Of a DNA stretch of 64,000 nt, positions 1-64,000 are shown one piece after another; position 1 is the stretch's first letter; each line of letters begins with the position of its first letter. Source of the stretch: Siderastrea siderea (taxonomy: Eukaryota; Cnidaria; Anthozoa; Scleractinia; Rhizangiidae). Where the stretch lies: contig OZ034977.1 of assembly GCA_964030785.1 (NCBI GenBank), forward strand, positions 33,706,152 to 33,770,151, in the 5' to 3' direction. The notes beneath the pieces are model-generated. The model was given only the letters and a program-made list of their open reading frames with translations, was not told the origin of the DNA and did no database searches. The translations under genes were made by a program, and so were the position numbers.

Positions 1-597
1 AAATGCTTGTCAATTAGTGAAAGGAAGCATTTGCCGACGTTTGTTTCCACGTTCTTGCTATATGGTGGATTAAACCATATGATGTTTCGTTGTCTGTTTT
101 TTCGTGTGCGGTGTGTCTGGTTCGGTGTGGCATTGAATGACAGGTTGAAATGGTATCCGCTTTTGTTGAGTGCTTCTTGATAGACGCCTTTAGCGTTATC
201 GAAGCATTCTTTATCAGAGGATATTTCGGAGAGCCTCTTGTTGATGGATTCGGGGATATTTTTCAGGATGGATGGTGGATGGTTGGATTTTCTGTGGACG
301 TATAGAGGGACGTTGCCTTCCTTTGTGTAAGGATAGTACTTTCCACTTTGGAGGTCAAGCGTGACGTCTAGGAAGTTGACCTTGGTGGTGTTTGCTTCGA
401 CTGTGATCTTTAAGTCGTGGTCACGGAAAACTTTGCATATATCCTTTTTAATCCTCTCCACTTCCTGTGGATTCCTGTGTTTGTGGGAGAAATTTTTCAT
501 TTTATGTAAACCGGAAATGTCAACTCTCAACAGCAGAAATGAGCTTATATCGTGTTGTAGACATGCTAGGAAATTCTTGCTGAAAAACGTTCTATTC
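1..597 (-). pseudogene. Penelope-like element reverse-transcriptase fragment
   Basis: The minus strand is open from about 597 to 1 and runs off the window. The translation has the C-terminal RT and linker signature of Penelope-like elements: a [10 protein letters not shown] block, a [19 protein letters not shown] block, SNHPPSIL, and [14 protein letters not shown]. These motifs are typical of the region between the RT palm and the GIY-YIG endonuclease. The palm catalytic motif is not seen. The frame opens after a stop near 600, so this is a truncated copy. It lies upstream of, or in an intron of, PBRM1, in antisense orientation. Confidence 0.8.
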
Positions 598-811
598 TAA
601 CTAGTGTTAAAGTAAATAGTAACTAAGTATTTTTATATCTTATTTACATTTTTATTTTGTATCTATTTTTTATATAGTTGATGTGATGTCTTAAACGATG
701 TTATCAACTTAATAAATGTAGATGTAGATGAAAGTTCCCGCGTGACGTGACGTGTGACACACAATGTATTGTATTGTTCTGAATTTTCAAATATCTCTGA
801 ATGTAACCGTT

Positions 812-865
812 TTTTCTGGCAGTCGCCTGATGATTGCCTCGCATGAGGCATGAAACTCAGAGTAG
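812..865 (+). ncRNA. Hammerhead-ribozyme-like core
   Basis: CTGATGA at 827-833 is followed by a perfect stem (TGCCTC, GCAT loop, GAGGCA) and then TGAAAC ending at 856. This is the order CUGANGA, helix II, GAAAC of hammerhead cores. Penelope-like elements are known to carry hammerhead motifs, and a Penelope remnant lies nearby. Helices I and III are not convincing, so activity is doubtful. Confidence 0.35.
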
Positions 866-973
866 CGAGTAAATGTCCATAAAAACTAACTCTTGAATTC
901 TTACTGTTATTCACCGCTCTAGTTCAGCTATTGAGCACTTTGTAGTAGATGAGAATTTCACTCCATTTTTTGG

Positions 974-974
<1 letters not shown>

Positions 975-1033
<59 letters not shown>
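975..1033. repeat. (TA)n microsatellite
   Basis: Uninterrupted TA dinucleotide run of about 59 bp. Confidence 0.97.
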
Positions 1034-1039
<6 letters not shown>

Positions 1040-1329
1040 TGCTCGGAATTATCGGCCAGTCAGGCTTTCCCCCCTACGCGCGTATTTAATAAATTAAATA
1101 TTCCATGCATCATTGCCAGAAGAGTCCTGGCTCTTTCCCGTTATTGAGCTCTTCAGAATCGACCGTTATTGAAGTGTTTTTGGTTTCTGTAGTTCATTTC
1201 AGTTTAATTTCGTAGTTCCCACAGTTGAATGTATTCGTGGTTGACATTGATCTGACGATTTAACTCGTTATTCTGAACTTCCCAAATGATGTTTTTTCTT
1301 TGATGATCACCAGAAGGACTCTTGAAATC

Positions 1330-1885
1330 CTTCTCATTTAGCTGCAAAAATGTTTTGTGTTTTCTTTCGCTTAGCCTTTTAGAACGATCTAATTCGTGAG
1401 CTTTTCCTGACACGAAAAGCTATTTAAAAATTTGATTTTCACAATTCAATTAGTAGAATGTTTACATAGGTGCAATGTTGGCATGATTTCTGTCAATCTC
1501 AAGTTTTTAAATAACCTCAAACAACTTATATACACGCAAAAACTAGCCCAACGTCTGTTTCTCTTTAATTATGTAAGTATTCTTAATTCTACATTCATTC
1601 TATTATTACGAGAAAAAAAAAACACGATTTCCCAGACTTATGATAGCATATTTCTTTTCAAATGCGAGACTTCTTTTTCTAAACCCGTCAATCGTGGTCT
1701 CCCCGTTATTCTTTAATTTTGAGCTGCCTGTTACCCATTTAATGGTGACGCTCTCTATCATGCAACCATATCCTGCTCCTGATAACCCACTGATATACAC
1801 TGAACAACAAAGACAGCGGAGGCAAAATAGTAGTAACATCTAAAAAACAACTGCGAACTATCCGAACGGATCCGCTCGTTTATTG
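1330..1885. repeat. Dispersed repeat, inverted partner of 14221-14540 plus 16925-16980
   Basis: Most of this stretch is found again in reverse complement at 14221-14540 and, after an interruption, at 16925-16980. Shared landmarks include the CCTGACACGAAAAGC segment, the AGTAGAATGTTTACATAGGTG segment, and the segment around ACTGCGAACTATCCGAACGG. The copy here keeps the sequence that is split in the other. No coding potential was recognised, so the superfamily is unknown. Confidence 0.75.
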
Positions 1886-2289
1886 AACGGTCTATTTCCG
1901 CACGAAAATTTTGAAATGCTAAAAATTTTGAAATGTTTTGAAAAGGAAATTGTTCCTGTTTGAGCATGTTTTGCCACGTGTCAGTAATCTATCATTTCGT
2001 GATATCGAATAGTAAACGTATATTTTTACAACACCGTGTAGTCTAGATCTTCTGAGCATCGTGTTATGTAATGATCCATGAGCTGACAGGACTTTCCTAC
2101 AGAAAGGAGGTTAATTGTTGAAAGAGAGAATTTGGAGCGAACTCAAACTGACCTTGCAATTGAAGATATAACACACCAGGCACTTGACCACTGCCTCCAA
2201 ATGATAACTGACTTACTAAAAAGTAGTCTTCCGTCAACGTAGCAAAAGTTTATTCTCTATGAATCCAAAAAAGATCTGGGCAAAATAAT

Positions 2290-2580
2290 AGCCTACTCTG
2301 GCATTCTAACCCTATTCAGACCGGGCGTTTTTTCAGTTTTCAGTGACCAGGAGTGCTGAATGCTTTCATAACTTCAAGAGCATTAAAGCTTTCCGGGGAA
2401 GGTGGGGGGTATAGTACATCCTCTTTCCTCTGAGGTCTGAAAAATGAGATGCTGACGTTATATAGCATTCCAGTTACGACACGATTTCCTAACAGCTGCC
2501 ATTCTTGATCCACCATCTTGGATTTCTCCGTTTTAAAACTGCACAAAACCTTCAAAATTGATTCAAGAGTTGTCAAGAGT
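2290..2580. repeat. Dispersed repeat, related to 40015-40330
   Basis: Begins with CCCTATTCAGACCGGGC, also found at 40020. Further blocks are shared in the same order, including gacgt-rich sequence and a CATCTTGGATTTCT block. Both copies lie in PBRM1 introns or flanks. They are diverged and I see no coding capacity. Confidence 0.6.
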
Positions 2581-2828
2581 TACATTTTTTGTTAAAAAAC
2601 AACAACAATAAATCAAAATAAAAAAAGAAATAAATATTAAATTTCATAGTTTGTGCGGGAGATCCGTGCCTCCCCCTCCCCCCCCCCCTCCTTCCGCCCC
2701 AATCTGAATTTAGTTAAAAGAAGTCTTAATTTAATTTCAATTGACTCTATTGTGGCATATCTGAAGCAGGTACCAGGTTGCAATATAAATCAGTACCATA
2801 ATTTTTAAGGGTTTATTTGTTATTTAAG

Positions 2829-2984
2829 GTGTGGTCCGTACCTCCATCAAACGTAACATATGTCCCAAGGGACGAACCTCTTCAACCAAAACGAGTGCCC
2901 TCTGTTTTTGCTCAAAACAAAGAGAACAGGCCTCAACCAATGGAAGCCGAAGGGGAAGACCAAATTCACGAGGATGTGAAAAAG
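2829..2984 (+). CDS. PBRM1: PBRM1 exon, end of BAH1 and linker
   Basis: Acceptor ...ATTTAAG, donor AAG|GTCAGT, 52 codons, phase 0 at both ends. It encodes the VPRDEPLQPKRVPSVFA segment, which matches the vertebrate polybromo stretch following the first BAH domain, then an acidic linker. Confidence 0.9.
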
Positions 2985-5900
2985 GTCAGTTGTGTCTACA
3001 TAAAGAAACTAATGATCGAAGGATTAAAATCCAAAACGAAATGCTATTTGAAGCATTCTTTCTTGGGAATTTATTATTCATGCTTAATAAGTTCGTAACT
3101 CCCCAGTAAAGGTGTTCTCCATGGCGTTGTAAGGACCTTAAATGCAATTAATACAGACAGGCATGGACACCTTCCTCGTTTCTTTCTATTGTTTTAGAAT
3201 GTTATTTTGGAGTCACCTCAAAATGCAGAGGAAGGATGTATGTATTATGAACAGTTTTGTGTCCGAGATGTTCCTTACAAGCTAGGTGAGTAGTCTGTTT
3301 TGTTCTTGTACAGCACTCTGTACTGATTTTGAAATGCGTACATTGGATTTGAACTCCAAACTCATTGTCCTGAGCAGATGTTTTAACAGCAACTTAATGT
3401 AAGATTGTGTGTTGGTTTAGAAATTGAATTCTAATGTACTTCTGTATGTTTGGGAGCATGACACGGTGAAAACTCTATTCCTTTGTGTTATTTTCAGGTG
3501 ATTGTATATATGTGAGGTCAGATGAAGGATATTTGTGCCTGTCCAGGATTGATAAAGTTTGGACAGATCGAAAGTACGTGATGATTTATTGCATTGAAGG
3601 GGTTGCCTGGGTGTGCATCATAGTTCGCCATAACCTCAAACCTAACCCAAAACCGCCATAACCACAACAACCTTAAACTTGACCTGTCACTGCTAAGAAA
3701 GAAATAATCTAGCACATTGCTAACATTTTAGTTAAAGGAAGAAATTTAATTGATCAGCCAAAAAGTCAAGAATGGCAAAAGTTGCATTAGCTTTATGGCT
3801 AATTCATGGTTTATTTGTACTGACTGGTAGGAACCTGTGGGACAACGTATACCCCTTAACCATCAACCTCACTTATCTTTTTCCTCCATTCACAACACTA
3901 GGCACCCCCTTGGAAAGGAAGTCTTAAAGTACCACTGAGACGAAGATTCGTAGGTTTATTTCGGCCAAATTTTGTCGCAGAATATCGCGTTGTGTCTATA
4001 TTTACCCAGAAAACTGAACAAGAAACCGTCCATCCTAATATTTTTTAGCTCTAAAGTTGCGTAAAATGTGTCCGCCATTACTGAAAACGTGTTCCTGGGT
4101 GATTGCGCAATTTAATAGCTTGTGACGTCAGATTCTCACCTCAGTCGCGTTTCCTTGTGTTTTGACTCAAGATACCTACCGTCGACTGCGAAACCTCCGA
4201 AGAGTATTTCTACGATTCGGAACAGTCTTTAGCTTCCGAAGCATCAGAGGATTCATTTCATTCGGCAAATGAAGAATTTTTCTTACCGTACGAGGAGATT
4301 TCAGCTTATAAGCTTGCCTTATTGGCGGGAGTTCAAAATATGCGCGAAATAATGCTTATACAGTGATTACAGTTCAGGCACAAGTTGCTCAAAGAGCGGA
4401 TAACTCTTATCCAACGGATAAATCGCTGTCCAGCTATTCGAAAAACTGATGTTTTAAGCTTTGGAAATTTGGACAAAACACCCATAAAAACTCAGGAATT
4501 TGATGCCCGCGAATTCTCAAGCATCGGTCGATTGATTTTATTGTTCGCTTCGTTAGAGAAATAAAAGAAGCTATATTTTGTCTGCCGTTGTTTATATTTA
4601 TATTGTAAAGCATTGAGATTTTTGGCCATTCTTAGCATAGTGTGGGAAACTTTTTTGAAGAGCCGTAATGCTGTAGTCATCTGGCATCTGGCAGCGTGTC
4701 CATCATAGTACAGTAGTCGCTTAATGCATAGAAACACAAGTGCTTAGCGTTTCTAAACATTTTGAACAGTTTTTGTAGAATTCTTAACTTGAGCCGAAAA
4801 AAGTGAAATAAACCCAAGACCCTTTTTTAAGAACTGGGGGCCTTGTGTGACCGGAATCTAAATATTTGTAGTGCAAATCAAAGGCACAAGGAAAATTTTC
4901 TGCTGCTCAACAACAACATGCGGACCGCCGAGGAAACGAAGCTTTCACTTGCTTTATTCATTGCGTAAAAATAATAACTTGATATCTAATCATTTTTCGT
5001 GGTAGTTCATTTACTAAGATTGCTATGACAGTTAAAAGAAATACAATGTAACATTGTAATCCCCTTAGACAAATAGTGGCGTGTGATATTTTTTCCCAGC
5101 TTAAATTTCCACGCAAGACGAGCCGACTTGTTGAAGCCTTTTCGAACATTATAACATTATAATAATGTCAATCGACTCTTTACCGACAGGGAATAAGGAG
5201 AAAAGTTTCTCGACATTCAGGATGGTATGCAATAAAATAAATGACCATGCTTCTAAGCGATTACTACTTTGAAATTAACACACACGGAATTAAAAAAAGA
5301 AAAAAGCTAAGCAATACTGGCTTAATCGCGGCGGCCCTGCATTCGCCCAGGATGGATTTTTACGAGGACTACGCCGAAGATCTTCGCGCTAGCAGACGGC
5401 AGAACCGAAAGGGTTTTCCACAAGAAAAATAAACTTGAAAATACGTTAAAAGAAAATAAGTTTTGCACAATGGTGGATGCGTTGAAAAAGAAACAAACTG
5501 TCACTTCAACTGCGTTTAATAAGATTAGGTACCTTTCGTCCCGTTTTTTCCGGATCTTTTTTTCCATATAGTTGGAATGGACAATGGAATAATCGACCTC
5601 CGGGATCCTTCGACGAAGGATCCCGGACATGACCAGCCCTCTGGAAACACTCGTCCGTGAAGTGATCAGAACAGCCGACAAAAATACCTCTCGGGTTGAA
5701 ATTTGCATTGTAAGTGAGTACGAACATTATCCATTTTTCCACTGCGGGTCTGCTCGCAAGGCTTTGATGAAGCGAAATATCAGCTCGGTGGTTGTTTTTG
5801 TTGGAGCATTGTACAACACAAGTAACACCCTTCATAACTGCTGCAGCAACGAAAATTTCAAGGCCGTACAGCAAACAGTTGGCAGGAAATCTTCCCTCGA

Positions 5901-8900
5901 AGACAGTTAAATTTCCCGCGGCAAGTAACCGTATGAAGGTACTAGGTTTGAGGTGAGCATCTAACGTCACTTCCGCTAATTCGCAAGCCAGCTTCCGGAA
6001 CAAGGGCCAGTAATGGCGGCCGTAAAATCTCGACCAAAACCGTCCGAAAAAAGCGACTTTCAGTCGTTGTAATGAGTTGAAATTTGGCATGAGGACTAAC
6101 AACCACAGACTATTTTGGAAAATGCAAAAATATGGAATACCAATATTCTGGTCCCAGTGACACTTTAAGGATGGTGCCTCCTTTTGTTACAGAGCATATT
6201 TCCTGCGCATCTCGGGATGGTCCGCGAAAGTAGGGAAGAATAAGAATAAGGTTAAAAAAATAATAATGTAAAAGTGGACTATGTAATGCAATTTCGTAGC
6301 TTTTCATCCTTTTAAAGCACCGTATTTGTTAATTAGATATAATTATTTTGACGATGCATAATATTGGAATACGCATTGGTGTTTGTAGGTGTGTGTGTGC
6401 GTGAGGGGGTAGTCTCCAAGCATATTATGTAACTTGTGATAATTATTGTGTCTGTAGTTGTTGTACCTTGAAGCACAATAAGGGTAGGGTATCTTGAGGA
6501 CGGTATCCACTAATAGGCGCGCTTGATGTCTTTAGGAAAAACAGATCTTAGCGACCAAACCCCCCCCCCCCCAAAAAAAAAATCCAAGATTTCGGATTCC
6601 ATCAGCCGTTGTCAAGATCTGCTTTTCTCGCATAGTCCTGGCACCGTCCTGAACTTACCCGCTTGAGCTTTTTATCGCATTCAACGTATCTCACCATTAT
6701 CCTAAATTTTATAGCTTTTATGCAACAAAGCACTGTATAACCTTTATTACCCACTCTCATTTTTAGTACGTGATGCTTGTCAGTACAGTAGAATTGGAAA
6801 AATAGTAACACAGGAGATCGAAAGGTTAATTTGTTTTTGTCCTGTTAGTGGGCAGACCTGGTTTCATGGTCCATGGTTCATTAGTCCTACCGACACTCAG
6901 CATCTACCCACAAGGATGTTTTATGAAAAAGAAGTGTTCCTGAGTTCTTTGGAGGAAACCATGCCTGTTGAAAGCATTGCAGGAAAATGCTGCGTTCTGC
7001 CATTCAGGGAATATGTCAGATGTGAGGAAATTTCTTATTTAATTCTTTTTTGTTTGTTTGCTTTGTAAGCGATATCATTTTCAGCATTGATGTGGAAAAT
7101 GCCTTGTTGCAAAATGGTGATAACAAATAGTTTTGGACATAACCATGTAAGGTCATAGTAATAGGTTGTGAGATAACTTGTGTTTGTTCGCATATGTTGT
7201 AGTTCAATTTTATCCTTGGTTCAATTTTTAATTTTTTTGTTTCATTTTCATTATCATATATTAACATAAAAAAGAACAAAGGAAAATAAAAATTGAACCA
7301 GGGATAAAATTGAACTACAACACATACATCTTGGTACAGCTGGACAAGCTGTTATGAAGATTCTTTCGTGTTTTTTGAGTGATTGTACTTACTTACAGGC
7401 CGGCCTACAGAAATGCCAGAGAAAGACATCTACCTAAATGAAGCTCGCTATGATGAGGAGGAAGGGCAATTCAGAAAACTAAAAGGACTTAAGGTGCGCT
7501 CTCAGGAATTACATTTGCATTGATTTTACCATGAGTTTTATAATTATAATGGTTTGAAAGAAACAGTATTCAGTTTGTGGTGAGCTTGAGAGTTCAGTCA
7601 AGAGTCTAGCCAGGGTTCCATCTAGGGTATTTGAGGGGTAGAAGCTTCCCCCCCCCCCAAAAAAAAAAATTATTATTACAGTATATAAGCCAAGACGTCA
7701 GTGCACGTGAAGTAAGTATTCCCAGTCTAAGGACACTATGTGACAAATAAAATAGAATACCACTGTAACATTATCTCAAAATTGTGTCTCAAAATGCACC
7801 AGATTGCATTTCAGCGCATATTCATTTGAAAACATTTTCGGGGGGGGGCACGCCCCCGGACCCTCCCTAGGAAGCTCGGACTTCTCCCCCAAAAAGTAAA
7901 TCCTAGATAGAAGCCTGCTAGCATTACAGGAGACTAGGTCACCTTGACTACTGCAGCTGAATGCTTTATAATAGAGCATCCAATCAGTATGTGAAAGTCA
8001 AAATCCAGTTTACCTACAATCTGACCGAACAAAGTTATACTCACAATAAATCATGATAAATCACCCGTTTGCCAGTGTTATAATGACTACGTCATTCTTT
8101 CTAAAGGAGTTTCAGTGATAATGAACTGTGTAGAAAAAATCCGAAAGAGCTTTTTTTCCGAAGGTTCGAAAATTTTCGAAGTTGAAGTAAGTAGCATATT
8201 TGCACGATGGCGACATTTGACTACAACTACCAGAATTCATTTTGTTTCCCCTTTCTTATTAAAATTTCGTAATCCCGATGCGGTTTAACAAACAAAGGAC
8301 CTAATCTACCACAGAAAACAACAACGTGAAGGATTCTGGTAGTTGTAGTCAAATGACGCTATCGTGCAAATGTCTTATTACGAAATTGACTTGAGCTTTA
8401 TTCGAAATTCACTGCTCCGAACTCGTTCAAACGATAGCAGCAATTAACTGCTCTGGAAACAGCCAACAAGTAGATCCTGATTTGAGGTCATTATAGGTCA
8501 CTATAACTACCAGAATCCATCAGTTTATTGTTTTCTGATGCAAACGAGGGCTTTTGTGGTTTACATGTACCACTCACTGGCATTGCAAAATTGAAATAAG
8601 AAGGAAAAAAACGAAATGAATACTGGAAGTTGTAGTAAAATGGTGGCATTGTGAAAATGGCGTAAAGATGACCTTACTATAGGCGATTATCGATAAGTAG
8701 TGACAGCCAAGGAATTCTTTGTTATAATTGACTGGATATCAATGAGTATCATACCCGATAGCCGAATAAGTCTGGTACAAACTTGGGTGAAACAAGTGCG
8801 TACCGTAGTGCATCAGGTTATGCGTCTTACAGTTTTTTCACCTAGCTAGCTGAAGAATAAAAACTTAAACATAAGGGCAAATGGAGGAATTTTCCTTTTC

Positions 8901-11900
8901 TTTTCTTCGTTGAAGTACATGGCCAGTGTGAATATAATATATTAAGAAATAAACGAAAACGCAACATGTGGTATTTTCCTTTTTCAATTCATTCTGTGTA
9001 CGTTTGTTGTTGATCACTTTTCGTCTGAATTCCATTATTATTGTTGTTTATTGACTTATCATTCCTGTGCTGTTCAATCTCGTTACAGAAAAGACAAATA
9101 TGTAACCTATAGTAACTTCCTATGGTGTGATTAATTAGCAACACAATTTCAGTTACAAAAGATAATTATAGTATAACTACCTAAATTTGCAGGATGTATG
9201 TGACTTTTTTATTTTTATGTTTTGGAGGATTGTACCTATGTGTTTTGTGACGTTGGGTTTTATACTTTTTCTGTTTCAAAGCGCTATACTCTGACTGTCA
9301 GTGTTCAAGAGGATGAATACTATTTCTTTGAAAAACCAAGCACCCCAAGAAAGGTGAGTCTAATTTATTCATTTATCTCGTAAAAGAACAAGGGATTTTT
9401 CTGCACTTGATTTCCACTGATTTTTGATTTGTCGTTGTTGGAAATATGCTGTATTGGTTTTGAATACTTTGAGCCTCCACTGGTGGTTTTGAAAAAATCG
9501 TCAAATCCAAGATGGCAGATGTGAGAATATGACGTAATTATTCCCACGTTATATGACATCATCATCTCGTTTTACGGGCCTTTAAGGCAACGGTTTTGGT
9601 CGGACTATATACATTATCCCAGTGTTACTGTCATAGCTTCAATGTTCTTGAAGTTGTGGGGATGGGAGGATGGGGGAAGCAAGGCTAAATATAGGGTTAA
9701 GCATAAATGGCTTATAATGATTGTTTGCACTGGCTACAGGTCCCCTCCCCTCTGCTAATTGAAGACATGGACTTGTTGGAAGATGAGCGCAGTCATTCTC
9801 CTGCTTTGAGCTCAGCTGACTCGACTGGTGATGGAGGCAAGGTCAGAATCTCCTCCAAACCATGTGACATTGATTTTGTTTAATTTAGTGCTTCACATGT
9901 GCTTGAATGCTGCTGTGTCGCAATCCGGCTACCTGGGTCCTAACTCTACCCATATTTTATCCCTCACTTCACTGGGAACATTTGCAAGCATTCTTAGAAG
10001 ATGGAGATTTCCTCCTGTACGCTCAGCCAATGTGAAGCAAGTTGTTATTACCTCTCTAGGTTGCCAAAAATGCTCTGTCACAACCAATTACCTTGCAGTA
10101 ATATTAAACAATTTATGACTGGTCCCACTGGAAACAATGAACTGTGTTTCTCGAAAATTGCAATATTTCCTGAACGAAACATCGATATTCACGGCAAAGA
10201 AAATTTCTAGTTTCCCGAGGGATCGGTGGTCAAGTTGTTTTATACAGCAAAACAATTCGACAACTGAACCGTCAAATGACATCAACCAGCTGGCCGTAAG
10301 AGGCATATACAAGAATCTCCTTAAGAGACAGTCGTAGGCGCGTAGGCTTTCCAAATACGTAACACTGTTCCAAAACATGAATCAAACTGAAGTTCAAACC
10401 ACCGAAAAATGAAAAAGTGTGAATGAATAAATGAACTTTAACTGAGACACTTATTGCAATTATGCAAGCGGCATTCACTTTGACAATTTGCAGTTCCAAG
10501 TGTGCTACCAAGAATCATTCTCCCGAAACAGTTGGGGGCGTTGCACGGAAAAATTATTTAACAAACTAGCCAACCATTCTGAGCGTCAACAAAGGTTTTT
10601 TTGTGGCATTCGCGTGTTTCTTGGATCGTTATCTCCAATGAAATAAGAGACTTGTCATCGAGATGTACCAGCAAAACGAGTTTCACGAACAATCCCTTCA
10701 CTTTGTCGACGAAACAGGGGAAGAAGCAAATAAACAAACACTTCACGGCGGGCAACGTTGCATTGTTATGCACTGATTTCTTGATTTTCGCAAATGTTAC
10801 CCGCTCAGTTCTTTTGATAGGAAACGGTTAGATTTCATTTCATTAGATTTCATTTGAGCCTGCCAGTGAATGCGTGAGATGTAATATGGAAAAACTCCAG
10901 TCATTGACGTAATTAAAATTCGTGAAGCTGAATGGGTCATGTAACTAGCACTGTTATAAACAAGAAAGGGCTAAGTTCCTGAATATAATATCATTGCGTT
11001 CGACAATAGGAGAACGCAACCCTAATCCCGGCGGGAGTGAATCGAGATTTTCTCTATAGTGGATGGACGGACACCAATTTAGCCCCCCCCCCCCCCCCCC
11101 CCCCCGAAGATTTTTGCAGGGGCATAACATCGGCCTGGAAGTGGTGTATACTTGGACTCACTTCCATGAAACTAAATGACCTCGCTTTCACGTCCAAAGG
11201 CGTCTCGGTGTTGTGTAGAAGCTTGTTTTGAGTGAGAGAAGTTACAGGCTCGCAAAAGCAATCTTTGTCACCTTTCGACCAAGGAGTTATTGTAAATCCT
11301 TGATCGAAGTCTTAGAGAAGTATGTACGACTCCTTGGTACATATGTCAATCTGCACTTCGCCGTTTAGTTGGCAAACCTTCTCGCCTTCGATGAAGAACC
11401 ACTCGGCACACACAACATTCAAGTTTATATGTCCGTCAAAGAAACACGCTATTTAAATTTACTTGATACTTAAATCATTTCTTTCTCGAACAGTGCCTTG
11501 GCGAGTCACTTTCGAAGTTTTGTGTATATGTCCACGCGGCGACTTTTAAATTTAGAAATCGCGTTGTCTGCTTATTTCGGAAATCGATGACCAAAAGACT
11601 TTGTCAACGAAGCCACGAACTAAAAGAGGTTGAGAGGACCATTGCACAAATATTTTTTCGAGGTTATTAAAGGTAAAGGGTTAAACGGTAGTTGGAACTT
11701 TTCAGTTTAATTCTACATTTACATTAGCCTGTTCCAGGCTCCGAGATAGTGAGGAAAGCGTGAATTACTGTCCCTACTATCTGAGAGCCTGGAACAGGCG
11801 ATATTTACATGTGAAACTTTCGGTGAATACCTATTTACAAGCGGTCGTGTAATTAAGAGTGTATTCTTTTGGGAGTTTTCCGGCTATTCTTATTCAAGTT

Positions 11901-14900
11901 CAGGAATAACAGAATACACGGAATTTCGATTTCGAAAAGAACGCTCTTTCTGAAAACGGAATACCCATGGCGGAGGTGACCTGAGAACTACTACTATGTC
12001 TGCGGCCACGTAGGATTTCCCACCAAAAATTTCCCAAAAGAACACAAATACCGTCTATTCCGAGTATTCCTATTCCGGAATAGTCCCAAAAGAACGCACC
12101 CTAAATATGTCCCCTGAAAAATAACATGTGTCACGCAACCTTTTTATTTTAAGATTTATTTCGTATCTGACAATGTTCGATTGCTTTGAATCTTTTTCTA
12201 TTTAACTATGAAAAATATGTCAACTGATAACAACCTAGGGGAAGGGTCGAGAAAGATCAGAAAGCTGAGGAGACTCTTTCTTTCCCTAATTCCGGTGTCA
12301 AGGGTTGCAGTCGAACGCACTCCACTAATCTGTGATAACTACTAGTTTAATAACGGATGTACTGCAGGTTTGAACCTTACCTGTGTCAACAGCAGCTGCA
12401 GCCATAATGGCAATCACAGCGGAGGTACGCGAGGTTCAGTCCGGTCTCAGAAGCGTACAATATGGTGGCAAGTGCAAAAAAAGAAAAGCAGAATTGGTTT
12501 TCATTTGGTTCTGGTTGTTAAACATAGGTGTAGGTTTGAAGTTTCGCGATCCAGTCAGAGCACTGTGGTCTTCTACGAAGCAGCGTTGTGTGACAGCTGT
12601 TTATGGTGCGTAGGTAATCCATGTGCTGATCTGCTACTATTTGTTTCTTTTATTTTAGAAAGCTAAAAAGCCGAGAAGTCAATCAGGGTACTTAGTGTTC
12701 TCCCATGAGATGAGAGCCTCGATCAGAAAGGAACATCCGGAATATGCCTTCGGGGAAATAAGTCGCATCATTGGAGTAGAGGTAATTACACACGCCAAAA
12801 GGGAAAAGTTAATCACCAAAAATCTTATCAAACGTAAAAGCATTTGTACATTAAGTTCCAAAACCTTTAAAAATGCGTATGTTAAAGTTTTGTCCATTTC
12901 GAAAGTATTTTTGGGTCGTTCATCGGCGATAGGCAGCAAAGAGTCATTTCACGGAGCAAACTAGCGGCTTCTTTCTGTTCGTAAATACGGGGTAAATCTA
13001 ACAGGTCAAAACGTTACCTTTTTGTAAACTATAAGTATATCATTTATCCAGTTTGATTTTTACAGTGTTGTGTTGCGTACCGATAGACATCTTATTTACG
13101 TCGTCCCGAAACTTTCCAGTTCCATTTCAGCTGGCCAAGTTAACTGCAACAACTGTGGGATATGGAGTCGTAACGTTGAAACTCTGCCTCCTGGTTCTTG
13201 ACCAGTTTAAACGGAGGACCTCTGAAAGTTTTCCAAAAAATGTTAAAAAGTTCTTAAAAGCAATGGCAACGGTACGGCTGATACTGTGTGAGTTTCCGTG
13301 TCCTGCTGCGAAGCAGAAACACGAAAATTTGTGAACAATAATATGATGTAATAAAGAAAAATCAGAACCAATCATTGCGAAGAGCTGACATAATCGGAAC
13401 TGCATACGGAACCGAAAGCTGATCGACTCCAGCGAACAAGATCGGCGTCGAAGTTTATATCGCTTGAGTTCGCAGCACTCAGCGGCGGCCCCGACGCCAA
13501 ACGTAGCACAGCTAGTGGCATCTGGTTTCTTCCGTCCACAACCATAGTTCTTGCACCGGTTCGAACGCATTTTCCCAGGAGCAAAACACCCGTGTTTTTC
13601 TTGATCGAGGCGCGATGTCACGTGCAAAGAGATGAGTACAAAAAATTAGCGATGAATTTTCAATTGAGAACACTGTGGCGCAACTGGTATAGGGCAGAAC
13701 TCGATTCGATTCGATTCGCTCTGACGAAGAGCTAACGCTCGAAACGTCAGCTTTCAATCTCTTTACGGTGGCTAATTTACCTTATCATCTCAGTTGATAA
13801 AACCAAAGTTTTGAGTTTCACTTTCCCACCGACGCAGCACCACAGGTTTTTAGAAACTGACCCCCTTGTTGGTATAGCGCAGGCCTGCTTAGAGAGTGGT
13901 CCGGGTTTGAACCTCAGTTGGGGTAAGAAGTCTTGGAGAGGCGGGGTTGAGGGGGTTAGGGTGGGACTTCAAACCCATATGTTGTCATGATAAATTTCAC
14001 CATTTTGCGAAACAAAACGTCATCGGCTCTGCGCGCATTGCGTGCCTATGTTTTGTTGACCGTGGCCTGCACCAGAACAAGCGAAGTGGGAAGTTGCTGA
14101 AGTGAGGATGCTTACGATCAAGAAACACAACAGAATCTCGTACCCTCCCCACCACCCGACCGACGGGTGAAAGTTTACCAGTAAGGAGTCAATCAAGAGT
14201 TAAAATGTGTCCTATTTGTTATAGAACGAGCGAATCCGTTCGGATAGTTCGCAGTTGTTTTTTAGATGTTAGTACTATCATAAGTCTGGGAAATCGTGTT
14301 GTTTTTTTCCGTAATAATAGAATGAATGTAGAATTAAGAAAACGTACATAATTAAAGAGAAACAGACGTTGGGCTAGTTTTTGCGTTTATATAAGTTGTT
14401 TGAGTTTATTTAAAAACTTGAGATTGAAATTATACTTTCGTGTCAGAAATCATGCCAACATTACACCTATGTAAACATTCTACTAATTGAATTATGAAAA
14501 TCAAATTTTTAAATAGCTTTTCGTGTCAGGAAAAGCTGTATGGCGGGCCATCGCTGTCAAAAGTAGATATCATGATATCATAAATGATATCATCATATCT
14601 GCCTAATATCGTGATATCGTGATATCATGATCATGACGTTAGGATATCACTACGATAAGATCTCGTTTAATTCGTAAACCATTTAGCAAATGTATTGTCA
14701 CAGTTAACCATTTCGCAAATGCCTTGTTATCAGTGTTTTATTAATGTCTGACTTTACAGCCTGTTGATAAAATAAATCTACCCACAACCAACAGTACGGC
14801 TTTCCTTAATCGTGTTACTTTAACAGTGTTTACAGCGTTGATTTTTGTGTGTGTGTGTAGTTCTGGAGCTTCCCCTCGTCAGTTCCATGGAAGAGCTCAG

Positions 14901-17900
14901 CCTAGTAGTTAAAAAAAGACTTAACTCGAGAAAATACCATGATACGCGGGAAAATTAGTAAGAATAATGTTGAAAAATACCATGACGAGTCGGTGTATTC
15001 TGTGGGAGTGAGTACAATTGCTACAAATAGGACATACGTTTTTTCGCTTTGATCTGAAATGTTGACTAGAGCTGAAGATCAGAACGACACACGCCATCGG
15101 ACAAAAAAAAAACCAAAGTGTAACTCGCACGCAAACCCTTCCCCCTCCACTCCTTTAACCTACCCCTCCCAAGGTAAAAGTAGTTCCAAGTATTGTATCA
15201 CCACAGTCAACTGACAATATAGGGGCTGGTCTTGAGAGAACATCCTTCCTTTCAAAAGCTTAGGTTTCCCTCAGATCATTAGATCCCATATTTTCGGGTG
15301 GCCATTACTTTTGGGAGGGTTTCATCCCAAGGTCTCTACACATGCATTAACGTTACTTTAGGGTAGGCGTTCCTCTCTAGGGGAGGGGTCGCGTTATTTC
15401 CGGAATTCTACGGCAAATAAAAGAAGGAAAGTTATGGTTTGGTATAGATTATTTGCCGTGGATAGCCGTCGGATATAAGTTGTCAGCAGACTAGCTACAC
15501 AGCCGTTACACGGCGTGGGACAACTAGGGGTAACGAAAGTTAAGCTTAAGTCACACCACCTATTGCGTGACTAGCCAATTTTAAAAGTTTGCGAAAAAAA
15601 AATTCTCCAGTCTACCGAAATAGCTTTATCCTTAACTTTAGACTTTCAGGTTTCCCCCCTTGCTATTGATAAAACAGCTACCAAAAATCAGGCAAAAATC
15701 CAGCTAAAACGCGTGCTCACTGGGGACCGGGAATCTGGTTGGGTACGACCACACACTTAGCAAAGCTAGCCAATACAGTGTTGTTCTTTCCAGAGCACAA
15801 GTGTCCATCCCAAGAAAAGGATTAACGCATGTACAGGCCTCAAGGTCATCTTGAAGCACGCCCAGCACGCGGACAACGTCACGGTTCGCAGAAGTAAAAA
15901 TGACACGCTTTTTTGCGACTACTGATGGCCGTAGTTAACGCCAACTCAGCGTGGTAATTTCAAAAGTCAGACATTAAAAATAACACTGATAACAAGGCAT
16001 TTGCGAAATGGTTAAGGCATGGGTCGCACTAGAACAAAGTTTTCAACATTTCTGGCAAAAGCGAGGGCAAAACTTTGAAACCGCGACCGGAAAACAAAAT
16101 TTTTGCAGTCAACTGCAGGGTCGCACTCGTGGGAGATAATTGTTATTGAATGCACCTAACGTCAACTGAAGTATACCATGTACCAGTTGCGCACGAAAGT
16201 AAAAACCCAAACTGCGTCCTGTTGAATTGAAGGTTAGGAGATTATCAAATAATGTTTTCATTCTTCCAAAAATCTGTAACAGCTTTTCTTGTTGAGCATC
16301 TTGTATGAAAGAAACGAATGTTATTCGTGGTCAGCTTCTCGACCTGTGTGATCATGTTTTGATTTTTCGACTTTTACGATCCAACGGTACCACAGCAATT
16401 CTTTCGCGAACAGCTAAACGTAACAAATATTACATTTAGACGCATTTTAAACAAGTACTGCGCGCAAAATGAAGGAGATGCACGCTTATTATATTGTGTC
16501 GTAAATGTTCTGTTTTCTCTTCCATTGACAAGCGTTGACAGTTGCCGCTGTGATTCCTATTGTTCAGCTCGATTTTTCCAAAATCTGCCTGCCCCACCCA
16601 AGCACTACGGCGTCTTTGAAGTTTTTGCCGATTTTCAAAGTTTTTGCGAACCGGAAAAGTCAGGGTCGCACTAGGAAAACTACACTGTTGACAGATTATG
16701 ACCGCAAAGTCAATAAACTTTCGCAAAAATTTGCCAAGTGCGACCCATGCCTTACTAACAACACATTTGCTAAATGGTTTACGAATTGAACGAGATCTTA
16801 TCGTAGTGATATCCTAACGTCAGATATCGTGATATCATGATATCACGATATCATGATATTAGGCAGATATCATGATATCATTCATGATATCATGATATCT
16901 ACTTTTGACAGCGATGGCCCGCCATAAAGATGACGAATTGGATCGTTCTAAAAGGCTAAGCGAAAGAAAACACTTTTAGCGCGTTTTCTCACACGCAAAA
17001 CAAACAGTCGCGTGCGACTAAAACGATACCTGCCTTTCCCCTCCCCCCTCCCTTCTACAGTGTTGATCACGTGTACCCGCCATTTTTTCGTAGTTTCAAC
17101 TTTGTATTGGGAGGGGGGGGGGGGGGGGGGGAGACTTACGCATTTTTCAAAGGATAGCAAAGCGTTTTAAAATTTCGGGTGAAAAACAAAGAAAATTATA
17201 GCGTTACATCAGTGTCCCAAGGACTTTTGTCCATAATTGCAGTATTCATCTTGCCTGAAGAAAGCTTCGTGAATCGGGACCCGGAATAATGAGGATCGAA
17301 ATTTAATCACGCTCAATACAACAGTGCCATGTAAAGTTTAAAGCAACCAGCCACCTCTTAGAGACCAGCAGTAAGCAATCCACATCAAAGTGAAATCATC
17401 GTGTTGCAAACAGTGACGTCATTAATCATTTTTATCTGGTTCTTGTTCAGTGGCGCAACATGAGTGCACAGAAGAAGGCAGACTATGAAGCACGGGCTCA
17501 AATGCAGCCTATCCAAACCGATTCTGAGGTGAGCATATACAGCTTATTTTAATACGCATCCCCCAGCGCACCGTTCTACTGAGTTATCAAGTTCAACACG
17601 AGAAGAGATACCCTTACACAGAGCCAGATATCGCTTATCTTTAAACAGCTGTGAAAAAAATTCATTCTGTTTGTTTTTAAGACGATTCTCCAAGTGTGAC
17701 CTAAAAGCATGTGCCATTCCAATCAAAAAATACACTACAATGAAAAGAGTACAAGACAGTACTGAAACGCTCATCAGAAATAAATAGTACAATGAGATGT
17801 GAACTGACCCAATCAAATTTCTTGCAAAAAAACTTACAGAGGTGCCTTGTCGATAGTGATAAAGAATCAAGATTAAACACTGACTTTTCATTGCTAGCAT

Positions 17901-20900
17901 TGCAAGTAGGTTTTAAGGGTGCCTTCTTAAATGTTTGGCAAAATTACCGGTTGAAATCATAGGGTAAATGATGCTTTTTCATTGTTATTGTAGTTAAGCG
18001 AGACGTCAAAAAGCATCTATTTTTTGTTACTGGTTTGTTTTTGCCGCAGTTTGTAGAGAGCAGTCAGGTTTTGCCAACTGGTCCTGTGCTTGCTTATGAG
18101 TGTTTATGGAGAGGGTGTGATTATCAGTACGAAGACCTGCAAGACTTAAAGATACATCTGTTAGATAGCACCTGTCATCTCCGCAAATCAGGTACGCTCT
18201 AGATAACGCTTTTTATTGTACTATTCATTCCCTATTTTTTTTAGTAACATTACATTTGTAATCTTGCACATTTTAATTTTATTATAGAAACGTTTTGTAT
18301 ATGGGAGTCATTTCCCCCAGTGTTGTCCATTTTAAGGCTTGGTACATTACAAAACTTGGTTGGAGACCGGCTGGCTATTTGCAAGCGCGGCCGAGAACAA
18401 GTCCAACTAGTGCTCATATCTGGACTTGAACCCGGGACCTCCTTATTTCAAGTCCGGCGCCCTAACCACTCGGCCACGCTGCCTCCAATAAGGTTTGGAC
18501 CCTGATTGCCAAGACGTGGACCATGAGGAAGAAACACCTGCTACAAATGATCCTGTCAAACTAGATGGCTCTGTCGCCAAGCTTACCTTCCCCAGTAAAC
18601 TTACGGCTCATATGGCTGCCTCCACGCTGCCTGCAATAACAAACCTTCCATTTTTATCCTGAGATACTTGTTCGATTTTGCAATTTTGGATTACTAAAAT
18701 CATAACTCCTTTGCTGTGATTGGTTCAGTGACTATAGAGTACGTTCCCGCTCCGTCATGTCCCCAAATTTTTGCGGTTTCCTTGGAGCTGTATGTTTATT
18801 GGGGAAGGTAAGGTCGGCGACAGAGCTATCTGGTATGAGAGAACCATTTGTAGCAGGGGTTTTTTCTTCATGGTCCTGATCTTGGAAATCAGAGTTCAGC
18901 CGATGGGCGGGAATGTTGTAGTGGAAACAAAAACGATAAGCTTGTCTTCACCGATAGTCACATGCTTCTTAGGTTTCTTCTTGCGTTTTTTTTTTTTTAA
19001 TTTAAGTTTTTTCCATGGCAGAAAAGAGAACATTTTTCCCGATCTCTAATACGTGCCTCGGCAGATCTTCGCCAATGTTGGCATGAGAATCTTGTCATAC
19101 CTTTCAATCTTTGTCCCTGTCAGAGCGACTGGTAAATCGCACAATTATAGGCCTCCAGCGTCCTCTACTGCGTCTTCCCAGGCGCAGTGCACGACTTCTG
19201 AGCTATCTTATGTCAGGTCGTTGATAAGAACATGCTTGATTAAGTTCGTGCAGTTTTCGTCTTGTCGTTCTGGGGTTTTATAGATCATATTCCACCTACA
19301 AACTCGTTTTCCTGTTCGGTTTGTGTTGGCAGTCATTGATGCGGTCGAGGTTCTGTTCTTGTGGGTGAATTCGAGGGAGGTCTGGAGCTCCTGTGATTTG
19401 GATTGGAGTTGCTTTATTCTTTGTTCGGCCGGAGGTCGCTTGCTTTCCAGTTGAACGATGCGTTTTTCTCTGAGTTTTGCTCGTTCTTCAATTCTGACAA
19501 TTCTGTTATTAAAACGTTGATACTATGGCAGTAAAAGCCCAACAACTGCGGTGCTGTCCTCGTCGTCGTCCGCAGATGTAGATCTGCTGCTGGTATGGAT
19601 ATATACATGTGCCTTACACACCTAATGTTGCAATTGCTTCCTGTTTTGTCCTATCTACGTGCAACCGTCATGTTTTGGCCGAGGTAAAAGTCATCTCGGC
19701 TTTTCATTGAGCATTTGCTTCAACTGTAAATTTTTGTGAACAATAAACATATAACTAATTAAGAGAAGAAGTATGCCTGTAGTTGCAAGTGGTTTGTAGA
19801 ATGCCTGAGACATGGATGTGTTTCTATCATCTAGAGGATGGATTTTTCCATTGCCTTTGGACTTCTTGCATGAGGGAGCGACGAGGAATGAGGTAGCTAT
19901 TTGCTGTTACTAATAACCTACGTTTGAGATAAACGGTTTGAGATAAATTCTATTGATTCCGAGGCCCTCTGGACGAATTTCTACATGTTGTTTTTGTCTT
20001 TGACTGTCTTTTGGAAACTAAAAGACAAGGGAATCTTGAATAACGTTTGTCCAGAAAGCCTCGGAATTACTTTAGAATTTGGGTGTAACGAACTTGGGCT
20101 AATGGGCTATGGTTTAGTTGCTTTCCCTACAAAGCCGGTGTGCGGCATGATATCAACCATGCCTAATGGATTTGAACTATTTAATACCGTAATATTCCTG
20201 GCTAAACCTACAGGCCCCTGACAAACGGATGCAACATCATCTAACATTGACTACAACTGTGTTGAACAATGTTGGACGAAGTGGCCAACGAAAATGTGTC
20301 AACAAAATTTTATTTTCATAAAACTTTACAAAGGTAAAGAATTATTAGCATATACCATACAAAGGGATTATTTCAAACAGGACCTTTTACATACACTACA
20401 GACAATCAATCGTTCGGTTGTCCGAAAGTTTTTGCAGATCTAAACATCATCGCGATCCTCAGATGTTGTTGATAACATTTACTGATTCATATGTTTGATT
20501 ATGTAAATTTCTGATGAGAGTATTAACTTTCGCGAGGATATTTTCACGATTTTTTCCCGTGAAAATTAAGACGCGCGAAAAAGAGTATGAACAAGGTATC
20601 CAACAATGTTGGACGATGTTGCGTTCGTTTGTCCGGGGCCTTACACAGGTTTGGCCATCCCCTGCATAACTGCAAGGGCCTTCGTGTATTAAATCAGTCA
20701 CCTTTAGTTTGCATATCTAAGGGACTCGACAAGTAATCTGTCCAATGCCAGCATTCCACACATTGGAGTGTTACTTGTCGACAACTAAAACATGCCAGCG
20801 AGAGCTTGGGAACTAACGTTCACTACGCATGCTCATAGCGCAGTACGTGACCACGCAGTTACGATAGTTGTCGACAACTAAACGAATCATTCCCACATAC

Positions 20901-23900
20901 TGGTAAAATGGTCAAAAACGTAGTTGTCGACAACTAAGCAGTTTCTCTTTTCGAAACGGGAAACTGGCTACAATGCAGTTGTTGACAACTAAAAATTTAG
21001 CGTTTAGACAACTAATCTCACACAGCGTTTTTTAGTTGTCTACAACTAAATGTCAAGTCTGTGGAGGCCCTAATGTTTCGTACATTTCTCTTCATTTGTC
21101 CATCTTCCAATGGAATGTAGGTAGCTCTTATGATGGCGTATTGTTTTCTTTGCAGGCCATTTAATGCCAGCTCTAAGCTATTTAGGCATTGTAGAGAGGT
21201 GCATTTAGTGGGACAGCCAAGACCAATTACCCAACAGCAAAGAAGCAAGTAAGTGAAGTGATGTTCGTTACCTGTTTAACTAGTTTAACCTAATAGGGTT
21301 GGACATGCAGGTCATTCGTTCGTTCCTTTTATAAAACCAGGCACCAGTAGATTTGCCAGTGTATGTGAAAAACAGCAAATCATGGTGGAGATCAGGGTAG
21401 AGCGGTCGCGTTATAGTTATTTTAAAAAGAAAATATGAACGTGTGTTTTGCTGGGAGCAAAGAAAGGATCCGTAACACAGACGTACAACTGGATACCATG
21501 CAAGTGAACCATTGGCCAATTCTGCAGCTTATTTTGATAAGACGTTTTGGTGGCAAATTTACCTGAAATGATTGTATGTTTGTAGGAACTATTTTCCAAA
21601 ACATCAGGCAGCACTGATCATACCTACATCAGAACCTCCATCAGCTCAGCGCAGCACAGGGACCCCAGTTAATGTCCAATCAGTGGGATCTAATGGGTTA
21701 CCAGGTCACTTGATGGGTCAGTTTGCTCAAGGCAATGCTGTAGCCAATCAAAATACTTATATAGGAGGACGGCTTACACCTCAAGCTATGCAACAAGGTA
21801 AACGAGCAGAGTTTAAGGACGTTCGACAACACAGATTTTTTTCCTACCTTTGCGACAGTCAAATAATGGGTTACCTTTGTCAGAAATGCAAAACACTGGG
21901 GGGTCACAGACTTCGTTTTCGAAATAAAGCGCGTGGAAAACTACCCCAATTTTGACAATTCGGTCCTCGTAACTCGACATAGCCTCAGTGGTTGTTAGTT
22001 GAAAAATATTGAAAATGATTCGCTGTAGACCCACTTTCTTAGTCAAATTTTATGTAAGTGGGTATTTCAAGTAAATAATTTGAACCGGTGTCATCCTTGC
22101 AGTGAAACTCAACCTTTAAGATGGGTTCTTGCGAACACCGTGCAGCTAAAATAACAGCGGAATTCGATTATGCGGGGGCAGAAAAGTTGAAAAAAATTAA
22201 ACTTCCACAACAAAGATTTTTCTTCAATTTTTCATAAAATGTAGATAATTCACAAAGAAAGTGATCTATCAAAAGAAAATGTGGGGTACCGAACATTTAA
22301 GATTGTTAAACCCGTACATAGCTATTAAAATGTCCACAAGCGTACATAGAGGTGGCATGACATCGCGACGTGAATTGCGTGCGCAGTAAGGATGCGCAGA
22401 AACAATTAGTGCGAACGTCCTTAAGTCAGATGTATCGTGAAGGCGTATATTTTTATACTTGACGTGTTTAGTCTTGTGTAAGTGAATGATCAGTGCAACA
22501 ATGATAAATCCTGACCTCTCAGATCTAGGATTCTTCCTTCTTTCCTTCCTCAGCTTTCCTTCCTTAGTTTTCCTTCCTTACCTTTCCTTCCTTCCTTCCT
22601 TCCTTCCTATACGTTTCCCAAAATGAGAGAACCGCAAAATTCTGTTAACGTGCTTTGAGTTTTGTTGCAAAACTTCGACCAGAACTAGTTTAACTTATAA
22701 ATCGCTTAAATTGATGGTTTATTTGGATGAAAACCGAGTTGCACGAGCGCTACGATCGGCCGAATAAAAGGGGTCCGTTCCTCTATTTTTGTTCCTTTGT
22801 TCCTATAATTGAATTAGGAACAAACCAGCTGTTCCTTTTCTGAAACAAAGGAACAGCTCTTAAACCGTACAAAGGAACGAATTTTGCACTATTCGGAACA
22901 AAAAAATACTGATTAGGAACCAAAAGGCCCCTTGTAATAACAAAGGAACGCATTGTTCCTAATCTGGCAAATCAGTTGGGCCTTTCTTGAGTAATTAGGG
23001 ACCTGAGTTCGTAATAATTTCATTCCTTTTCACATAAAGGGAACGAATTGTTCCCAATAATGAAATCGAATCGGAACCGTTGTTCCTATTAGCAGGATTA
23101 AGGAACCAACAGTTCCTATATTACTTAGTTCCTATTTCCAGTTAAGTTCTCCTTTAAGGTAATTGGGAACACCTGTTCCCATCTACTGAGCTTACATAGC
23201 TCAACAAGGAACTGTTTGTTCCTAATCGCATCCCAGTTAGGAACATTTCGTTCCCATGTCTTAATTGGACCTAACAAAAGGGGAACGTGAAGTTCCTTTG
23301 TTTGGAAATTAGGAACGTGCAGTTCCCAAATAAAAAGGAATTAGGAACAAGGTGGCCCTAAATAAAAGGTCACGTTTTGTTCCTATATGAACAAATGGGA
23401 TCATATTGTTCCTATAGTAATAGGAACATTTTGTTCCACTTCAACACAATTAAGAACAAAAAGTTCCTTTGGAACAAAACGGTCCTTTTCATTAAAGGAA
23501 CGTTTTGTTCCTATATGAACAAATGGGATCATATTGTTCCTATAGTAATAGGAACATTTTGTTCCACTTCAACACAATTAAGAACAAAAAGTTCCTTTGG
23601 AACAAAACGGTCCTTTTCATTAAAGGAACGTTTTGTTCCTATATGAACAAATGGGATCATATTGTTCCTATAGTGGTAGGAACATTTTGTTCCACTTCAA
23701 CACAATTAAGAACAAAAAGTTCCTTTGGAACAAAACGGTCCTTTTCATTAAAGGAACGTTTTGTTCCCATATGAACAAATGGGCTCATTTCTCGCTGACT
23801 CTCCTCTCAAGAAAGATGAGTAAAAAGTGCAAGCAAGTTGACTGGGCTAAAGTTGCAAAATCTTTGACCAAACCGAAAAGACTTCACTTGGAGAAAGATG

Positions 23901-26900
23901 AATCCGATGGTCTTTTTCACTGCCCAATACAGGCGTGCGATCACGATGGATTTGGGACTCAAAGAGGCTGCAGGAAACACGTAACTCGAAAACACCGTTG
24001 GTTCTTTTACTTTGATCAGAAACCAAGCAATGCAGAAATTGAGGCTAGTCAAGTAAACGACTGTAATGAAAGCCCAAAAAATCCAAGCCCACCAGCGCGA
24101 GCAAACCGATTCCAACCTTTGAACCATCGGGTGCAATCGCCAAAGAATTCCTTTCTTGGCTCACCGGGAGTGGCGGGGGCAAGAGCGATCGCAAAGCTCC
24201 GCAAATTGTCAGCAAAAGCCTTAAGTTTCTCAGATTTTGTTGTGAAGACGAAGACGAACTGACTTGGAAAAATGTCGACTATAGCTTATGCTCTCCTAAC
24301 CTCCTCTTTAAATTTGCTGATATGATGCAGGACACGTGGAATCTTGGACATGCTGGACGTTTAGGATACCTGGACGCCATTGGGGAGCTAGTGCAATTCA
24401 GAAAAGTCAGCGAAGGATTGTCAGATACAGTGGCTAGAGGATTAACTGTCACCGAGACGTACTTGAAAAGAGTTCGGCGAACAGTGTCTAAGATGATGAG
24501 ATTGCAGTGGACCAGCGATCTGGACATTGATGTTTTGGAAGCCAAGGGTCACTGGGCATCACTCGACGAACTACTGGAAGTTGTGTCTCATTACCTGCCT
24601 CGATATGAAGAAGTGCTTAAGAAATGCAGGGACAATCCAGGTAGTGTTTGCACGGGGGATTTGTCGTTTGCCACCAAATTTCTAGCCGTGTACTTGTTCA
24701 TTAAGGTAAAGGGCTACCGACCCATGACGTACCAGTACCTCACTGTTGACATGGTTCGTGCAGCGAAAACAAACGGGGGATTCATTGACCAGAAAATGTT
24801 TAAAACGGCAGGTAAATACGGATTTGACTCCCTCCTTTTAACCGACACTAACATGAAAGTTTTGGATGGATATATACATCACATTCGCCCTCTGCAGAAA
24901 CCAGTTTGCGACTACGTACTCGTGACGAGAAACGGAGGACAGCACAACAAGCTTGGAGAGCTGATGAGTAAACTGGTTTTTGATGCCATTGGAAAATATG
25001 TTCACCCGACGCGCTACCGCCAAATCGTCGAGACGGCAAGTTCCAACCAGCTCAGTGCAAAAGAACAAGACGCAGTTTCAGAGGATCAAAAACACAGCCC
25101 GGTTGTAGCAAGAGTGCATTATCAAAAGCAACGATCCAGAGAGGTCGCAACAAAGGCCCGCCAATGCTTGGATAAACTACATGGCGACAAGGGGACAAAG
25201 TTGGCAGAAGATGTAATTTCAAGACTGTCAGACATCTCGTCCGCCTCCTCTCAAGAACATGATGCGCACCATCTGTCCGGCGGTTCTACAGAAGAAGTCG
25301 AAAGTGCAGAGGAGGCGTTGCCACTAAAACGGGAATCCAATTTGGGTGAAATTCCAAGACTTACACGCCATCGCGCTTTCAAAGTGGCGAACATCGGTCG
25401 TACACGCAATAGAAAAAAAGCCCTCTTGTTCAACCAGGACGAAGACAGGTATCTCAAGGCCGGTCTCAAAAGGTACGGCTATGGTCAGAGGACAGCCATT
25501 CTAAGGGATTCCGAATTTCATTTCCAGAAAGGAAGGTCTTCTGACTCACTGAAGAAACGAGCGGCGGCCAAGTTTTGCAAAGACACGCGCTAGCTAAAAA
25601 CTTACTGCTACTATAGAACTGGAATTTCAAATACCGCCCTGGGAACCGCGCTTGCTTGCTTATGTGCCAATCAAACAGGCCTTCTTTGCGTGTGTGTTTC
25701 CCAAAGCATTTCGGGATGTTGCGTGTCACTATTTAGCGCGCAGACTTTAAAAGCCGGGCCTCTTTTCCTGCTGAACACACACCCGCTAAGATCATGGAGA
25801 CCATTGTAGATAAACATCCCGCTTTGTCGTTGCAAGACATCAAGTTTGCTGGAGAGTTTATTCATGGCATTTGCGAGCCATTTGGTTTTCCAAAATCGAC
25901 GGCCATGTTGGCAGAAAGCCTTTTTTGGAGGCATTTAAACAGAACAACGCAAAGGCAAAGGGCTACTCTGAGGGAGCTCATCTTGGCATGCCTTTTCATA
26001 GCCATTAAACTAGAAAGCAGCGACATTGCAAGAAATTCCTTGTTTATGGACGCTATTGCAACACCGGTTTCGAGGGATGTCATCATAGAGGAAGAACTCC
26101 GTGTGCTAGAGTCAGTAAATTGGAGGCCATTAGAACACGCGGACATGATTGCTCTTTAGTGTAGGAACCCACATAGTGATGGACTACTAATGCCTATATT
26201 AGGGGCTTTGTGAACAATTAATTATGTTCCTTTTTTTGTAAGGGAACGTTTGTTTCTTTCTAACACTGTTCCTGCTTTAAAAATTGGTTCCTTTTTATTC
26301 ACTTGAGGGACAATTGTTCCCATTAATGGTTCCGTTTTGAATGCAATGTTCCTTTTTATTGGCAAGTGGAACAGTTTGTTCCTAACCATTAGTTCCGATT
26401 TATGTAAAATGGTTCCTATTTAGAAATGACAGTTTCTTTGTACATCTTGTTCAACAGAAAACAATCTTCTTTTCTTGCCATCTATGGTTTTATCGCTTTT
26501 TAATTGGCAAAACGTTTGGTGTAGTGTTTTATGTTTCAAACATCACGAAGCAGAGTCAATAGCAGATTGTAAAAGACTTTTCGAGGCGCTTATAGACTTG
26601 TCCGGGAAAGGTTGAACATAATCGCAGCAACGCCATTTCTCACATTGAATTTGTAAATGTATTTAAGAATAATGAACACTGGGCAAGCAGAGGCATGCCT
26701 GAGCAAACACGGGCAAGTTGGGGCAGGTTTCGGCAAGTTGGGGCAGGTTGGGGCAAGTTTGAACTTGCACAATGCAGCCATTGTTTTTTGTCGCCTATGT
26801 GCTTTGTTCACTATTTATGACAACATGAAAAGTGGATTTTTTTTATTGTTGACTCGGGGAAGAACAGAAGCCTCTTTAAAAAAAGGGCTGGGCTGCGATT

Positions 26901-29900
26901 GACATGCGCACAAAAGGGACAATGATTTAACTTGAGAACCACTTGAGATTTTAATGAGGATCTTGTTAATTTCAAGATACTACCACTACTACTAATGCAT
27001 GAACGAAACTGACCTAGAAGCCATTAGTGTTTCACACAGAATACTATCATACTGTCGAGTCTTCACAATGAATTAATGGGCAAAAGCCTTCATAGCGTTA
27101 AGTGTCATTTCTTTGCTTAGGCTACTTTTGACTAGAGCAAAAGTACTTCAAGATGCTATTTTTGCACGGTTTCTTCGCTCCCTTTCCGTCAGGGAACGCG
27201 GGCCTTCGTCTCTTCTGGGCAAACTTTGAACAACCGGGAGGAGCTGTACTGGGTGTTTGCAGGCTTGGCAATGGCGTTATGAAGATGTCTCCGTCACTGC
27301 TATTCTCGTTCTCCGAGGTAGCACCTTGCACTGAGGGGACTGCCGGTTTGTCGGTAGCTGAAGGTATGGAATCCACTGATTCTTCGTAGGTGGTGCTGTC
27401 ATCTCCGTGATCTTCCGATCGGGAAGATTCGCCGAACTCGTCCTCGGTCGGCAGGACATGGAAGAGGCTGGTGACGAGACGCCTTTGTTCTTTTTTCAGG
27501 AGGCCCAGAGCAACGCACGATCGCTTCCTCTGCTCCAAGGCACACTGGCAACCGGCCGTACCATAATTCTGGTGAAATTGTCTCACCTTATCTCGCAACA
27601 CCTCGCGGTAGGCCTCCATGGACGCCCTTCTCTCCTGATTCAGGGCTGACCGCTCTAGTGTCCTGGTGAGCTTGTGAAGTTCCCGCTCGGTTTCTACTAA
27701 CCAGGGTGTTTGAAACGCGGCAAGTGCACTTTCTCGCCTTGTCTTCAACTCTTCTCGAAGGGCCTGCTGCTTGAAGGCGGCCAAGTCGTCTTCAGTTTGC
27801 GTAGGCATGGGTTCAGATGCATCCCTCGGAAGCAGGGCCACATGTTCGCTTGTGACGCCCTTCGACACGAGATTTTCCTGCCTTCGTCGGTACACCATCT
27901 CCTCTGCCTGCCTCCGTCTCTCTCGCTCGCTGAGTCGCGCATGCAACATGGCGGAAACTTGGCGGTGGCGGAGTGACTCCTGAGCGCACTGCTCCACAAC
28001 TCTCCTCAAAGCACTGACGGTCTGGTCGCCCTGACTTGCGTCCGAATCATCCTGAGTGTTTTCCGTTGCATCCTGAGCACCCATTCCGACAGTTGGGCGA
28101 TCACACTCATCCAGCACTTTGTCCAAGCTCAACGTGCGAAGCTCTTCCTTTTCTGTTGCTCCCAATACACCATCCTCCACGCTATCCTCGTCACTTAGCT
28201 CGTCCTCAGTAGCCGATGCCGTGCACCTCCTGGCTTGTGCGGCCGCCCACACAATGCACTCCATCGGGTGTCTTCGTAGCCATGTCGAGGCTCTTTTCTT
28301 GGGAGCCGGGAGACTCTTGAAGTTGTAGTTTCGAAGCCTACGATCCATCGCGGGCTGATCTTCAGGCTTGAACTCCAATTTGTTTTGTGCCGTTAACAAC
28401 ATGGGGCAGCGGTTGATGAACGACTTTGCTGTTTGATACTTCACATCGCATGCAGTATATCCCCCCTGGGTTAAGATTTTCCAGTCGTCGACGTCCATTG
28501 TGGACGTCGAAGCCTCGTCAATGAAGATCACTTCAGTGGATTTCGAGATCATGGCCTTGTTGAATACCCTTTGCTTGGTGATTGTTGCAATGTTTGTGTG
28601 GTGTACAAGCCCGAGGATGGGATGGAATAGGCTGGTTTTGCCGCTATTTGCATCACCAATGAGACATGGAACTTTGTCCTTGTGGCACTTTTTGTTGAAG
28701 TAGAGAAGCTTTAGGAAATCCTCGCAAAACTCACCAATTTCCACTTCTGAGAGGCTGTTTTCTAAAATTTCTTTGAAGTATTTGGGGTCAGGCTCTTTAG
28801 CTGGCTCGTACGTCGTGAAAGCTCTCGGAGAGATGATGCCTATCTTCGCGTCAGGAATTGGGTTCTTTACAAAGTGCCTTTCTTTAATGGACCAGCAGTG
28901 TCCGCCATTAACCTCGATTAGATTGTAGTCGATGGAGATTGGACGTACCACCTCGCAGTCTGGGTCAGAGAGTATGTCAATTATCTTTCTCATGTCCTTT
29001 AGTAGTCTTGCCTTAAAGAACTCGTTCGCTGCAAGGCTATCTATGAAAACTCGGACTTCGCACTTGTAAGCGTAAGTGTACATGGCCATGGGAACTTTCT
29101 TGTAGATTTTTCCGCGAAATAGAGCATACTCCATTTTCTTCATTGCCAATCCTACGTCGTTGACGAGCACAGTCAATTTATCCGACAGTCTTGCTTCTTC
29201 GTCTGCACTTTGTGCGTTGTCCTCTTCAAAACCAAACATATCGATGTCTAACTTCGCGTCTTGAAGCTTAGTGACGGACAACTTCAACGTGGAGCCGAAA
29301 TTCAAATTTGTGAGCCACACTCTGGTCACCTTCTCTGTTCCACAATCTTGCGAGTCCATCAAGTCTCCTTCGCCCAGCAGACTATCCATTTCAGTTCGGA
29401 AGCAGTATTCATACGAAGAGTTTACTAATTCCTGAATCATGGGGTTTTTGTGATCTTTTAAAACCTTGAACAATTCTTTCATGGCAGCCGACTCCTTCCC
29501 TTCATAGCAGGGTACCTGAGAACAGAATAGCAGCAAATCCATTACTTTGGTTTTGTGGCACTGTTAGAAGATTAAGTGTGTTGTGTTTTCTGTTTGGAAA
29601 TGTCTCGAAATATTGAATAGTGACTCTGAATGGTCCAACTTTAACACAACTCATTTCGATATCATGGAGTTCCGTTTTTTTCGCAGGATTTTCTCACCGT
29701 GGTTGTTGTTAAGGTGGTGTTCGAATGGTATTCAGCAATAAGCTATTAAAACGGACAGAAAACAAGGCCTACGTTTCAAATATGCTATTTATCCGAATAC
29801 ACAATACTTTGGAGAAACGATGTTAAAATGAACATTCACATACCTGTTGTGCCACAGTCTCCACGCCGCATTCCAAGAGCGCACGGTGAATTACGATGGG

Positions 29901-32900
29901 GTTTGCCGCTGCACCATTTGGCGTAGTTAAAGCTATCCAGTAATTGCTGCATGGGCATAATTTCTCATTGATGATTGTCGGATGGTTAGATATCCAATTT
30001 TGACTTGCTGTGCTTGCTACTTGACTGGATGTCAGTGCTTCATCATTGCTTTCATCACTTTTGTATTCCTCTGTGGTTGCTCCCTTTTTTCCTCGTCTTT
30101 TTTTAGGGCTTTGGGCACTTATAGCTCCAAAGAAAAATGCTACGTTTCTTACTCCTGTGGAAAAAAAAAACGATCATTCTTAAGCAACGAGACCTTCTTC
30201 AAGAATTGAAAGGAAAGACAGGAAATTGAGAAGCAAATTCTTACCACAGATTGCCTTATCACAAATGTCTCTGGTTTTACAGACGTTATACCAAGCTTTC
30301 TGTAGGCCTCCTTCGTCGATTTCACATATACATTGCGCTTTGACAATACTACACTTTCCAACGATGATAGGGCTCACAAAGCATAAAGCTGCACTCTTTA
30401 TGGCGTTACTGTTCAATTGCCGACAAGGATACCTCGTCTTGTTCATGTTGGGAATGATTTCTTCTCAGAACAGGCACAAATTTTATACGCAAATCTACTT
30501 GTGATAGTCAAGAGGAATAAATTTGAAAATCAAAGGAAACTGATAGAAGTGTTTAATTTGAGGTCCAAAGTTGTAACCTGCTTTAACACGCTACAGTCTT
30601 GCTGTTACCCCCAGAGATTTCCTATCATGTTTAGTGCAATTATTTCCCGGTTTTGTTATCTTGCCGCAACAAAGAAGCCTAATTACTGGCGAAAAACGTT
30701 TGAAGTATCCAAGGTCAAGTTCGAGCTTGTTTTTCATAGTTTTGATGTACATCACATAACGCAAAACAAACGATCGAAGTAACAGGTGTTGGTGTTGTTC
30801 GTTAGACTCCATGAAACACTGGTTCCATTATTTTCCGTGATAATAGGTAGCAATTAGCAGTCGAAGACTATTGAAGCAGCCCAAGCTCAATTCCATGTTT
30901 ATTTCACATTTGTTACGGACTTTACTAAGCATCGCAAAATCAAGAAACAAATGTCTCGATTACTTGGTGCGAAATTTGTTATTTGCACTTTTTCATGACA
31001 AAAAGGGGTAATAATCGTCTGGTACCGTCAGGGTCATTTGTTAATCATGTTGTCATATTTCATAAAAGTTGACAATGAAAATTTGTTCATGAATCTAAAT
31101 CGCTGGGTGGAGGTTCTTTTGTCCGCAAATACCACGAAATCCGCCCTATCTACAGTTTTTTTCGGACAGCAAGAAGTTCCACTCTCTGACAACGTGCTAG
31201 TTCACCAGCAGAATTTGTACATGCAAGTGTTAGATAAATGTTATTTATACTTCTCACTCTCTCTTTTTTTTTTTTTTACTTTAACTGTCTTCCGATGACC
31301 ATGAAGACATCTACACTGTAAAAGAGCAGTATCAACCCATTCACTCCTAGGAGTGACCAGCATTTAAATTCTCCTCATCATTTTAATACACTGTCAAGGA
31401 GACAAATAATGAGAATTAAGAAAATAATCAATTAGGGAATACGGTCTTGATTTAACGCCAAATTCTCAGGAACGGCCAACAAAGAAATGTATGGTTATCG
31501 GTTAGAAGAATGAGAACTGGTAATGGGAGTGAAAGGGTTAAGTCATATTTGTATAAAACATTTACGTAAAATCCGTGAAATCCCGCCCAACCACAGATTT
31601 CTCGCTGGCCTTTGTACTTCCAGTTTGAAGTGGAAGTTGACAGGGTGATTTTGTTGTTTTTCTAAAATGCGGCGGATTTTACGGATTTCACGGATATTTA
31701 GAACATACATGATTTAATACTTCCTTTTTTAACTGCAAGTATCTTATGTATGTAATATATTCATATATTCTCTTCAAAGATGTTTGCAGTTTAAAGTCTC
31801 CGTAAAATCCGTGAATCCCGCCGTAACCACAGATTTCTTGCTGGCCTTTGAACTTCCAGTTTGAAGTGGAAGTTGACAGGGTGATTTTGCTTTTTTTCTA
31901 AAATGCGGCGGATTTTACGGATTTCACGGATATTTAGAACATACATGATTTAATACTTACTTCCTTTTTTAACTGCAAGTATCTTATGTATGTAATAATA
32001 ATAATAATAATAATAATGTAATAATGTATGTAATATATTCATATATTCTCTTTAAAGATGTTTGCAGTTTTAAAGTTTCCGTAAAATCCGTGAATCCCGC
32101 CCTAACTACAGATTTCTTGCTGGCCTTTGAACTTCCAGTTTGAAGTGGAAGTTGACAGGGTGATTTTGTTGTTTTTCTAAAATGCGGCGGATTTTACGGA
32201 TTTCACGGATATTTAGAACATACATGATTTAATACTTCCTTTTTTAACTGCAAGTATCTTATGTATATAATATATTATATTCTCTTCAAAGATGTTTGCA
32301 GTTTAAAGTTTGCGTAAAATCCGTGAATCCCGCCCTAACCACAGATTTCTTGCTGGCCTTTGAACTTCCAGTTTGAAGTGGAATATTTAGAACATACATG
32401 ATTTAATACTTCCTTTTTTAACTGCAAGTATCTTATGTATGTAATATATTCATATATTCTCTTCAAAGATGTTTGCAGTTTGAAGTTTCCGTAAAATCCG
32501 TGAATCCCGCCCTAACTACAGATTTCTTGCTGGCCTTTGAACTTCCAGTTTGAAGTTGAAGTTGACAGGGTGATTTTGCTTTTTTTTTCCTAAAATGTGG
32601 TGGATTTTACGGATTTGGCGGTGTTCTGAGAGTTTCCTTTCAAGAAGTGAACTTTTAATCAAGAGAGGACTGTTTTGGACCTCTTTCTTCATTCTCAGAG
32701 TTTCGAGGACATCTATGAAATTAATGCTCTTAAATTCAGCGAGCAAACTCAACGGAAACCAAAAGCACTCTTAACGTAATGTGTGTCATCATCTCTGTCC
32801 AGAGATGATGGCAAACACTTGTGTATCATGGAACAAGATCGCTCTGGATTAACCCAAGTTCTGCTGATATAAATGTACGGCCAATATCTTTTAATACTGT

Positions 32901-35900
32901 TATAGGAACAAGTGTGCCTTTTCATAACAGTTCCTCTTAAGAGGAACGCCTTTAAGCAAAAACATCCTGTCTGAGTTGTATTTTTTAGCCAAAAAAATAG
33001 GAAAACGTATTTTCGGACATAGCCCTACATAAAACTACAGGGAAACACAGTTATGGAGAGATTTTCGCGGTAGTTGGTATTATTTTAAGGCTTTAAAGGA
33101 AGGAACTGAAATTTTGGGAAACGATCCTATACGTTTCCCAAAATGAGAGAACCGCAAAATTCTGTTAACGTGCTTTGAGTTTTGTTGCAAAACTTCGACC
33201 AGAACTACTTTAACTTATAAATCGCTTAAATTGATGGTTTATGTGGATGAAAACCGAGTTGCACGAGCGCTACGATCGGCCGAATAAAAGGGGTCCGTTC
33301 CTCTATTTTTGTTCCTTTGTTCCTATAATTGAATTAGGAACAAACCAGCTGTTCCTTTTCTGAAACAAAGGAACAGCTCTTAAACCGTACAAAGGAACGA
33401 ATTTTGCACTATTCGGAACAAAAAAATACTGATTAGGAACCAAAAGGCCCCTTGTAATAACAAAGGAACGCATTGTTCCTAATCTGGCAAATCAGTTGGG
33501 CCTTTCTTGAGTAATTAGGAACCTGAGTTCCTAATAATTTCATTCCTTTTCACATAAAGGGAACGTATTGTTCCCAATAATGAAATCTAATCGGAACCGT
33601 TGTTCCTATTAACAGGATTAAGGAACCAACAGTTCCTATATTACTTAGTTCCTATTTCCAGTTAAGTTCTCCTTTAAGGTAATTGGGAACACCTGTTCCC
33701 ATCTACTGAGCTTACATAGCTCAACAAGGAACTGTTTGTTCCTAATCGCATCCCAGTTAGGAACATTTCGTTCCCATGTCTTAATTGGACCTAACAAAAG
33801 GGGAACGTGAAGTTCCTTTGTTTGGAAATTAGGAACGTGCAGTTCCCAAATAAAAAGGAATTAGGAACAAGGTGGCCCTAAATAAAAGGTCACGTTTTGT
33901 TCCTATATGAACAAATGGGATCATATTGTTCCTATAGTAATAGGAACATTTTGTTCCACTTCAACACAATTAAGGACAAAAAGTTCCTTTGGAACAAAAC
34001 GATCCTTTTCATTAAAGGAACGTTTTGTTCCTATATGAACAAATGGGATCATATTGTTCCTATAGTAATAGGAACATTTTGTTCCACTTCAACACAATTA
34101 AGAACAAAAAGTTCCTTTGGAACAAAACGGTCCTTTTCATTAAAGGAACGTTTTGTTCCTATATGAACAAATGGGATCATATTGTTCCTATAGTAATAGG
34201 AACATTTTGTTCCACTTCAACACAATTAAGAACAAAAAGTTCCTTTGGAACAAAACGGTCCTTTTCATTAAAGGAACGTTTTGTTCCTATATGAACAAAT
34301 GGGATCATATTGTTCCTATAGTGATAGGAACATTTTGTTCCACTTCAACACAATTAAGAACAAAAAGTTCCTTTGGAACAAAACGATCCTTTTCATTAAA
34401 GGAACATTAGGAACAAAGAAGTCCCATTTACTTGAAAGCAATTGGAGTGCTTGGGGAGGGGGGGGGGCATATCGCATTGAACTTCATTCCGCCTAAACAT
34501 GCTAGGGCAAGTTTGAGCACGCTTTTTGGATTATGCTCGCCTTCGCCTTTCTATTGGACAAGATGCACTTGGGTTCCCAAAGGGGCTACAACATGTTCAG
34601 GGCACGTTTGAACAAGGTTAGTATATTTGCCTTGCTATTGGTCAATCGGGAGTTTCGTACTCTTAGGGACACAAGGATCGTATAAAACAACTGGCAGGTG
34701 AGTGTATGCTCATTTCTCGCTGACTCTCCTCCCAAGAAAGATGAGTAAAAAGTGCAAGCAAGTTGACTGGGCTAAAGTTGCAAATGCTTTGACCAAACCG
34801 AAAAGACTTCACTTGGAGAAAGATGAATCCGATGGTCTTTTTCACTGCCCAATACAGGCGTGCGATCACGATGGATTTGGGACTCAAAGAGGCTGCAGGA
34901 AACACGTAACTCGAAAACACCGTTGGTTCTTTTACTTTGATCAGAAACCAAGCAATGCAGAAATTGAGGCTAGTCAAGTTAGCGACTGTAATGAAAGCCC
35001 AAAAAAATCCAAGCCCACCAGCGCGAGCAAACCGATTCCAACCTTTGAACCATCGGGTGCAATCGCTAAAGAATTCCTTTCTTGGCTCACCGGGAGTGGC
35101 GGGGGCAAGAGCGATCGCAAAGCTCCGCAAATTGTCAGCAAAAGCCTTAAGTTTCTCAGATTTTGTTGTGAAGACGAAGACGAACTGACTTGGAAAAATG
35201 TCGACTATAGCTTATGCTCTCCTAACCTCCTCTTTAAATTTGCTGATATGATGCAGGACACGTGGAATCTTGGACATGCTGGACGTTTAGGATACCTGGA
35301 CGCCATTGGGGAGCTAGTGCAATTCAGAAAAGTCAGCGAAGGATTGTCAGATACAGTGGCTAGAGGATTAACTGTCACCGAGACGTACTTGAAAAGAGTT
35401 CGGCGAACAGTGTCTAAGATGATGAGATTGCAGTGGACCAGCGATCTGGACATTGATGTTTTGGAAGCCAAGGGTCACTGGGCATCACTCGACGAACTAC
35501 TGGAAGTTGTGTCTCATTACCTGCCTCGATATGAAGAAGTGCTTAAGAAATGCAGGGACAATCCAGGTAGTGTTTGCTCGGGGGATTTGTCGTTTGCCAC
35601 CAAATTTCTAGCCGTGTACTTGTTCATTAAGGTAAAGGGCTACCGACCCATGACGTACCAGTACCTCACTGTTGACATGGTTCGTGCAGCGAAAACAAAC
35701 GGGGGATTCATTGACCAGAAAATGTTTAAAACGGCAGGTAAATACGGATTTGACTCCCTCCTTTTAACCGACACTAACATGAAAGTTTTGGATGGATATA
35801 TACATCACATTCGCCCTCTGCAGAAACCAGTTTGCGACTACGTACTCGTGACGAGAAACGGAGGACAGCACAACAAGCTTGGAGAGCTGATGAGTAAACT

Positions 35901-38623
35901 GGTTTTTGATGCCATTGGAAAATATGTTCACCCGACGCGCTACCGCCAAATCGTCGAGACGGCAAGTTCCAACCAGCTCAGTGCAAAAGAACAAGACGCA
36001 GTTTCAGAGGATCAAAAACACAGCCCGGTTGTAGCAAGAGTGCATTATCAAAAGCAACGATCCAGAGAGGTCGCAACAAAGGCCCGCCAATGCTTGGATA
36101 AACTACATGGCGACAAGGGGACAAAGTTGGCAGAAGATGTAATTTCAAGACTGTCAGACATCTCGTCCGCCTCCTCTCAAGAACATGATGCGCACCATCT
36201 GTCCGGCGGTTCTACAGAAGAAGTCGAAAGTGCAGAGGAGGCGTTGCCACTAAAACGGGAATCCAATTTGGGTGAAATTCCAAGACTTACACGCCAGCGC
36301 GCTTTCAAAGTGGCGAACATCGGTCGTACACGCAATAGAAAAAAAGCCCTCTTGTTCAACCAGGACGAAGACAGGTATCTCAAGGCCGGTCTCAAAAGGT
36401 ACGGCTATGGTCAGTGGACAGCCATTCTAAGGGATTCCGAATTTCATTTCCAGAAAGGAAGGTCTTCTGACTCACTGAAGAAACGAGCGGCGGCCAAGTT
36501 TTGCAAAGACACGCGCTAGCTAAAAACTTACTGCTACTATAGAACTGGAATTTCAAATACCGCCCTGGGAACCGCGCTTGCTTGCTTATGTGCCAATCAA
36601 ACAGGCCTTCTTTGCGTGTGTGTTTCCCAAAGCATTTCGGGATGTTGCGTGTCACTATTTAGCGCGCAGACTTTAAAAGCCGGGCCTCTTTTCCTGCTGA
36701 ACACACACCCGCTAAGATCATGGAGACCATTGTAGATAAACATCCCGCTTTGTCGTTGCAAGACATCAAGTTTGGTGGAGAGTTTATTCATGGCATTTGC
36801 GAGCCATTTGGTTTTCCAAAATCGACGGCCATGTTGGCAGAAAGCCTTCTTTGGAGGCATTTGAACAGAACAACGCAAAGGGAAAGGGCTACACTTGGGG
36901 AGCTAATCTTGGCGTGCCTAATCATAGCCATTAAACTGGAAAGCAGTGACATTGCAAGAAATTCCTCGTTTATGGACGTTATCTCAACACCGGTACCGAG
37001 GCATGTAATCATAGAGGAAGAGCTAAATGTTCTGGAATCGGTTAACTGGAGGCCCTTGGAACATTGTGACATGATCGGGCTCTAAGCAACGCTTAATGCA
37101 GCATCGACGCAGATCCTACACTGGTGCCAAAAACAGATATCGTAGAAGAGGAGCTTACAGTACTGGAATCAGTGAATTGGAGACCCCGTGGAATACTACG
37201 ACATGATAGGACTTTGATATCTCACTGTATGTAAGAACAACTCAATTAAACGTATTCAATGCTATGCTCAATTTACTTTAATTCGTTACAGTCACATTTC
37301 AGTTTACATTGCTTTATGGAAAAACTTTCTGATTTGAGTTTGTCCCCGGGGCAGCTTGTTTGAAGGCCTTGTTTTCATCGCCTTTTTAATTGGTTGGGAG
37401 CGAACTTTGAGCCCACCCCAGGCCTGCGACGACGTGTAGTCCTCGAACGGCGCTCGTCTTTTTCTGGTAGGCGACTCGCGCAGTAAACCATCAGCTGTTA
37501 AAACAGACTGACTTGAAGGCGTTTCCACCACGTCCCCTTCGGCGAACCCACTTGAGAAAAGAGACTCCTATAGTTCTGATGATAATCAAATGACAACAAA
37601 TTAAAACAATTTAACACAGGGACTTCTATGAAAGGTTAGAAAATCGAGAAATTGTTTGGCATGACATTAACGGGACTCACCCATTTCTTTCTCGCTGCTC
37701 ATCATCGGTGGCTGATGCAGATCGCCTTCATCCTCGGTACCCGGCGCGTGTTCTGTATAATGGAAAAAAGAAAAAAAAACACGATTTGTTTAGACAAACA
37801 GCGCAGGCGAAAAGCAAAAATTTCAACGCACTCACAAATTGAACAGTAACACAATTAGTAACATAACACGGGCTGAAAGAAAATTGTTTGCGACACACAA
37901 CATATCCCCGGTGGCTTACCCAGTTCATCGTCTTTTTCGGGATCCTCTTCGTCCTCCGTTTCGCACAAGGGCAAGGGCTCAAAGGCACTCGTCACTAAAT
38001 AGGCGTGTTTCTGTTCTATGAGACCCCATTCTATGCATGCCTTTCGTCTCTCTTCTACGATTGTGGCGTACTTTAGGTTGCCGGCATTTTCATGATGCAT
38101 TTTGAGCTTGTACACGAGAATCTCGATGTAGCTTTTGAGGTCGGGAATCTCACTACGGGCGACTACGCAAGTAATAAATTGACTATTATGATGTCGAGAT
38201 ACGTAACTTGCATTCTCTGTATGACCTAAATCAACAAATGCTGCACTTGATTGAAGACGGGTATATAGCGACGAACAGTTTTCTCTTTATTCGACGGAAA
38301 CTACGGATTTCACGGAGTAGACGGTTTTCTTTATGCTAATCATAAGATGATAATGAAATTCATGAAATCCGTATTGACCGTCAATACCGTCGAATCCGTT
38401 CACTTTCACCAAGTCTTTTAACGAGGGAAAATGTATTGACCACCCCTCCCCTTCATATTTTTTAACGGACAACGAGCTTTAAACATTTTTCTCTTAATTC
38501 AACGGATTCTACGGATTTCACGGAGTAAGCGGATTCCTTGATGCAAATTTTTAAATGACATTACAATCAGATTGAATTATTATTATAGTAATTATTATCT
38601 TTATTATAATAATAATAATAATG

Positions 38624-38681
<58 letters not shown>

Positions 38682-38694
38682 TTATTCATTATTC

Positions 38695-38742
<48 letters not shown>

Positions 38743-38759
38743 CATTATTCATTATTCAA

Positions 38760-38804
<45 letters not shown>

Positions 38805-40377
38805 TATTATTATTATAATAAAGATAATAATTATTATAATAATAATTCAATCTGATTGTAATGTCATTTAAAAATTAGCATCAAGGAATCCGCTTACTCC
38901 GTGAAATCCGTAGAATCCGTTGAATTAAGAGAAAAATGTTTCAAGCTCGATGTCCGTTAAAAAATATGAAGGGGAGGGGTGGTCATTACATATCCCCTCG
39001 TTAAAAGACTTGGTGAAAGTGAACGGATTCGACGGTATTGACGGTCAAGACGGATTTCATGAATTTCATTATCATCTTATGATTAGCATAAAGAAATCCG
39101 TCTACTCTGTGAAATCCGTAGTTTCCGTCGAATTTATATAAATTATGACAACTTGTAAAAATATCCGTTTCCCTTACACAGGATACCCAGATCCGTTGGT
39201 TCATGGCGATCCCAATGTTGCCCAACAAACATAGGAACACTTAGTTCCTATATTTGCTGTTCCTAACCAGTTGGACCCTGCGTGCAAAATACTAGCGATT
39301 GCAGTGCCGAGGAGAGATTGTTTCGGGAAACATCATGACAAATCGATAGTTTTTTAGAAATTTCCTCGAATATCAATTACAACGGAATAGTGTTGTTGTG
39401 GAAATCTGAAAACAAGTTGCTTCGATAAAAAGGAACAGAATTTTGGGAAACGATCCTCCCTTCCTCGCTTCCTTCCTTCCTTCCTTCCTTCCTCGCCTCC
39501 TTCCTCGCTTCCTTCCTTCCTTCCTTCCTTCCTTCCTTCCTCGCTTCCTTCCTCGCTTCCTTCCTTCCTTCCTTCCTTCCTCGCTTCCTTCCTTCCTTCC
39601 TTCCTTCCTTCCTTCCTTCCTTCCCTCCCTCCTCCCTCCCTCCCTTCCTTCCTTCCTCTCTTCCTCCCTCCCTCCCTCCCTCCCTCCCTTACTCACTCCC
39701 TTCCTTCCTTCCTTTGTTCCTTCGCCTGCAGATGATTTTATTGTTGTTCATTTGTAGCACTTTACCAAGGGAGCAGTGGAGCCAGTGGCATGACACAAAA
39801 TAACCCAGCACAGGCAGCAGCCATGCTGCAGAGACAGATGAACATATCAACGCAACAAACACCAGCCGTCGCACCAGGTGAACCATTGATTAGTGCGAAT
39901 CCTTATTCCTGAACAATTACAATTTGAACGTACAAAACTCTATCTTCGAATGCCATGTCTTGTAAAACACAGTTTCTTTTTGTACAGTTGCTTAAGTTAG
40001 TCGGTTCTTTTAAGAAAAACCCTATTCAGACCGGGCATTTTTTTGGTCTTCTGGGACCGGGGGGGGGGGGGGGGGCTGATTCGGCCCCCACCTCTTAACT
40101 CCGAGAATACTAAAGCTATGACAACGGCAGATAATACGTCAAAAAATGTTTCCTTTGAGGTCCTCAACATAAGCTGATGACGTCATATGACGTAACAATT
40201 ACGTCAGGTTCAAAAATGGTGGCCATCTTGGATCTGCTATCTTGGATTTCTTGATTTTCTAGAACCTTTGAAATTTGCCAAAATTCACCATAAATTAACC
40301 GAAATCAATAAAAGAACAAAAATGATATAAAAATGTAAAACGTACTCAGAAAAGTAATATTTTTTCAATGAGAATGA

Positions 40378-40429
<52 letters not shown>

Positions 40430-42161
40430 CTTACACGTCAGATTTTGTAATAAGCCCCCACTATACCGATCCCCGCCCGCCCCACAACCTCCGATGAAAT
40501 GGTAGCCTAAGAATTAAAATACCGCCTGAAATGTTAGAAAAACTCAAGTATTGATGGTTAAAACATGAAACTTGATATCAAAAGTTTTAGTCAGTTGGAG
40601 CTTTTAATAATAATAACAACAATAGTATGATTTAATACTTGGCTCTTCGGGACTACCTGTGATAGCAGGTATCATATTGTATAACGTGATCGTTGACATT
40701 GTTGTAGAAGCTAAATGCTTTGCTTGTGCGTAAAACATTACAGGTCAAGTTGGAGGCTTTACCCAACAACAACCGCAGCAGGTGCAGCAGCAGTACAGCC
40801 CTGCACAACAACAGCAGTTTAACTTCCAACAGCAGATAAACCAGATCAACACAATGCAACAACAGCAACAGCAGCAGCAGCACTACTCCCAGCAGATTCA
40901 GCAGCAGTCGCCCCAGCAGCCACCCCAGCAGCAAGTCATGGCACATGCCGCACCACCACCCAAAGAAACGGTGAGATCCTCGCCCAACCCATGAGAACAC
41001 CTAACTAAAAACGTCCGACGTTTAAAGATTTAGTTTGTTTATTTATTTTGTTTTGTTTCGCCCCGTTTAGAGTGTATATGACACGAAATTTTTTTGTTTG
41101 GTTTTTGAGAGTCTGGTGTGTATAAGAAAGCAAATCTAAACCTAAAACCTGTCTGAAATTTTTAAAAACCTCTTTTTTTCGCGGGCAAAAGACCCTCTTT
41201 TCCACTTCAAAACTGTGTTGGGGATTGGGACCGAATTTGCCGCATAGTGTTGCATGTTGGCATTGTTCGGCAGTACAGTATCGCGAATCTTTTCTAATCC
41301 TTCAAGATCTCCAGCGAGAAGGAACGAGCAGGAGAGAAAATGGAACTGTTTTGGGTAATGGGCGTAGTACTTGAGCGAGTAAAGTATAGTTGAACGTATA
41401 CAAGGGTGTGTTATGTTGTTGAATTTATGGCCTTGAGGATCTCCCACGCTCGTGAGACCTGAAATCAACACAAGAAGCAAAAAGTTACCGAAAAAAGTGG
41501 ATCATTAAAATTCGTGAAAAGTTTTCGTGGAATCAAGTAGAGTAAATCAAGGAATTCGCGTGACGAGGATAGTACCAACAAAGAGTGAGTCTACTTCAAA
41601 GCATATTTAAAAGTCAGAAATATTCGTTCATTATATTCTTGAGCGTCAAACTTGTGTGTGCCAACCTAAGGTACATTTTCTAATATCAAAACGTGTGAAA
41701 CCTTCCAACCACACCAAAACACTTTTAGTTTGCTTGATACGGATATATGATATCTTAAATAAGATGTGAATTAGGGGGGAAATGTCTGGTTTACCCTCGT
41801 AAGATCATTTCCAGGGCTGATTAGCTGTTAAATCTGAGAGCCAAAGTTGACTTTGTTCTGTCATCTACAGCCGGCACCCATATTTCTCGCTCCACCTCCC
41901 AAGCCGCCAAGACTGCACCACTCTGATGCCTACCTCAGGTACATTGAGGGCCTTCGTGATGGAAGCCCACACATGAGCAACTGGAACCAGGCCCACAAAC
42001 CAGACGCCTCGAGCATGACCCCCCAGCAAGTGGCCCAGTTACCAGTTCACTGGCTTGGTTGTGGTTATGGTGACTATAACAATGCAGTTGATGCATTGTG
42101 GGCTTTAAGAGATCACATGCTTAGAGACGCTTTAACGCTGTCAAGTGCGGCAGAACATTAG
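2829..42161 (+). CDS. PBRM1: Polybromo-1 (BAF180), 3' half, at least 15 exons
   Basis: This is the subunit of PBAF SWI/SNF chromatin-remodelling complexes; it acts in the nucleus. The visible exons encode, in order: the end of BAH domain 1, the whole of BAH domain 2, an HMG box, a C2H2-type region, a glutamine-rich segment, and the conserved C-terminal block ending at the stop at 42159-42161. Exons: 2829-2984, 3198-3285, 3498-3573, 6849-7021, 7399-7493, 9282-9353, 9740-9841, 12659-12781, 17451-17528, 18050-18191, 21156-21248, 21586-21797, 39758-39877, 40744-40970, 41871-42161. All have AG/GT borders, and phases agree except between 18191 and 21156, where a small exon must be missing. The bromodomain exons lie before the window. 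Introns are loaded with transposons; the largest (17.96 kb) holds the tandem recombinase element. Confidence 0.93.
3198..3285 (+). CDS. PBRM1: PBRM1 exon, start of BAH2
   Basis: Acceptor TGTTTTAG, donor G|GTGAGT, ends in phase 1. It encodes the MYYEQFCVRDVPYKLG segment that opens the second BAH domain. Confidence 0.9.
3498..3573 (+). CDS. PBRM1: PBRM1 exon, BAH2
   Basis: Acceptor TTTTCAG, donor AAA|GTACGT. It encodes the DCIYVRS...LSRIDKVW segment of BAH2. It joins the exon at 6849 in phase 2; the Kolobok-like element lies in the 3.3-kb intron between them. Confidence 0.9.
3928..6164. mobile_element. Kolobok-like DNA transposon remnant (TTAA, THAP)
   Basis: The ends are TTAA|AGTACCACTGAGAC at 3924 and, in reverse complement, TTAA|AGTGTCACTGGGAC ending at 6165-6168. 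The imperfect inverted repeats are therefore flanked by a TTAA duplication. Inside, the minus strand encodes a THAP-type zinc finger. TTAA target sites plus a THAP domain are the known hallmarks of the Kolobok superfamily. The transposase is otherwise not recognisable, so the copy is broken or non-autonomous. It sits in the BAH2 intron of PBRM1. Confidence 0.6.
5506..6102 (-). pseudogene. THAP-domain ORF of the Kolobok-like element
   Basis: A 198-codon open frame. Residues from about 95 to 150 show the C2CH layout of a THAP finger: CVVQC, a KW pair in the middle, and CSDHFTDECFQ near the end. N-terminal residues look like noise, so the true start is unclear. The downstream part does not show a transposase catalytic core. 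It is likely a fragment of a transposase exon. Confidence 0.5.
6849..7021 (+). CDS. PBRM1: PBRM1 exon, BAH2
   Basis: Acceptor CCTGTTAG, donor AGAT|GTGAGG. It encodes the BAH2 core, with the RMFYEKEVFLSSLEET and GKCCVLPF blocks that are strongly conserved in animal polybromo. Ends in phase 1. Confidence 0.92.
7193..7325. repeat. Inverted repeat with about 38-bp arms
   Basis: The arm at 7193-7232 (GTTGTAGTTCAATTTTATCC and on) is nearly perfectly complementary to 7286-7325. The 53-bp centre is AT-rich. Probably a small MITE or its end in a PBRM1 intron. Confidence 0.7.
7399..7493 (+). CDS. PBRM1: PBRM1 exon, end of BAH2
   Basis: Acceptor ACTTACAG, donor AAG|GTGCGC. It encodes CRPTEMPEKDI and the YDEEEGQFRKLKGLK block that closes BAH2. 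Phase 1 in, phase 0 out. Confidence 0.92.
8184..8380. mobile_element. MITE with CTACAACTACCAGAAT inverted repeats
   Basis: The segment at 8190-8230 (tttgcacgatggcgacattt followed by gactacaactaccag) recurs in reverse complement at 8335-8380. A second, diverged member of the same family lies at 8490-8655. Confidence 0.7.
8490..8655. mobile_element. Second, diverged MITE of the same family
   Basis: CACTATAACTACCAGAATCCAT near 8500 is the imperfect reverse complement of the segment near 8620-8650. It shares the core with the MITE at 8184-8380. Confidence 0.55.
9282..9353 (+). CDS. PBRM1: PBRM1 exon, post-BAH2 segment
   Basis: Acceptor TTTCAAAG, donor AAG|GTGAGT, 24 codons, phase 0. It encodes the DEYYFFEKPSTPRK block that follows BAH2 in animal polybromo. 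Confidence 0.88.
9740..9841 (+). CDS. PBRM1: PBRM1 exon, acidic linker
   Basis: Acceptor GGCTACAG, donor AAG|GTCAGA, 34 codons, phase 0. It begins VPSPLLIED, as in the vertebrate PSPLL block, and continues as a serine/acid-rich linker towards the HMG box. Confidence 0.87.
9842..11082. other. PBRM1 intron, no recognised feature
   Basis: Only short open frames without conserved motifs. I see no coding or RNA gene here. Confidence 0.6.
11083..11105. repeat. Poly-C tract
   Basis: Twenty-three consecutive C residues. Confidence 0.95.
11727..11799. repeat. Short hairpin element
   Basis: GCCTGTTCCAGGCTCCGAGA and its reverse complement enclose about 25 bp. This is a complete foldback of 73 bp. Confidence 0.75.
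11852..12103. mobile_element. MITE with TTCTTTTGGGA termini
   Basis: GTATTCTTTTGGGAG at the left and TCCCAAAAGAACGC at the right form inverted ends. The interior carries further inverted pieces (GGAATAG-type). Confidence 0.6.
12659..12781 (+). CDS. PBRM1: PBRM1 exon, HMG box N-terminal half
   Basis: Acceptor TATTTTAG, donor GAG|GTAATT, 41 codons, phase 0. It encodes a basic start and then the SGYLVFSHEMR and YAFGEISRIIGVE blocks of the HMG box. Confidence 0.93.
13721..13745 (+). ncRNA. Hammerhead-like core, Penelope-type tail
   Basis: CTGACGA, then a perfect helix II (GAGC, TAAC loop, GCTC), then GAAAC. The flanking sequence is of the kind found at Penelope-like element ends. Helix III would be extremely short, so cleavage activity is uncertain. 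Confidence 0.4.
13865..13930 (+). repeat. tRNA-derived SINE head (degenerate)
   Basis: TTGGTATAGCGCAGGCCTGC resembles a pol III A box region and GGGTTTGAACCTC a B box. No intact tRNA fold is seen. Confidence 0.35.
14221..14540. mobile_element. Left part of an interrupted dispersed repeat
   Basis: Reverse-complement match to 1404-1885. The match breaks off at 14540, exactly where the TGGCGGGCC transposon begins, and resumes at about 16925-16980 beyond it. Confidence 0.75.
14541..16924. mobile_element. DNA transposon with about 215-bp terminal inverted repeats
   Basis: The ends TGGCGGGCCATCGCTGTCAA and its complement are flanked by TA. The inverted repeats run from 14541 to about 14758 and from 16924 back to about 15968, once the inserted MITE is removed. 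Within them are many copies of the self-complementary GATATCATGATATC. No transposase is recognisable in the 2.4 kb, so it is non-autonomous. It sits inside another repeat, and that in a PBRM1 intron. Confidence 0.8.
16015..16752. mobile_element. MITE nested in the right terminal repeat
   Basis: The 16-bp ends AGGCATGGGTCGCACT are perfect inverted repeats, flanked by TA on both sides. TA duplication suggests Tc1/mariner-type mobilisation (inference). It interrupts the right inverted repeat of the 14541-16924 element. Confidence 0.8.
17113..17131. repeat. Poly-G tract
   Basis: A run of about 18 G residues close to the HMG-box exon. It could slow polymerases or form a quadruplex. Confidence 0.9.
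17451..17528 (+). CDS. PBRM1: PBRM1 exon, HMG box C-terminal half
   Basis: Acceptor TTGTTCAG, donor GAG|GTGAGC, 26 codons, phase 0. It begins WRNMSAQKKADYE, completing the third helix of the HMG box. Confidence 0.92.
18050..18191 (+). CDS. PBRM1: PBRM1 exon, C2H2-type zinc finger
   Basis: Acceptor TGCCGCAG, donor TCAG|GTACGC, ends in phase 1. It encodes a finger with Cys spacing YECLWRGCDY and histidines in IHLLDSTCHL. This region is not present in the vertebrate protein as I recall it; invertebrate polybromo proteins carry fingers here. Confidence 0.87.
18288..18306 (+). CDS. Candidate PBRM1 micro-exon (unproven)
   Basis: The exon ending at 18191 leaves phase 1 and the exon at 21156 requires phase 2, so an exon is missing. 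After acceptor ATTATAG at 18287 the phase-1 reading gives a short ETFCIW segment resembling the start of a CxW finger. A 19-nt exon ending GGGA|GTCATT would repair the phase, but the donor is weak and the second finger Cys would be absent. A SINE follows directly and may have disrupted this area. Confidence 0.2.
18330..18490 (-). mobile_element. tRNA-derived SINE
   Basis: On the minus strand 18487-18419 resembles a class II tRNA head: GTGGCCGAGTGGTTAGGGCG (A box), an anticodon-like CTTGAAA, and CCCGGGTTCAAGTCC (B box). The Ser(TGA)-like anticodon stem is mispaired, so it is not a tRNA gene. A body of about 80 bp follows. Confidence 0.7.
18760..19610 (-). pseudogene. LINE ORF1-like remnant
   Basis: Minus-strand fragments read as a coiled coil (RIVRIEERAKLREKRIVQLE, then QRIKQLQSKSQELQ), then in another frame RPIIVRFTSRSDRDKI, then a lysine-rich stretch. 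This order of coiled coil and RNA-binding block is typical of L1-type ORF1 proteins. Frames change repeatedly and there are stops, so it is a decayed copy. Confidence 0.5.
20213..20640. mobile_element. MITE with GGCCCCTGACAAACG termini
   Basis: GGCCCCTGACAAACGGATGC at the left matches, in reverse complement, the right end ending in GTTTGTCCGGGGCC. AACATTGTT-type palindromes lie inside both ends. Confidence 0.7.
20775..21050. repeat. Array of TAGTTGTCGACAACTA palindromes
   Basis: The 16-bp perfect palindrome or close variants occur near 20777, 20866, 20921, 20979 and 21034, spaced about 55-90 bp apart. The intervening sequence does not repeat clearly. It lies just before the PBRM1 exon at 21156. 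Confidence 0.7.
21156..21248 (+). CDS. PBRM1: PBRM1 exon, second finger half
   Basis: Acceptor TTTGCAG, donor CAA|GTAAGT. It is only open in the frame that needs two preceding bases. It encodes PFNASSKLFRHCREVHLVG, the histidine half of a C2H2 finger, then a Q-rich stretch. Confidence 0.85.
21586..21797 (+). CDS. PBRM1: PBRM1 exon, proline/glutamine-rich linker
   Basis: Acceptor GTTTGTAG, donor AAG|GTAAAC, 212 nt, phase 2 in and phase 1 out. It encodes a low-complexity linker rich in P, Q, S, G. The 18-kb intron with the tandem recombinase elements starts right after it. Confidence 0.85.
21817..22420. mobile_element. MITE with GGACGTTCG termini and TTAA flanks
   Basis: TTAA|GGACGTTCG at 21813 and CGAACGTCC|TTAA ending at 22424. 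A diverged copy end is visible at 6165-6250 and at 57041-57130 (TTAAGGAYG..., CTCCTTTTGTTAC). No coding capacity. Confidence 0.6.
22525..22608. repeat. (TTCC)n microsatellite, left half
   Basis: TTCC-rich tract ending in TCCT at 22605-22608. It continues on the far side of the two mobile elements at 39454, so the pair was inserted into it. Confidence 0.9.
22611..22624. other. Left recombination half-site of copy A
   Basis: A 13-bp arm CGTTTCCCAAAAT preceded by TCCTATA. The opposite arm is missing and is replaced by host TTCC repeat, as expected after integration at TCCT. Confidence 0.75.
22786..23790. repeat. GGAAC/GTTCC motif array, copy A
   Basis: GTTCC and its complement GGAAC, often extended to AGGAAC or GTTCCT, occur in both orientations every 10-30 bp over 1 kb, several dozen in all. 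The array is almost identical in copy B (33304-34420). Sparse arrays recur after the cyclin gene (26160-26430) and at the right end. Possible binding sites for the Myb or helicase protein (inference). Confidence 0.9.
23377..23790. repeat. 128-bp tandem repeats, copy A (about 3 units)
   Basis: Units begin near 23377, 23505 and 23633, with near-identical sequence. Each contains TATATGAACAAATGGGATCA and four or more GTTCC motifs. Although open in one frame with non-ATG starts, this looks like repeat-derived noise rather than a gene. Confidence 0.95.
23816..25593 (+). pseudogene. Tyrosine recombinase, copy A, frameshifted
   Basis: Nearly identical to the intact gene of copy B (34741-36519), but one base shorter. 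The A run near 24074-24079 is six long here and seven in B, so the frame shifts at about codon 88. Translation then ends at 24262. The rest of the coding sequence stays open from 24322 to 25593. The conserved Myb tryptophan (YGQW in B) is R here. The 5' flank with the TATA box is deleted: the start codon follows the 128-bp repeats almost directly. All catalytic residues of the recombinase are still encoded in the shifted part. The single-base loss could be an assembly error, but the other lesions suggest real decay. Confidence 0.85.
25746..25752 (+). promoter_or_regulatory. TATA-like box of cyclin gene, copy A
   Basis: TTTAAAA lies 42 bp before the ATG at 25794. The same sequence is kept in copy B near 36672. 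Confidence 0.45.
25794..26159 (+). CDS. Cyclin-box protein, copy A
   Basis: A complete 121-aa ORF with an ATG start. It reads as one cyclin fold: helical N-terminus, then LILACLFIAIKLES (residues 62-75), matching the cyclin helix 3 block with its conserved Lys (K72). VIIEEELRVLESVNWRPL (97-113) matches helix 5 with the conserved Glu (E100/E101). In cyclins this Lys-Glu pair contacts the CDK. Only one of the usual two boxes is present, so the length is about half a typical cyclin. It lies 200 bp after the recombinase on the same strand with its own TATA-like box. Suggested role: engaging a host CDK to favour replication (inference). The first half is nearly identical to copy B; the second half is diverged but conservative. 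Confidence 0.72.
   Translation: METIVDKHPALSLQDIKFAGEFIHGICEPFGFPKSTAMLAESLFWRHLNRTTQRQRATLRELILACLFIAIKLESSDIARNSLFMDAIATPVSRDVIIEEELRVLESVNWRPLEHADMIAL
26160..26430. repeat. GGAAC/GTTCC motifs after the cyclin gene
   Basis: About a dozen GTTCC or GGAAC motifs in both orientations, similar to the left array but less regular. Copy B lacks this block at the equivalent place. Confidence 0.8.
26431..27121. other. Gap between convergent cyclin and helicase genes
   Basis: No gene seen. It holds a G-rich mini-repeat at 26690-26765 made of GGGCAAGTT and GGGGCAGGTT units. Related GGGCAAGTTTGA words occur in the recombinase promoter region of copy B near 34507. Confidence 0.6.
27122..30446 (-). CDS. 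Superfamily-3 helicase-like replication protein, 3 exons
   Basis: Exons 30446-30245, 30154-29844 and 29515-27122 join in phase and give about 968 aa. The ORF start at 29542 is not real: its first nine codons are intron sequence ending in CAG. Exon 1 is Cys-rich; exon 2 has a basic KKRRGKKG run. The helicase domain shows Walker A GDANSGKTS (about 458-466), Walker B VIFIDEA (500-506), a sensor Asn in LLTAQN (549) and a basic RRLR (563-566). This set is typical of SF3 helicases of small DNA replicons. A long charged, partly coiled-coil tail follows. The last residues (NSILKYFCSSQK) resemble a PCNA-binding PIP motif. TATAAAA lies about 35 bp upstream of the ATG. The gene runs convergently with recombinase and cyclin. 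Probable role: unwinding DNA for element replication in the nucleus. Confidence 0.8.
29844..30154 (-). CDS. Helicase gene exon 2 (copy A)
   Basis: Acceptor TTTTTTTCCACAG, donor CAACAG|GTATGT, 311 nt, open in the frame that connects exons 1 and 3. It contains a lysine-rich stretch, then an acidic one, then CPCSNYWIALTTPNG. Confidence 0.78.
30245..30446 (-). CDS. Helicase gene exon 1 (copy A)
   Basis: ATG at 30446-30444, donor TGTG|GTAAGA, 67 codons plus one base. It encodes a Cys-rich segment with CICEIDEGG, YNVCKTRDICDKAIC. The exon joins the next in phase, making a GGA codon. Confidence 0.75.
30481..30487 (-). promoter_or_regulatory. TATA box of helicase gene
   Basis: TATAAAA on the minus strand, 35-41 bp upstream of the ATG at 30446, a fitting distance for a short 5' leader. 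Confidence 0.5.
30500..31332. other. Copy A, non-coding right half
   Basis: Short frames only; nothing recognised. Confidence 0.5.
31333..31541. mobile_element. MITE with AACCCATTCACTCC termini
   Basis: CAACCCATTCACTCCTA at the left and GGGAGTGAAAGGGTTA at the right are inverted. It is a small element inserted in copy A. Confidence 0.65.
31562..32622. repeat. Tandem array, five units of about 180-280 bp (copy A right half)
   Basis: Units start near 31562, 31800, 32079, 32307 and 32488 at GTAAAATCCGTGAA. The complete units also carry TTTTACGGATTTCACGGA later on, so each can fold back on itself. One unit has gained an AAT microsatellite and another has lost about 60 bp. Confidence 0.9.
32905..33110. 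repeat. Right-end subterminal region of copy A with GGAAC motifs
   Basis: ATAGGAAC, AGTTCCTC, GAGGAACG and GGAAGGAACTG motifs precede the terminal arm at 33111. It is much sparser than the left array. Confidence 0.7.
33111..33144. other. Complete 13-8-13 recombination site at the A/B junction
   Basis: Arm ATTTTGGGAAACG (33111-33123), spacer ATCCTATA (33124-33131), arm CGTTTCCCAAAAT (33132-33144). The arms are perfect inverted repeats. A 13-bp arm, 8-bp spacer, 13-bp arm layout equals that of loxP and FRT, the sites of tyrosine recombinases Cre and Flp. The recombinase encoded next door is the obvious partner. The spacer contains TCCT, which is also the sequence where the element meets the host DNA at both outer ends. 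Confidence 0.85.
33304..34420. repeat. GGAAC/GTTCC motif array, copy B
   Basis: Same array as 22786-23790 with few substitutions, plus one extra 128-bp unit. Confidence 0.9.
33897..34415. repeat. 128-bp tandem repeats, copy B (about 4 units)
   Basis: Units begin near 33897, 34025, 34153 and 34281; the last is followed by unique promoter sequence. Copy A has one unit fewer. Confidence 0.95.
34681..34687 (+). promoter_or_regulatory. TATA box of recombinase gene, copy B
   Basis: TATAAAA 60 bp before the ATG at 34741. An inverted CCAAT-type ATTGG lies about 45 bp further up (near 34637). This whole segment is absent from copy A. Confidence 0.6.
34741..36519 (+). CDS. Tyrosine recombinase with C2H2 finger and Myb domain, copy B, intact
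   Basis: 592 aa from the ATG at 34741; the frame is open 13 codons further up but without an ATG. Domains: C2H2 finger (C36, C41, H55, H60); core-binding helices about 150-270; catalytic domain about 285-450; Myb/SANT-like domain about 535-585 (EDRYLKAGLKRYGYGQW). The recombinase residues are in order: R302 in GYRPMTYQYLT, Lys in the hairpin (K327 or K330), H397-x-x-R400 in HPTRYR, H427, and nucleophile Y436 in VHYQKQ. The spacings (95 residues from R302 to H397, nine from H427 to Y436) agree with XerD and Cre. It would cut and rejoin DNA at the 13-8-13 site. The Myb domain or finger may bind the GGAAC repeats (inference). Closest known class: Crypton recombinases. Confidence 0.85.
   Translation: MSKKCKQVDWAKVANALTKPKRLHLEKDESDGLFHCPIQACDHDGFGTQRGCRKHVTRKHRWFFYFDQKPSNAEIEASQVSDCNESPKKSKPTSASKPIPTFEPSGAIAKEFLSWLTGSGGGKSDRKAPQIVSKSLKFLRFCCEDEDELTWKNVDYSLCSPNLLFKFADMMQDTWNLGHAGRLGYLDAIGELVQFRKVSEGLSDTVARGLTVTETYLKRVRRTVSKMMRLQWTSDLDIDVLEAKGHWASLDELLEVVSHYLPRYEEVLKKCRDNPGSVCSGDLSFATKFLAVYLFIKVKGYRPMTYQYLTVDMVRAAKTNGGFIDQKMFKTAGKYGFDSLLLTDTNMKVLDGYIHHIRPLQKPVCDYVLVTRNGGQHNKLGELMSKLVFDAIGKYVHPTRYRQIVETASSNQLSAKEQDAVSEDQKHSPVVARVHYQKQRSREVATKARQCLDKLHGDKGTKLAEDVISRLSDISSASSQEHDAHHLSGGSTEEVESAEEALPLKRESNLGEIPRLTRQRAFKVANIGRTRNRKKALLFNQDEDRYLKAGLKRYGYGQWTAILRDSEFHFQKGRSSDSLKKRAAAKFCKDTR
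36720..37085 (+). CDS. Cyclin-box protein, copy B
   Basis: A 121-aa ORF with the same start, length and TATA-like box as the gene of copy A. Residues 1 to about 43 are almost the same at DNA level. From about 36848 on the two diverge, yet the cyclin features persist: LIIAIKLES with the Lys, IIEEELNVLESVNWRPL with the Glu. Substitutions that keep the fold suggest selection on the protein in both lineages. Function inferred as for copy A. Confidence 0.72.
   Translation: METIVDKHPALSLQDIKFGGEFIHGICEPFGFPKSTAMLAESLLWRHLNRTTQRERATLGELILACLIIAIKLESSDIARNSSFMDVISTPVPRHVIIEEELNVLESVNWRPLEHCDMIGL
37102..37217 (+). pseudogene. Duplicated cyclin tail, frameshifted
   Basis: Reads VPKTDIVEEELTVLESVNWRP in frame, parallel to the last third of the cyclin. 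Then an extra C near 37185 shifts the frame; ignoring it gives a normal DMIGL ending and stop. It is a diverged duplicate of the gene end just upstream, so the ancestor had two cyclin genes or suffered an unequal exchange. Confidence 0.7.
37304..38162 (-). pseudogene. Helicase-homologue tail with PIP box, copy B
   Basis: Minus-strand exons 38162-37920, 37752-37681 and 37575-37304. The first is homologous to the tail of the copy A helicase protein (EERRKACIEWGLIEQ against EQRKRSCVALGLLKK; LVTSAFEPLP against LVTSLFHVLP). The last ends in QTQIRKFFHKAM, a canonical PIP box (QxxIxxFF). Unlike copy A this tail has introns. The joined frame hits a TAG at 37568-37570, unless a different acceptor is used, and the helicase domain itself is absent. 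So it is probably a remnant of a related but different gene. Confidence 0.65.
38283..39137. repeat. 0.85-kb palindrome with AAT/ATT centre
   Basis: Left arm from 38283 to about 38600, right arm from about 38820 to 39137, nearly perfectly complementary. The centre consists of alternating (AAT)n and (ATT)n blocks. The arms contain ACGGATTTCACGGA, the same word that marks the tandem array in the right half of copy A. It sits where the body of the helicase gene would be expected. Confidence 0.9.
39230..39453. repeat. Right-end subterminal region of copy B
   Basis: AGGAACAC, AGTTCCTAT, TGTTCCTAACC and AGGAACAG motifs, then the terminal arm ATTTTGGGAAACG at 39440-39452 followed by host TCCT. Confidence 0.75.
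39454..39720. repeat. (TTCC)n microsatellite, right half
   Basis: TTCC tract with CTCGC and CTCCC interruptions, same strand as the tract at 22525-22608. Directly adjoins the right end of copy B. Confidence 0.95.
39758..39877 (+). CDS. PBRM1: PBRM1 exon, Q/A-rich linker
   Basis: Acceptor CATTTGTAG at 39757 after a good pyrimidine tract; an alternative in-frame acceptor lies 12 nt downstream. Donor CCAG|GTGAAC. Phase 1 at both ends. It is the first exon after the microsatellite and element insertion. Confidence 0.85.
40015..40330. repeat. Dispersed repeat related to 2290-2580
   Basis: Begins CCCTATTCAGACCGGGC, contains a poly-G tract at 40060 and the CATCTTGGAT block. In PBRM1 intron. Confidence 0.6.
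40380..40428. repeat. (AAT)n microsatellite
   Basis: About 16 AAT units. Confidence 0.95.
40744..40970 (+). CDS. PBRM1: PBRM1 exon, polyglutamine region
   Basis: Acceptor CATTACAG, donor ACG|GTGAGA, 227 nt, phase 1 in and phase 0 out. It encodes a strongly Q-rich segment with runs of up to eight glutamines, likely disordered. Confidence 0.88.
41871..42161 (+). CDS. PBRM1: PBRM1 last coding exon
   Basis: Acceptor CATCTACAG; stop TAG at 42159-42161. It encodes the family-specific C-terminus: PPKPPRLHHSDAYLRYIEGL, then LPVHWLGC and DALWALRDHMLRDAL blocks. These match the vertebrate polybromo tail and fix the gene identity. Confidence 0.94.
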   Translation, partial: PAPIFLAPPPKPPRLHHSDAYLRYIEGLRDGSPHMSNWNQAHKPDASSMTPQQVAQLPVHWLGCGYGDYNNAVDALWALRDHMLRDALTLSSAAEH

Positions 42162-43034
42162 ATTACCGTCGTCCTTAATATGATTTCCAGCTCGATACGC
42201 CAGCAGATGTTCGAATGCGTTTTCATTTTTTATTCCAATCTTGTATTTATTTGTTACCAATAGATCATTTTGAAGAAAGGTCTTATGTGACGTGTTTCTA
42301 TCTATTTCGATAGAAAACGTTGAGTTAAGAGTTTTATAGGCTAAAAGGTGGCGCCGCTTTGTGGTATTTTCTTGATTTTTTTTAATGCACTTGTTATGAG
42401 TTGCATTTTTCTCTCTTTGCGTTGTGTTTTGTCTCATGATTTGCTTTCATTCGAGTTTTGAAGTCAAACATATTCACATCCCATCTTCTGGTACAGCTTA
42501 ACCATTAAAAAAGATTGCTTATTTCCAGTATGTTCTTGCGAGGCCCTCTTGCGAGGCCCAAAAAGTTTGAGGACAGTTTTCCGTAAAGTTGCCTGTAACT
42601 CTTTTCTGTTTAATTGGATTGGCCTCACCCCTTTGTTTTCTCTTCTCCCATACGATATTTCGCGAGTTATCCCTTATTCCTGGCTTTTTAAATAATACAT
42701 TGATACTACCTGTATTGTTCCTCGCCTGTAGTGTTGTGCAGCTACAGCTGTTACCATGTATGCGGTCACACAAATTGTGTGTGACCATTTTTAGTAAATG
42801 CTCGAGGAATACCCGAAAGGTTTTTAGTCTTGCGAAATATCGCAAAGACTGAAATCATTGAGATAGATTCAGATTCAGTTAAATCCGTTGCCGTCAACGT
42901 TTATTGTTTGTGTTTATTTTGAACTGTTATATGCTGTATTCCCATACATTCCTTCAATTGTCAAGGTAGAAATGATCACTTGATCGTGTGGGTCCATTGT
43001 GTTTATTTAGCCTGCTTTCAAGCGTAAAAATAAA
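42162..43034 (+). other. PBRM1 3' UTR (inferred)
   Basis: No ORF of note follows the stop. An AATAAA sits at 43029-43034, with earlier weak ATTAAA variants. The end is inferred from the signal only. Confidence 0.5.
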
Positions 43035-44130
43035 CTAAACGTTGTAAGTTTGCCTTCTGGATGTTTTTCTGTGAGCTCCGTTGTTATCGATTGTACAGTT
43101 ACTGGTAGTCAATATCGACTGAAATTTATTTTTATCAATTGCACCTGGCAGCGTTGAAAGTTAACACCGATTTCAGCAGTTTTCAATACAGTTCTGTCAA
43201 TCATGCCTTATAGGGAGGATTAAAGAAACCCACTAGGGGATAGGCCTGGGAAGCTGGCGGGATTATTGCGCGTAGGCGAAGTTCAAGCGTCGGGGCAGCG
43301 CCCAAACTTCATTGTCCCGTAAAGATCAAGGCGACTCTTAAAAATCTGCGCTAGTTGACTCGAGTCTTGCATATTCATCTGTTACAATCCCAATAAAAAC
43401 ACCACTCGAACAGAGGATGTGTTAAGAAAATCCCCAACCGCCAGAAGCAGTTTCAAAACGGGTGTCAGTAAAACGCCAACTCGGAGTCAGGATCGGAGTT
43501 GGGGCTGGGGTCGGGGTGTCTATATTTAAGAAATGAGAAACAAGAAATAATTAAACACGATTTATTTCAGATTTTGTTGCGTCCGTTCACCTCTACCTTC
43601 ATCAGAGTATAACAAACATTCGCTTGCAACACTTAGATTGAGGACGACAGATGGCCGGATGGATAGATCGGGTAAATACAGGAAAGGCGTCGTTTTCGGT
43701 TTCTTGACTTTAACGTTGGATAAACTGATTTTATTCCTTTTCGGATGAACATCTACCTAGTTTTGATCACACAAGCCAAAAAAAGGTCACGTAAATGCTT
43801 AAACGAAACAAAAGTCATTTAGATAGGAGAAAGTATTTGGTTCAATTCTAAATCCATAGGCCAAATAGAAAATTCCACAAACGAGACAAAAGGTCCCGTG
43901 AGGCCAGGAAACGTGTAGTGTGAATTTTTTCAGTCTTCACGTCATATGAGTGCAATTTCAGTTTGTAAGCTTGAAAGTAACATTTCATTATTTCTTTTAC
44001 ACTATTTCCTTTGGGAAACGGGCAGATACTTTGTTGGTACCTAACTTAATCCCGTTTTCAGTTTCTCGTTTTTTAAAGCCACCCGATCCCACCCCAAGTC
44101 GGCGTTTCACTGACACCCGAAGAAATCAGA
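43035..44130. other. Intergenic, no recognised feature
   Basis: Downstream of PBRM1. Only short random frames; no RNA gene seen. Confidence 0.55.
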
Positions 44131-45090
44131 GTGTCAGAAAGTGGGAAAGAGCAATGTTATTGTTTAGTGGCCACCATAAAGAATTGAAATGGTGCTTAGA
44201 GTCGATAGGGTAAGCGTGAGTAATTATAAAATTTCAAATCCTCAGAGTTACACCAACATTTTCATGTTGTGAAAAGAATACAAGCGACTGTCACGTTTTT
44301 ACTTCGTGTGTTCAATTAATCTTTTCAAGGAAATATGTGCCGGAGATGTGTAGTTTCACTACAGATACTACCGACGTTATTTTACAGAACACGCAACAAA
44401 TTATTGCATTGTTTGCAGATGTATCTTAAAGGGAAGCTTTATTTGAACACTTTGTACTCCTTTTATTGCAATTTTAAGCCATAGAAAAGGATAGAAATCC
44501 CATTTCAACTATGTTCATGGTAGGTATAAGTCACTTCACTTTGCATAACGTTTCCGGAAGCTCCTTTTTCAGTTGTCTAGAAAGCATCGCTAATTATCTC
44601 TTGTCGAGACAGACTGCTGTTCGATGTTGAATAAACACTACGTAAAGCGTGGAAACAGGCAAACTTATTTAGATGACCGTGAAGAAATGAGAGCGACACA
44701 AAGTGCAAATAAGTGCAAGAGATGCACAATGTTGTTGTCTGTTTTTATGACCACCATTAAGATTTAAAATGGTGCTTAGCCGGTGAAGAAAAAAATGAAG
44801 AGAAGGTTTTAGTTGGCACTCATTAATTGTAAAATTCCAAAATCGCCCTTATTACACCAAAAATCTGTGGTAAGAATTGAAGTGACTGTCAAGCTGTGTT
44901 AAATTTCCTGTGTTTCAGGGAGTTTAAACGCCTTAACCTTTTTTTATTTTACGTCAGAAACATGCTCTTTATTTTTCAGAATACTCAAGGGGAAGCTTTT
45001 TGTGAACACTTGGGACCACTTTCTCGCAATTTAAGCCTTGAAAAGGGGGTACAAATCCCATTTAAAACTTTTTCCCTGGGCAGTATTCTC
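44130..45090. repeat. Diverged direct duplication (44150-44490 and 44725-45080)
   Basis: The two parts share blocks in the same order: ACCACCATAAAGA/ACCACCATTAAGA, ATGGTGCTTAG, an AATTGTAAAATT-type block, GAAGCTTT...GAACACTT, and ACAAATCCCATTT-like ends. Probably an old local duplication of a non-coding repeat. Confidence 0.6.
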
Positions 45091-46524
45091 TTTCCTTTCG
45101 CGTAGGGTTTTGAGAGGTGCTTTTTAAAATTATTTTCAAGAACCTGTCGATAAAGCCTTGTTTTATTTTTGTCTTTTTACGAGCCCGACTTCCGCGAACG
45201 TTTGAACTAACAGCTGCTGTTCTATTCAGTTGCAAATTTAATGAACGTAGCTTCTTGACAGACTGAGCAGGACGCCGAGGTACAAAGTTTTATTGTGGTG
45301 GGATTTTTAATTGCAAGTGGCAATGAAAAGAAAGCTTCAGTCAAGTTGTCTTAAAAACACAAAGCCGACATTCCAATTAAGCTTGCATTGTGGTCTACGC
45401 GTGTAGATACTTAAAGCGAATGTAAATAAAAGCGAACCTACGGAAACCTTTAGTCGCCATGGAGGTTACCGTCGAACATATACTACAAATAAAATTAACT
45501 AAAATGGAAGATGGGAGATAATTACGTTTGAATACGTAAAAATATAAACTAGAAAAAATCACTGAGTGAAATGATCAACATTTGGCCCCAGTTTGAAACA
45601 ACAAAAGCGTATTTTTATTTCAATATGTATACAGCGCGATCGAATCTTGTTTTATCTATACATATCTTGATGGTTTCATCGCTTTCGATTACGCGCGGTA
45701 TAAGTTACTTTTTCAGGAGGTATTCATACTGGAACCAAGCGACAAACTGATCCGGCCTTGTCCTTCAACTTGATATAATCCTCAAAGGAGTGACGATTAA
45801 GGAAAAATGATAGCATTTATCGCTCTCGTTTTTTTTCACTGAGGAAAAAGTTGTGAAAGTTTTTATTTTACTATCCAAGAAATTTGTATTTTGATTAATC
45901 ACGATTTTTTTCGCTAAGTGCTTCGCTTTACTGAAGAAAGGAAAATACAATAGGTGTGAAATCTTGTTATTAGCGAGTCCGTACCAACTCGAGGAAAAAC
46001 TACTAAAGCTGAATCTTATGCAAACATGAGCGCTTATCATATTCTATTTCCCACAAGTAATTTCCCTGTGGAGTAGACAGCAATCCTGTGGTCGCGCAAA
46101 GATTAAATTATTAAGTTATGACAATTTTGATAGTCTGCTGTGCACGCCTCCATTTTGTTTTCATCTAACTGAAAGGAGCCATAGTTTATTTTCAACCTTG
46201 GTAAAATCATATTTGCAGATTGTTGTTGTTGTCGTTGTTTTTGCCCTACCGATTTCAACGAAAAGACAGGGATTTTTTTAATTTCAACGGCAAGATGGGA
46301 ATAGATCCTTCCTTAGATACTGACGAATAATAAGTGTAAATGGTTTACCTTATACAACGTTTTGTCGTGTTTTGTCCGCCGCACATTGCCCCGGTCAATA
46401 ATGTTAATAACTGTCTCTTGTTCTTGTTAATGTTCTTGATATAATTTAAGCATTTAATGTATTTTTATTTATACTTTTAATGTAGGCAATGCTTTACAGT
46501 ACAGCAGAGTTTCTTGTGTTTCTG
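45091..46524. other. Intergenic, no recognised feature
   Basis: AT-rich; several short frames without motifs. The 3' UTR of the GPCR gene would lie at the right-hand side. Confidence 0.5.
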
Positions 46525-47514
46525 TTAGACCATTGAATGCATGGTTAATTGTTCATGTCGCTCGTACTTCTTCTTGCAACATGAAATCATCGAGTACAAC
46601 TCTGAGCGAAAGTCTTGTTTCAAGAATGTGTACAACACCGGGTTGATAAACGAAGTTGAGAAACGCAAAAAGTCGAAGACCATGAGCCAAACGTCTGGGA
46701 TTGCGTAGAAAACCTCTTTGCTGAGATAATCCTGAAGCAGGCCTATGTACCATGTGGACCAACAGCATGTGAATATCCCCAGCATCAGGGCAAAGATTGT
46801 TATGGCGCGTTTTTCAGTGACTAAATGTTTCCCTCGCACGCTGCCGTACGACTCTTGTATCTTGTTTAGTTTTCTGATCTGCTCCGCTTGGTGGTGAATC
46901 ACGCTGAACATTCGCGCGTAGAAGAAAAGCATGAGTACCAGAGGCACCAAGAAACATACCACAACACCAATGATGTTGTAGATAAGGCCTAGGCGCAGCT
47001 TGGTTGGATTTCGGGAGGTGAAGTGGTCAAATTTTTGCCAAGTGAGTTGTATGAGCGCCATGAAAAGAGATAAAAACCAGACGGAGGTTATCAGCGTAAC
47101 AGTTCGCCTCTTGGTTACTGTCGACATGTATCTGAAGGGGTAAATCACTGACACGTACCTTTCACCCGTGATGATGAGGATATGAAAGATCGTTGACACA
47201 GCGATAAACCTGTACACTGCTGCAGAAGTTATGCACAGTCCGGAGAAACTCTGATCCCCGACAAGCGCGTTACAGGCAGTGCTCATTGGTATTCCTAACA
47301 GTCCCATCATAAGATCGGACACGCTCAAACTCACAAGAAGTAAGTTGGTCTTGGTGCGTAAAGGACGCCTTCGCACAAACAGTACAAGAACCAAGATGTT
47401 AATGGCGATTATCAAAAAGCTGAGAACGATCAGGCAAGAGTCGTAGCTTATATCAAAGTAACCATAAGGCGACAAGGCGTTGCTATCGTTCGCTGAAGTG
47501 GAGTTGTTCTCCAT
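46525..47514 (-). CDS. Class A (rhodopsin-family) GPCR, single exon
   Basis: 329 aa, complete, ATG to stop. Seven membrane segments are evident, TM1 about 27-49. Class A marks: SLSVSDLMMG with D67 in TM2, Cys94 at the start of TM3, E118-R119-Y120 with following VSVIYPFRY, Pro191 in TM5, and NPVLY (291-295) in TM7. The TM6 CWxP is changed to CWSTW. The extracellular N-terminus is short with NNST and NDS glycosylation sites. The C-tail has a double Cys (312-313), a possible palmitoylation site. It resembles the large cnidarian groups of intronless amine-, melanocortin- or adenosine-like receptors; the ligand cannot be assigned. It acts at the plasma membrane through G proteins. Confidence 0.9.
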   Translation of the reverse strand: MENNSTSANDSNALSPYGYFDISYDSCLIVLSFLIIAINILVLVLFVRRRPLRTKTNLLLVSLSVSDLMMGLLGIPMSTACNALVGDQSFSGLCITSAAVYRFIAVSTIFHILIITGERYVSVIYPFRYMSTVTKRRTVTLITSVWFLSLFMALIQLTWQKFDHFTSRNPTKLRLGLIYNIIGVVVCFLVPLVLMLFFYARMFSVIHHQAEQIRKLNKIQESYGSVRGKHLVTEKRAITIFALMLGIFTCCWSTWYIGLLQDYLSKEVFYAIPDVWLMVFDFLRFSTSFINPVLYTFLKQDFRSELYSMISCCKKKYERHEQLTMHSMV

Positions 47515-49100
47515 GGCTTTTGCTGTCGGCTTGTATTCTCTCTTCCCGATGACGTTTTAACTCCATGCAGGGTAATGAAGACCGTCTGTTTGACCTACAA
47601 ACGCTTACATCGCTGTTATTAGTTTGACTTGACCAATAACGTCGCAGAATCGAGGTGTAGCCTTTTATGTGGACAGCTTTTTTTAATCGAAGTCAATAAA
47701 GACTTACAATTCTCTCGAGAGTTGCTTAAGTGTCAAGACAAATTGATTTTGATTAACGATGGTCTCTCTATTCAGCAATAATTTATTCAGTTTGGCAGTC
47801 CACATTTGGTAACTTGAAAGCTTAATAGCAAAGCTGTTACAAGTATAGTGTAAGTATCTGTCAGTGTTAAAGGCCGCTGTTGTGAATGGGCCTGTCACAT
47901 TTTAAGAGTGGTTAGCGTAGAATCTCAGAACACTGCACAATGAACTACAGTCATGCTCAAAATACTATTTTATCAACCCGTAAAACTGATCACAATTTCT
48001 TTAATGCATTCAATCTCTGGCAATTTTTTATCACGAAAATAATTTTAAGCAATCATTGAGTTTTTGACTCGCTACTCATCAAGGTTGTTGATTCGACTTG
48101 CTATAAATTGTTTTCTTTTTAATTTACCTCATTGAAACAACCACGGTTTTAGGTCCGTATATATATCAGAATAAAATTTTTAATCTGAGAATAAAAACAT
48201 TCTTCTTTCACTAAAAGGTAAAATTATTCTTGAACCGCAACAAAATAAACGGAAAGTTCTTCAGAGCTTTCGGAACTTATCCAAGGCCCTTTTTTATGAC
48301 ATGTTTTCCCCGCAAAGGAATCTTCACGTTGTTATCTTTTTTTTTTTTCAATAAATTGAAAATGTTTCTAGTTTACAATTGAAAAGATTATGCTGGACCA
48401 TAAGAACTGCACACTGCAAGTAACACCACAACTTTTTCCTTTTCTTTTTACATTAATTATAACTCAATGCGCATTCTAATAGAAAGCCAGGCAAGTACAT
48501 TTCAACTTTTTTCCCTTTTTTTCTTTTAACACCTAATGAGTGGCCATTGGATTAAAAAAAAAAAACATTATAACTGAGATGGCCTTTTAAGAAATGTCTT
48601 GCTAGGGCAGTTATCAGTTAAAAAATATGAAGACTTAAGTTCGATGAAGTCCAGGGAAAAACAGAATGAGAAAAAAATGGAAATTACCTTCCAAGTGGAA
48701 GAAAAAGGAGTGGAAAGACGCGACTTCGTTAACCAGCATGGTGACACACGGTCGACCATTCATGCCTGACGGAGAGTGAGAATTACGTCGCTTTAGTTAG
48801 GGTCCAAAGATCGGACCAGAGCGGCTTTCTGCTTACATTAGAAGAAGGTCCTATTTTGGAACGGTTCCATTACGATTCCTTGTAAACAGAAAGGAAGTGG
48901 ATTGTAACCGGACCGGAATCATTCGGTACCGTTCTCGTGTAAAAATAGACACAAAACAAGGCACGGCCTGGATTGGGAGGAGTACCAGTTCACTGTTTCA
49001 AGTAACTCTTAAATGATGCAAGGACCACTTGGATAAACAGCAGCGAGGTGAAGCCAGAGCCAGGTGTAGATCAGCAAATCATCTTTCCCTTCTCCTCCTC
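47515..49100. other. Intergenic upstream of the GPCR gene
   Basis: No ORF or RNA recognised. Homopolymer T and A tracts at 48331-48348 and 48554-48565. Confidence 0.5.
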
Positions 49101-49189
49101 TCATATCATACCGCCGATGCAACAACTTACGTGACCTTCTAGTGAGAGCCACACACCGCAGACCGTTCCCCTCCCCCCCCCCCAAAAAA

Positions 49190-49616
49190 AAAAACAGCAG
49201 GAGCTTTCCGCTGTAACAGAAGTAGGTGCAAAACGTGTCCTTTTATTACAGAGGGAACCACGCCTTACACTTTCTTCTCTACTAAAGAACAAAGGCAAAT
49301 TCGACATCACATCCCTTGCTCATCTTCGAATCTCATTTACATGATACAGTGCTCCAGATGCAAGGTACAATACGTAGGAGAGACTAAACGACAGCTCTGC
49401 GACAGATTTGGAGAATACAGACGCGCAATCGAAAAGCCATCACACAACGTCACATTGATCAACCCACCGTAGTTTCAGATCACTTTACTCTCCCTGGCCA
49501 TTCCAACAACGACATAGAGCTTATTCCCCTAGAGCTCATTCACTCGAACAGAGACAGCATTCGTAAAGCTAGAGAAGAATGTTTTTTTACCCCATGGGAT
49601 AAACAGACGAGATAAA
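49190..49616 (+). pseudogene. Penelope-like GIY-YIG endonuclease remnant
   Basis: Reads FRCNRSRCKTCPF, then NLIYMIQCSRCKVQYVGET and LCDRFGEYRRAI, the GIY-YIG type domain with its Cys pairs found in Penelope-like elements. A stop at about 49468 is bypassed by a one-base shift, after which SDHFTLPGHSNNDIELIPLE and a degenerate tail ending in TPWDKQTR follow. Frameshifted and N-terminally truncated. Confidence 0.8.
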
Positions 49617-49749
49617 ACTTAATCTATTTCTATTTTTATAGTGGCTGTTTGACACTTTTTGCTTTTTATGTTTGTCAACCAATCATATTTAATCTTTTCA
49701 GTTCCGTTTCATTTCATTCCATTTCATTCCATTTTTACTTAGCTTTTTG

Positions 49750-49790
49750 TAGCCCCTGATGAAGAGTTGCCTCACGGAAATATTGGGTAA
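49750..49790 (+). ncRNA. Hammerhead-like core after the Penelope remnant
   Basis: CTGATGA at 49756-49762, a short imperfect stem, then CGGAAAT. It lies 140 bp after the GIY-YIG remnant, where such motifs occur in Penelope-like elements. Confidence 0.3.
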
Positions 49791-49799
49791 TAAAATTAC

Positions 49800-52700
49800 C
49801 CTTTTTAGCTGTCCGATCAGCCTTGCAATTGGTTTTAAGTTCAATGTTTATTGGAGACATCTGGAACGGCTCGGTTTAAATGCGGCTCTTCCTCTTCCGC
49901 TAGGAAGACTGAGTACACGCGTTTACACTATGCGTGATAATTGAAAAGACAGGTGCCGAACTGAGTTTTACCCGTTCGGTTCCGATCCAGGACCCATAGC
50001 TTAAATTTTGAGGTCGCTCTCTAAGGCTTTCCACGGGTGACAATTGCAAAATCTTGCTCTACTTGGAAAGATCCAAATCAGTTATCACAATTGCCATAAT
50101 TAAACTTTATGTCCTGCGCGTCTTATTTGCCTACAACATGACACAACTGTAAGGAAATAAATTTTTTTCTCCATAACCGTATCCGTAAAGGGAAAAACAA
50201 CATTAAGCTCCTTGCTCTCGATCGTGAGAGTTTACGAGAACGGTGCCTCGAGAATGCCTCATACTCAAACGCTGATCGATACGCAACGTTTAATAAGATA
50301 ATTACTTTTGCCCATGAAACGGATCCTCTCATATTCAATTGTAAAAGATTGCAGTGGTAAACTTCTTTAAAAGTCTTAAAAGTACAACTTAAGCACAGCT
50401 AGATTGCCGGGCATTCGTCCAGGTTATCCTTCAAACATATTTCGCCTTTATTGTGGAACAATCTATTTCTTCTCATTGGTGGTAAACCTCTTTTCGTGGT
50501 TTATTGATATTCTAACTAACAAAGAAAACCTCAAAGTTTGGCCCTCTTTGATAGCGACTATTGTGCTTCTATTTATTTCTATTCCTCCTAGGTAGAAAAA
50601 ATAAGTCAACTCTGCCGCTGACTCGCAAAATATGATTAGATACACTCTGTATCTTAAAAATGACACTATTTAACAATTAGATTATGAGCTCAAGGCCTTC
50701 GGCCTCATCAACTATCACGCATAAAAATCGAGAGCGAATAATCTAATTGTTTTAGTATAAATTTACTAGACGTTCATAACTTAACAACAGACACTACATG
50801 TTTTTATTGAAAAATGATATAAATAGGTCACACCGCGCGCGGAAAACACTCTACTCACTATCTACAACAGAATAGATAGTGAGTAGCGTAGCCAATCAGA
50901 GAACAGCATTAGTGATAGAACGCTAGTAGATTTATCTTAATTCCCTTTAGTCACTCACGTCTTCAAACTACTGGGAAGAGTTTATTCAGATTTATCATTA
51001 CGCACGATACAAATATGCTACTATAAGAAAAGATGGAATATTCAGTTTGTCACAAGCGTGAGACAAAGTAAAACCCAGAGTCCTCGACGGGACTAACGCG
51101 TTCTATCATTAATTTATTGTTCCCAACGACAAAGTTATGATTTGCTATCGCATTTAACTAAGCATTAGGTTTTTTTGGTTCATTTGATTGCTCTATTTGT
51201 ATGCTCGAATTGGTGAGACTATAAAATTGTAGAAATCTAGAAATTTGTTCATGAAAGGTATTTGCCATCTTTTTTGAGCTTAGTTCTTTAGTTTTGAAGG
51301 GCGACTGTTTTACACTGGAATCGTTATCCTTCGACAAGAGGTATTGGATCGAAGTATTGCAGGGTTCTTTGTGCATTTGGAAGATAAAAGTAAATAAATC
51401 AATATAAGAACCTATTTTTTTTAACGTCAAAACGAAAGGGTTTCGGCAAACGTTTTTGTGCATTTTTTCGTTTTGTCCCATTTATCATAGTCGAGATTTT
51501 CCTAACTTGCTAGTTCTCTCAACTAGGTAAAAGGATGCGCTTTATCTTTTTGTAAATCATATGTCGAGCTGTTTCCGTTGCCTTGCCACACCGTTGTAAC
51601 ACTCCCACCAACTGAGCTGTTAGACCAAGATGAGCTGTTGAGACCAGCATTGGCACGAACTCTTGAGAGTGTTAAACCTCTTTCAAGCCGGAGTTTGTGC
51701 TAGTCGTAGTAATTACTGTATTTGAGTTCATGCAAATTGTCTCGATTGTTATCATAGCTTAATTAAAACAAAAAAATGTAAGTTTGCCTTTATAAAAAGC
51801 CGCTGTCAGACAAATTTCTATGCCTGTACATACGTTAGATGGTTTCTAGCTAGTCACAACTTTTTTCATGCATTTCTTGGGCGAGAATGTGGATGGGAAC
51901 TGTGCAGCCGTATCAACGCATGCGCGCTGCAATTGTTAAATATATTGATGTTCTGTTCTGCCTTGATGCGTCATTTCGTGCATAAAAGAAGTCAGTAGTA
52001 GTCTGATAATAGATGGTACGGGTAATAAATCTTTGTAGTTGAGCGAATTACTGTAACTTGATCGTGGTGCTGAATATGTCAAGTTTAAAACAAAAGTGAT
52101 TAAGAAGCCATTTAAATTCTTCACTTTGAGAAAACAACAACAAATGAGAACATATTGTTGTTCTTAAAATCGAGTATACGTTAACGGGCTTATCGCTTCA
52201 GAAAAAGAATACGCCTTTTGAAAAGAGAACTTGCAAAATAAGTACAGGAAAGCAGTAATGACTTGTTATTGAAAGTATTTTTGACAGTTAGTCGAGTGGA
52301 AGCGTTTGGTTTGATGAGAGCAGACAAGTTCCCTTCCGTTTGTCCAACGAGTGTTCGCTCAAGGAAGCTTCATCACAGCAGATTTATTATTGAATAGTTC
52401 GAGGGTAGTGGTAATTTCCCCTTTAGATTATTGTTAAAAATTGCCAATTGTGAACTTCAGTGATAACGTAGGAAACTAACATCCGCTTTAAAAACCACAA
52501 CTAACTTGGAGTCGTAAAGGCGGCTTTCCTTTATTCCTTTAGACCTTTTGTGATTCCGTAATACACTATTGTTCGTGGAACAGAAACATTTATAAAACTG
52601 AAAAATTAATTTTGATTGCCGCGGTTTCCAATATAAATTATATTGAACTGAAATGAAACACGCACCAAGCTGAGGATGAAGATGGTGGGCAACTTTACTT

Positions 52701-54170
52701 GTGACAAGGAAAGGCAATAATGTTGTCAAATTTATAGGATTTTTACTCAGCTATAGTTGCCGCTGTAAAATTCAGTGAGAACAGGTATGTGTAAGGGACT
52801 TTCTTTACTGCAGGAAATATTCGCTATTATCCAAAATCACGAATCACTTTTAGCTGTCGCGAAAAGGTCTTCTACATAAGTTAGATAAGTTACCTGATTT
52901 TCTGAAAAAATTTTTTGTTCAAAAAACAAGTTGTAATTCTACCTAGCGAGAAAGACACGATAACTAAACCTTTTCTGGTTATGCGTACAATTTTTGCAAC
53001 TGCTTTAACTGTTTTTAAGAGTGATAAGATGTGATTTTCCTCATATATTTCTCAGTAAAGGTGCTTGCCTCTGAAATGAATATTTTGCATCTCTTTAAAA
53101 ACACAGAACTGTTTTCAACAATTTCTCAGCAATTTATACTTGATTTGATTCATTATTTTTGTAAATGAGTCGTGTGGGAAGCCTAGGATTTTTATTTATG
53201 TATTAAATTACTGTTTATATTTTTTGATGGCCAGCCTAAGGGTTAAATATCTATTTGTTTTGCTGTGTGACATTCTCTTGCTGCATTACAGCTCTTAATG
53301 ACTGGTCCCTAACAAGAACAGTGAATTTTATTTATTTTTGTCTCCCTTTGTTACCCATACAAGTTGCATTGACGGGTTGACACTGAAGGTCTCTAAGTAT
53401 CATCAAGGGTTAAAAGAATTGCGATAGCAATGAATGGCAATTAGTAAAACGGGACTGAACTCAATACTAGATAAAAAGTGTCGGTAGAAATATGGGTTGT
53501 CAGATGCAGGTCAAACTTTCTGTCTACCTAACGTATCAATTCGTGAACGATGTAATGAATAGTGTATAAATTGAAAGTTTTCAAAATTGCACGATTAAGC
53601 CTCGTGCAGTTGAACAACATTCAGAACATTGCTTTTATCCATTAACCACCATTAAGCTAAGTGTATGAGCAGTTTGCGAATTTCCTTTTGTATTTGAAGT
53701 ATATCCAACAAAAAATTAAGTGACATCTCCTCACTGAGAGTATCGATAACAAAATGCCTGATTGTGATTGGTCTGTTATCCTGCTAGCATTATTTTCAAA
53801 TCGTGCTCGTGCTGTGCGCTCTACCGATTTGAAATTACTCGCCGATCACTTCCGGTATTGTACTCCACTCAGTCTCATTACCATTACTAAACATTATTTA
53901 TTTTATTAGTATGTTTTATTAACATAGTAACAAAGGTTACAATTTCAGAAAACTGAATTTCAAAACACTGATTATAGCAGAGGATGTACAGGACAATGTG
54001 TTCAATGCTATACAATATTTAAAATTTGTAATAATTAATAATAATTACATCATTATATTGAAAGTTAAAGGGCTCTTAACATTAGGTTGAACTCGGTTAT
54101 GCGTTTTGCACCTTGTCTAGATCTTGAGAAAGGCAATATCTTTTTATTTTGTCTTCTTTATTTCTCCACG
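49800..54170. other. Intergenic, little recognised
   Basis: Apart from the hairpin at 50851-50886 I see no gene, RNA or clear mobile element in this stretch. Frames are short and lack motifs. Confidence 0.5.
50851..50886. repeat. Perfect 14-bp stem hairpin
   Basis: CTACTCACTATCTA, an 8-nt loop, and the exact complement. Confidence 0.85.
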
Positions 54171-54419
54171 TTCTCGTCCCCAGAGGCTGCGATCCTTGTG
54201 GTCAGCGCCACGGATCGAGACCTCTGGCAGGGACCGAAGCAGAAAGTCCGCGAATCACGGACTTCCGGCTTTTGTGCACAGCCTCAGAAATTTGAAACAA
54301 TAACGGTTACCATCGGTTACAAAAATGGGCAGCTATGGCGCTTGCGCGTTACCCTGGCCCCTGCCAGAGGTCTCGATCCGTGGCGCTGGCCAAAAGGATC
54401 GCAGCTCTGGGGACGAGAA
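54171..54419. mobile_element. MITE with TTCTCGTCCCCAGAG termini
   Basis: Left arm 54171-54233 and right arm 54357-54419 are near-perfect reverse complements, about 63 bp each. The centre is about 120 bp. No coding capacity, although a spurious 185-codon frame runs through it. Confidence 0.85.
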
Positions 54420-54644
54420 TGTATTTCTCCAGAGAAATTTGACTTTCCGTTTTCCGAGTCTCTCAGCTGGGCCATAAAGCCACTTCAAACCAAGTTAGTA
54501 TTTGCCCATTTTCCGAGCCAAATCCCCTTGATTTTGTTCGGATCAGTTACTTTACCAAGGTCATGTACTTTTCCGAGAATTATTTTGATAGATGCCAAGT
54601 CGGCGTTGAAGAGAAATGTACCATCTGCAAACGCGACAACTTGA

Positions 54645-57040
54645 TTTCATTTCGAAATACTTTGATTCCTCTCACCTTTGGGTCTTGACGGATTTTGTGT
54701 GAGGGTAACACAGCCGAAATAAAAATCAGGCAAGGCGCTGAGAAAGGGAGCAACCTTTAGAAGTCTTAAACCAGTTCGCTCTATATAAAATCGTTATTAG
54801 GCACAGTACTTTCCATGTTTGCGCAAAATGTGTTAACCCAGCCTTCTTTATTGCTTACAAAATTAAAGTAGTCTGTCGTCTTTATTCTATAGAGCCATTC
54901 AAGAGAGTCAAACGTTTTACAAATACCTAGATGTGTTACATGTCGGGTATCTTAAGTCGCTTATGAAACATGATGAAACCAATGTTTTTTTCTATGTACT
55001 TTTCTTTCACGACGCTCGCTTAGTCCGAATTGATGAGATTTGGAAGTGGTGGCTCAATTCGTTTAGCTAATGCTTTTGTGGCTATCCCAAGGAGATATTT
55101 TCTTTCGATACTATAGATAGTAAACTTGCGCCGTTGTTTACGTGCGAAATGAAAGGCTGGAACGGGATTCGCACCCATCACCCTGCGATACCGGTGACGC
55201 AGCGCTATCAAGCCAAGTGGGAACTGTTCATTGTGTAAGTTTATAAACTAATTGCGATTTTGAGACGGCAATTCTGCATTATATTGACGGCTAGTTGGAA
55301 GAAAATATGTATTCCGTGTTGGGCGGAGTCGCGAAGCGACAGAGCAAATATAATCCGCCATTTAATGATGAATATGTTTGTTAAAAAAATATGTGTTTGC
55401 TTTTTTGCTCTCTCAAATATGAAAAGATACTTCTCATTTTGCTCTGATCCCTAATTCCCCGAACATTTAAACGCACAACATAACAAATGAGAAAATAAAG
55501 AGAAAAAAACTGGTAATGACATTAAAAAAAACTCCTTTTCAGATCCATCCGTCCATCCATCCATCGCTCACATATGTAAAAGTCTATATTAAATTTATAA
55601 TTAAGGCAGCGCTGTGAGTCAACCTCTTTTCTTTCGTTCAGTTTTAAATACAGTACCAGACGGAAGTAACTTGACATTGAACGCTAGGCCGAACGCGTTC
55701 CTAAAGCGTGCGAAAGATGGCAAACTCTCGCCAAAAAGTGGAAATAAGGGGATTAAAAAAGTGATGAACGGTGCAGTCATTTGGCGTTTACCGTTCCTTC
55801 CATAAAAATGCACCCAGTCACAAGCAAGGATTTCTTTCGTATTTGCAAACACGAGTGACTCGCAGGAGCCTTTAATTTTTTTTTTCAGGACGAGTACAAA
55901 ATTAAAGAAATTTGCAAATCTTGGAGTTCATTGGCCTACCTTCCGGAGACATTGTGACATATATCTTTCCGTCCATTGGCCATGCACTTAAAAGTTTCCC
56001 GTCTCGGCGTTTTGTGTTCAACTAATTAAGGATCTCACGATAATAAGATGTAAGTTTTTCATTCAGGAAAACACCTTTCTTATTTGACATTGGTTGCATA
56101 CGACAACCCAGTGAAAGAATTGGGCCCTTTGATGTCTTTTAGCTTCGTTCTTGCTAGGTTTAAATCTTAATTTAACTTCGTGGCTAACAAATTTGACGAT
56201 GATTGGCCTTTTGCCCTTGATATTTAACTTTGAGAAGTTCCAGTGTCCCGTGGGTTAACAGGGACATTAAGAGCGCCCCCTGTTTTTAAGGTACCGTGTT
56301 TTTGCACCAATCTTAATTAGTATTTTTCTCCAGTTGATCTTGCTGCTAGTTTAATTGCTGTCTAGCCATGTCTGTTTCTCCGCTGCTTTGCATTGTTTTA
56401 CCATTCGCATCAATGATCGCGTTGCTCAGATTTTTGTTGTTCAACCATGGCTTTTAGTTCTGCTGCTTCGCTGCTGATTTTGTTTGTTTTCAAGCAGTAT
56501 GTATAACGCTAATCTGGAATCAGCCAACATTTCTCTGATGCCTCTCAGGCTGGTTCTTCATAGGTCTCCGATTCTGCTGTGAGCTCTGTTGACATTCTTT
56601 TGGTTTCGGCCTCCAAGTTTGCTCGCTTCAATGATATGTGGTCTTCTTCTGCCAAGCCACGTTCTCCTTTTTAATGCTTCTTACTTTCTCGGACACCATT
56701 TAGTTCTATATGCGACTTTTATCTATTTCATACGCCAAAAATATGCAAGTTCAATCTATTTGCAGAAACAAATGTGGACGTTGACTTCCCTCCTTCAGAA
56801 ACCTTTCTAACGCGCCCTACGTCCACACTTGCTCCAAGAAGAAACCCTTCAACACTGTTTTAAAAAGAAAAGGTCTAGAAATCCTCGGTGAGTCTGCGGG
56901 GGTCTTTGGCTTTTGGAAGTCTTCAGGATCATTTTTGGAAGATTTGGAGTCAACTTTAAAAAGCTTCGGAAGACTGGTTCAACTTAGCAATCTTCGGAAA
57001 TCGGTGAATCGACTTAAAAGTCTTTGAATCTGCCTTCAGA
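54645..57040. other. Intergenic, little recognised
   Basis: No gene recognised. It includes a degenerate tRNA-like patch (55141-55215) and a short (ATCC)n tract near 55540-55565. Confidence 0.5.
55141..55215 (-). repeat. Degenerate tRNA-like sequence (SINE head)
   Basis: The minus strand carries GGTGCGAATCCCGTTCCAGCC, a B-box-like element, preceded by GATAGCGCTGCGTCACCGG. No full cloverleaf. Confidence 0.35.
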
Positions 57041-57619
57041 GAATCTTAAGGACGTTGTCTCCTTTTGTTACTGCGCATACGTTCTGCGCATCTAGGGATA
57101 TTCTGGTTTCTTAAGGAATTTTCCCAACAATACAACAATATTTTTGTGCGGTTTATGATTACGTAGAAAAAACAGATCTTAGAAAGAGCTATTAGAATCC
57201 AAAAAGATAGTTGGGGGGTAACCACGCATTTTTCAAAGATAATTGAGGTTAAATTTGGAGACAAAATTGCCATACATTATTTGTATTTTAACGACTTATT
57301 AGATTTATGGTTGCGTACTTATCTCTGAAAAATGCATAGTTACCCACATTTTCCTTTTTAGAATCCAATAACCCTTGCAAAGACCTGCCTTTTCCCCATA
57401 GTTATAACCTTTGCAAAAATACTTCTGTATTAGGAGGCACCGTCCTTTACCACATCCTAGAGAGTGCTCGAGTAATCTTTGGGAGTCCTCGTTCTGTCTT
57501 AACTCTTTTTTGGAAAACCGGCCTTGGTGTTGTACGGTAATCCACTTTGATACCATAAAAACATAAGGAGTACTCTGCGAATTTTACTCCTATGGATTGC
57601 CATTTTGTACTGCTGTACC

Positions 57620-57885
57620 ACTAGCTCTACAGAAGACACTGATCCCTGACACCTCTGGCTCTGTACGGGACACTGACCCTTGAGACCTTTGGCTCTGCAG
57701 CTCTCTCCTCCGCAGAGGCCTCCCACAGTCGCGCTGGGTAGAAACGCGCGGAGGCTGGGTACACTGACCCGTGGGACCCTTGGCTCTGCAGAGGACACTG
57801 ATCCGTGCGTTTTCTGGCTCTGTAGGAAACACTGACCTTTGACACCTTTGCCTATTCAGAGGACACTGACCCGTGCGACCAGGTC
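57620..57885. repeat. Minisatellite, units of about 30-35 bp
   Basis: Repeated GACACTGACCCGTG / CTTTGGCTCTGCAGAG-type units, imperfect, about seven copies. Confidence 0.8.
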
Positions 57886-58126
57886 AATGTCACATAGGAT
57901 GTAAGCATCCTATGATACACGTTTAACGTGAAATTAACAGCTCCCTTCTCACGCAGCATCTCCTCGACCCACTTAAAAAGAGTTTTATAGCCGCTTTAAC
58001 CGTATGAATTGAACACAAACTACCATTTTATTCTTTGTCTTTTGCCGTTCCGTTTGTTTAATAAACAGAAGAAATTGTCTAGAAAATTCCAGTAAAAAGT
58101 GTATACATGTTACAAATATGTCACGT

Positions 58127-58267
58127 CTACATTACAACACATGATCTGTAAATTCTGCCAACGGTGTTGAAAAAAATATTGGATTTGTTTTCCTTGCATG
58201 ACTCGATCTCAGACTGTCTATCAATGCAAGCCATGGCGAACATCTTAAATTCAGAGTAGTCGAGCTC
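58127..58267 (-). CDS. EFCAB9: EFCAB9-like last exon
   Basis: Acceptor CGCTTTCAG, 46 codons and stop. It begins ELDYSEFKMFAMACID, completing the third EF hand. An AATAAA on the minus strand lies at 58032-58027, about 95 bp after the stop. Confidence 0.85.
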   Translation of the reverse strand, partial: ELDYSEFKMFAMACIDRQSEIESCKENKSNIFFNTVGRIYRSCVVM

Positions 58268-60190
58268 CTGAAAGCGAAACAAGCAATCAACAATTGCTGG
58301 AATTTAATTCACTTTAACTTTTAAACAAACGGTTAAGAATGTAGTTTTTATCTAATTTCTTTTTTAATTCTGTGTTTTTATATTTCTTCTTCTACACTTT
58401 TAGATCTTGGAATTTTTCACGTTTTTAAAATATTTTTTAATGTAATAATCTTTTTAATGTAAATTGAGTCTCGCTGAAAATCAACTTGGTCACGTTAAAT
58501 AACGTTATCATCATCATTATCATCATCATCACCATTATTATTACCATCACCATCACCATCATTATCATCGTAAGAGCTGAATTATAATGACAATCATTCA
58601 TTCCTTCCTGTAATCGTTCAGTCATTCGTTACGATGAAAAAAAAAATGTGGCGGACGAAGGAAGAATCAACCAGCCAACCAACAAGTGATTAAGCGATTG
58701 TTTGATTGATTGAAAGAGTGCATGAATGAGCGAGTGAGGAAAATCTTTTAATTAAACAATTGTGATATTTATTTGTTGTCAAAACTCGGAGAGGAATAGA
58801 AGAAGTAATGCTAAATGCCCAAGTTATAACGAAAGTATGACGCAAACATACCAACATACCATTCTCCACAGTCTGCATTCTCCACAATCATCATTTCTTC
58901 CAACTCCTCTTTTTGCACTCTCTGCGTTCTCCTCAGTTATCATTTTCCAAACTCGTCATCTTTCACACTCCTCATTCTCCACACTCAGTCTTTTAAACGC
59001 TTCTCGTTTTCCACTCTGCTCATTTTCTGCACTCAGCATTTTCCACGCCCCGCATTCTGTACACGCCGAATTCCGGACTCCAGATCCCGCATTCCGCACC
59101 CACCCTAATTCCTTACTTTTGTTTCATTCTCCGTACTCCACTTTCCGAACTACTTACCTCGCACTCCGCAATCCATTCTTTATACTCCACACTCCGCGCT
59201 CCAAACTATACTCACTCCGCACTCTACCACTCCACACTCCGTAAACACTACAGACTGCACGCTCTGCTCTCCACACTCCAAACTACTTACTCCGTACTCC
59301 ACACTCCGAACCACTCACTCCGCACTTCATACTCTTAAATACTCAACACTCCGCATTCCACATTCCTAACCTCTCACTCCATACTCCTCACTACTTACTC
59401 CCTATACTCCGAAATCTGAACTACTCAATCCACATTCCACACGTCGAACTACATAATTCCGACTACGTAACTACAAACTCCGAACTAACTCACTCTACAC
59501 TCCACACACCTCACTCCGAATTGCTCAATTCACACTCCTCAATCTGCACTCCACACTCCGAACCACTCATTCTGCCCTTCGCACTCCACACTGCGAATAC
59601 TCAATCCTCAGTCCATTCCCAGAACTACTCGCTCCTTGCTTCGAACTCCACACTGCGAACTTTTCGTTCCCCACTCCTCACTCTACACCGCACTCCGAAC
59701 TGCAAACTACACACACCGAACCACACAAGTCTACGCTCCAAACTACTCACCCAGCACTGTACTCCATCATTTTCCATTCAACCTAAAGTACAAACCTGAT
59801 CTCCGGAGACGTCGAATTCCCCAAAGATAGTTCGAATAGCTTCGCCTTGCAAATTGAACAGAAACCCAAAGGTCTCAAACTCGTAAGCGGAAATATTACC
59901 GCTACTGTCCTCATCGAGAAGGTCGAACACGGTGCGTGAATGACGGTAGATAAAGTTCTTCTCTACCTTATCCTGCACGGCGATCAGTATACAAATAAGC
60001 AGGTAGAATTCATCAAAATCCATGGCCCCTGATCCGTCAACATCTAACATGTCGAAGACTTTGTAGATCTGATTTGTGTTGAGATCCGTAGCTGTCTTCA
60101 TAAATGCGCAGAACTGTACATCGTTCAGGGCCATTTCATCATGAACATCAATCAGGCGAAATAATTCTAGAATGATGCGAACATTTCTAC
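58127..60190 (-). CDS. EFCAB9: EFCAB9-like EF-hand protein, last two exons
   Basis: Exons 60190-59796 and 58267-58127 join in phase; stop TAG at 58129-58127. The product matches EF-hand calcium-binding domain protein 9, a cytoplasmic calcium sensor of the sperm CatSper channel in mammals. The RHSRTVFDLLDEDSSG block and the IDVHDEMALNDVQF block are the most telling. Three EF loops are visible: DVDGSGAMDFDE, DEDSSGNISAYE, and one split by the intron (DVSGDQ | ELDYSE). All three keep acidic residues at positions 1 and 12, so they look able to bind calcium. The exon 60190 starts after acceptor CACTGTAG and needs one base from an upstream exon that I could not identify; a candidate near 61440-61520 does not fit the phase. 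Confidence 0.85.
58506..58569. repeat. (ATC)n microsatellite
   Basis: Imperfect ATC/ACC trinucleotide run within the EFCAB9 intron. Confidence 0.9.
58860..59770. repeat. ACTCC-rich degenerate satellite
   Basis: About 900 bp of drifting units such as CACTCCGAACTACTCACTCC with strong strand asymmetry (almost no G). It fills most of the EFCAB9 intron. Apparent open frames in it are compositional. Confidence 0.85.
59796..60190 (-). CDS. EFCAB9: EFCAB9-like exon, EF-hands 1-2 and half of 3
   Basis: Acceptor ACTGTAG, donor GATCAG|GTTTGT, 395 nt, phase 1 in and phase 0 out. Confidence 0.87.
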
Positions 60191-60294
60191 CTACAGTGGA
60201 TTCGATATAACAAATTTGCATTTAATTTAACTCGCACATGGGATACATTAATCGTGCATGGATAACAATTCAGTGGGAATAATAATACTTCTAA

Positions 60295-60296
60295 TG

Positions 60297-60370
<74 letters not shown>
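60295..60370. repeat. (AAT)n microsatellite
   Basis: About 25 AAT units, just upstream of the EFCAB9 exon. Confidence 0.95.
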
Positions 60371-60372
<2 letters not shown>

Positions 60373-60379
60373 TCATAAC

Positions 60380-62984
60380 AATAACAATAAAATATTTTTA
60401 AAAAATCATTCCATAGCTACCACGTACTGACTATAAAAGTTTTCCGCTTGAACCGAGGGCGCACAAAATTTAAATTACTATATCTTGTCATTCTTGTGTG
60501 TCTTTACCCGTCTAATTTCAAACTGTCCATTATGTCATGTGGAACTCCACCCTGAGTTCTTCTTAAGGCCAATGAGCACTTAGCAACGAGCACTTAGCAG
60601 GGGAAGGGGAGATGCGGTACTGCTGCGCTTCTTGAACAGTTTCCTTTGTTCAGATCAAAAATTATGTGATTTTCTATTGCGCTGAAATAATTTGAACGCT
60701 AACTTAAAGCCACGGCAAAAGCAAGGTAATACCCAGTTCAGTTTGTTCAGTTTTTCCAATTACTCGCCCTTACTATACTTGCTATTGCTATGGAACTTCA
60801 CCAGCGAAGAAACTACTTGTAAATGACAAACAAATATGTATCCCGAAAGTTACATTTTAAGTTACAAACAACAGAGATGAACTTTGAAAACTGTTCAGCC
60901 TAGCAGCTTTTCGAAAACCCTAATTGCAATTTTTGTCAATCTTCTTTAATTTGGCCCATCCGCGCCTTCTTTTGTATTTGCTGTGTTATTTAAACTTTTT
61001 GTCAATGTTTTAAGCGGTTATTTTTAGTTTCGCTTAATATGGAGCCCAGTTCCTAGTGGCTGAATTTGGCTAAATTTCGTGACATAGCTCCTTTAGGTGC
61101 CCTTTTCCGGTGAAACTGTAAGCTTCCACTAGTTTCTGAATAACCGAAAACGGATGACAAAAGGAGTTTGGTAAAACTAACTACAACGAATGTACCTACT
61201 CGTTCGCTGGTATTTTTATTGTTTTTTTTTTTTTACCTTGAGTGAAAAACCAAGGTATTTTCGATTGAACATGAATAACGCAACAATAGTTTTACGTTGC
61301 ATTGGTGTTCGTGGCATGTCTGCGGCACTACAAACACGAGGATTCGAGTTTTCTTGGCAGGAGTTCCCTTTATAAGTAAAAAAAATTAAATAAAATAAAA
61401 TAAATAAATAAATAAATAAATAATCTTTAGCGAAAAACTGAAAATTTATTACCAAAAGCAAGGTGTATGTCTTCTGCATGAAACCATCGAGTTGCTCACT
61501 GTTTGGTTCATGTTCCTGTGCTGTGTACTGATCATGCCCCAGAAGTCCATTATCTCGCACTACAAAGAGCTCATGAATGACGCCTCATAGCATGTAACCG
61601 CATGCTCAGAACGCCTCGATTAAAAAGCAACCTAAAATGTTTTTTATTTGTTTTGAATTTTTTTGCGCTTGCCTTAATGCAAAAAAGGTGTCATAAGTAT
61701 ACTCCTGCCGTAAATACTTCAGTGCCATACTGCCCTTATTATATTTAGTACACTGTACACAAAATTTTACTTCTATAACTGGACCAAAAATTTTCAGTTT
61801 TATTTATTAATACTGGGTGGACACTGGAAAGCGCGGTTTCAGAGGTTTTAGCTAATTTGTTTTTCCTGTCAAAACTTTGTCAAATATTTGATTGTCCTCT
61901 TTTGTGATTAGTGGTCAAAATTATACAAGCAATCCCTTGTGCACATGGCCCAGCGACAGGCTGCTGATTGCATTCGTTTCTTTGTAATAACTTCTTCTAT
62001 CATTGATCAACTACTTCAGTCAATTTCAATCTCCAGTTGTTTAGTGTGTAGCTACGCTGAAAGAACGTGCAGTGCTGGCAATATAACCCGTGTCGGTGTT
62101 AGGGCGATGTTGTATGCACAAGAAGCCACGAAGTCACTCTTGTCTAGTAGCGCATAGCGGTGCTGTGTTAAAACGAATCGGCCTCTTATGGCTGTGTAAG
62201 ACATAAACATAGGTGCAAGATAAACCTACCTGAAAGCAAACAGTAAGTTCTGTCTAAGTGCATATATTTTAGTATCTGTGAACGAATCTTCATGTTTTGG
62301 GAACGTGGAAACTAACTGATGTTTACCAATATTGTTTTGTGACGTATTTTTATTTGGTGCGCGCGCAGAACTTAGCGCGCGTTCGTATGATGAAGGACGA
62401 AGAAGCAACAGGTGTGTGAATGTTTGAGCCCACGAGCTTCAGCAAAAGGACCTCATCTTAAAGAAGGGACCTCATCTTAAACTGGTTCAGAAATATGGAA
62501 CAAAATCAGATGTTGCCTGTTTGGAAGAAAACACATTGAGATTTTCTTTTCTGGCCTGAATTGCTCTAGTTTTGATTATTTACTGTCAAGAGTTACTGTG
62601 CGACTCATCAGTTTAGTTTCCATTTGACAACGGAAACTAAATCACATTTCTAAATGAAATTTAAGAAGTTCGGCATTTTATTTAGTTAATAGTCTTTCAG
62701 TTTTAAATTAAGCTGAAATTACACGATTCTGCAGCTCTGCAGTTGTGAGTGGCCCATGCTCCTGTTAACCTGGTGATGTTCTTTGACAACACATAGCATG
62801 AATCCTTTTGATGACAACACGACTGCGCTGGCAGATAAAACAAAACTTTATAGCACGGTGCGGAGGAGGTGGTTACACCGGACTACATACAGCTTTCCTT
62901 AAAAGACACATCTTTCTTAAATTACTGACGGCTTGGGTGAGGAGGTTCGTGGAATGGTACAAAGGGCCTAACTTTTTTATTCTG
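60380..62984. other. Unassigned sequence upstream of EFCAB9 exons
   Basis: May contain the missing first exon of EFCAB9. It has an (AAAT)n run at 61384-61424. Nothing else recognised. Confidence 0.45.
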
Positions 62985-63290
62985 TTAAGCCGCGGCTACA
63001 CGAGCGATATTTTGCTTGCGATGGTGATGCGATTTTTTTGAAATTGTCGCGTCGCCAGCGCGCGGCGAAAATCGCCTGTGTAGCCACCCTCTGACGAAGT
63101 CCGTGATTTAGTCGCAAAAATTCAACTCATTGAATTTCTCGCGATTTTTTTCTGCGATTTTTTCATCTGTCGCATCACCTGTGCGAGGGTGGCTACACAT
63201 GCGATTTTCTCCGCGCGCTGGTGACGCGACAATTTTCAAAAAAATCGCCTCACCATCGCAAGCAAAAAATCGCTCGTGTAGCCGCGGCTT
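62985..63290. mobile_element. MITE with about 100-bp inverted repeats
   Basis: AGCCGCGGCTACACGAGCGA at the left end is repeated inverted at the right; the arms run to about 63089 and from about 63189. The flanks are TTA on both sides. A 3-bp TTA duplication suggests the PIF/Harbinger group (inference). The arms are rich in GCGATTTT words. Confidence 0.85.
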
Positions 63291-63294
63291 TACG

Positions 63295-64000
63295 AGCTGA
63301 TGCTTGTTGACAACAACCCTTCAAGACAATTAACGAGGAAGAAATCTATTTGAATTTAAACGTTGCCACACATTTAGTCCTATTTCAGTGAAGTGTCTAT
63401 TTTGCTTGCCATGTTGGTTTAAAGACGTGAACTGTTCACCAACTCGACGAATCAGCATTATAATAACTTCGACATGTACTATAATCACTGGCCTTACAAT
63501 TTTGACAAGTTGTCTTAGTTGACTAATCCTACAACACCTATTAATTATTTAAAAACTTAAATTCCGTTTGCAAAAGAAAAAAAATTGCTAAGTAAAATAA
63601 AATTGATGACATCACTAAAAACCAGACATTTGTTCTCTCAAATCGCTTGCTGCACATGACTGCGCATGGCTGCTTTATGGTTTGAGAAAGGAACACTGCT
63701 ATTGGAATGCTTTTGAAAAACGATTTGAACAAATCTCTTTTATTGGAAATTCAGTTCCCCTTATATAACTTGAAACTCGTTATGCAAGTCTTTCAAAATT
63801 AACCCGGTCTTTCTAACTTACATTTATCCACAAAACGTTTCTTTTAACCCGAAATTTGTTTTTTACAAAACATTTAACACTTCCCAACAAGAATTTCGAC
63901 AAGAATATGCTGTTTGGCTTGCATTTAGAAAGCGCAGACGGCTAAAGTAGAAAAGTTTGGCAATCAGTGTGTCGAGCTCACATTGTGAAAAAGGAGATAT
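63295..64000. other. Unassigned sequence at window end
   Basis: AT-rich; no gene or repeat recognised. Confidence 0.45.

Follow-up and report, generated by a model that had tools for sequence, protein, structure and literature searches.

Cryptons (CryptonF, S, A and I) are DNA transposons that encode a tyrosine recombinase (YR), have a proposed circular intermediate and include cnidarian cases; in the part of the source cited here, their termini are described as a direct repeat of 4-6 bp that represents short crossover repeats, the animal members are described without terminal repeats or a C-terminal domain, and inverted arms are given as the general layout of YR sites (Kojima and Jurka 2011, PMC3212892). 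The words "helicase" and "Myb" do not occur in the main text of that paper. Endogenous nimaviruses, according to the cited sections of their description, have genomes of about 280-400 kb, possibly exist as concatemers or episomes, and encode C2H2 YRs that are not close to those of Cryptons and are tied to insertion into (TAACC/GGTTA)n (PMC10871703). Some Polinton-like viruses are integrating eukaryotic elements that encode both a YR and an SF3 helicase; in the portion of the report used here, they are stated to possess capsid proteins as well as a packaging ATPase, and the word "cyclin" is absent from that report (PMC4642659).

The window analyzed here comprises 64,000 nucleotides of the Siderastrea siderea genome (contig OZ034977.1). 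The original prediction had treated positions 22609-39453 as one element uniting a recombinase, a helicase and a cyclin. A single element of this extent was rejected because the span consists of two tandem elements, denoted A and B (Table 1); the predicted union of the three genes nevertheless stands, as all of them lie inside A. The elements end in exact 13-bp inverted arms and have a TCCT core at both ends. At their junction, two arms enclose an 8-bp spacer, the same 13-8-13 inverted-arm layout as that of loxP. A right-end pattern was found at 34 places with at most one mismatch, 31 of them with 19 identical letters, and its reversed control at none; a left-end pattern was found at 120 places with at most two mismatches against three for the reversed control, and among the matches listed (100 of the 120) 32 were exact. 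These counts show that the predicted 13-bp ends are real and exceed chance. Rfam yielded no match within 22000-40000.

Table 1. Coordinates of features of elements A and B within the window
Feature	Position	Strand	Remarks
Element A	about 22609-33124		carries recombinase, cyclin, helicase
Element B	about 33129-39453		relative of A; most of helicase deleted
Crossover core TCCT, left host boundary of A	22605..22608	+	host CCTT tract on left side
Left 13-bp arm of A	22612..22624	+	CGTTTCCCAAAAT
GGAAC/GTTCC array, A	22776..23780	+	many GGAAC-N5-GTTCC palindromes; possible origin or binding region; approximate borders
Recombinase gene, A	23816..25593	+	C2H2 finger, YR-like core, Myb; frame interrupted at about 24.07 kb
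Cyclin gene, A	25794..26159	+	121 aa, one cyclin box
SF3 helicase, main exon	27122..29515	-	PIP-like end KNSILKYF; open frame to 29563; 5' border inferred (splice signal, homology)
Helicase upstream exon 2	29844..30154	-	borders inferred from splice signals
Helicase exon 1, start codon	30245..30446	-	borders inferred
Direct repeats near right end of A	31561..32621	+	ACGGATTT units
Junction of A and B	33111..33144	+	13-bp arm ATTTTGGGAAACG, 8-bp spacer ATCCTATA, 13-bp arm CGTTTCCCAAAAT
GGAAC/GTTCC array, B	33296..34400	+	borders approximate
Recombinase gene, B	34741..36519	+	open reading frame
Cyclin gene, B	36720..37085	+
Remnant of second-type helicase, C-terminal part, B	37855..38166	-	remainder deleted relative to L039
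Large inverted repeat, B	38280..39142	+	385-bp arms, 96% complementary, AT-rich centre
Right 13-bp arm of B	39440..39452	+	followed by ATCCT and host CCTT tract

Co-occurrence of the genes inside the same ends, a check set beforehand, was examined in the 15 copies in which both ends could be paired. Recombinase and cyclin were present in all 15 and a helicase match in 12, which identifies the three genes as parts of the element rather than passengers. All features named in the original prediction are present, and a single mobile element unites recombinase, SF3 helicase, cyclin and a PIP-like helicase tail. We found no description of the combination of recombinase, helicase and cyclin in the literature searched, outside which most subscription papers and Repbase lie, and we know of no animal DNA transposon that has a lox-like recombination site together with a cyclin and a replicative helicase of its own. 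Among recombinase rows at ≥93%, a cyclin lies at most 1.5 kb away in 35 of 37, and at 1.6 kb in one more. Helicase sequence, in several pieces, is likewise present in a diverged subfamily (recombinase 70%, cyclin 67%). Could the recombinase-cyclin pair and the helicase belong to two separate repeats that landed together? The recombinase-cyclin modules are nearly identical and the two helicase types only about 36% alike, and in the joined table 23 rows for the cyclin and 25 for the helicase stand alone, as such independent insertions would predict. However, gene order and orientation are constant inside the same ends, recombinase and helicase relatives occur on equal-sized contigs in four cases versus 0.02 expected (protein collection, log-uniform model), and a mosaic breakpoint that falls within the cyclin is as expected from recombination among relatives, so that we regard this explanation as extremely improbable. 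Two loci whose left flanks are unlike hold a helicase-deleted derivative with one and the same junction; spread therefore does not require the helicase in cis.

The catalytic-type residues of the recombinase are well conserved among aligned relatives: Arg302, Lys330, His397 and Arg400 occur in 23 of 23, His427 in 21 and Tyr436 in 22, the R-H-R-Y motif having been assigned by eye. A Myb domain was detected by Pfam in 22 of the 23. Recognizable YRs have a PF00589 or DUF3504-type profile; Pfam returned neither of these nor any other integrase family for the 23 relatives at E up to 1, and comparison with lambda Int, Cre and seven PF00589 ORFs of the genome gave hhalign probabilities of ≤1.1% with a shallow profile (Neff 1.9). 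The likeness to Cre-loxP concerns the site, the recombinases being without detected similarity. From the catalytic motifs and the architecture of the ends, we infer that the protein is a tyrosine recombinase, an assignment to which profile comparison lends no support. The YR-like catalytic residues and the short crossover core speak for a conventional Crypton-type transposon that has captured passengers of host or viral origin, as does the occurrence of Cryptons in Nematostella reported in the cited part of the Crypton paper (PMC3212892). We nevertheless consider this quite unlikely, since the genes co-occur between the ends as described above, helicase or cyclin also occurs in diverged subfamilies, the cyclin is under purifying selection (one pair, see below) and no integrase family was matched. 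Moreover, the elements studied here combine inverted arms and a Myb domain with SF3 helicase, cyclin and site array, unlike the animal Cryptons as portrayed in that part of the paper (PMC3212892), and the label "Crypton-type" given to the recombinase in the original prediction finds no support in Pfam.

The helicase probably has upstream exons reaching to about 30446, as judged from splice signals and from a coral protein (P0006) that aligns with 30446-29841. Its open frame (27122-29563, minus strand) matched three Pfam families, scoring above the cut-off for DUF5906 (E 1.4e-6) and for Parvo_NS1 (E 2.5e-4) and below it for PPV_E1_C (E 2.1e-3). With papillomavirus E1 and parvovirus NS1 it shares helicase motifs and weak profile matches; Walker A (GxxxSGK), Walker B (E...DEA) and motif C (CPM..T.Q) vary little or not at all among 40 aligned helicase relatives. 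No known origin-binding or nickase family was recognized in the N-terminal part. A C-terminal PIP box of the strict Q-type (Qxx[ILM]xx[FY][FY]) is present in 14 of 120 helicases, and the [QKM]-type, to which the shuffle control applies, in 30 of 120 versus a shuffle mean of 0.28 (maximum 3). A relaxed form occurs in 79 of 120, and in 67 of the 71 helicases with an SQ-type tail. "PIP-type C-termini" had been predicted for the element's proteins in general; a PIP-like end was seen in the helicase alone, and the C-termini of recombinase and cyclin showed no match by eye.

These profile matches also bear on the possibility that the transposon arose from a DNA virus relative (Polinton-like, nimavirus-like or papilloma/parvo-like) that lacks a capsid. 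The YR and SF3 helicase encoded by some Polinton-like viruses (PMC4642659, in the portion used) and the C2H2 domain and microsatellite targeting of nimaviral YRs (PMC10871703, in the cited sections), which are likened to the present recombinase by description, point in the same direction. Such an origin appears unlikely, however: Pfam detected no family of capsid proteins, polymerases, packaging ATPases or proteases in the six main and ten small ORFs scanned, whereas capsid and packaging ATPase belong to Polinton-like viruses, and two scans of viral contigs, each with two short peptide patterns, revealed no relative. The elements are about 9-10.5 kb long and contain three genes, compared with the genome size of about 280-400 kb stated for nimaviruses in those sections. 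PHROGs gave no match below E 0.08, and no reverse transcriptase family, the mark of the YR retrotransposons DIRS and Ngaro, was found by Pfam in the scanned ORFs. The predicted plasmid-like life without a capsid fits the lack of capsid and polymerase families in these ORFs.

The cyclins of A and B matched Pfam Cyclin_N with E values of 2.4e-10 and 1.4e-8 (40.7 and 35 bits versus a curated cut-off of 23). Viral cyclins were the best matches of known structure to this protein, which has a single cyclin box. The dN/dS ratio between A and B, the one pair compared, is 0.13, demonstrating purifying selection. The cyclin is present in the TCCT and TCAT subfamilies; none was found adjoining the recombinase in the CCACCA subfamily, where it therefore looks accessory.

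A dense GGAAC/GTTCC array adjoins the recombinase gene in the three subfamilies examined. Half-sites reach 42 per kb in 22611-23815 (A) and 38 per kb in 33131-34740 (B), compared with 1.3-1.4 per kb in the flanks. Because the Myb domain of the recombinase resembles that of TRF1/TRF2, the telomere repeat was considered as the unit of the array; it was rejected, as TTAGGG/CCCTAA occurs at 24 places scattered over the window.

The cores differ by subfamily: TCCT and TCTT ends are found for the most part in CT-rich tracts, and CCACCA ends in tracts of CAC/CAT. We examined right ends at 20 of the 34 places in addition to the window's own, 17 of them external. At least 18 of the 20 following letters are pyrimidines in 16 of these 17, and 17 in the remaining one, whereas none of 345 control TCCT sites elsewhere in the window reaches 18 (tracts beside the insertion excluded); three of the 17 flanks are almost the same and possibly not independent of one another. 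A TCCT-group recombinase lies upstream at only eight of the 17. Two of the other nine are preceded, at a distance of 5.6-5.7 kb, by a left end with a TCTT core, so that two relatives have unlike cores, TCTT on the left and TCCT on the right. External left flanks are pyrimidine-rich in six of nine cases in the TCCT group and eight of 13 in the TCTT group, a less clear picture than on the right. CCACCA right ends, examined at 17 of 29 places, lie in CAC/CAT tracts in 16 cases; the remaining one is a tandem junction, again with an 8-bp spacer. All three CCACCA left ends examined lie in CAC/CAT tracts.

Seven units of tandem arrays are 99.93-100% identical. This near-identity suggests recent activity; it would also be expected if the arrays were assembly or duplication artefacts, uninformative on circles. 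In the window and at L017, L024 and L033, however, unlike right-end types are joined to the same left end at an exact lox-like site, and similar mixed junctions with changed arm letters occur at L022, L025 and L034. Simple duplication does not yield such junctions, and we judge the artefact explanation very unlikely. Unequal crossing over could account for part of the arrays. One array has altered spacers that resemble its own host flank. Modules have also been exchanged within the family.

We consider it probable that these elements form a recombinase-mobilized, site-specifically integrating family, whose replication probably takes place on a circle and relies on host polymerases. The element's own recombinase would excise and insert the circle at the lox-like site of two inverted arms and an 8-bp spacer; the spacer core resembles the host target, insertion would take place in simple repeats, and entry of the circle into resident elements would generate tandem arrays. 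The SF3 helicase, with its PCNA-box-like tail, probably replicates the excised circle using host polymerases, perhaps starting at the GGAAC/GTTCC array beside the recombinase gene, and the cyclin probably binds a host CDK, licensing the helicase or favouring S phase. More tentatively, the family may be an animal counterpart of integrative plasmids: an episome that replicates itself, has a recombinase, a helicase, a cyclin and an iteron-like origin of its own, enters core-like microsatellites and swaps replication modules among relatives. If the circle replicates, animal chromosomes would house a plasmid-like replicon, one that might connect YR transposons with small DNA viruses.

The differences in core among the subfamilies offer a natural experiment on target choice. 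For a further subfamily, one right-end pattern led to two places on C8, with no link to elements found; its left ends carry TCAT in three of three cases.

The span 22609-39453, originally predicted to be one element, is occupied by two head-to-tail elements, A and B; the predicted recombinase, cyclin and SF3 helicase are all present in A, and B is a relative with most of the helicase deleted. The two elements have their first 300 bp in common at 99% identity. In both, the left arm is CGTTTCCCAAAAT and the right arm is ATTTTGGGAAACG, its exact reverse complement over 13 bp, and at the A/B junction the arms are separated by an 8-bp spacer, ATCCTATA. As described in PMC3212892, a tyrosine recombinase (YR) site has a pair of inverted repeats, each 11-13 bp long, separated by 6-8 bp. 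The sequence bordering the element span consists of CCTT microsatellites.

Coordinates of the two elements and of the recombinase of element B in the window
Feature	Position	Length	Arrangement
Element A	about 22609-33124		head-to-tail with B
Element B	about 33129-39453		head-to-tail with A
Recombinase, element B	34741-36519	592 aa	

The recombinase comprises a C2H2 finger, a central region containing R302, K330, H397-x-x-R400, H427 and Y436, and, at its C terminus, a Myb domain that among solved structures is nearest to the telomere factors TRF1/TRF2 (best E 1.1e-4). The recombinase reading frame of A is interrupted near 24.07 kb; open copies are present elsewhere in the genome. Profile searches and comparisons gave no support for the tyrosine-recombinase label, and we file the element as a variant of YR mobile elements rather than as the Crypton type originally predicted.

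Gene linkage was analyzed across the host genome (830.9 Mb, 402 contigs). Searching for the recombinase gave a list of 88 matches, with 74 of 702 candidates scored; the joined table holds 74 of the 88 recombinase rows, omitting 14 short C-terminal pieces and, for helicase and cyclin, any second piece of a row. A cyclin lies within 1.5 kb in 35/37 recombinase rows at 93% or more, and a helicase accompanies 5/37 with the first helicase query. For rows at 61-70%, these queries yielded a cyclin in 6/37, a helicase in 21/37 and both in 0/37; closer inspection of one of the six cyclin-bearing loci (L060) revealed helicase sequence too. Because scoring was partial, some linkage was missed, and the partnerless rows (23 cyclin, 25 helicase) may include real orphans. 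Pairing of 32 exact left ends with 31 right ends yielded 15 elements with both ends, the majority of exact left ends having no right partner by the exact pattern. All 15 contain recombinase and cyclin and 12 a helicase match, which bears out the expected co-occurrence of these genes between the element ends.

The three helicase-less both-ended elements measure about 6.3 kb. The helicase deletion of B is its own; the elements at C12:22675605 and C14:21810260, on two host contigs, have a common deletion junction that differs from it. Since their left flanks are unlike, this helicase-less derivative has moved, and at least one derivative can spread with no helicase in cis. Counted per 100 bp, identity between A and B is 98-100% from the start of the recombinase up to about 25915, a point within the cyclin; it then falls to 83-89%, after which the sequences become unalignable. 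This break indicates that at least two helicase types stand behind a nearly identical recombinase module, and several right-end types are likewise found behind it. The second helicase type, about 36% identical and of the same layout (upstream exon plus main exon), occurs in an array on contig C11, and 18 places match it at 97% or higher. Across about 4.3 kb, the seven units of that array show 99.93-100% identity. The family is real and sizeable, and such near-identical copies suggest recent activity.

Subfamilies were named after the crossover core at their ends. Right ends were retrieved with a pattern that itself included TCCT; 20 of 34 places plus the window's own gave 17 external ends, three tandem junctions and one off-pattern case, which was dropped. 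At least 18 of the next 20 bases are pyrimidines in 16 of the 17 external ends, three of which have near-identical flanks, and 17/20 in the remaining one; 0/345 TCCT sites in the window reach 18 in the control, which covers this one window with the tracts beside the insertion left out. A TCCT-group recombinase lies upstream of only 8/17. For two of the remaining nine, a left end with core TCTT precedes the TCCT right end by 5.6-5.7 kb, giving unlike cores within one presumed element (C1:1351988-1357603 and C9:36216929-36222634). The cores of the two ends do not always agree. A left end was seen in 27 of the 30 recombinase loci L009-L038 (core TCCT in 23, TCTT in four); 18 are tandem junctions, and 6/9 external ones are pyrimidine-rich. 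In 20 left ends chosen for CTT among left-end matches, the preceding base was T in 20/20; seven are tandem junctions, and 8/13 others have at least 17/20 pyrimidines. The three-unit array at C7:37056218-37076393 contains the spacers ATCTTTCA and ATCTTCCA instead of the usual ATCCTATA, and these look like CTTT/CTTCC host flank. TCTT-core left ends recur every about 5.4-5.7 kb at C2:17850589-17867603 and C10:40027328-40038163, which suggests tandem arrays of a shorter relative.

Ends of the CCACCA subfamily lie in CAC/CAT tracts on the left in 3/3 cases and on the right in 16/17 fetched of 29 places, the remaining one being a tandem junction. A CCACCA junction, TTTGAGAAATG-GCCACCAG-TATTTCACAAA, has an 8-bp spacer and related, imperfect arms. 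The TCAT core was present at 3/3 left ends of its subfamily; a genome pattern search found no TCAT right end. Junctions joining unlike types (the window, L017, L024 and L033) suggest that elements enter at a specific site or recombine at their ends, rather than arising by duplication alone.

The SF3 helicase of A is encoded on the strand opposite to recombinase and cyclin, with probable upstream exons, supported by spliced coral proteins, to about 30446. Of the predicted PIP-type C-termini, a PIP-like tail is seen in part of the helicase relatives: among the 120 listed of 169 found, the last 20 residues contain the [QKM] form in 30 and the Q form in 14; when these residues are shuffled, the [QKM] form turns up 0.28 times on average and at most 3 times. 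A relaxed PIP-like motif occurs in 79/120, and in the last 24 residues of 67/71 helicases with SQ-type tails, the shuffle control covering the [QKM] form. The tail is a putative PCNA-binding segment. The cyclin (121 aa, single box) lies about 200 bp downstream of the recombinase; a dN/dS of 0.13 between the A and B copies, one sequence pair, argues for a working cyclin, which would putatively contact a CDK. None of ten further small ORFs of A hit a family in Pfam with an E-value of 0.1 or lower.

Species-named relatives among the matches listed are all anthozoan (Oculina, Acropora, Montipora, Porites, Desmophyllum and Nematostella), which makes a stony coral the probable host. Recombinase and helicase relatives listed have four contig sizes in common (21,646; 81,048; 831,635; 2,264,954), compared with 0.02 expected under a log-uniform model, and Porites lobata is named for both at 2,264,954. 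These equal sizes are indirect evidence for recombinase-helicase linkage in other genomes; the cyclin search returned 11 relatives, and the equal-size evidence outside the host covers recombinase and helicase only. The available parts of PMC3212892, PMC4642659, PMC12220804, PMC11071296 and PMC10871703 do not describe the recombinase/helicase/cyclin set. The closest precedent for recombinases that carry a C2H2 domain and target microsatellites is the nimaviral YRs (PMC10871703). Most likely, the element is mobilised by a YR and brings along a replication gene of its own; it may replicate and form circles.

GGAAC/GTTCC sites are dense in the left regions of A (42 per kb) and B (38 per kb), compared with 3.0 in the rest of A, 1.5 in the rest of B and 1.3-1.4 per kb in the flanks; every one of the window's 29 GGAAC-N5-GTTCC palindromes falls within the element span. 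In the TCAT subfamily, 26 GGAAC/GTTCC sites are packed into about 720 bp (three loci, about 99% alike), and the motif recurs in the CCACCA subfamily. The array is a candidate origin or recombinase accessory region. Near the right end of B, an inverted repeat (38280-39142; 385-bp arms, 96% complementary, ATT/AAT-rich centre) is a possible cruciform or unwinding region; similar sequence is present at locus L039. Direct repeats built of ACGGATTT units occupy 31561-32621, towards the right end of A, and TGGATT units at locus L061 look like them.
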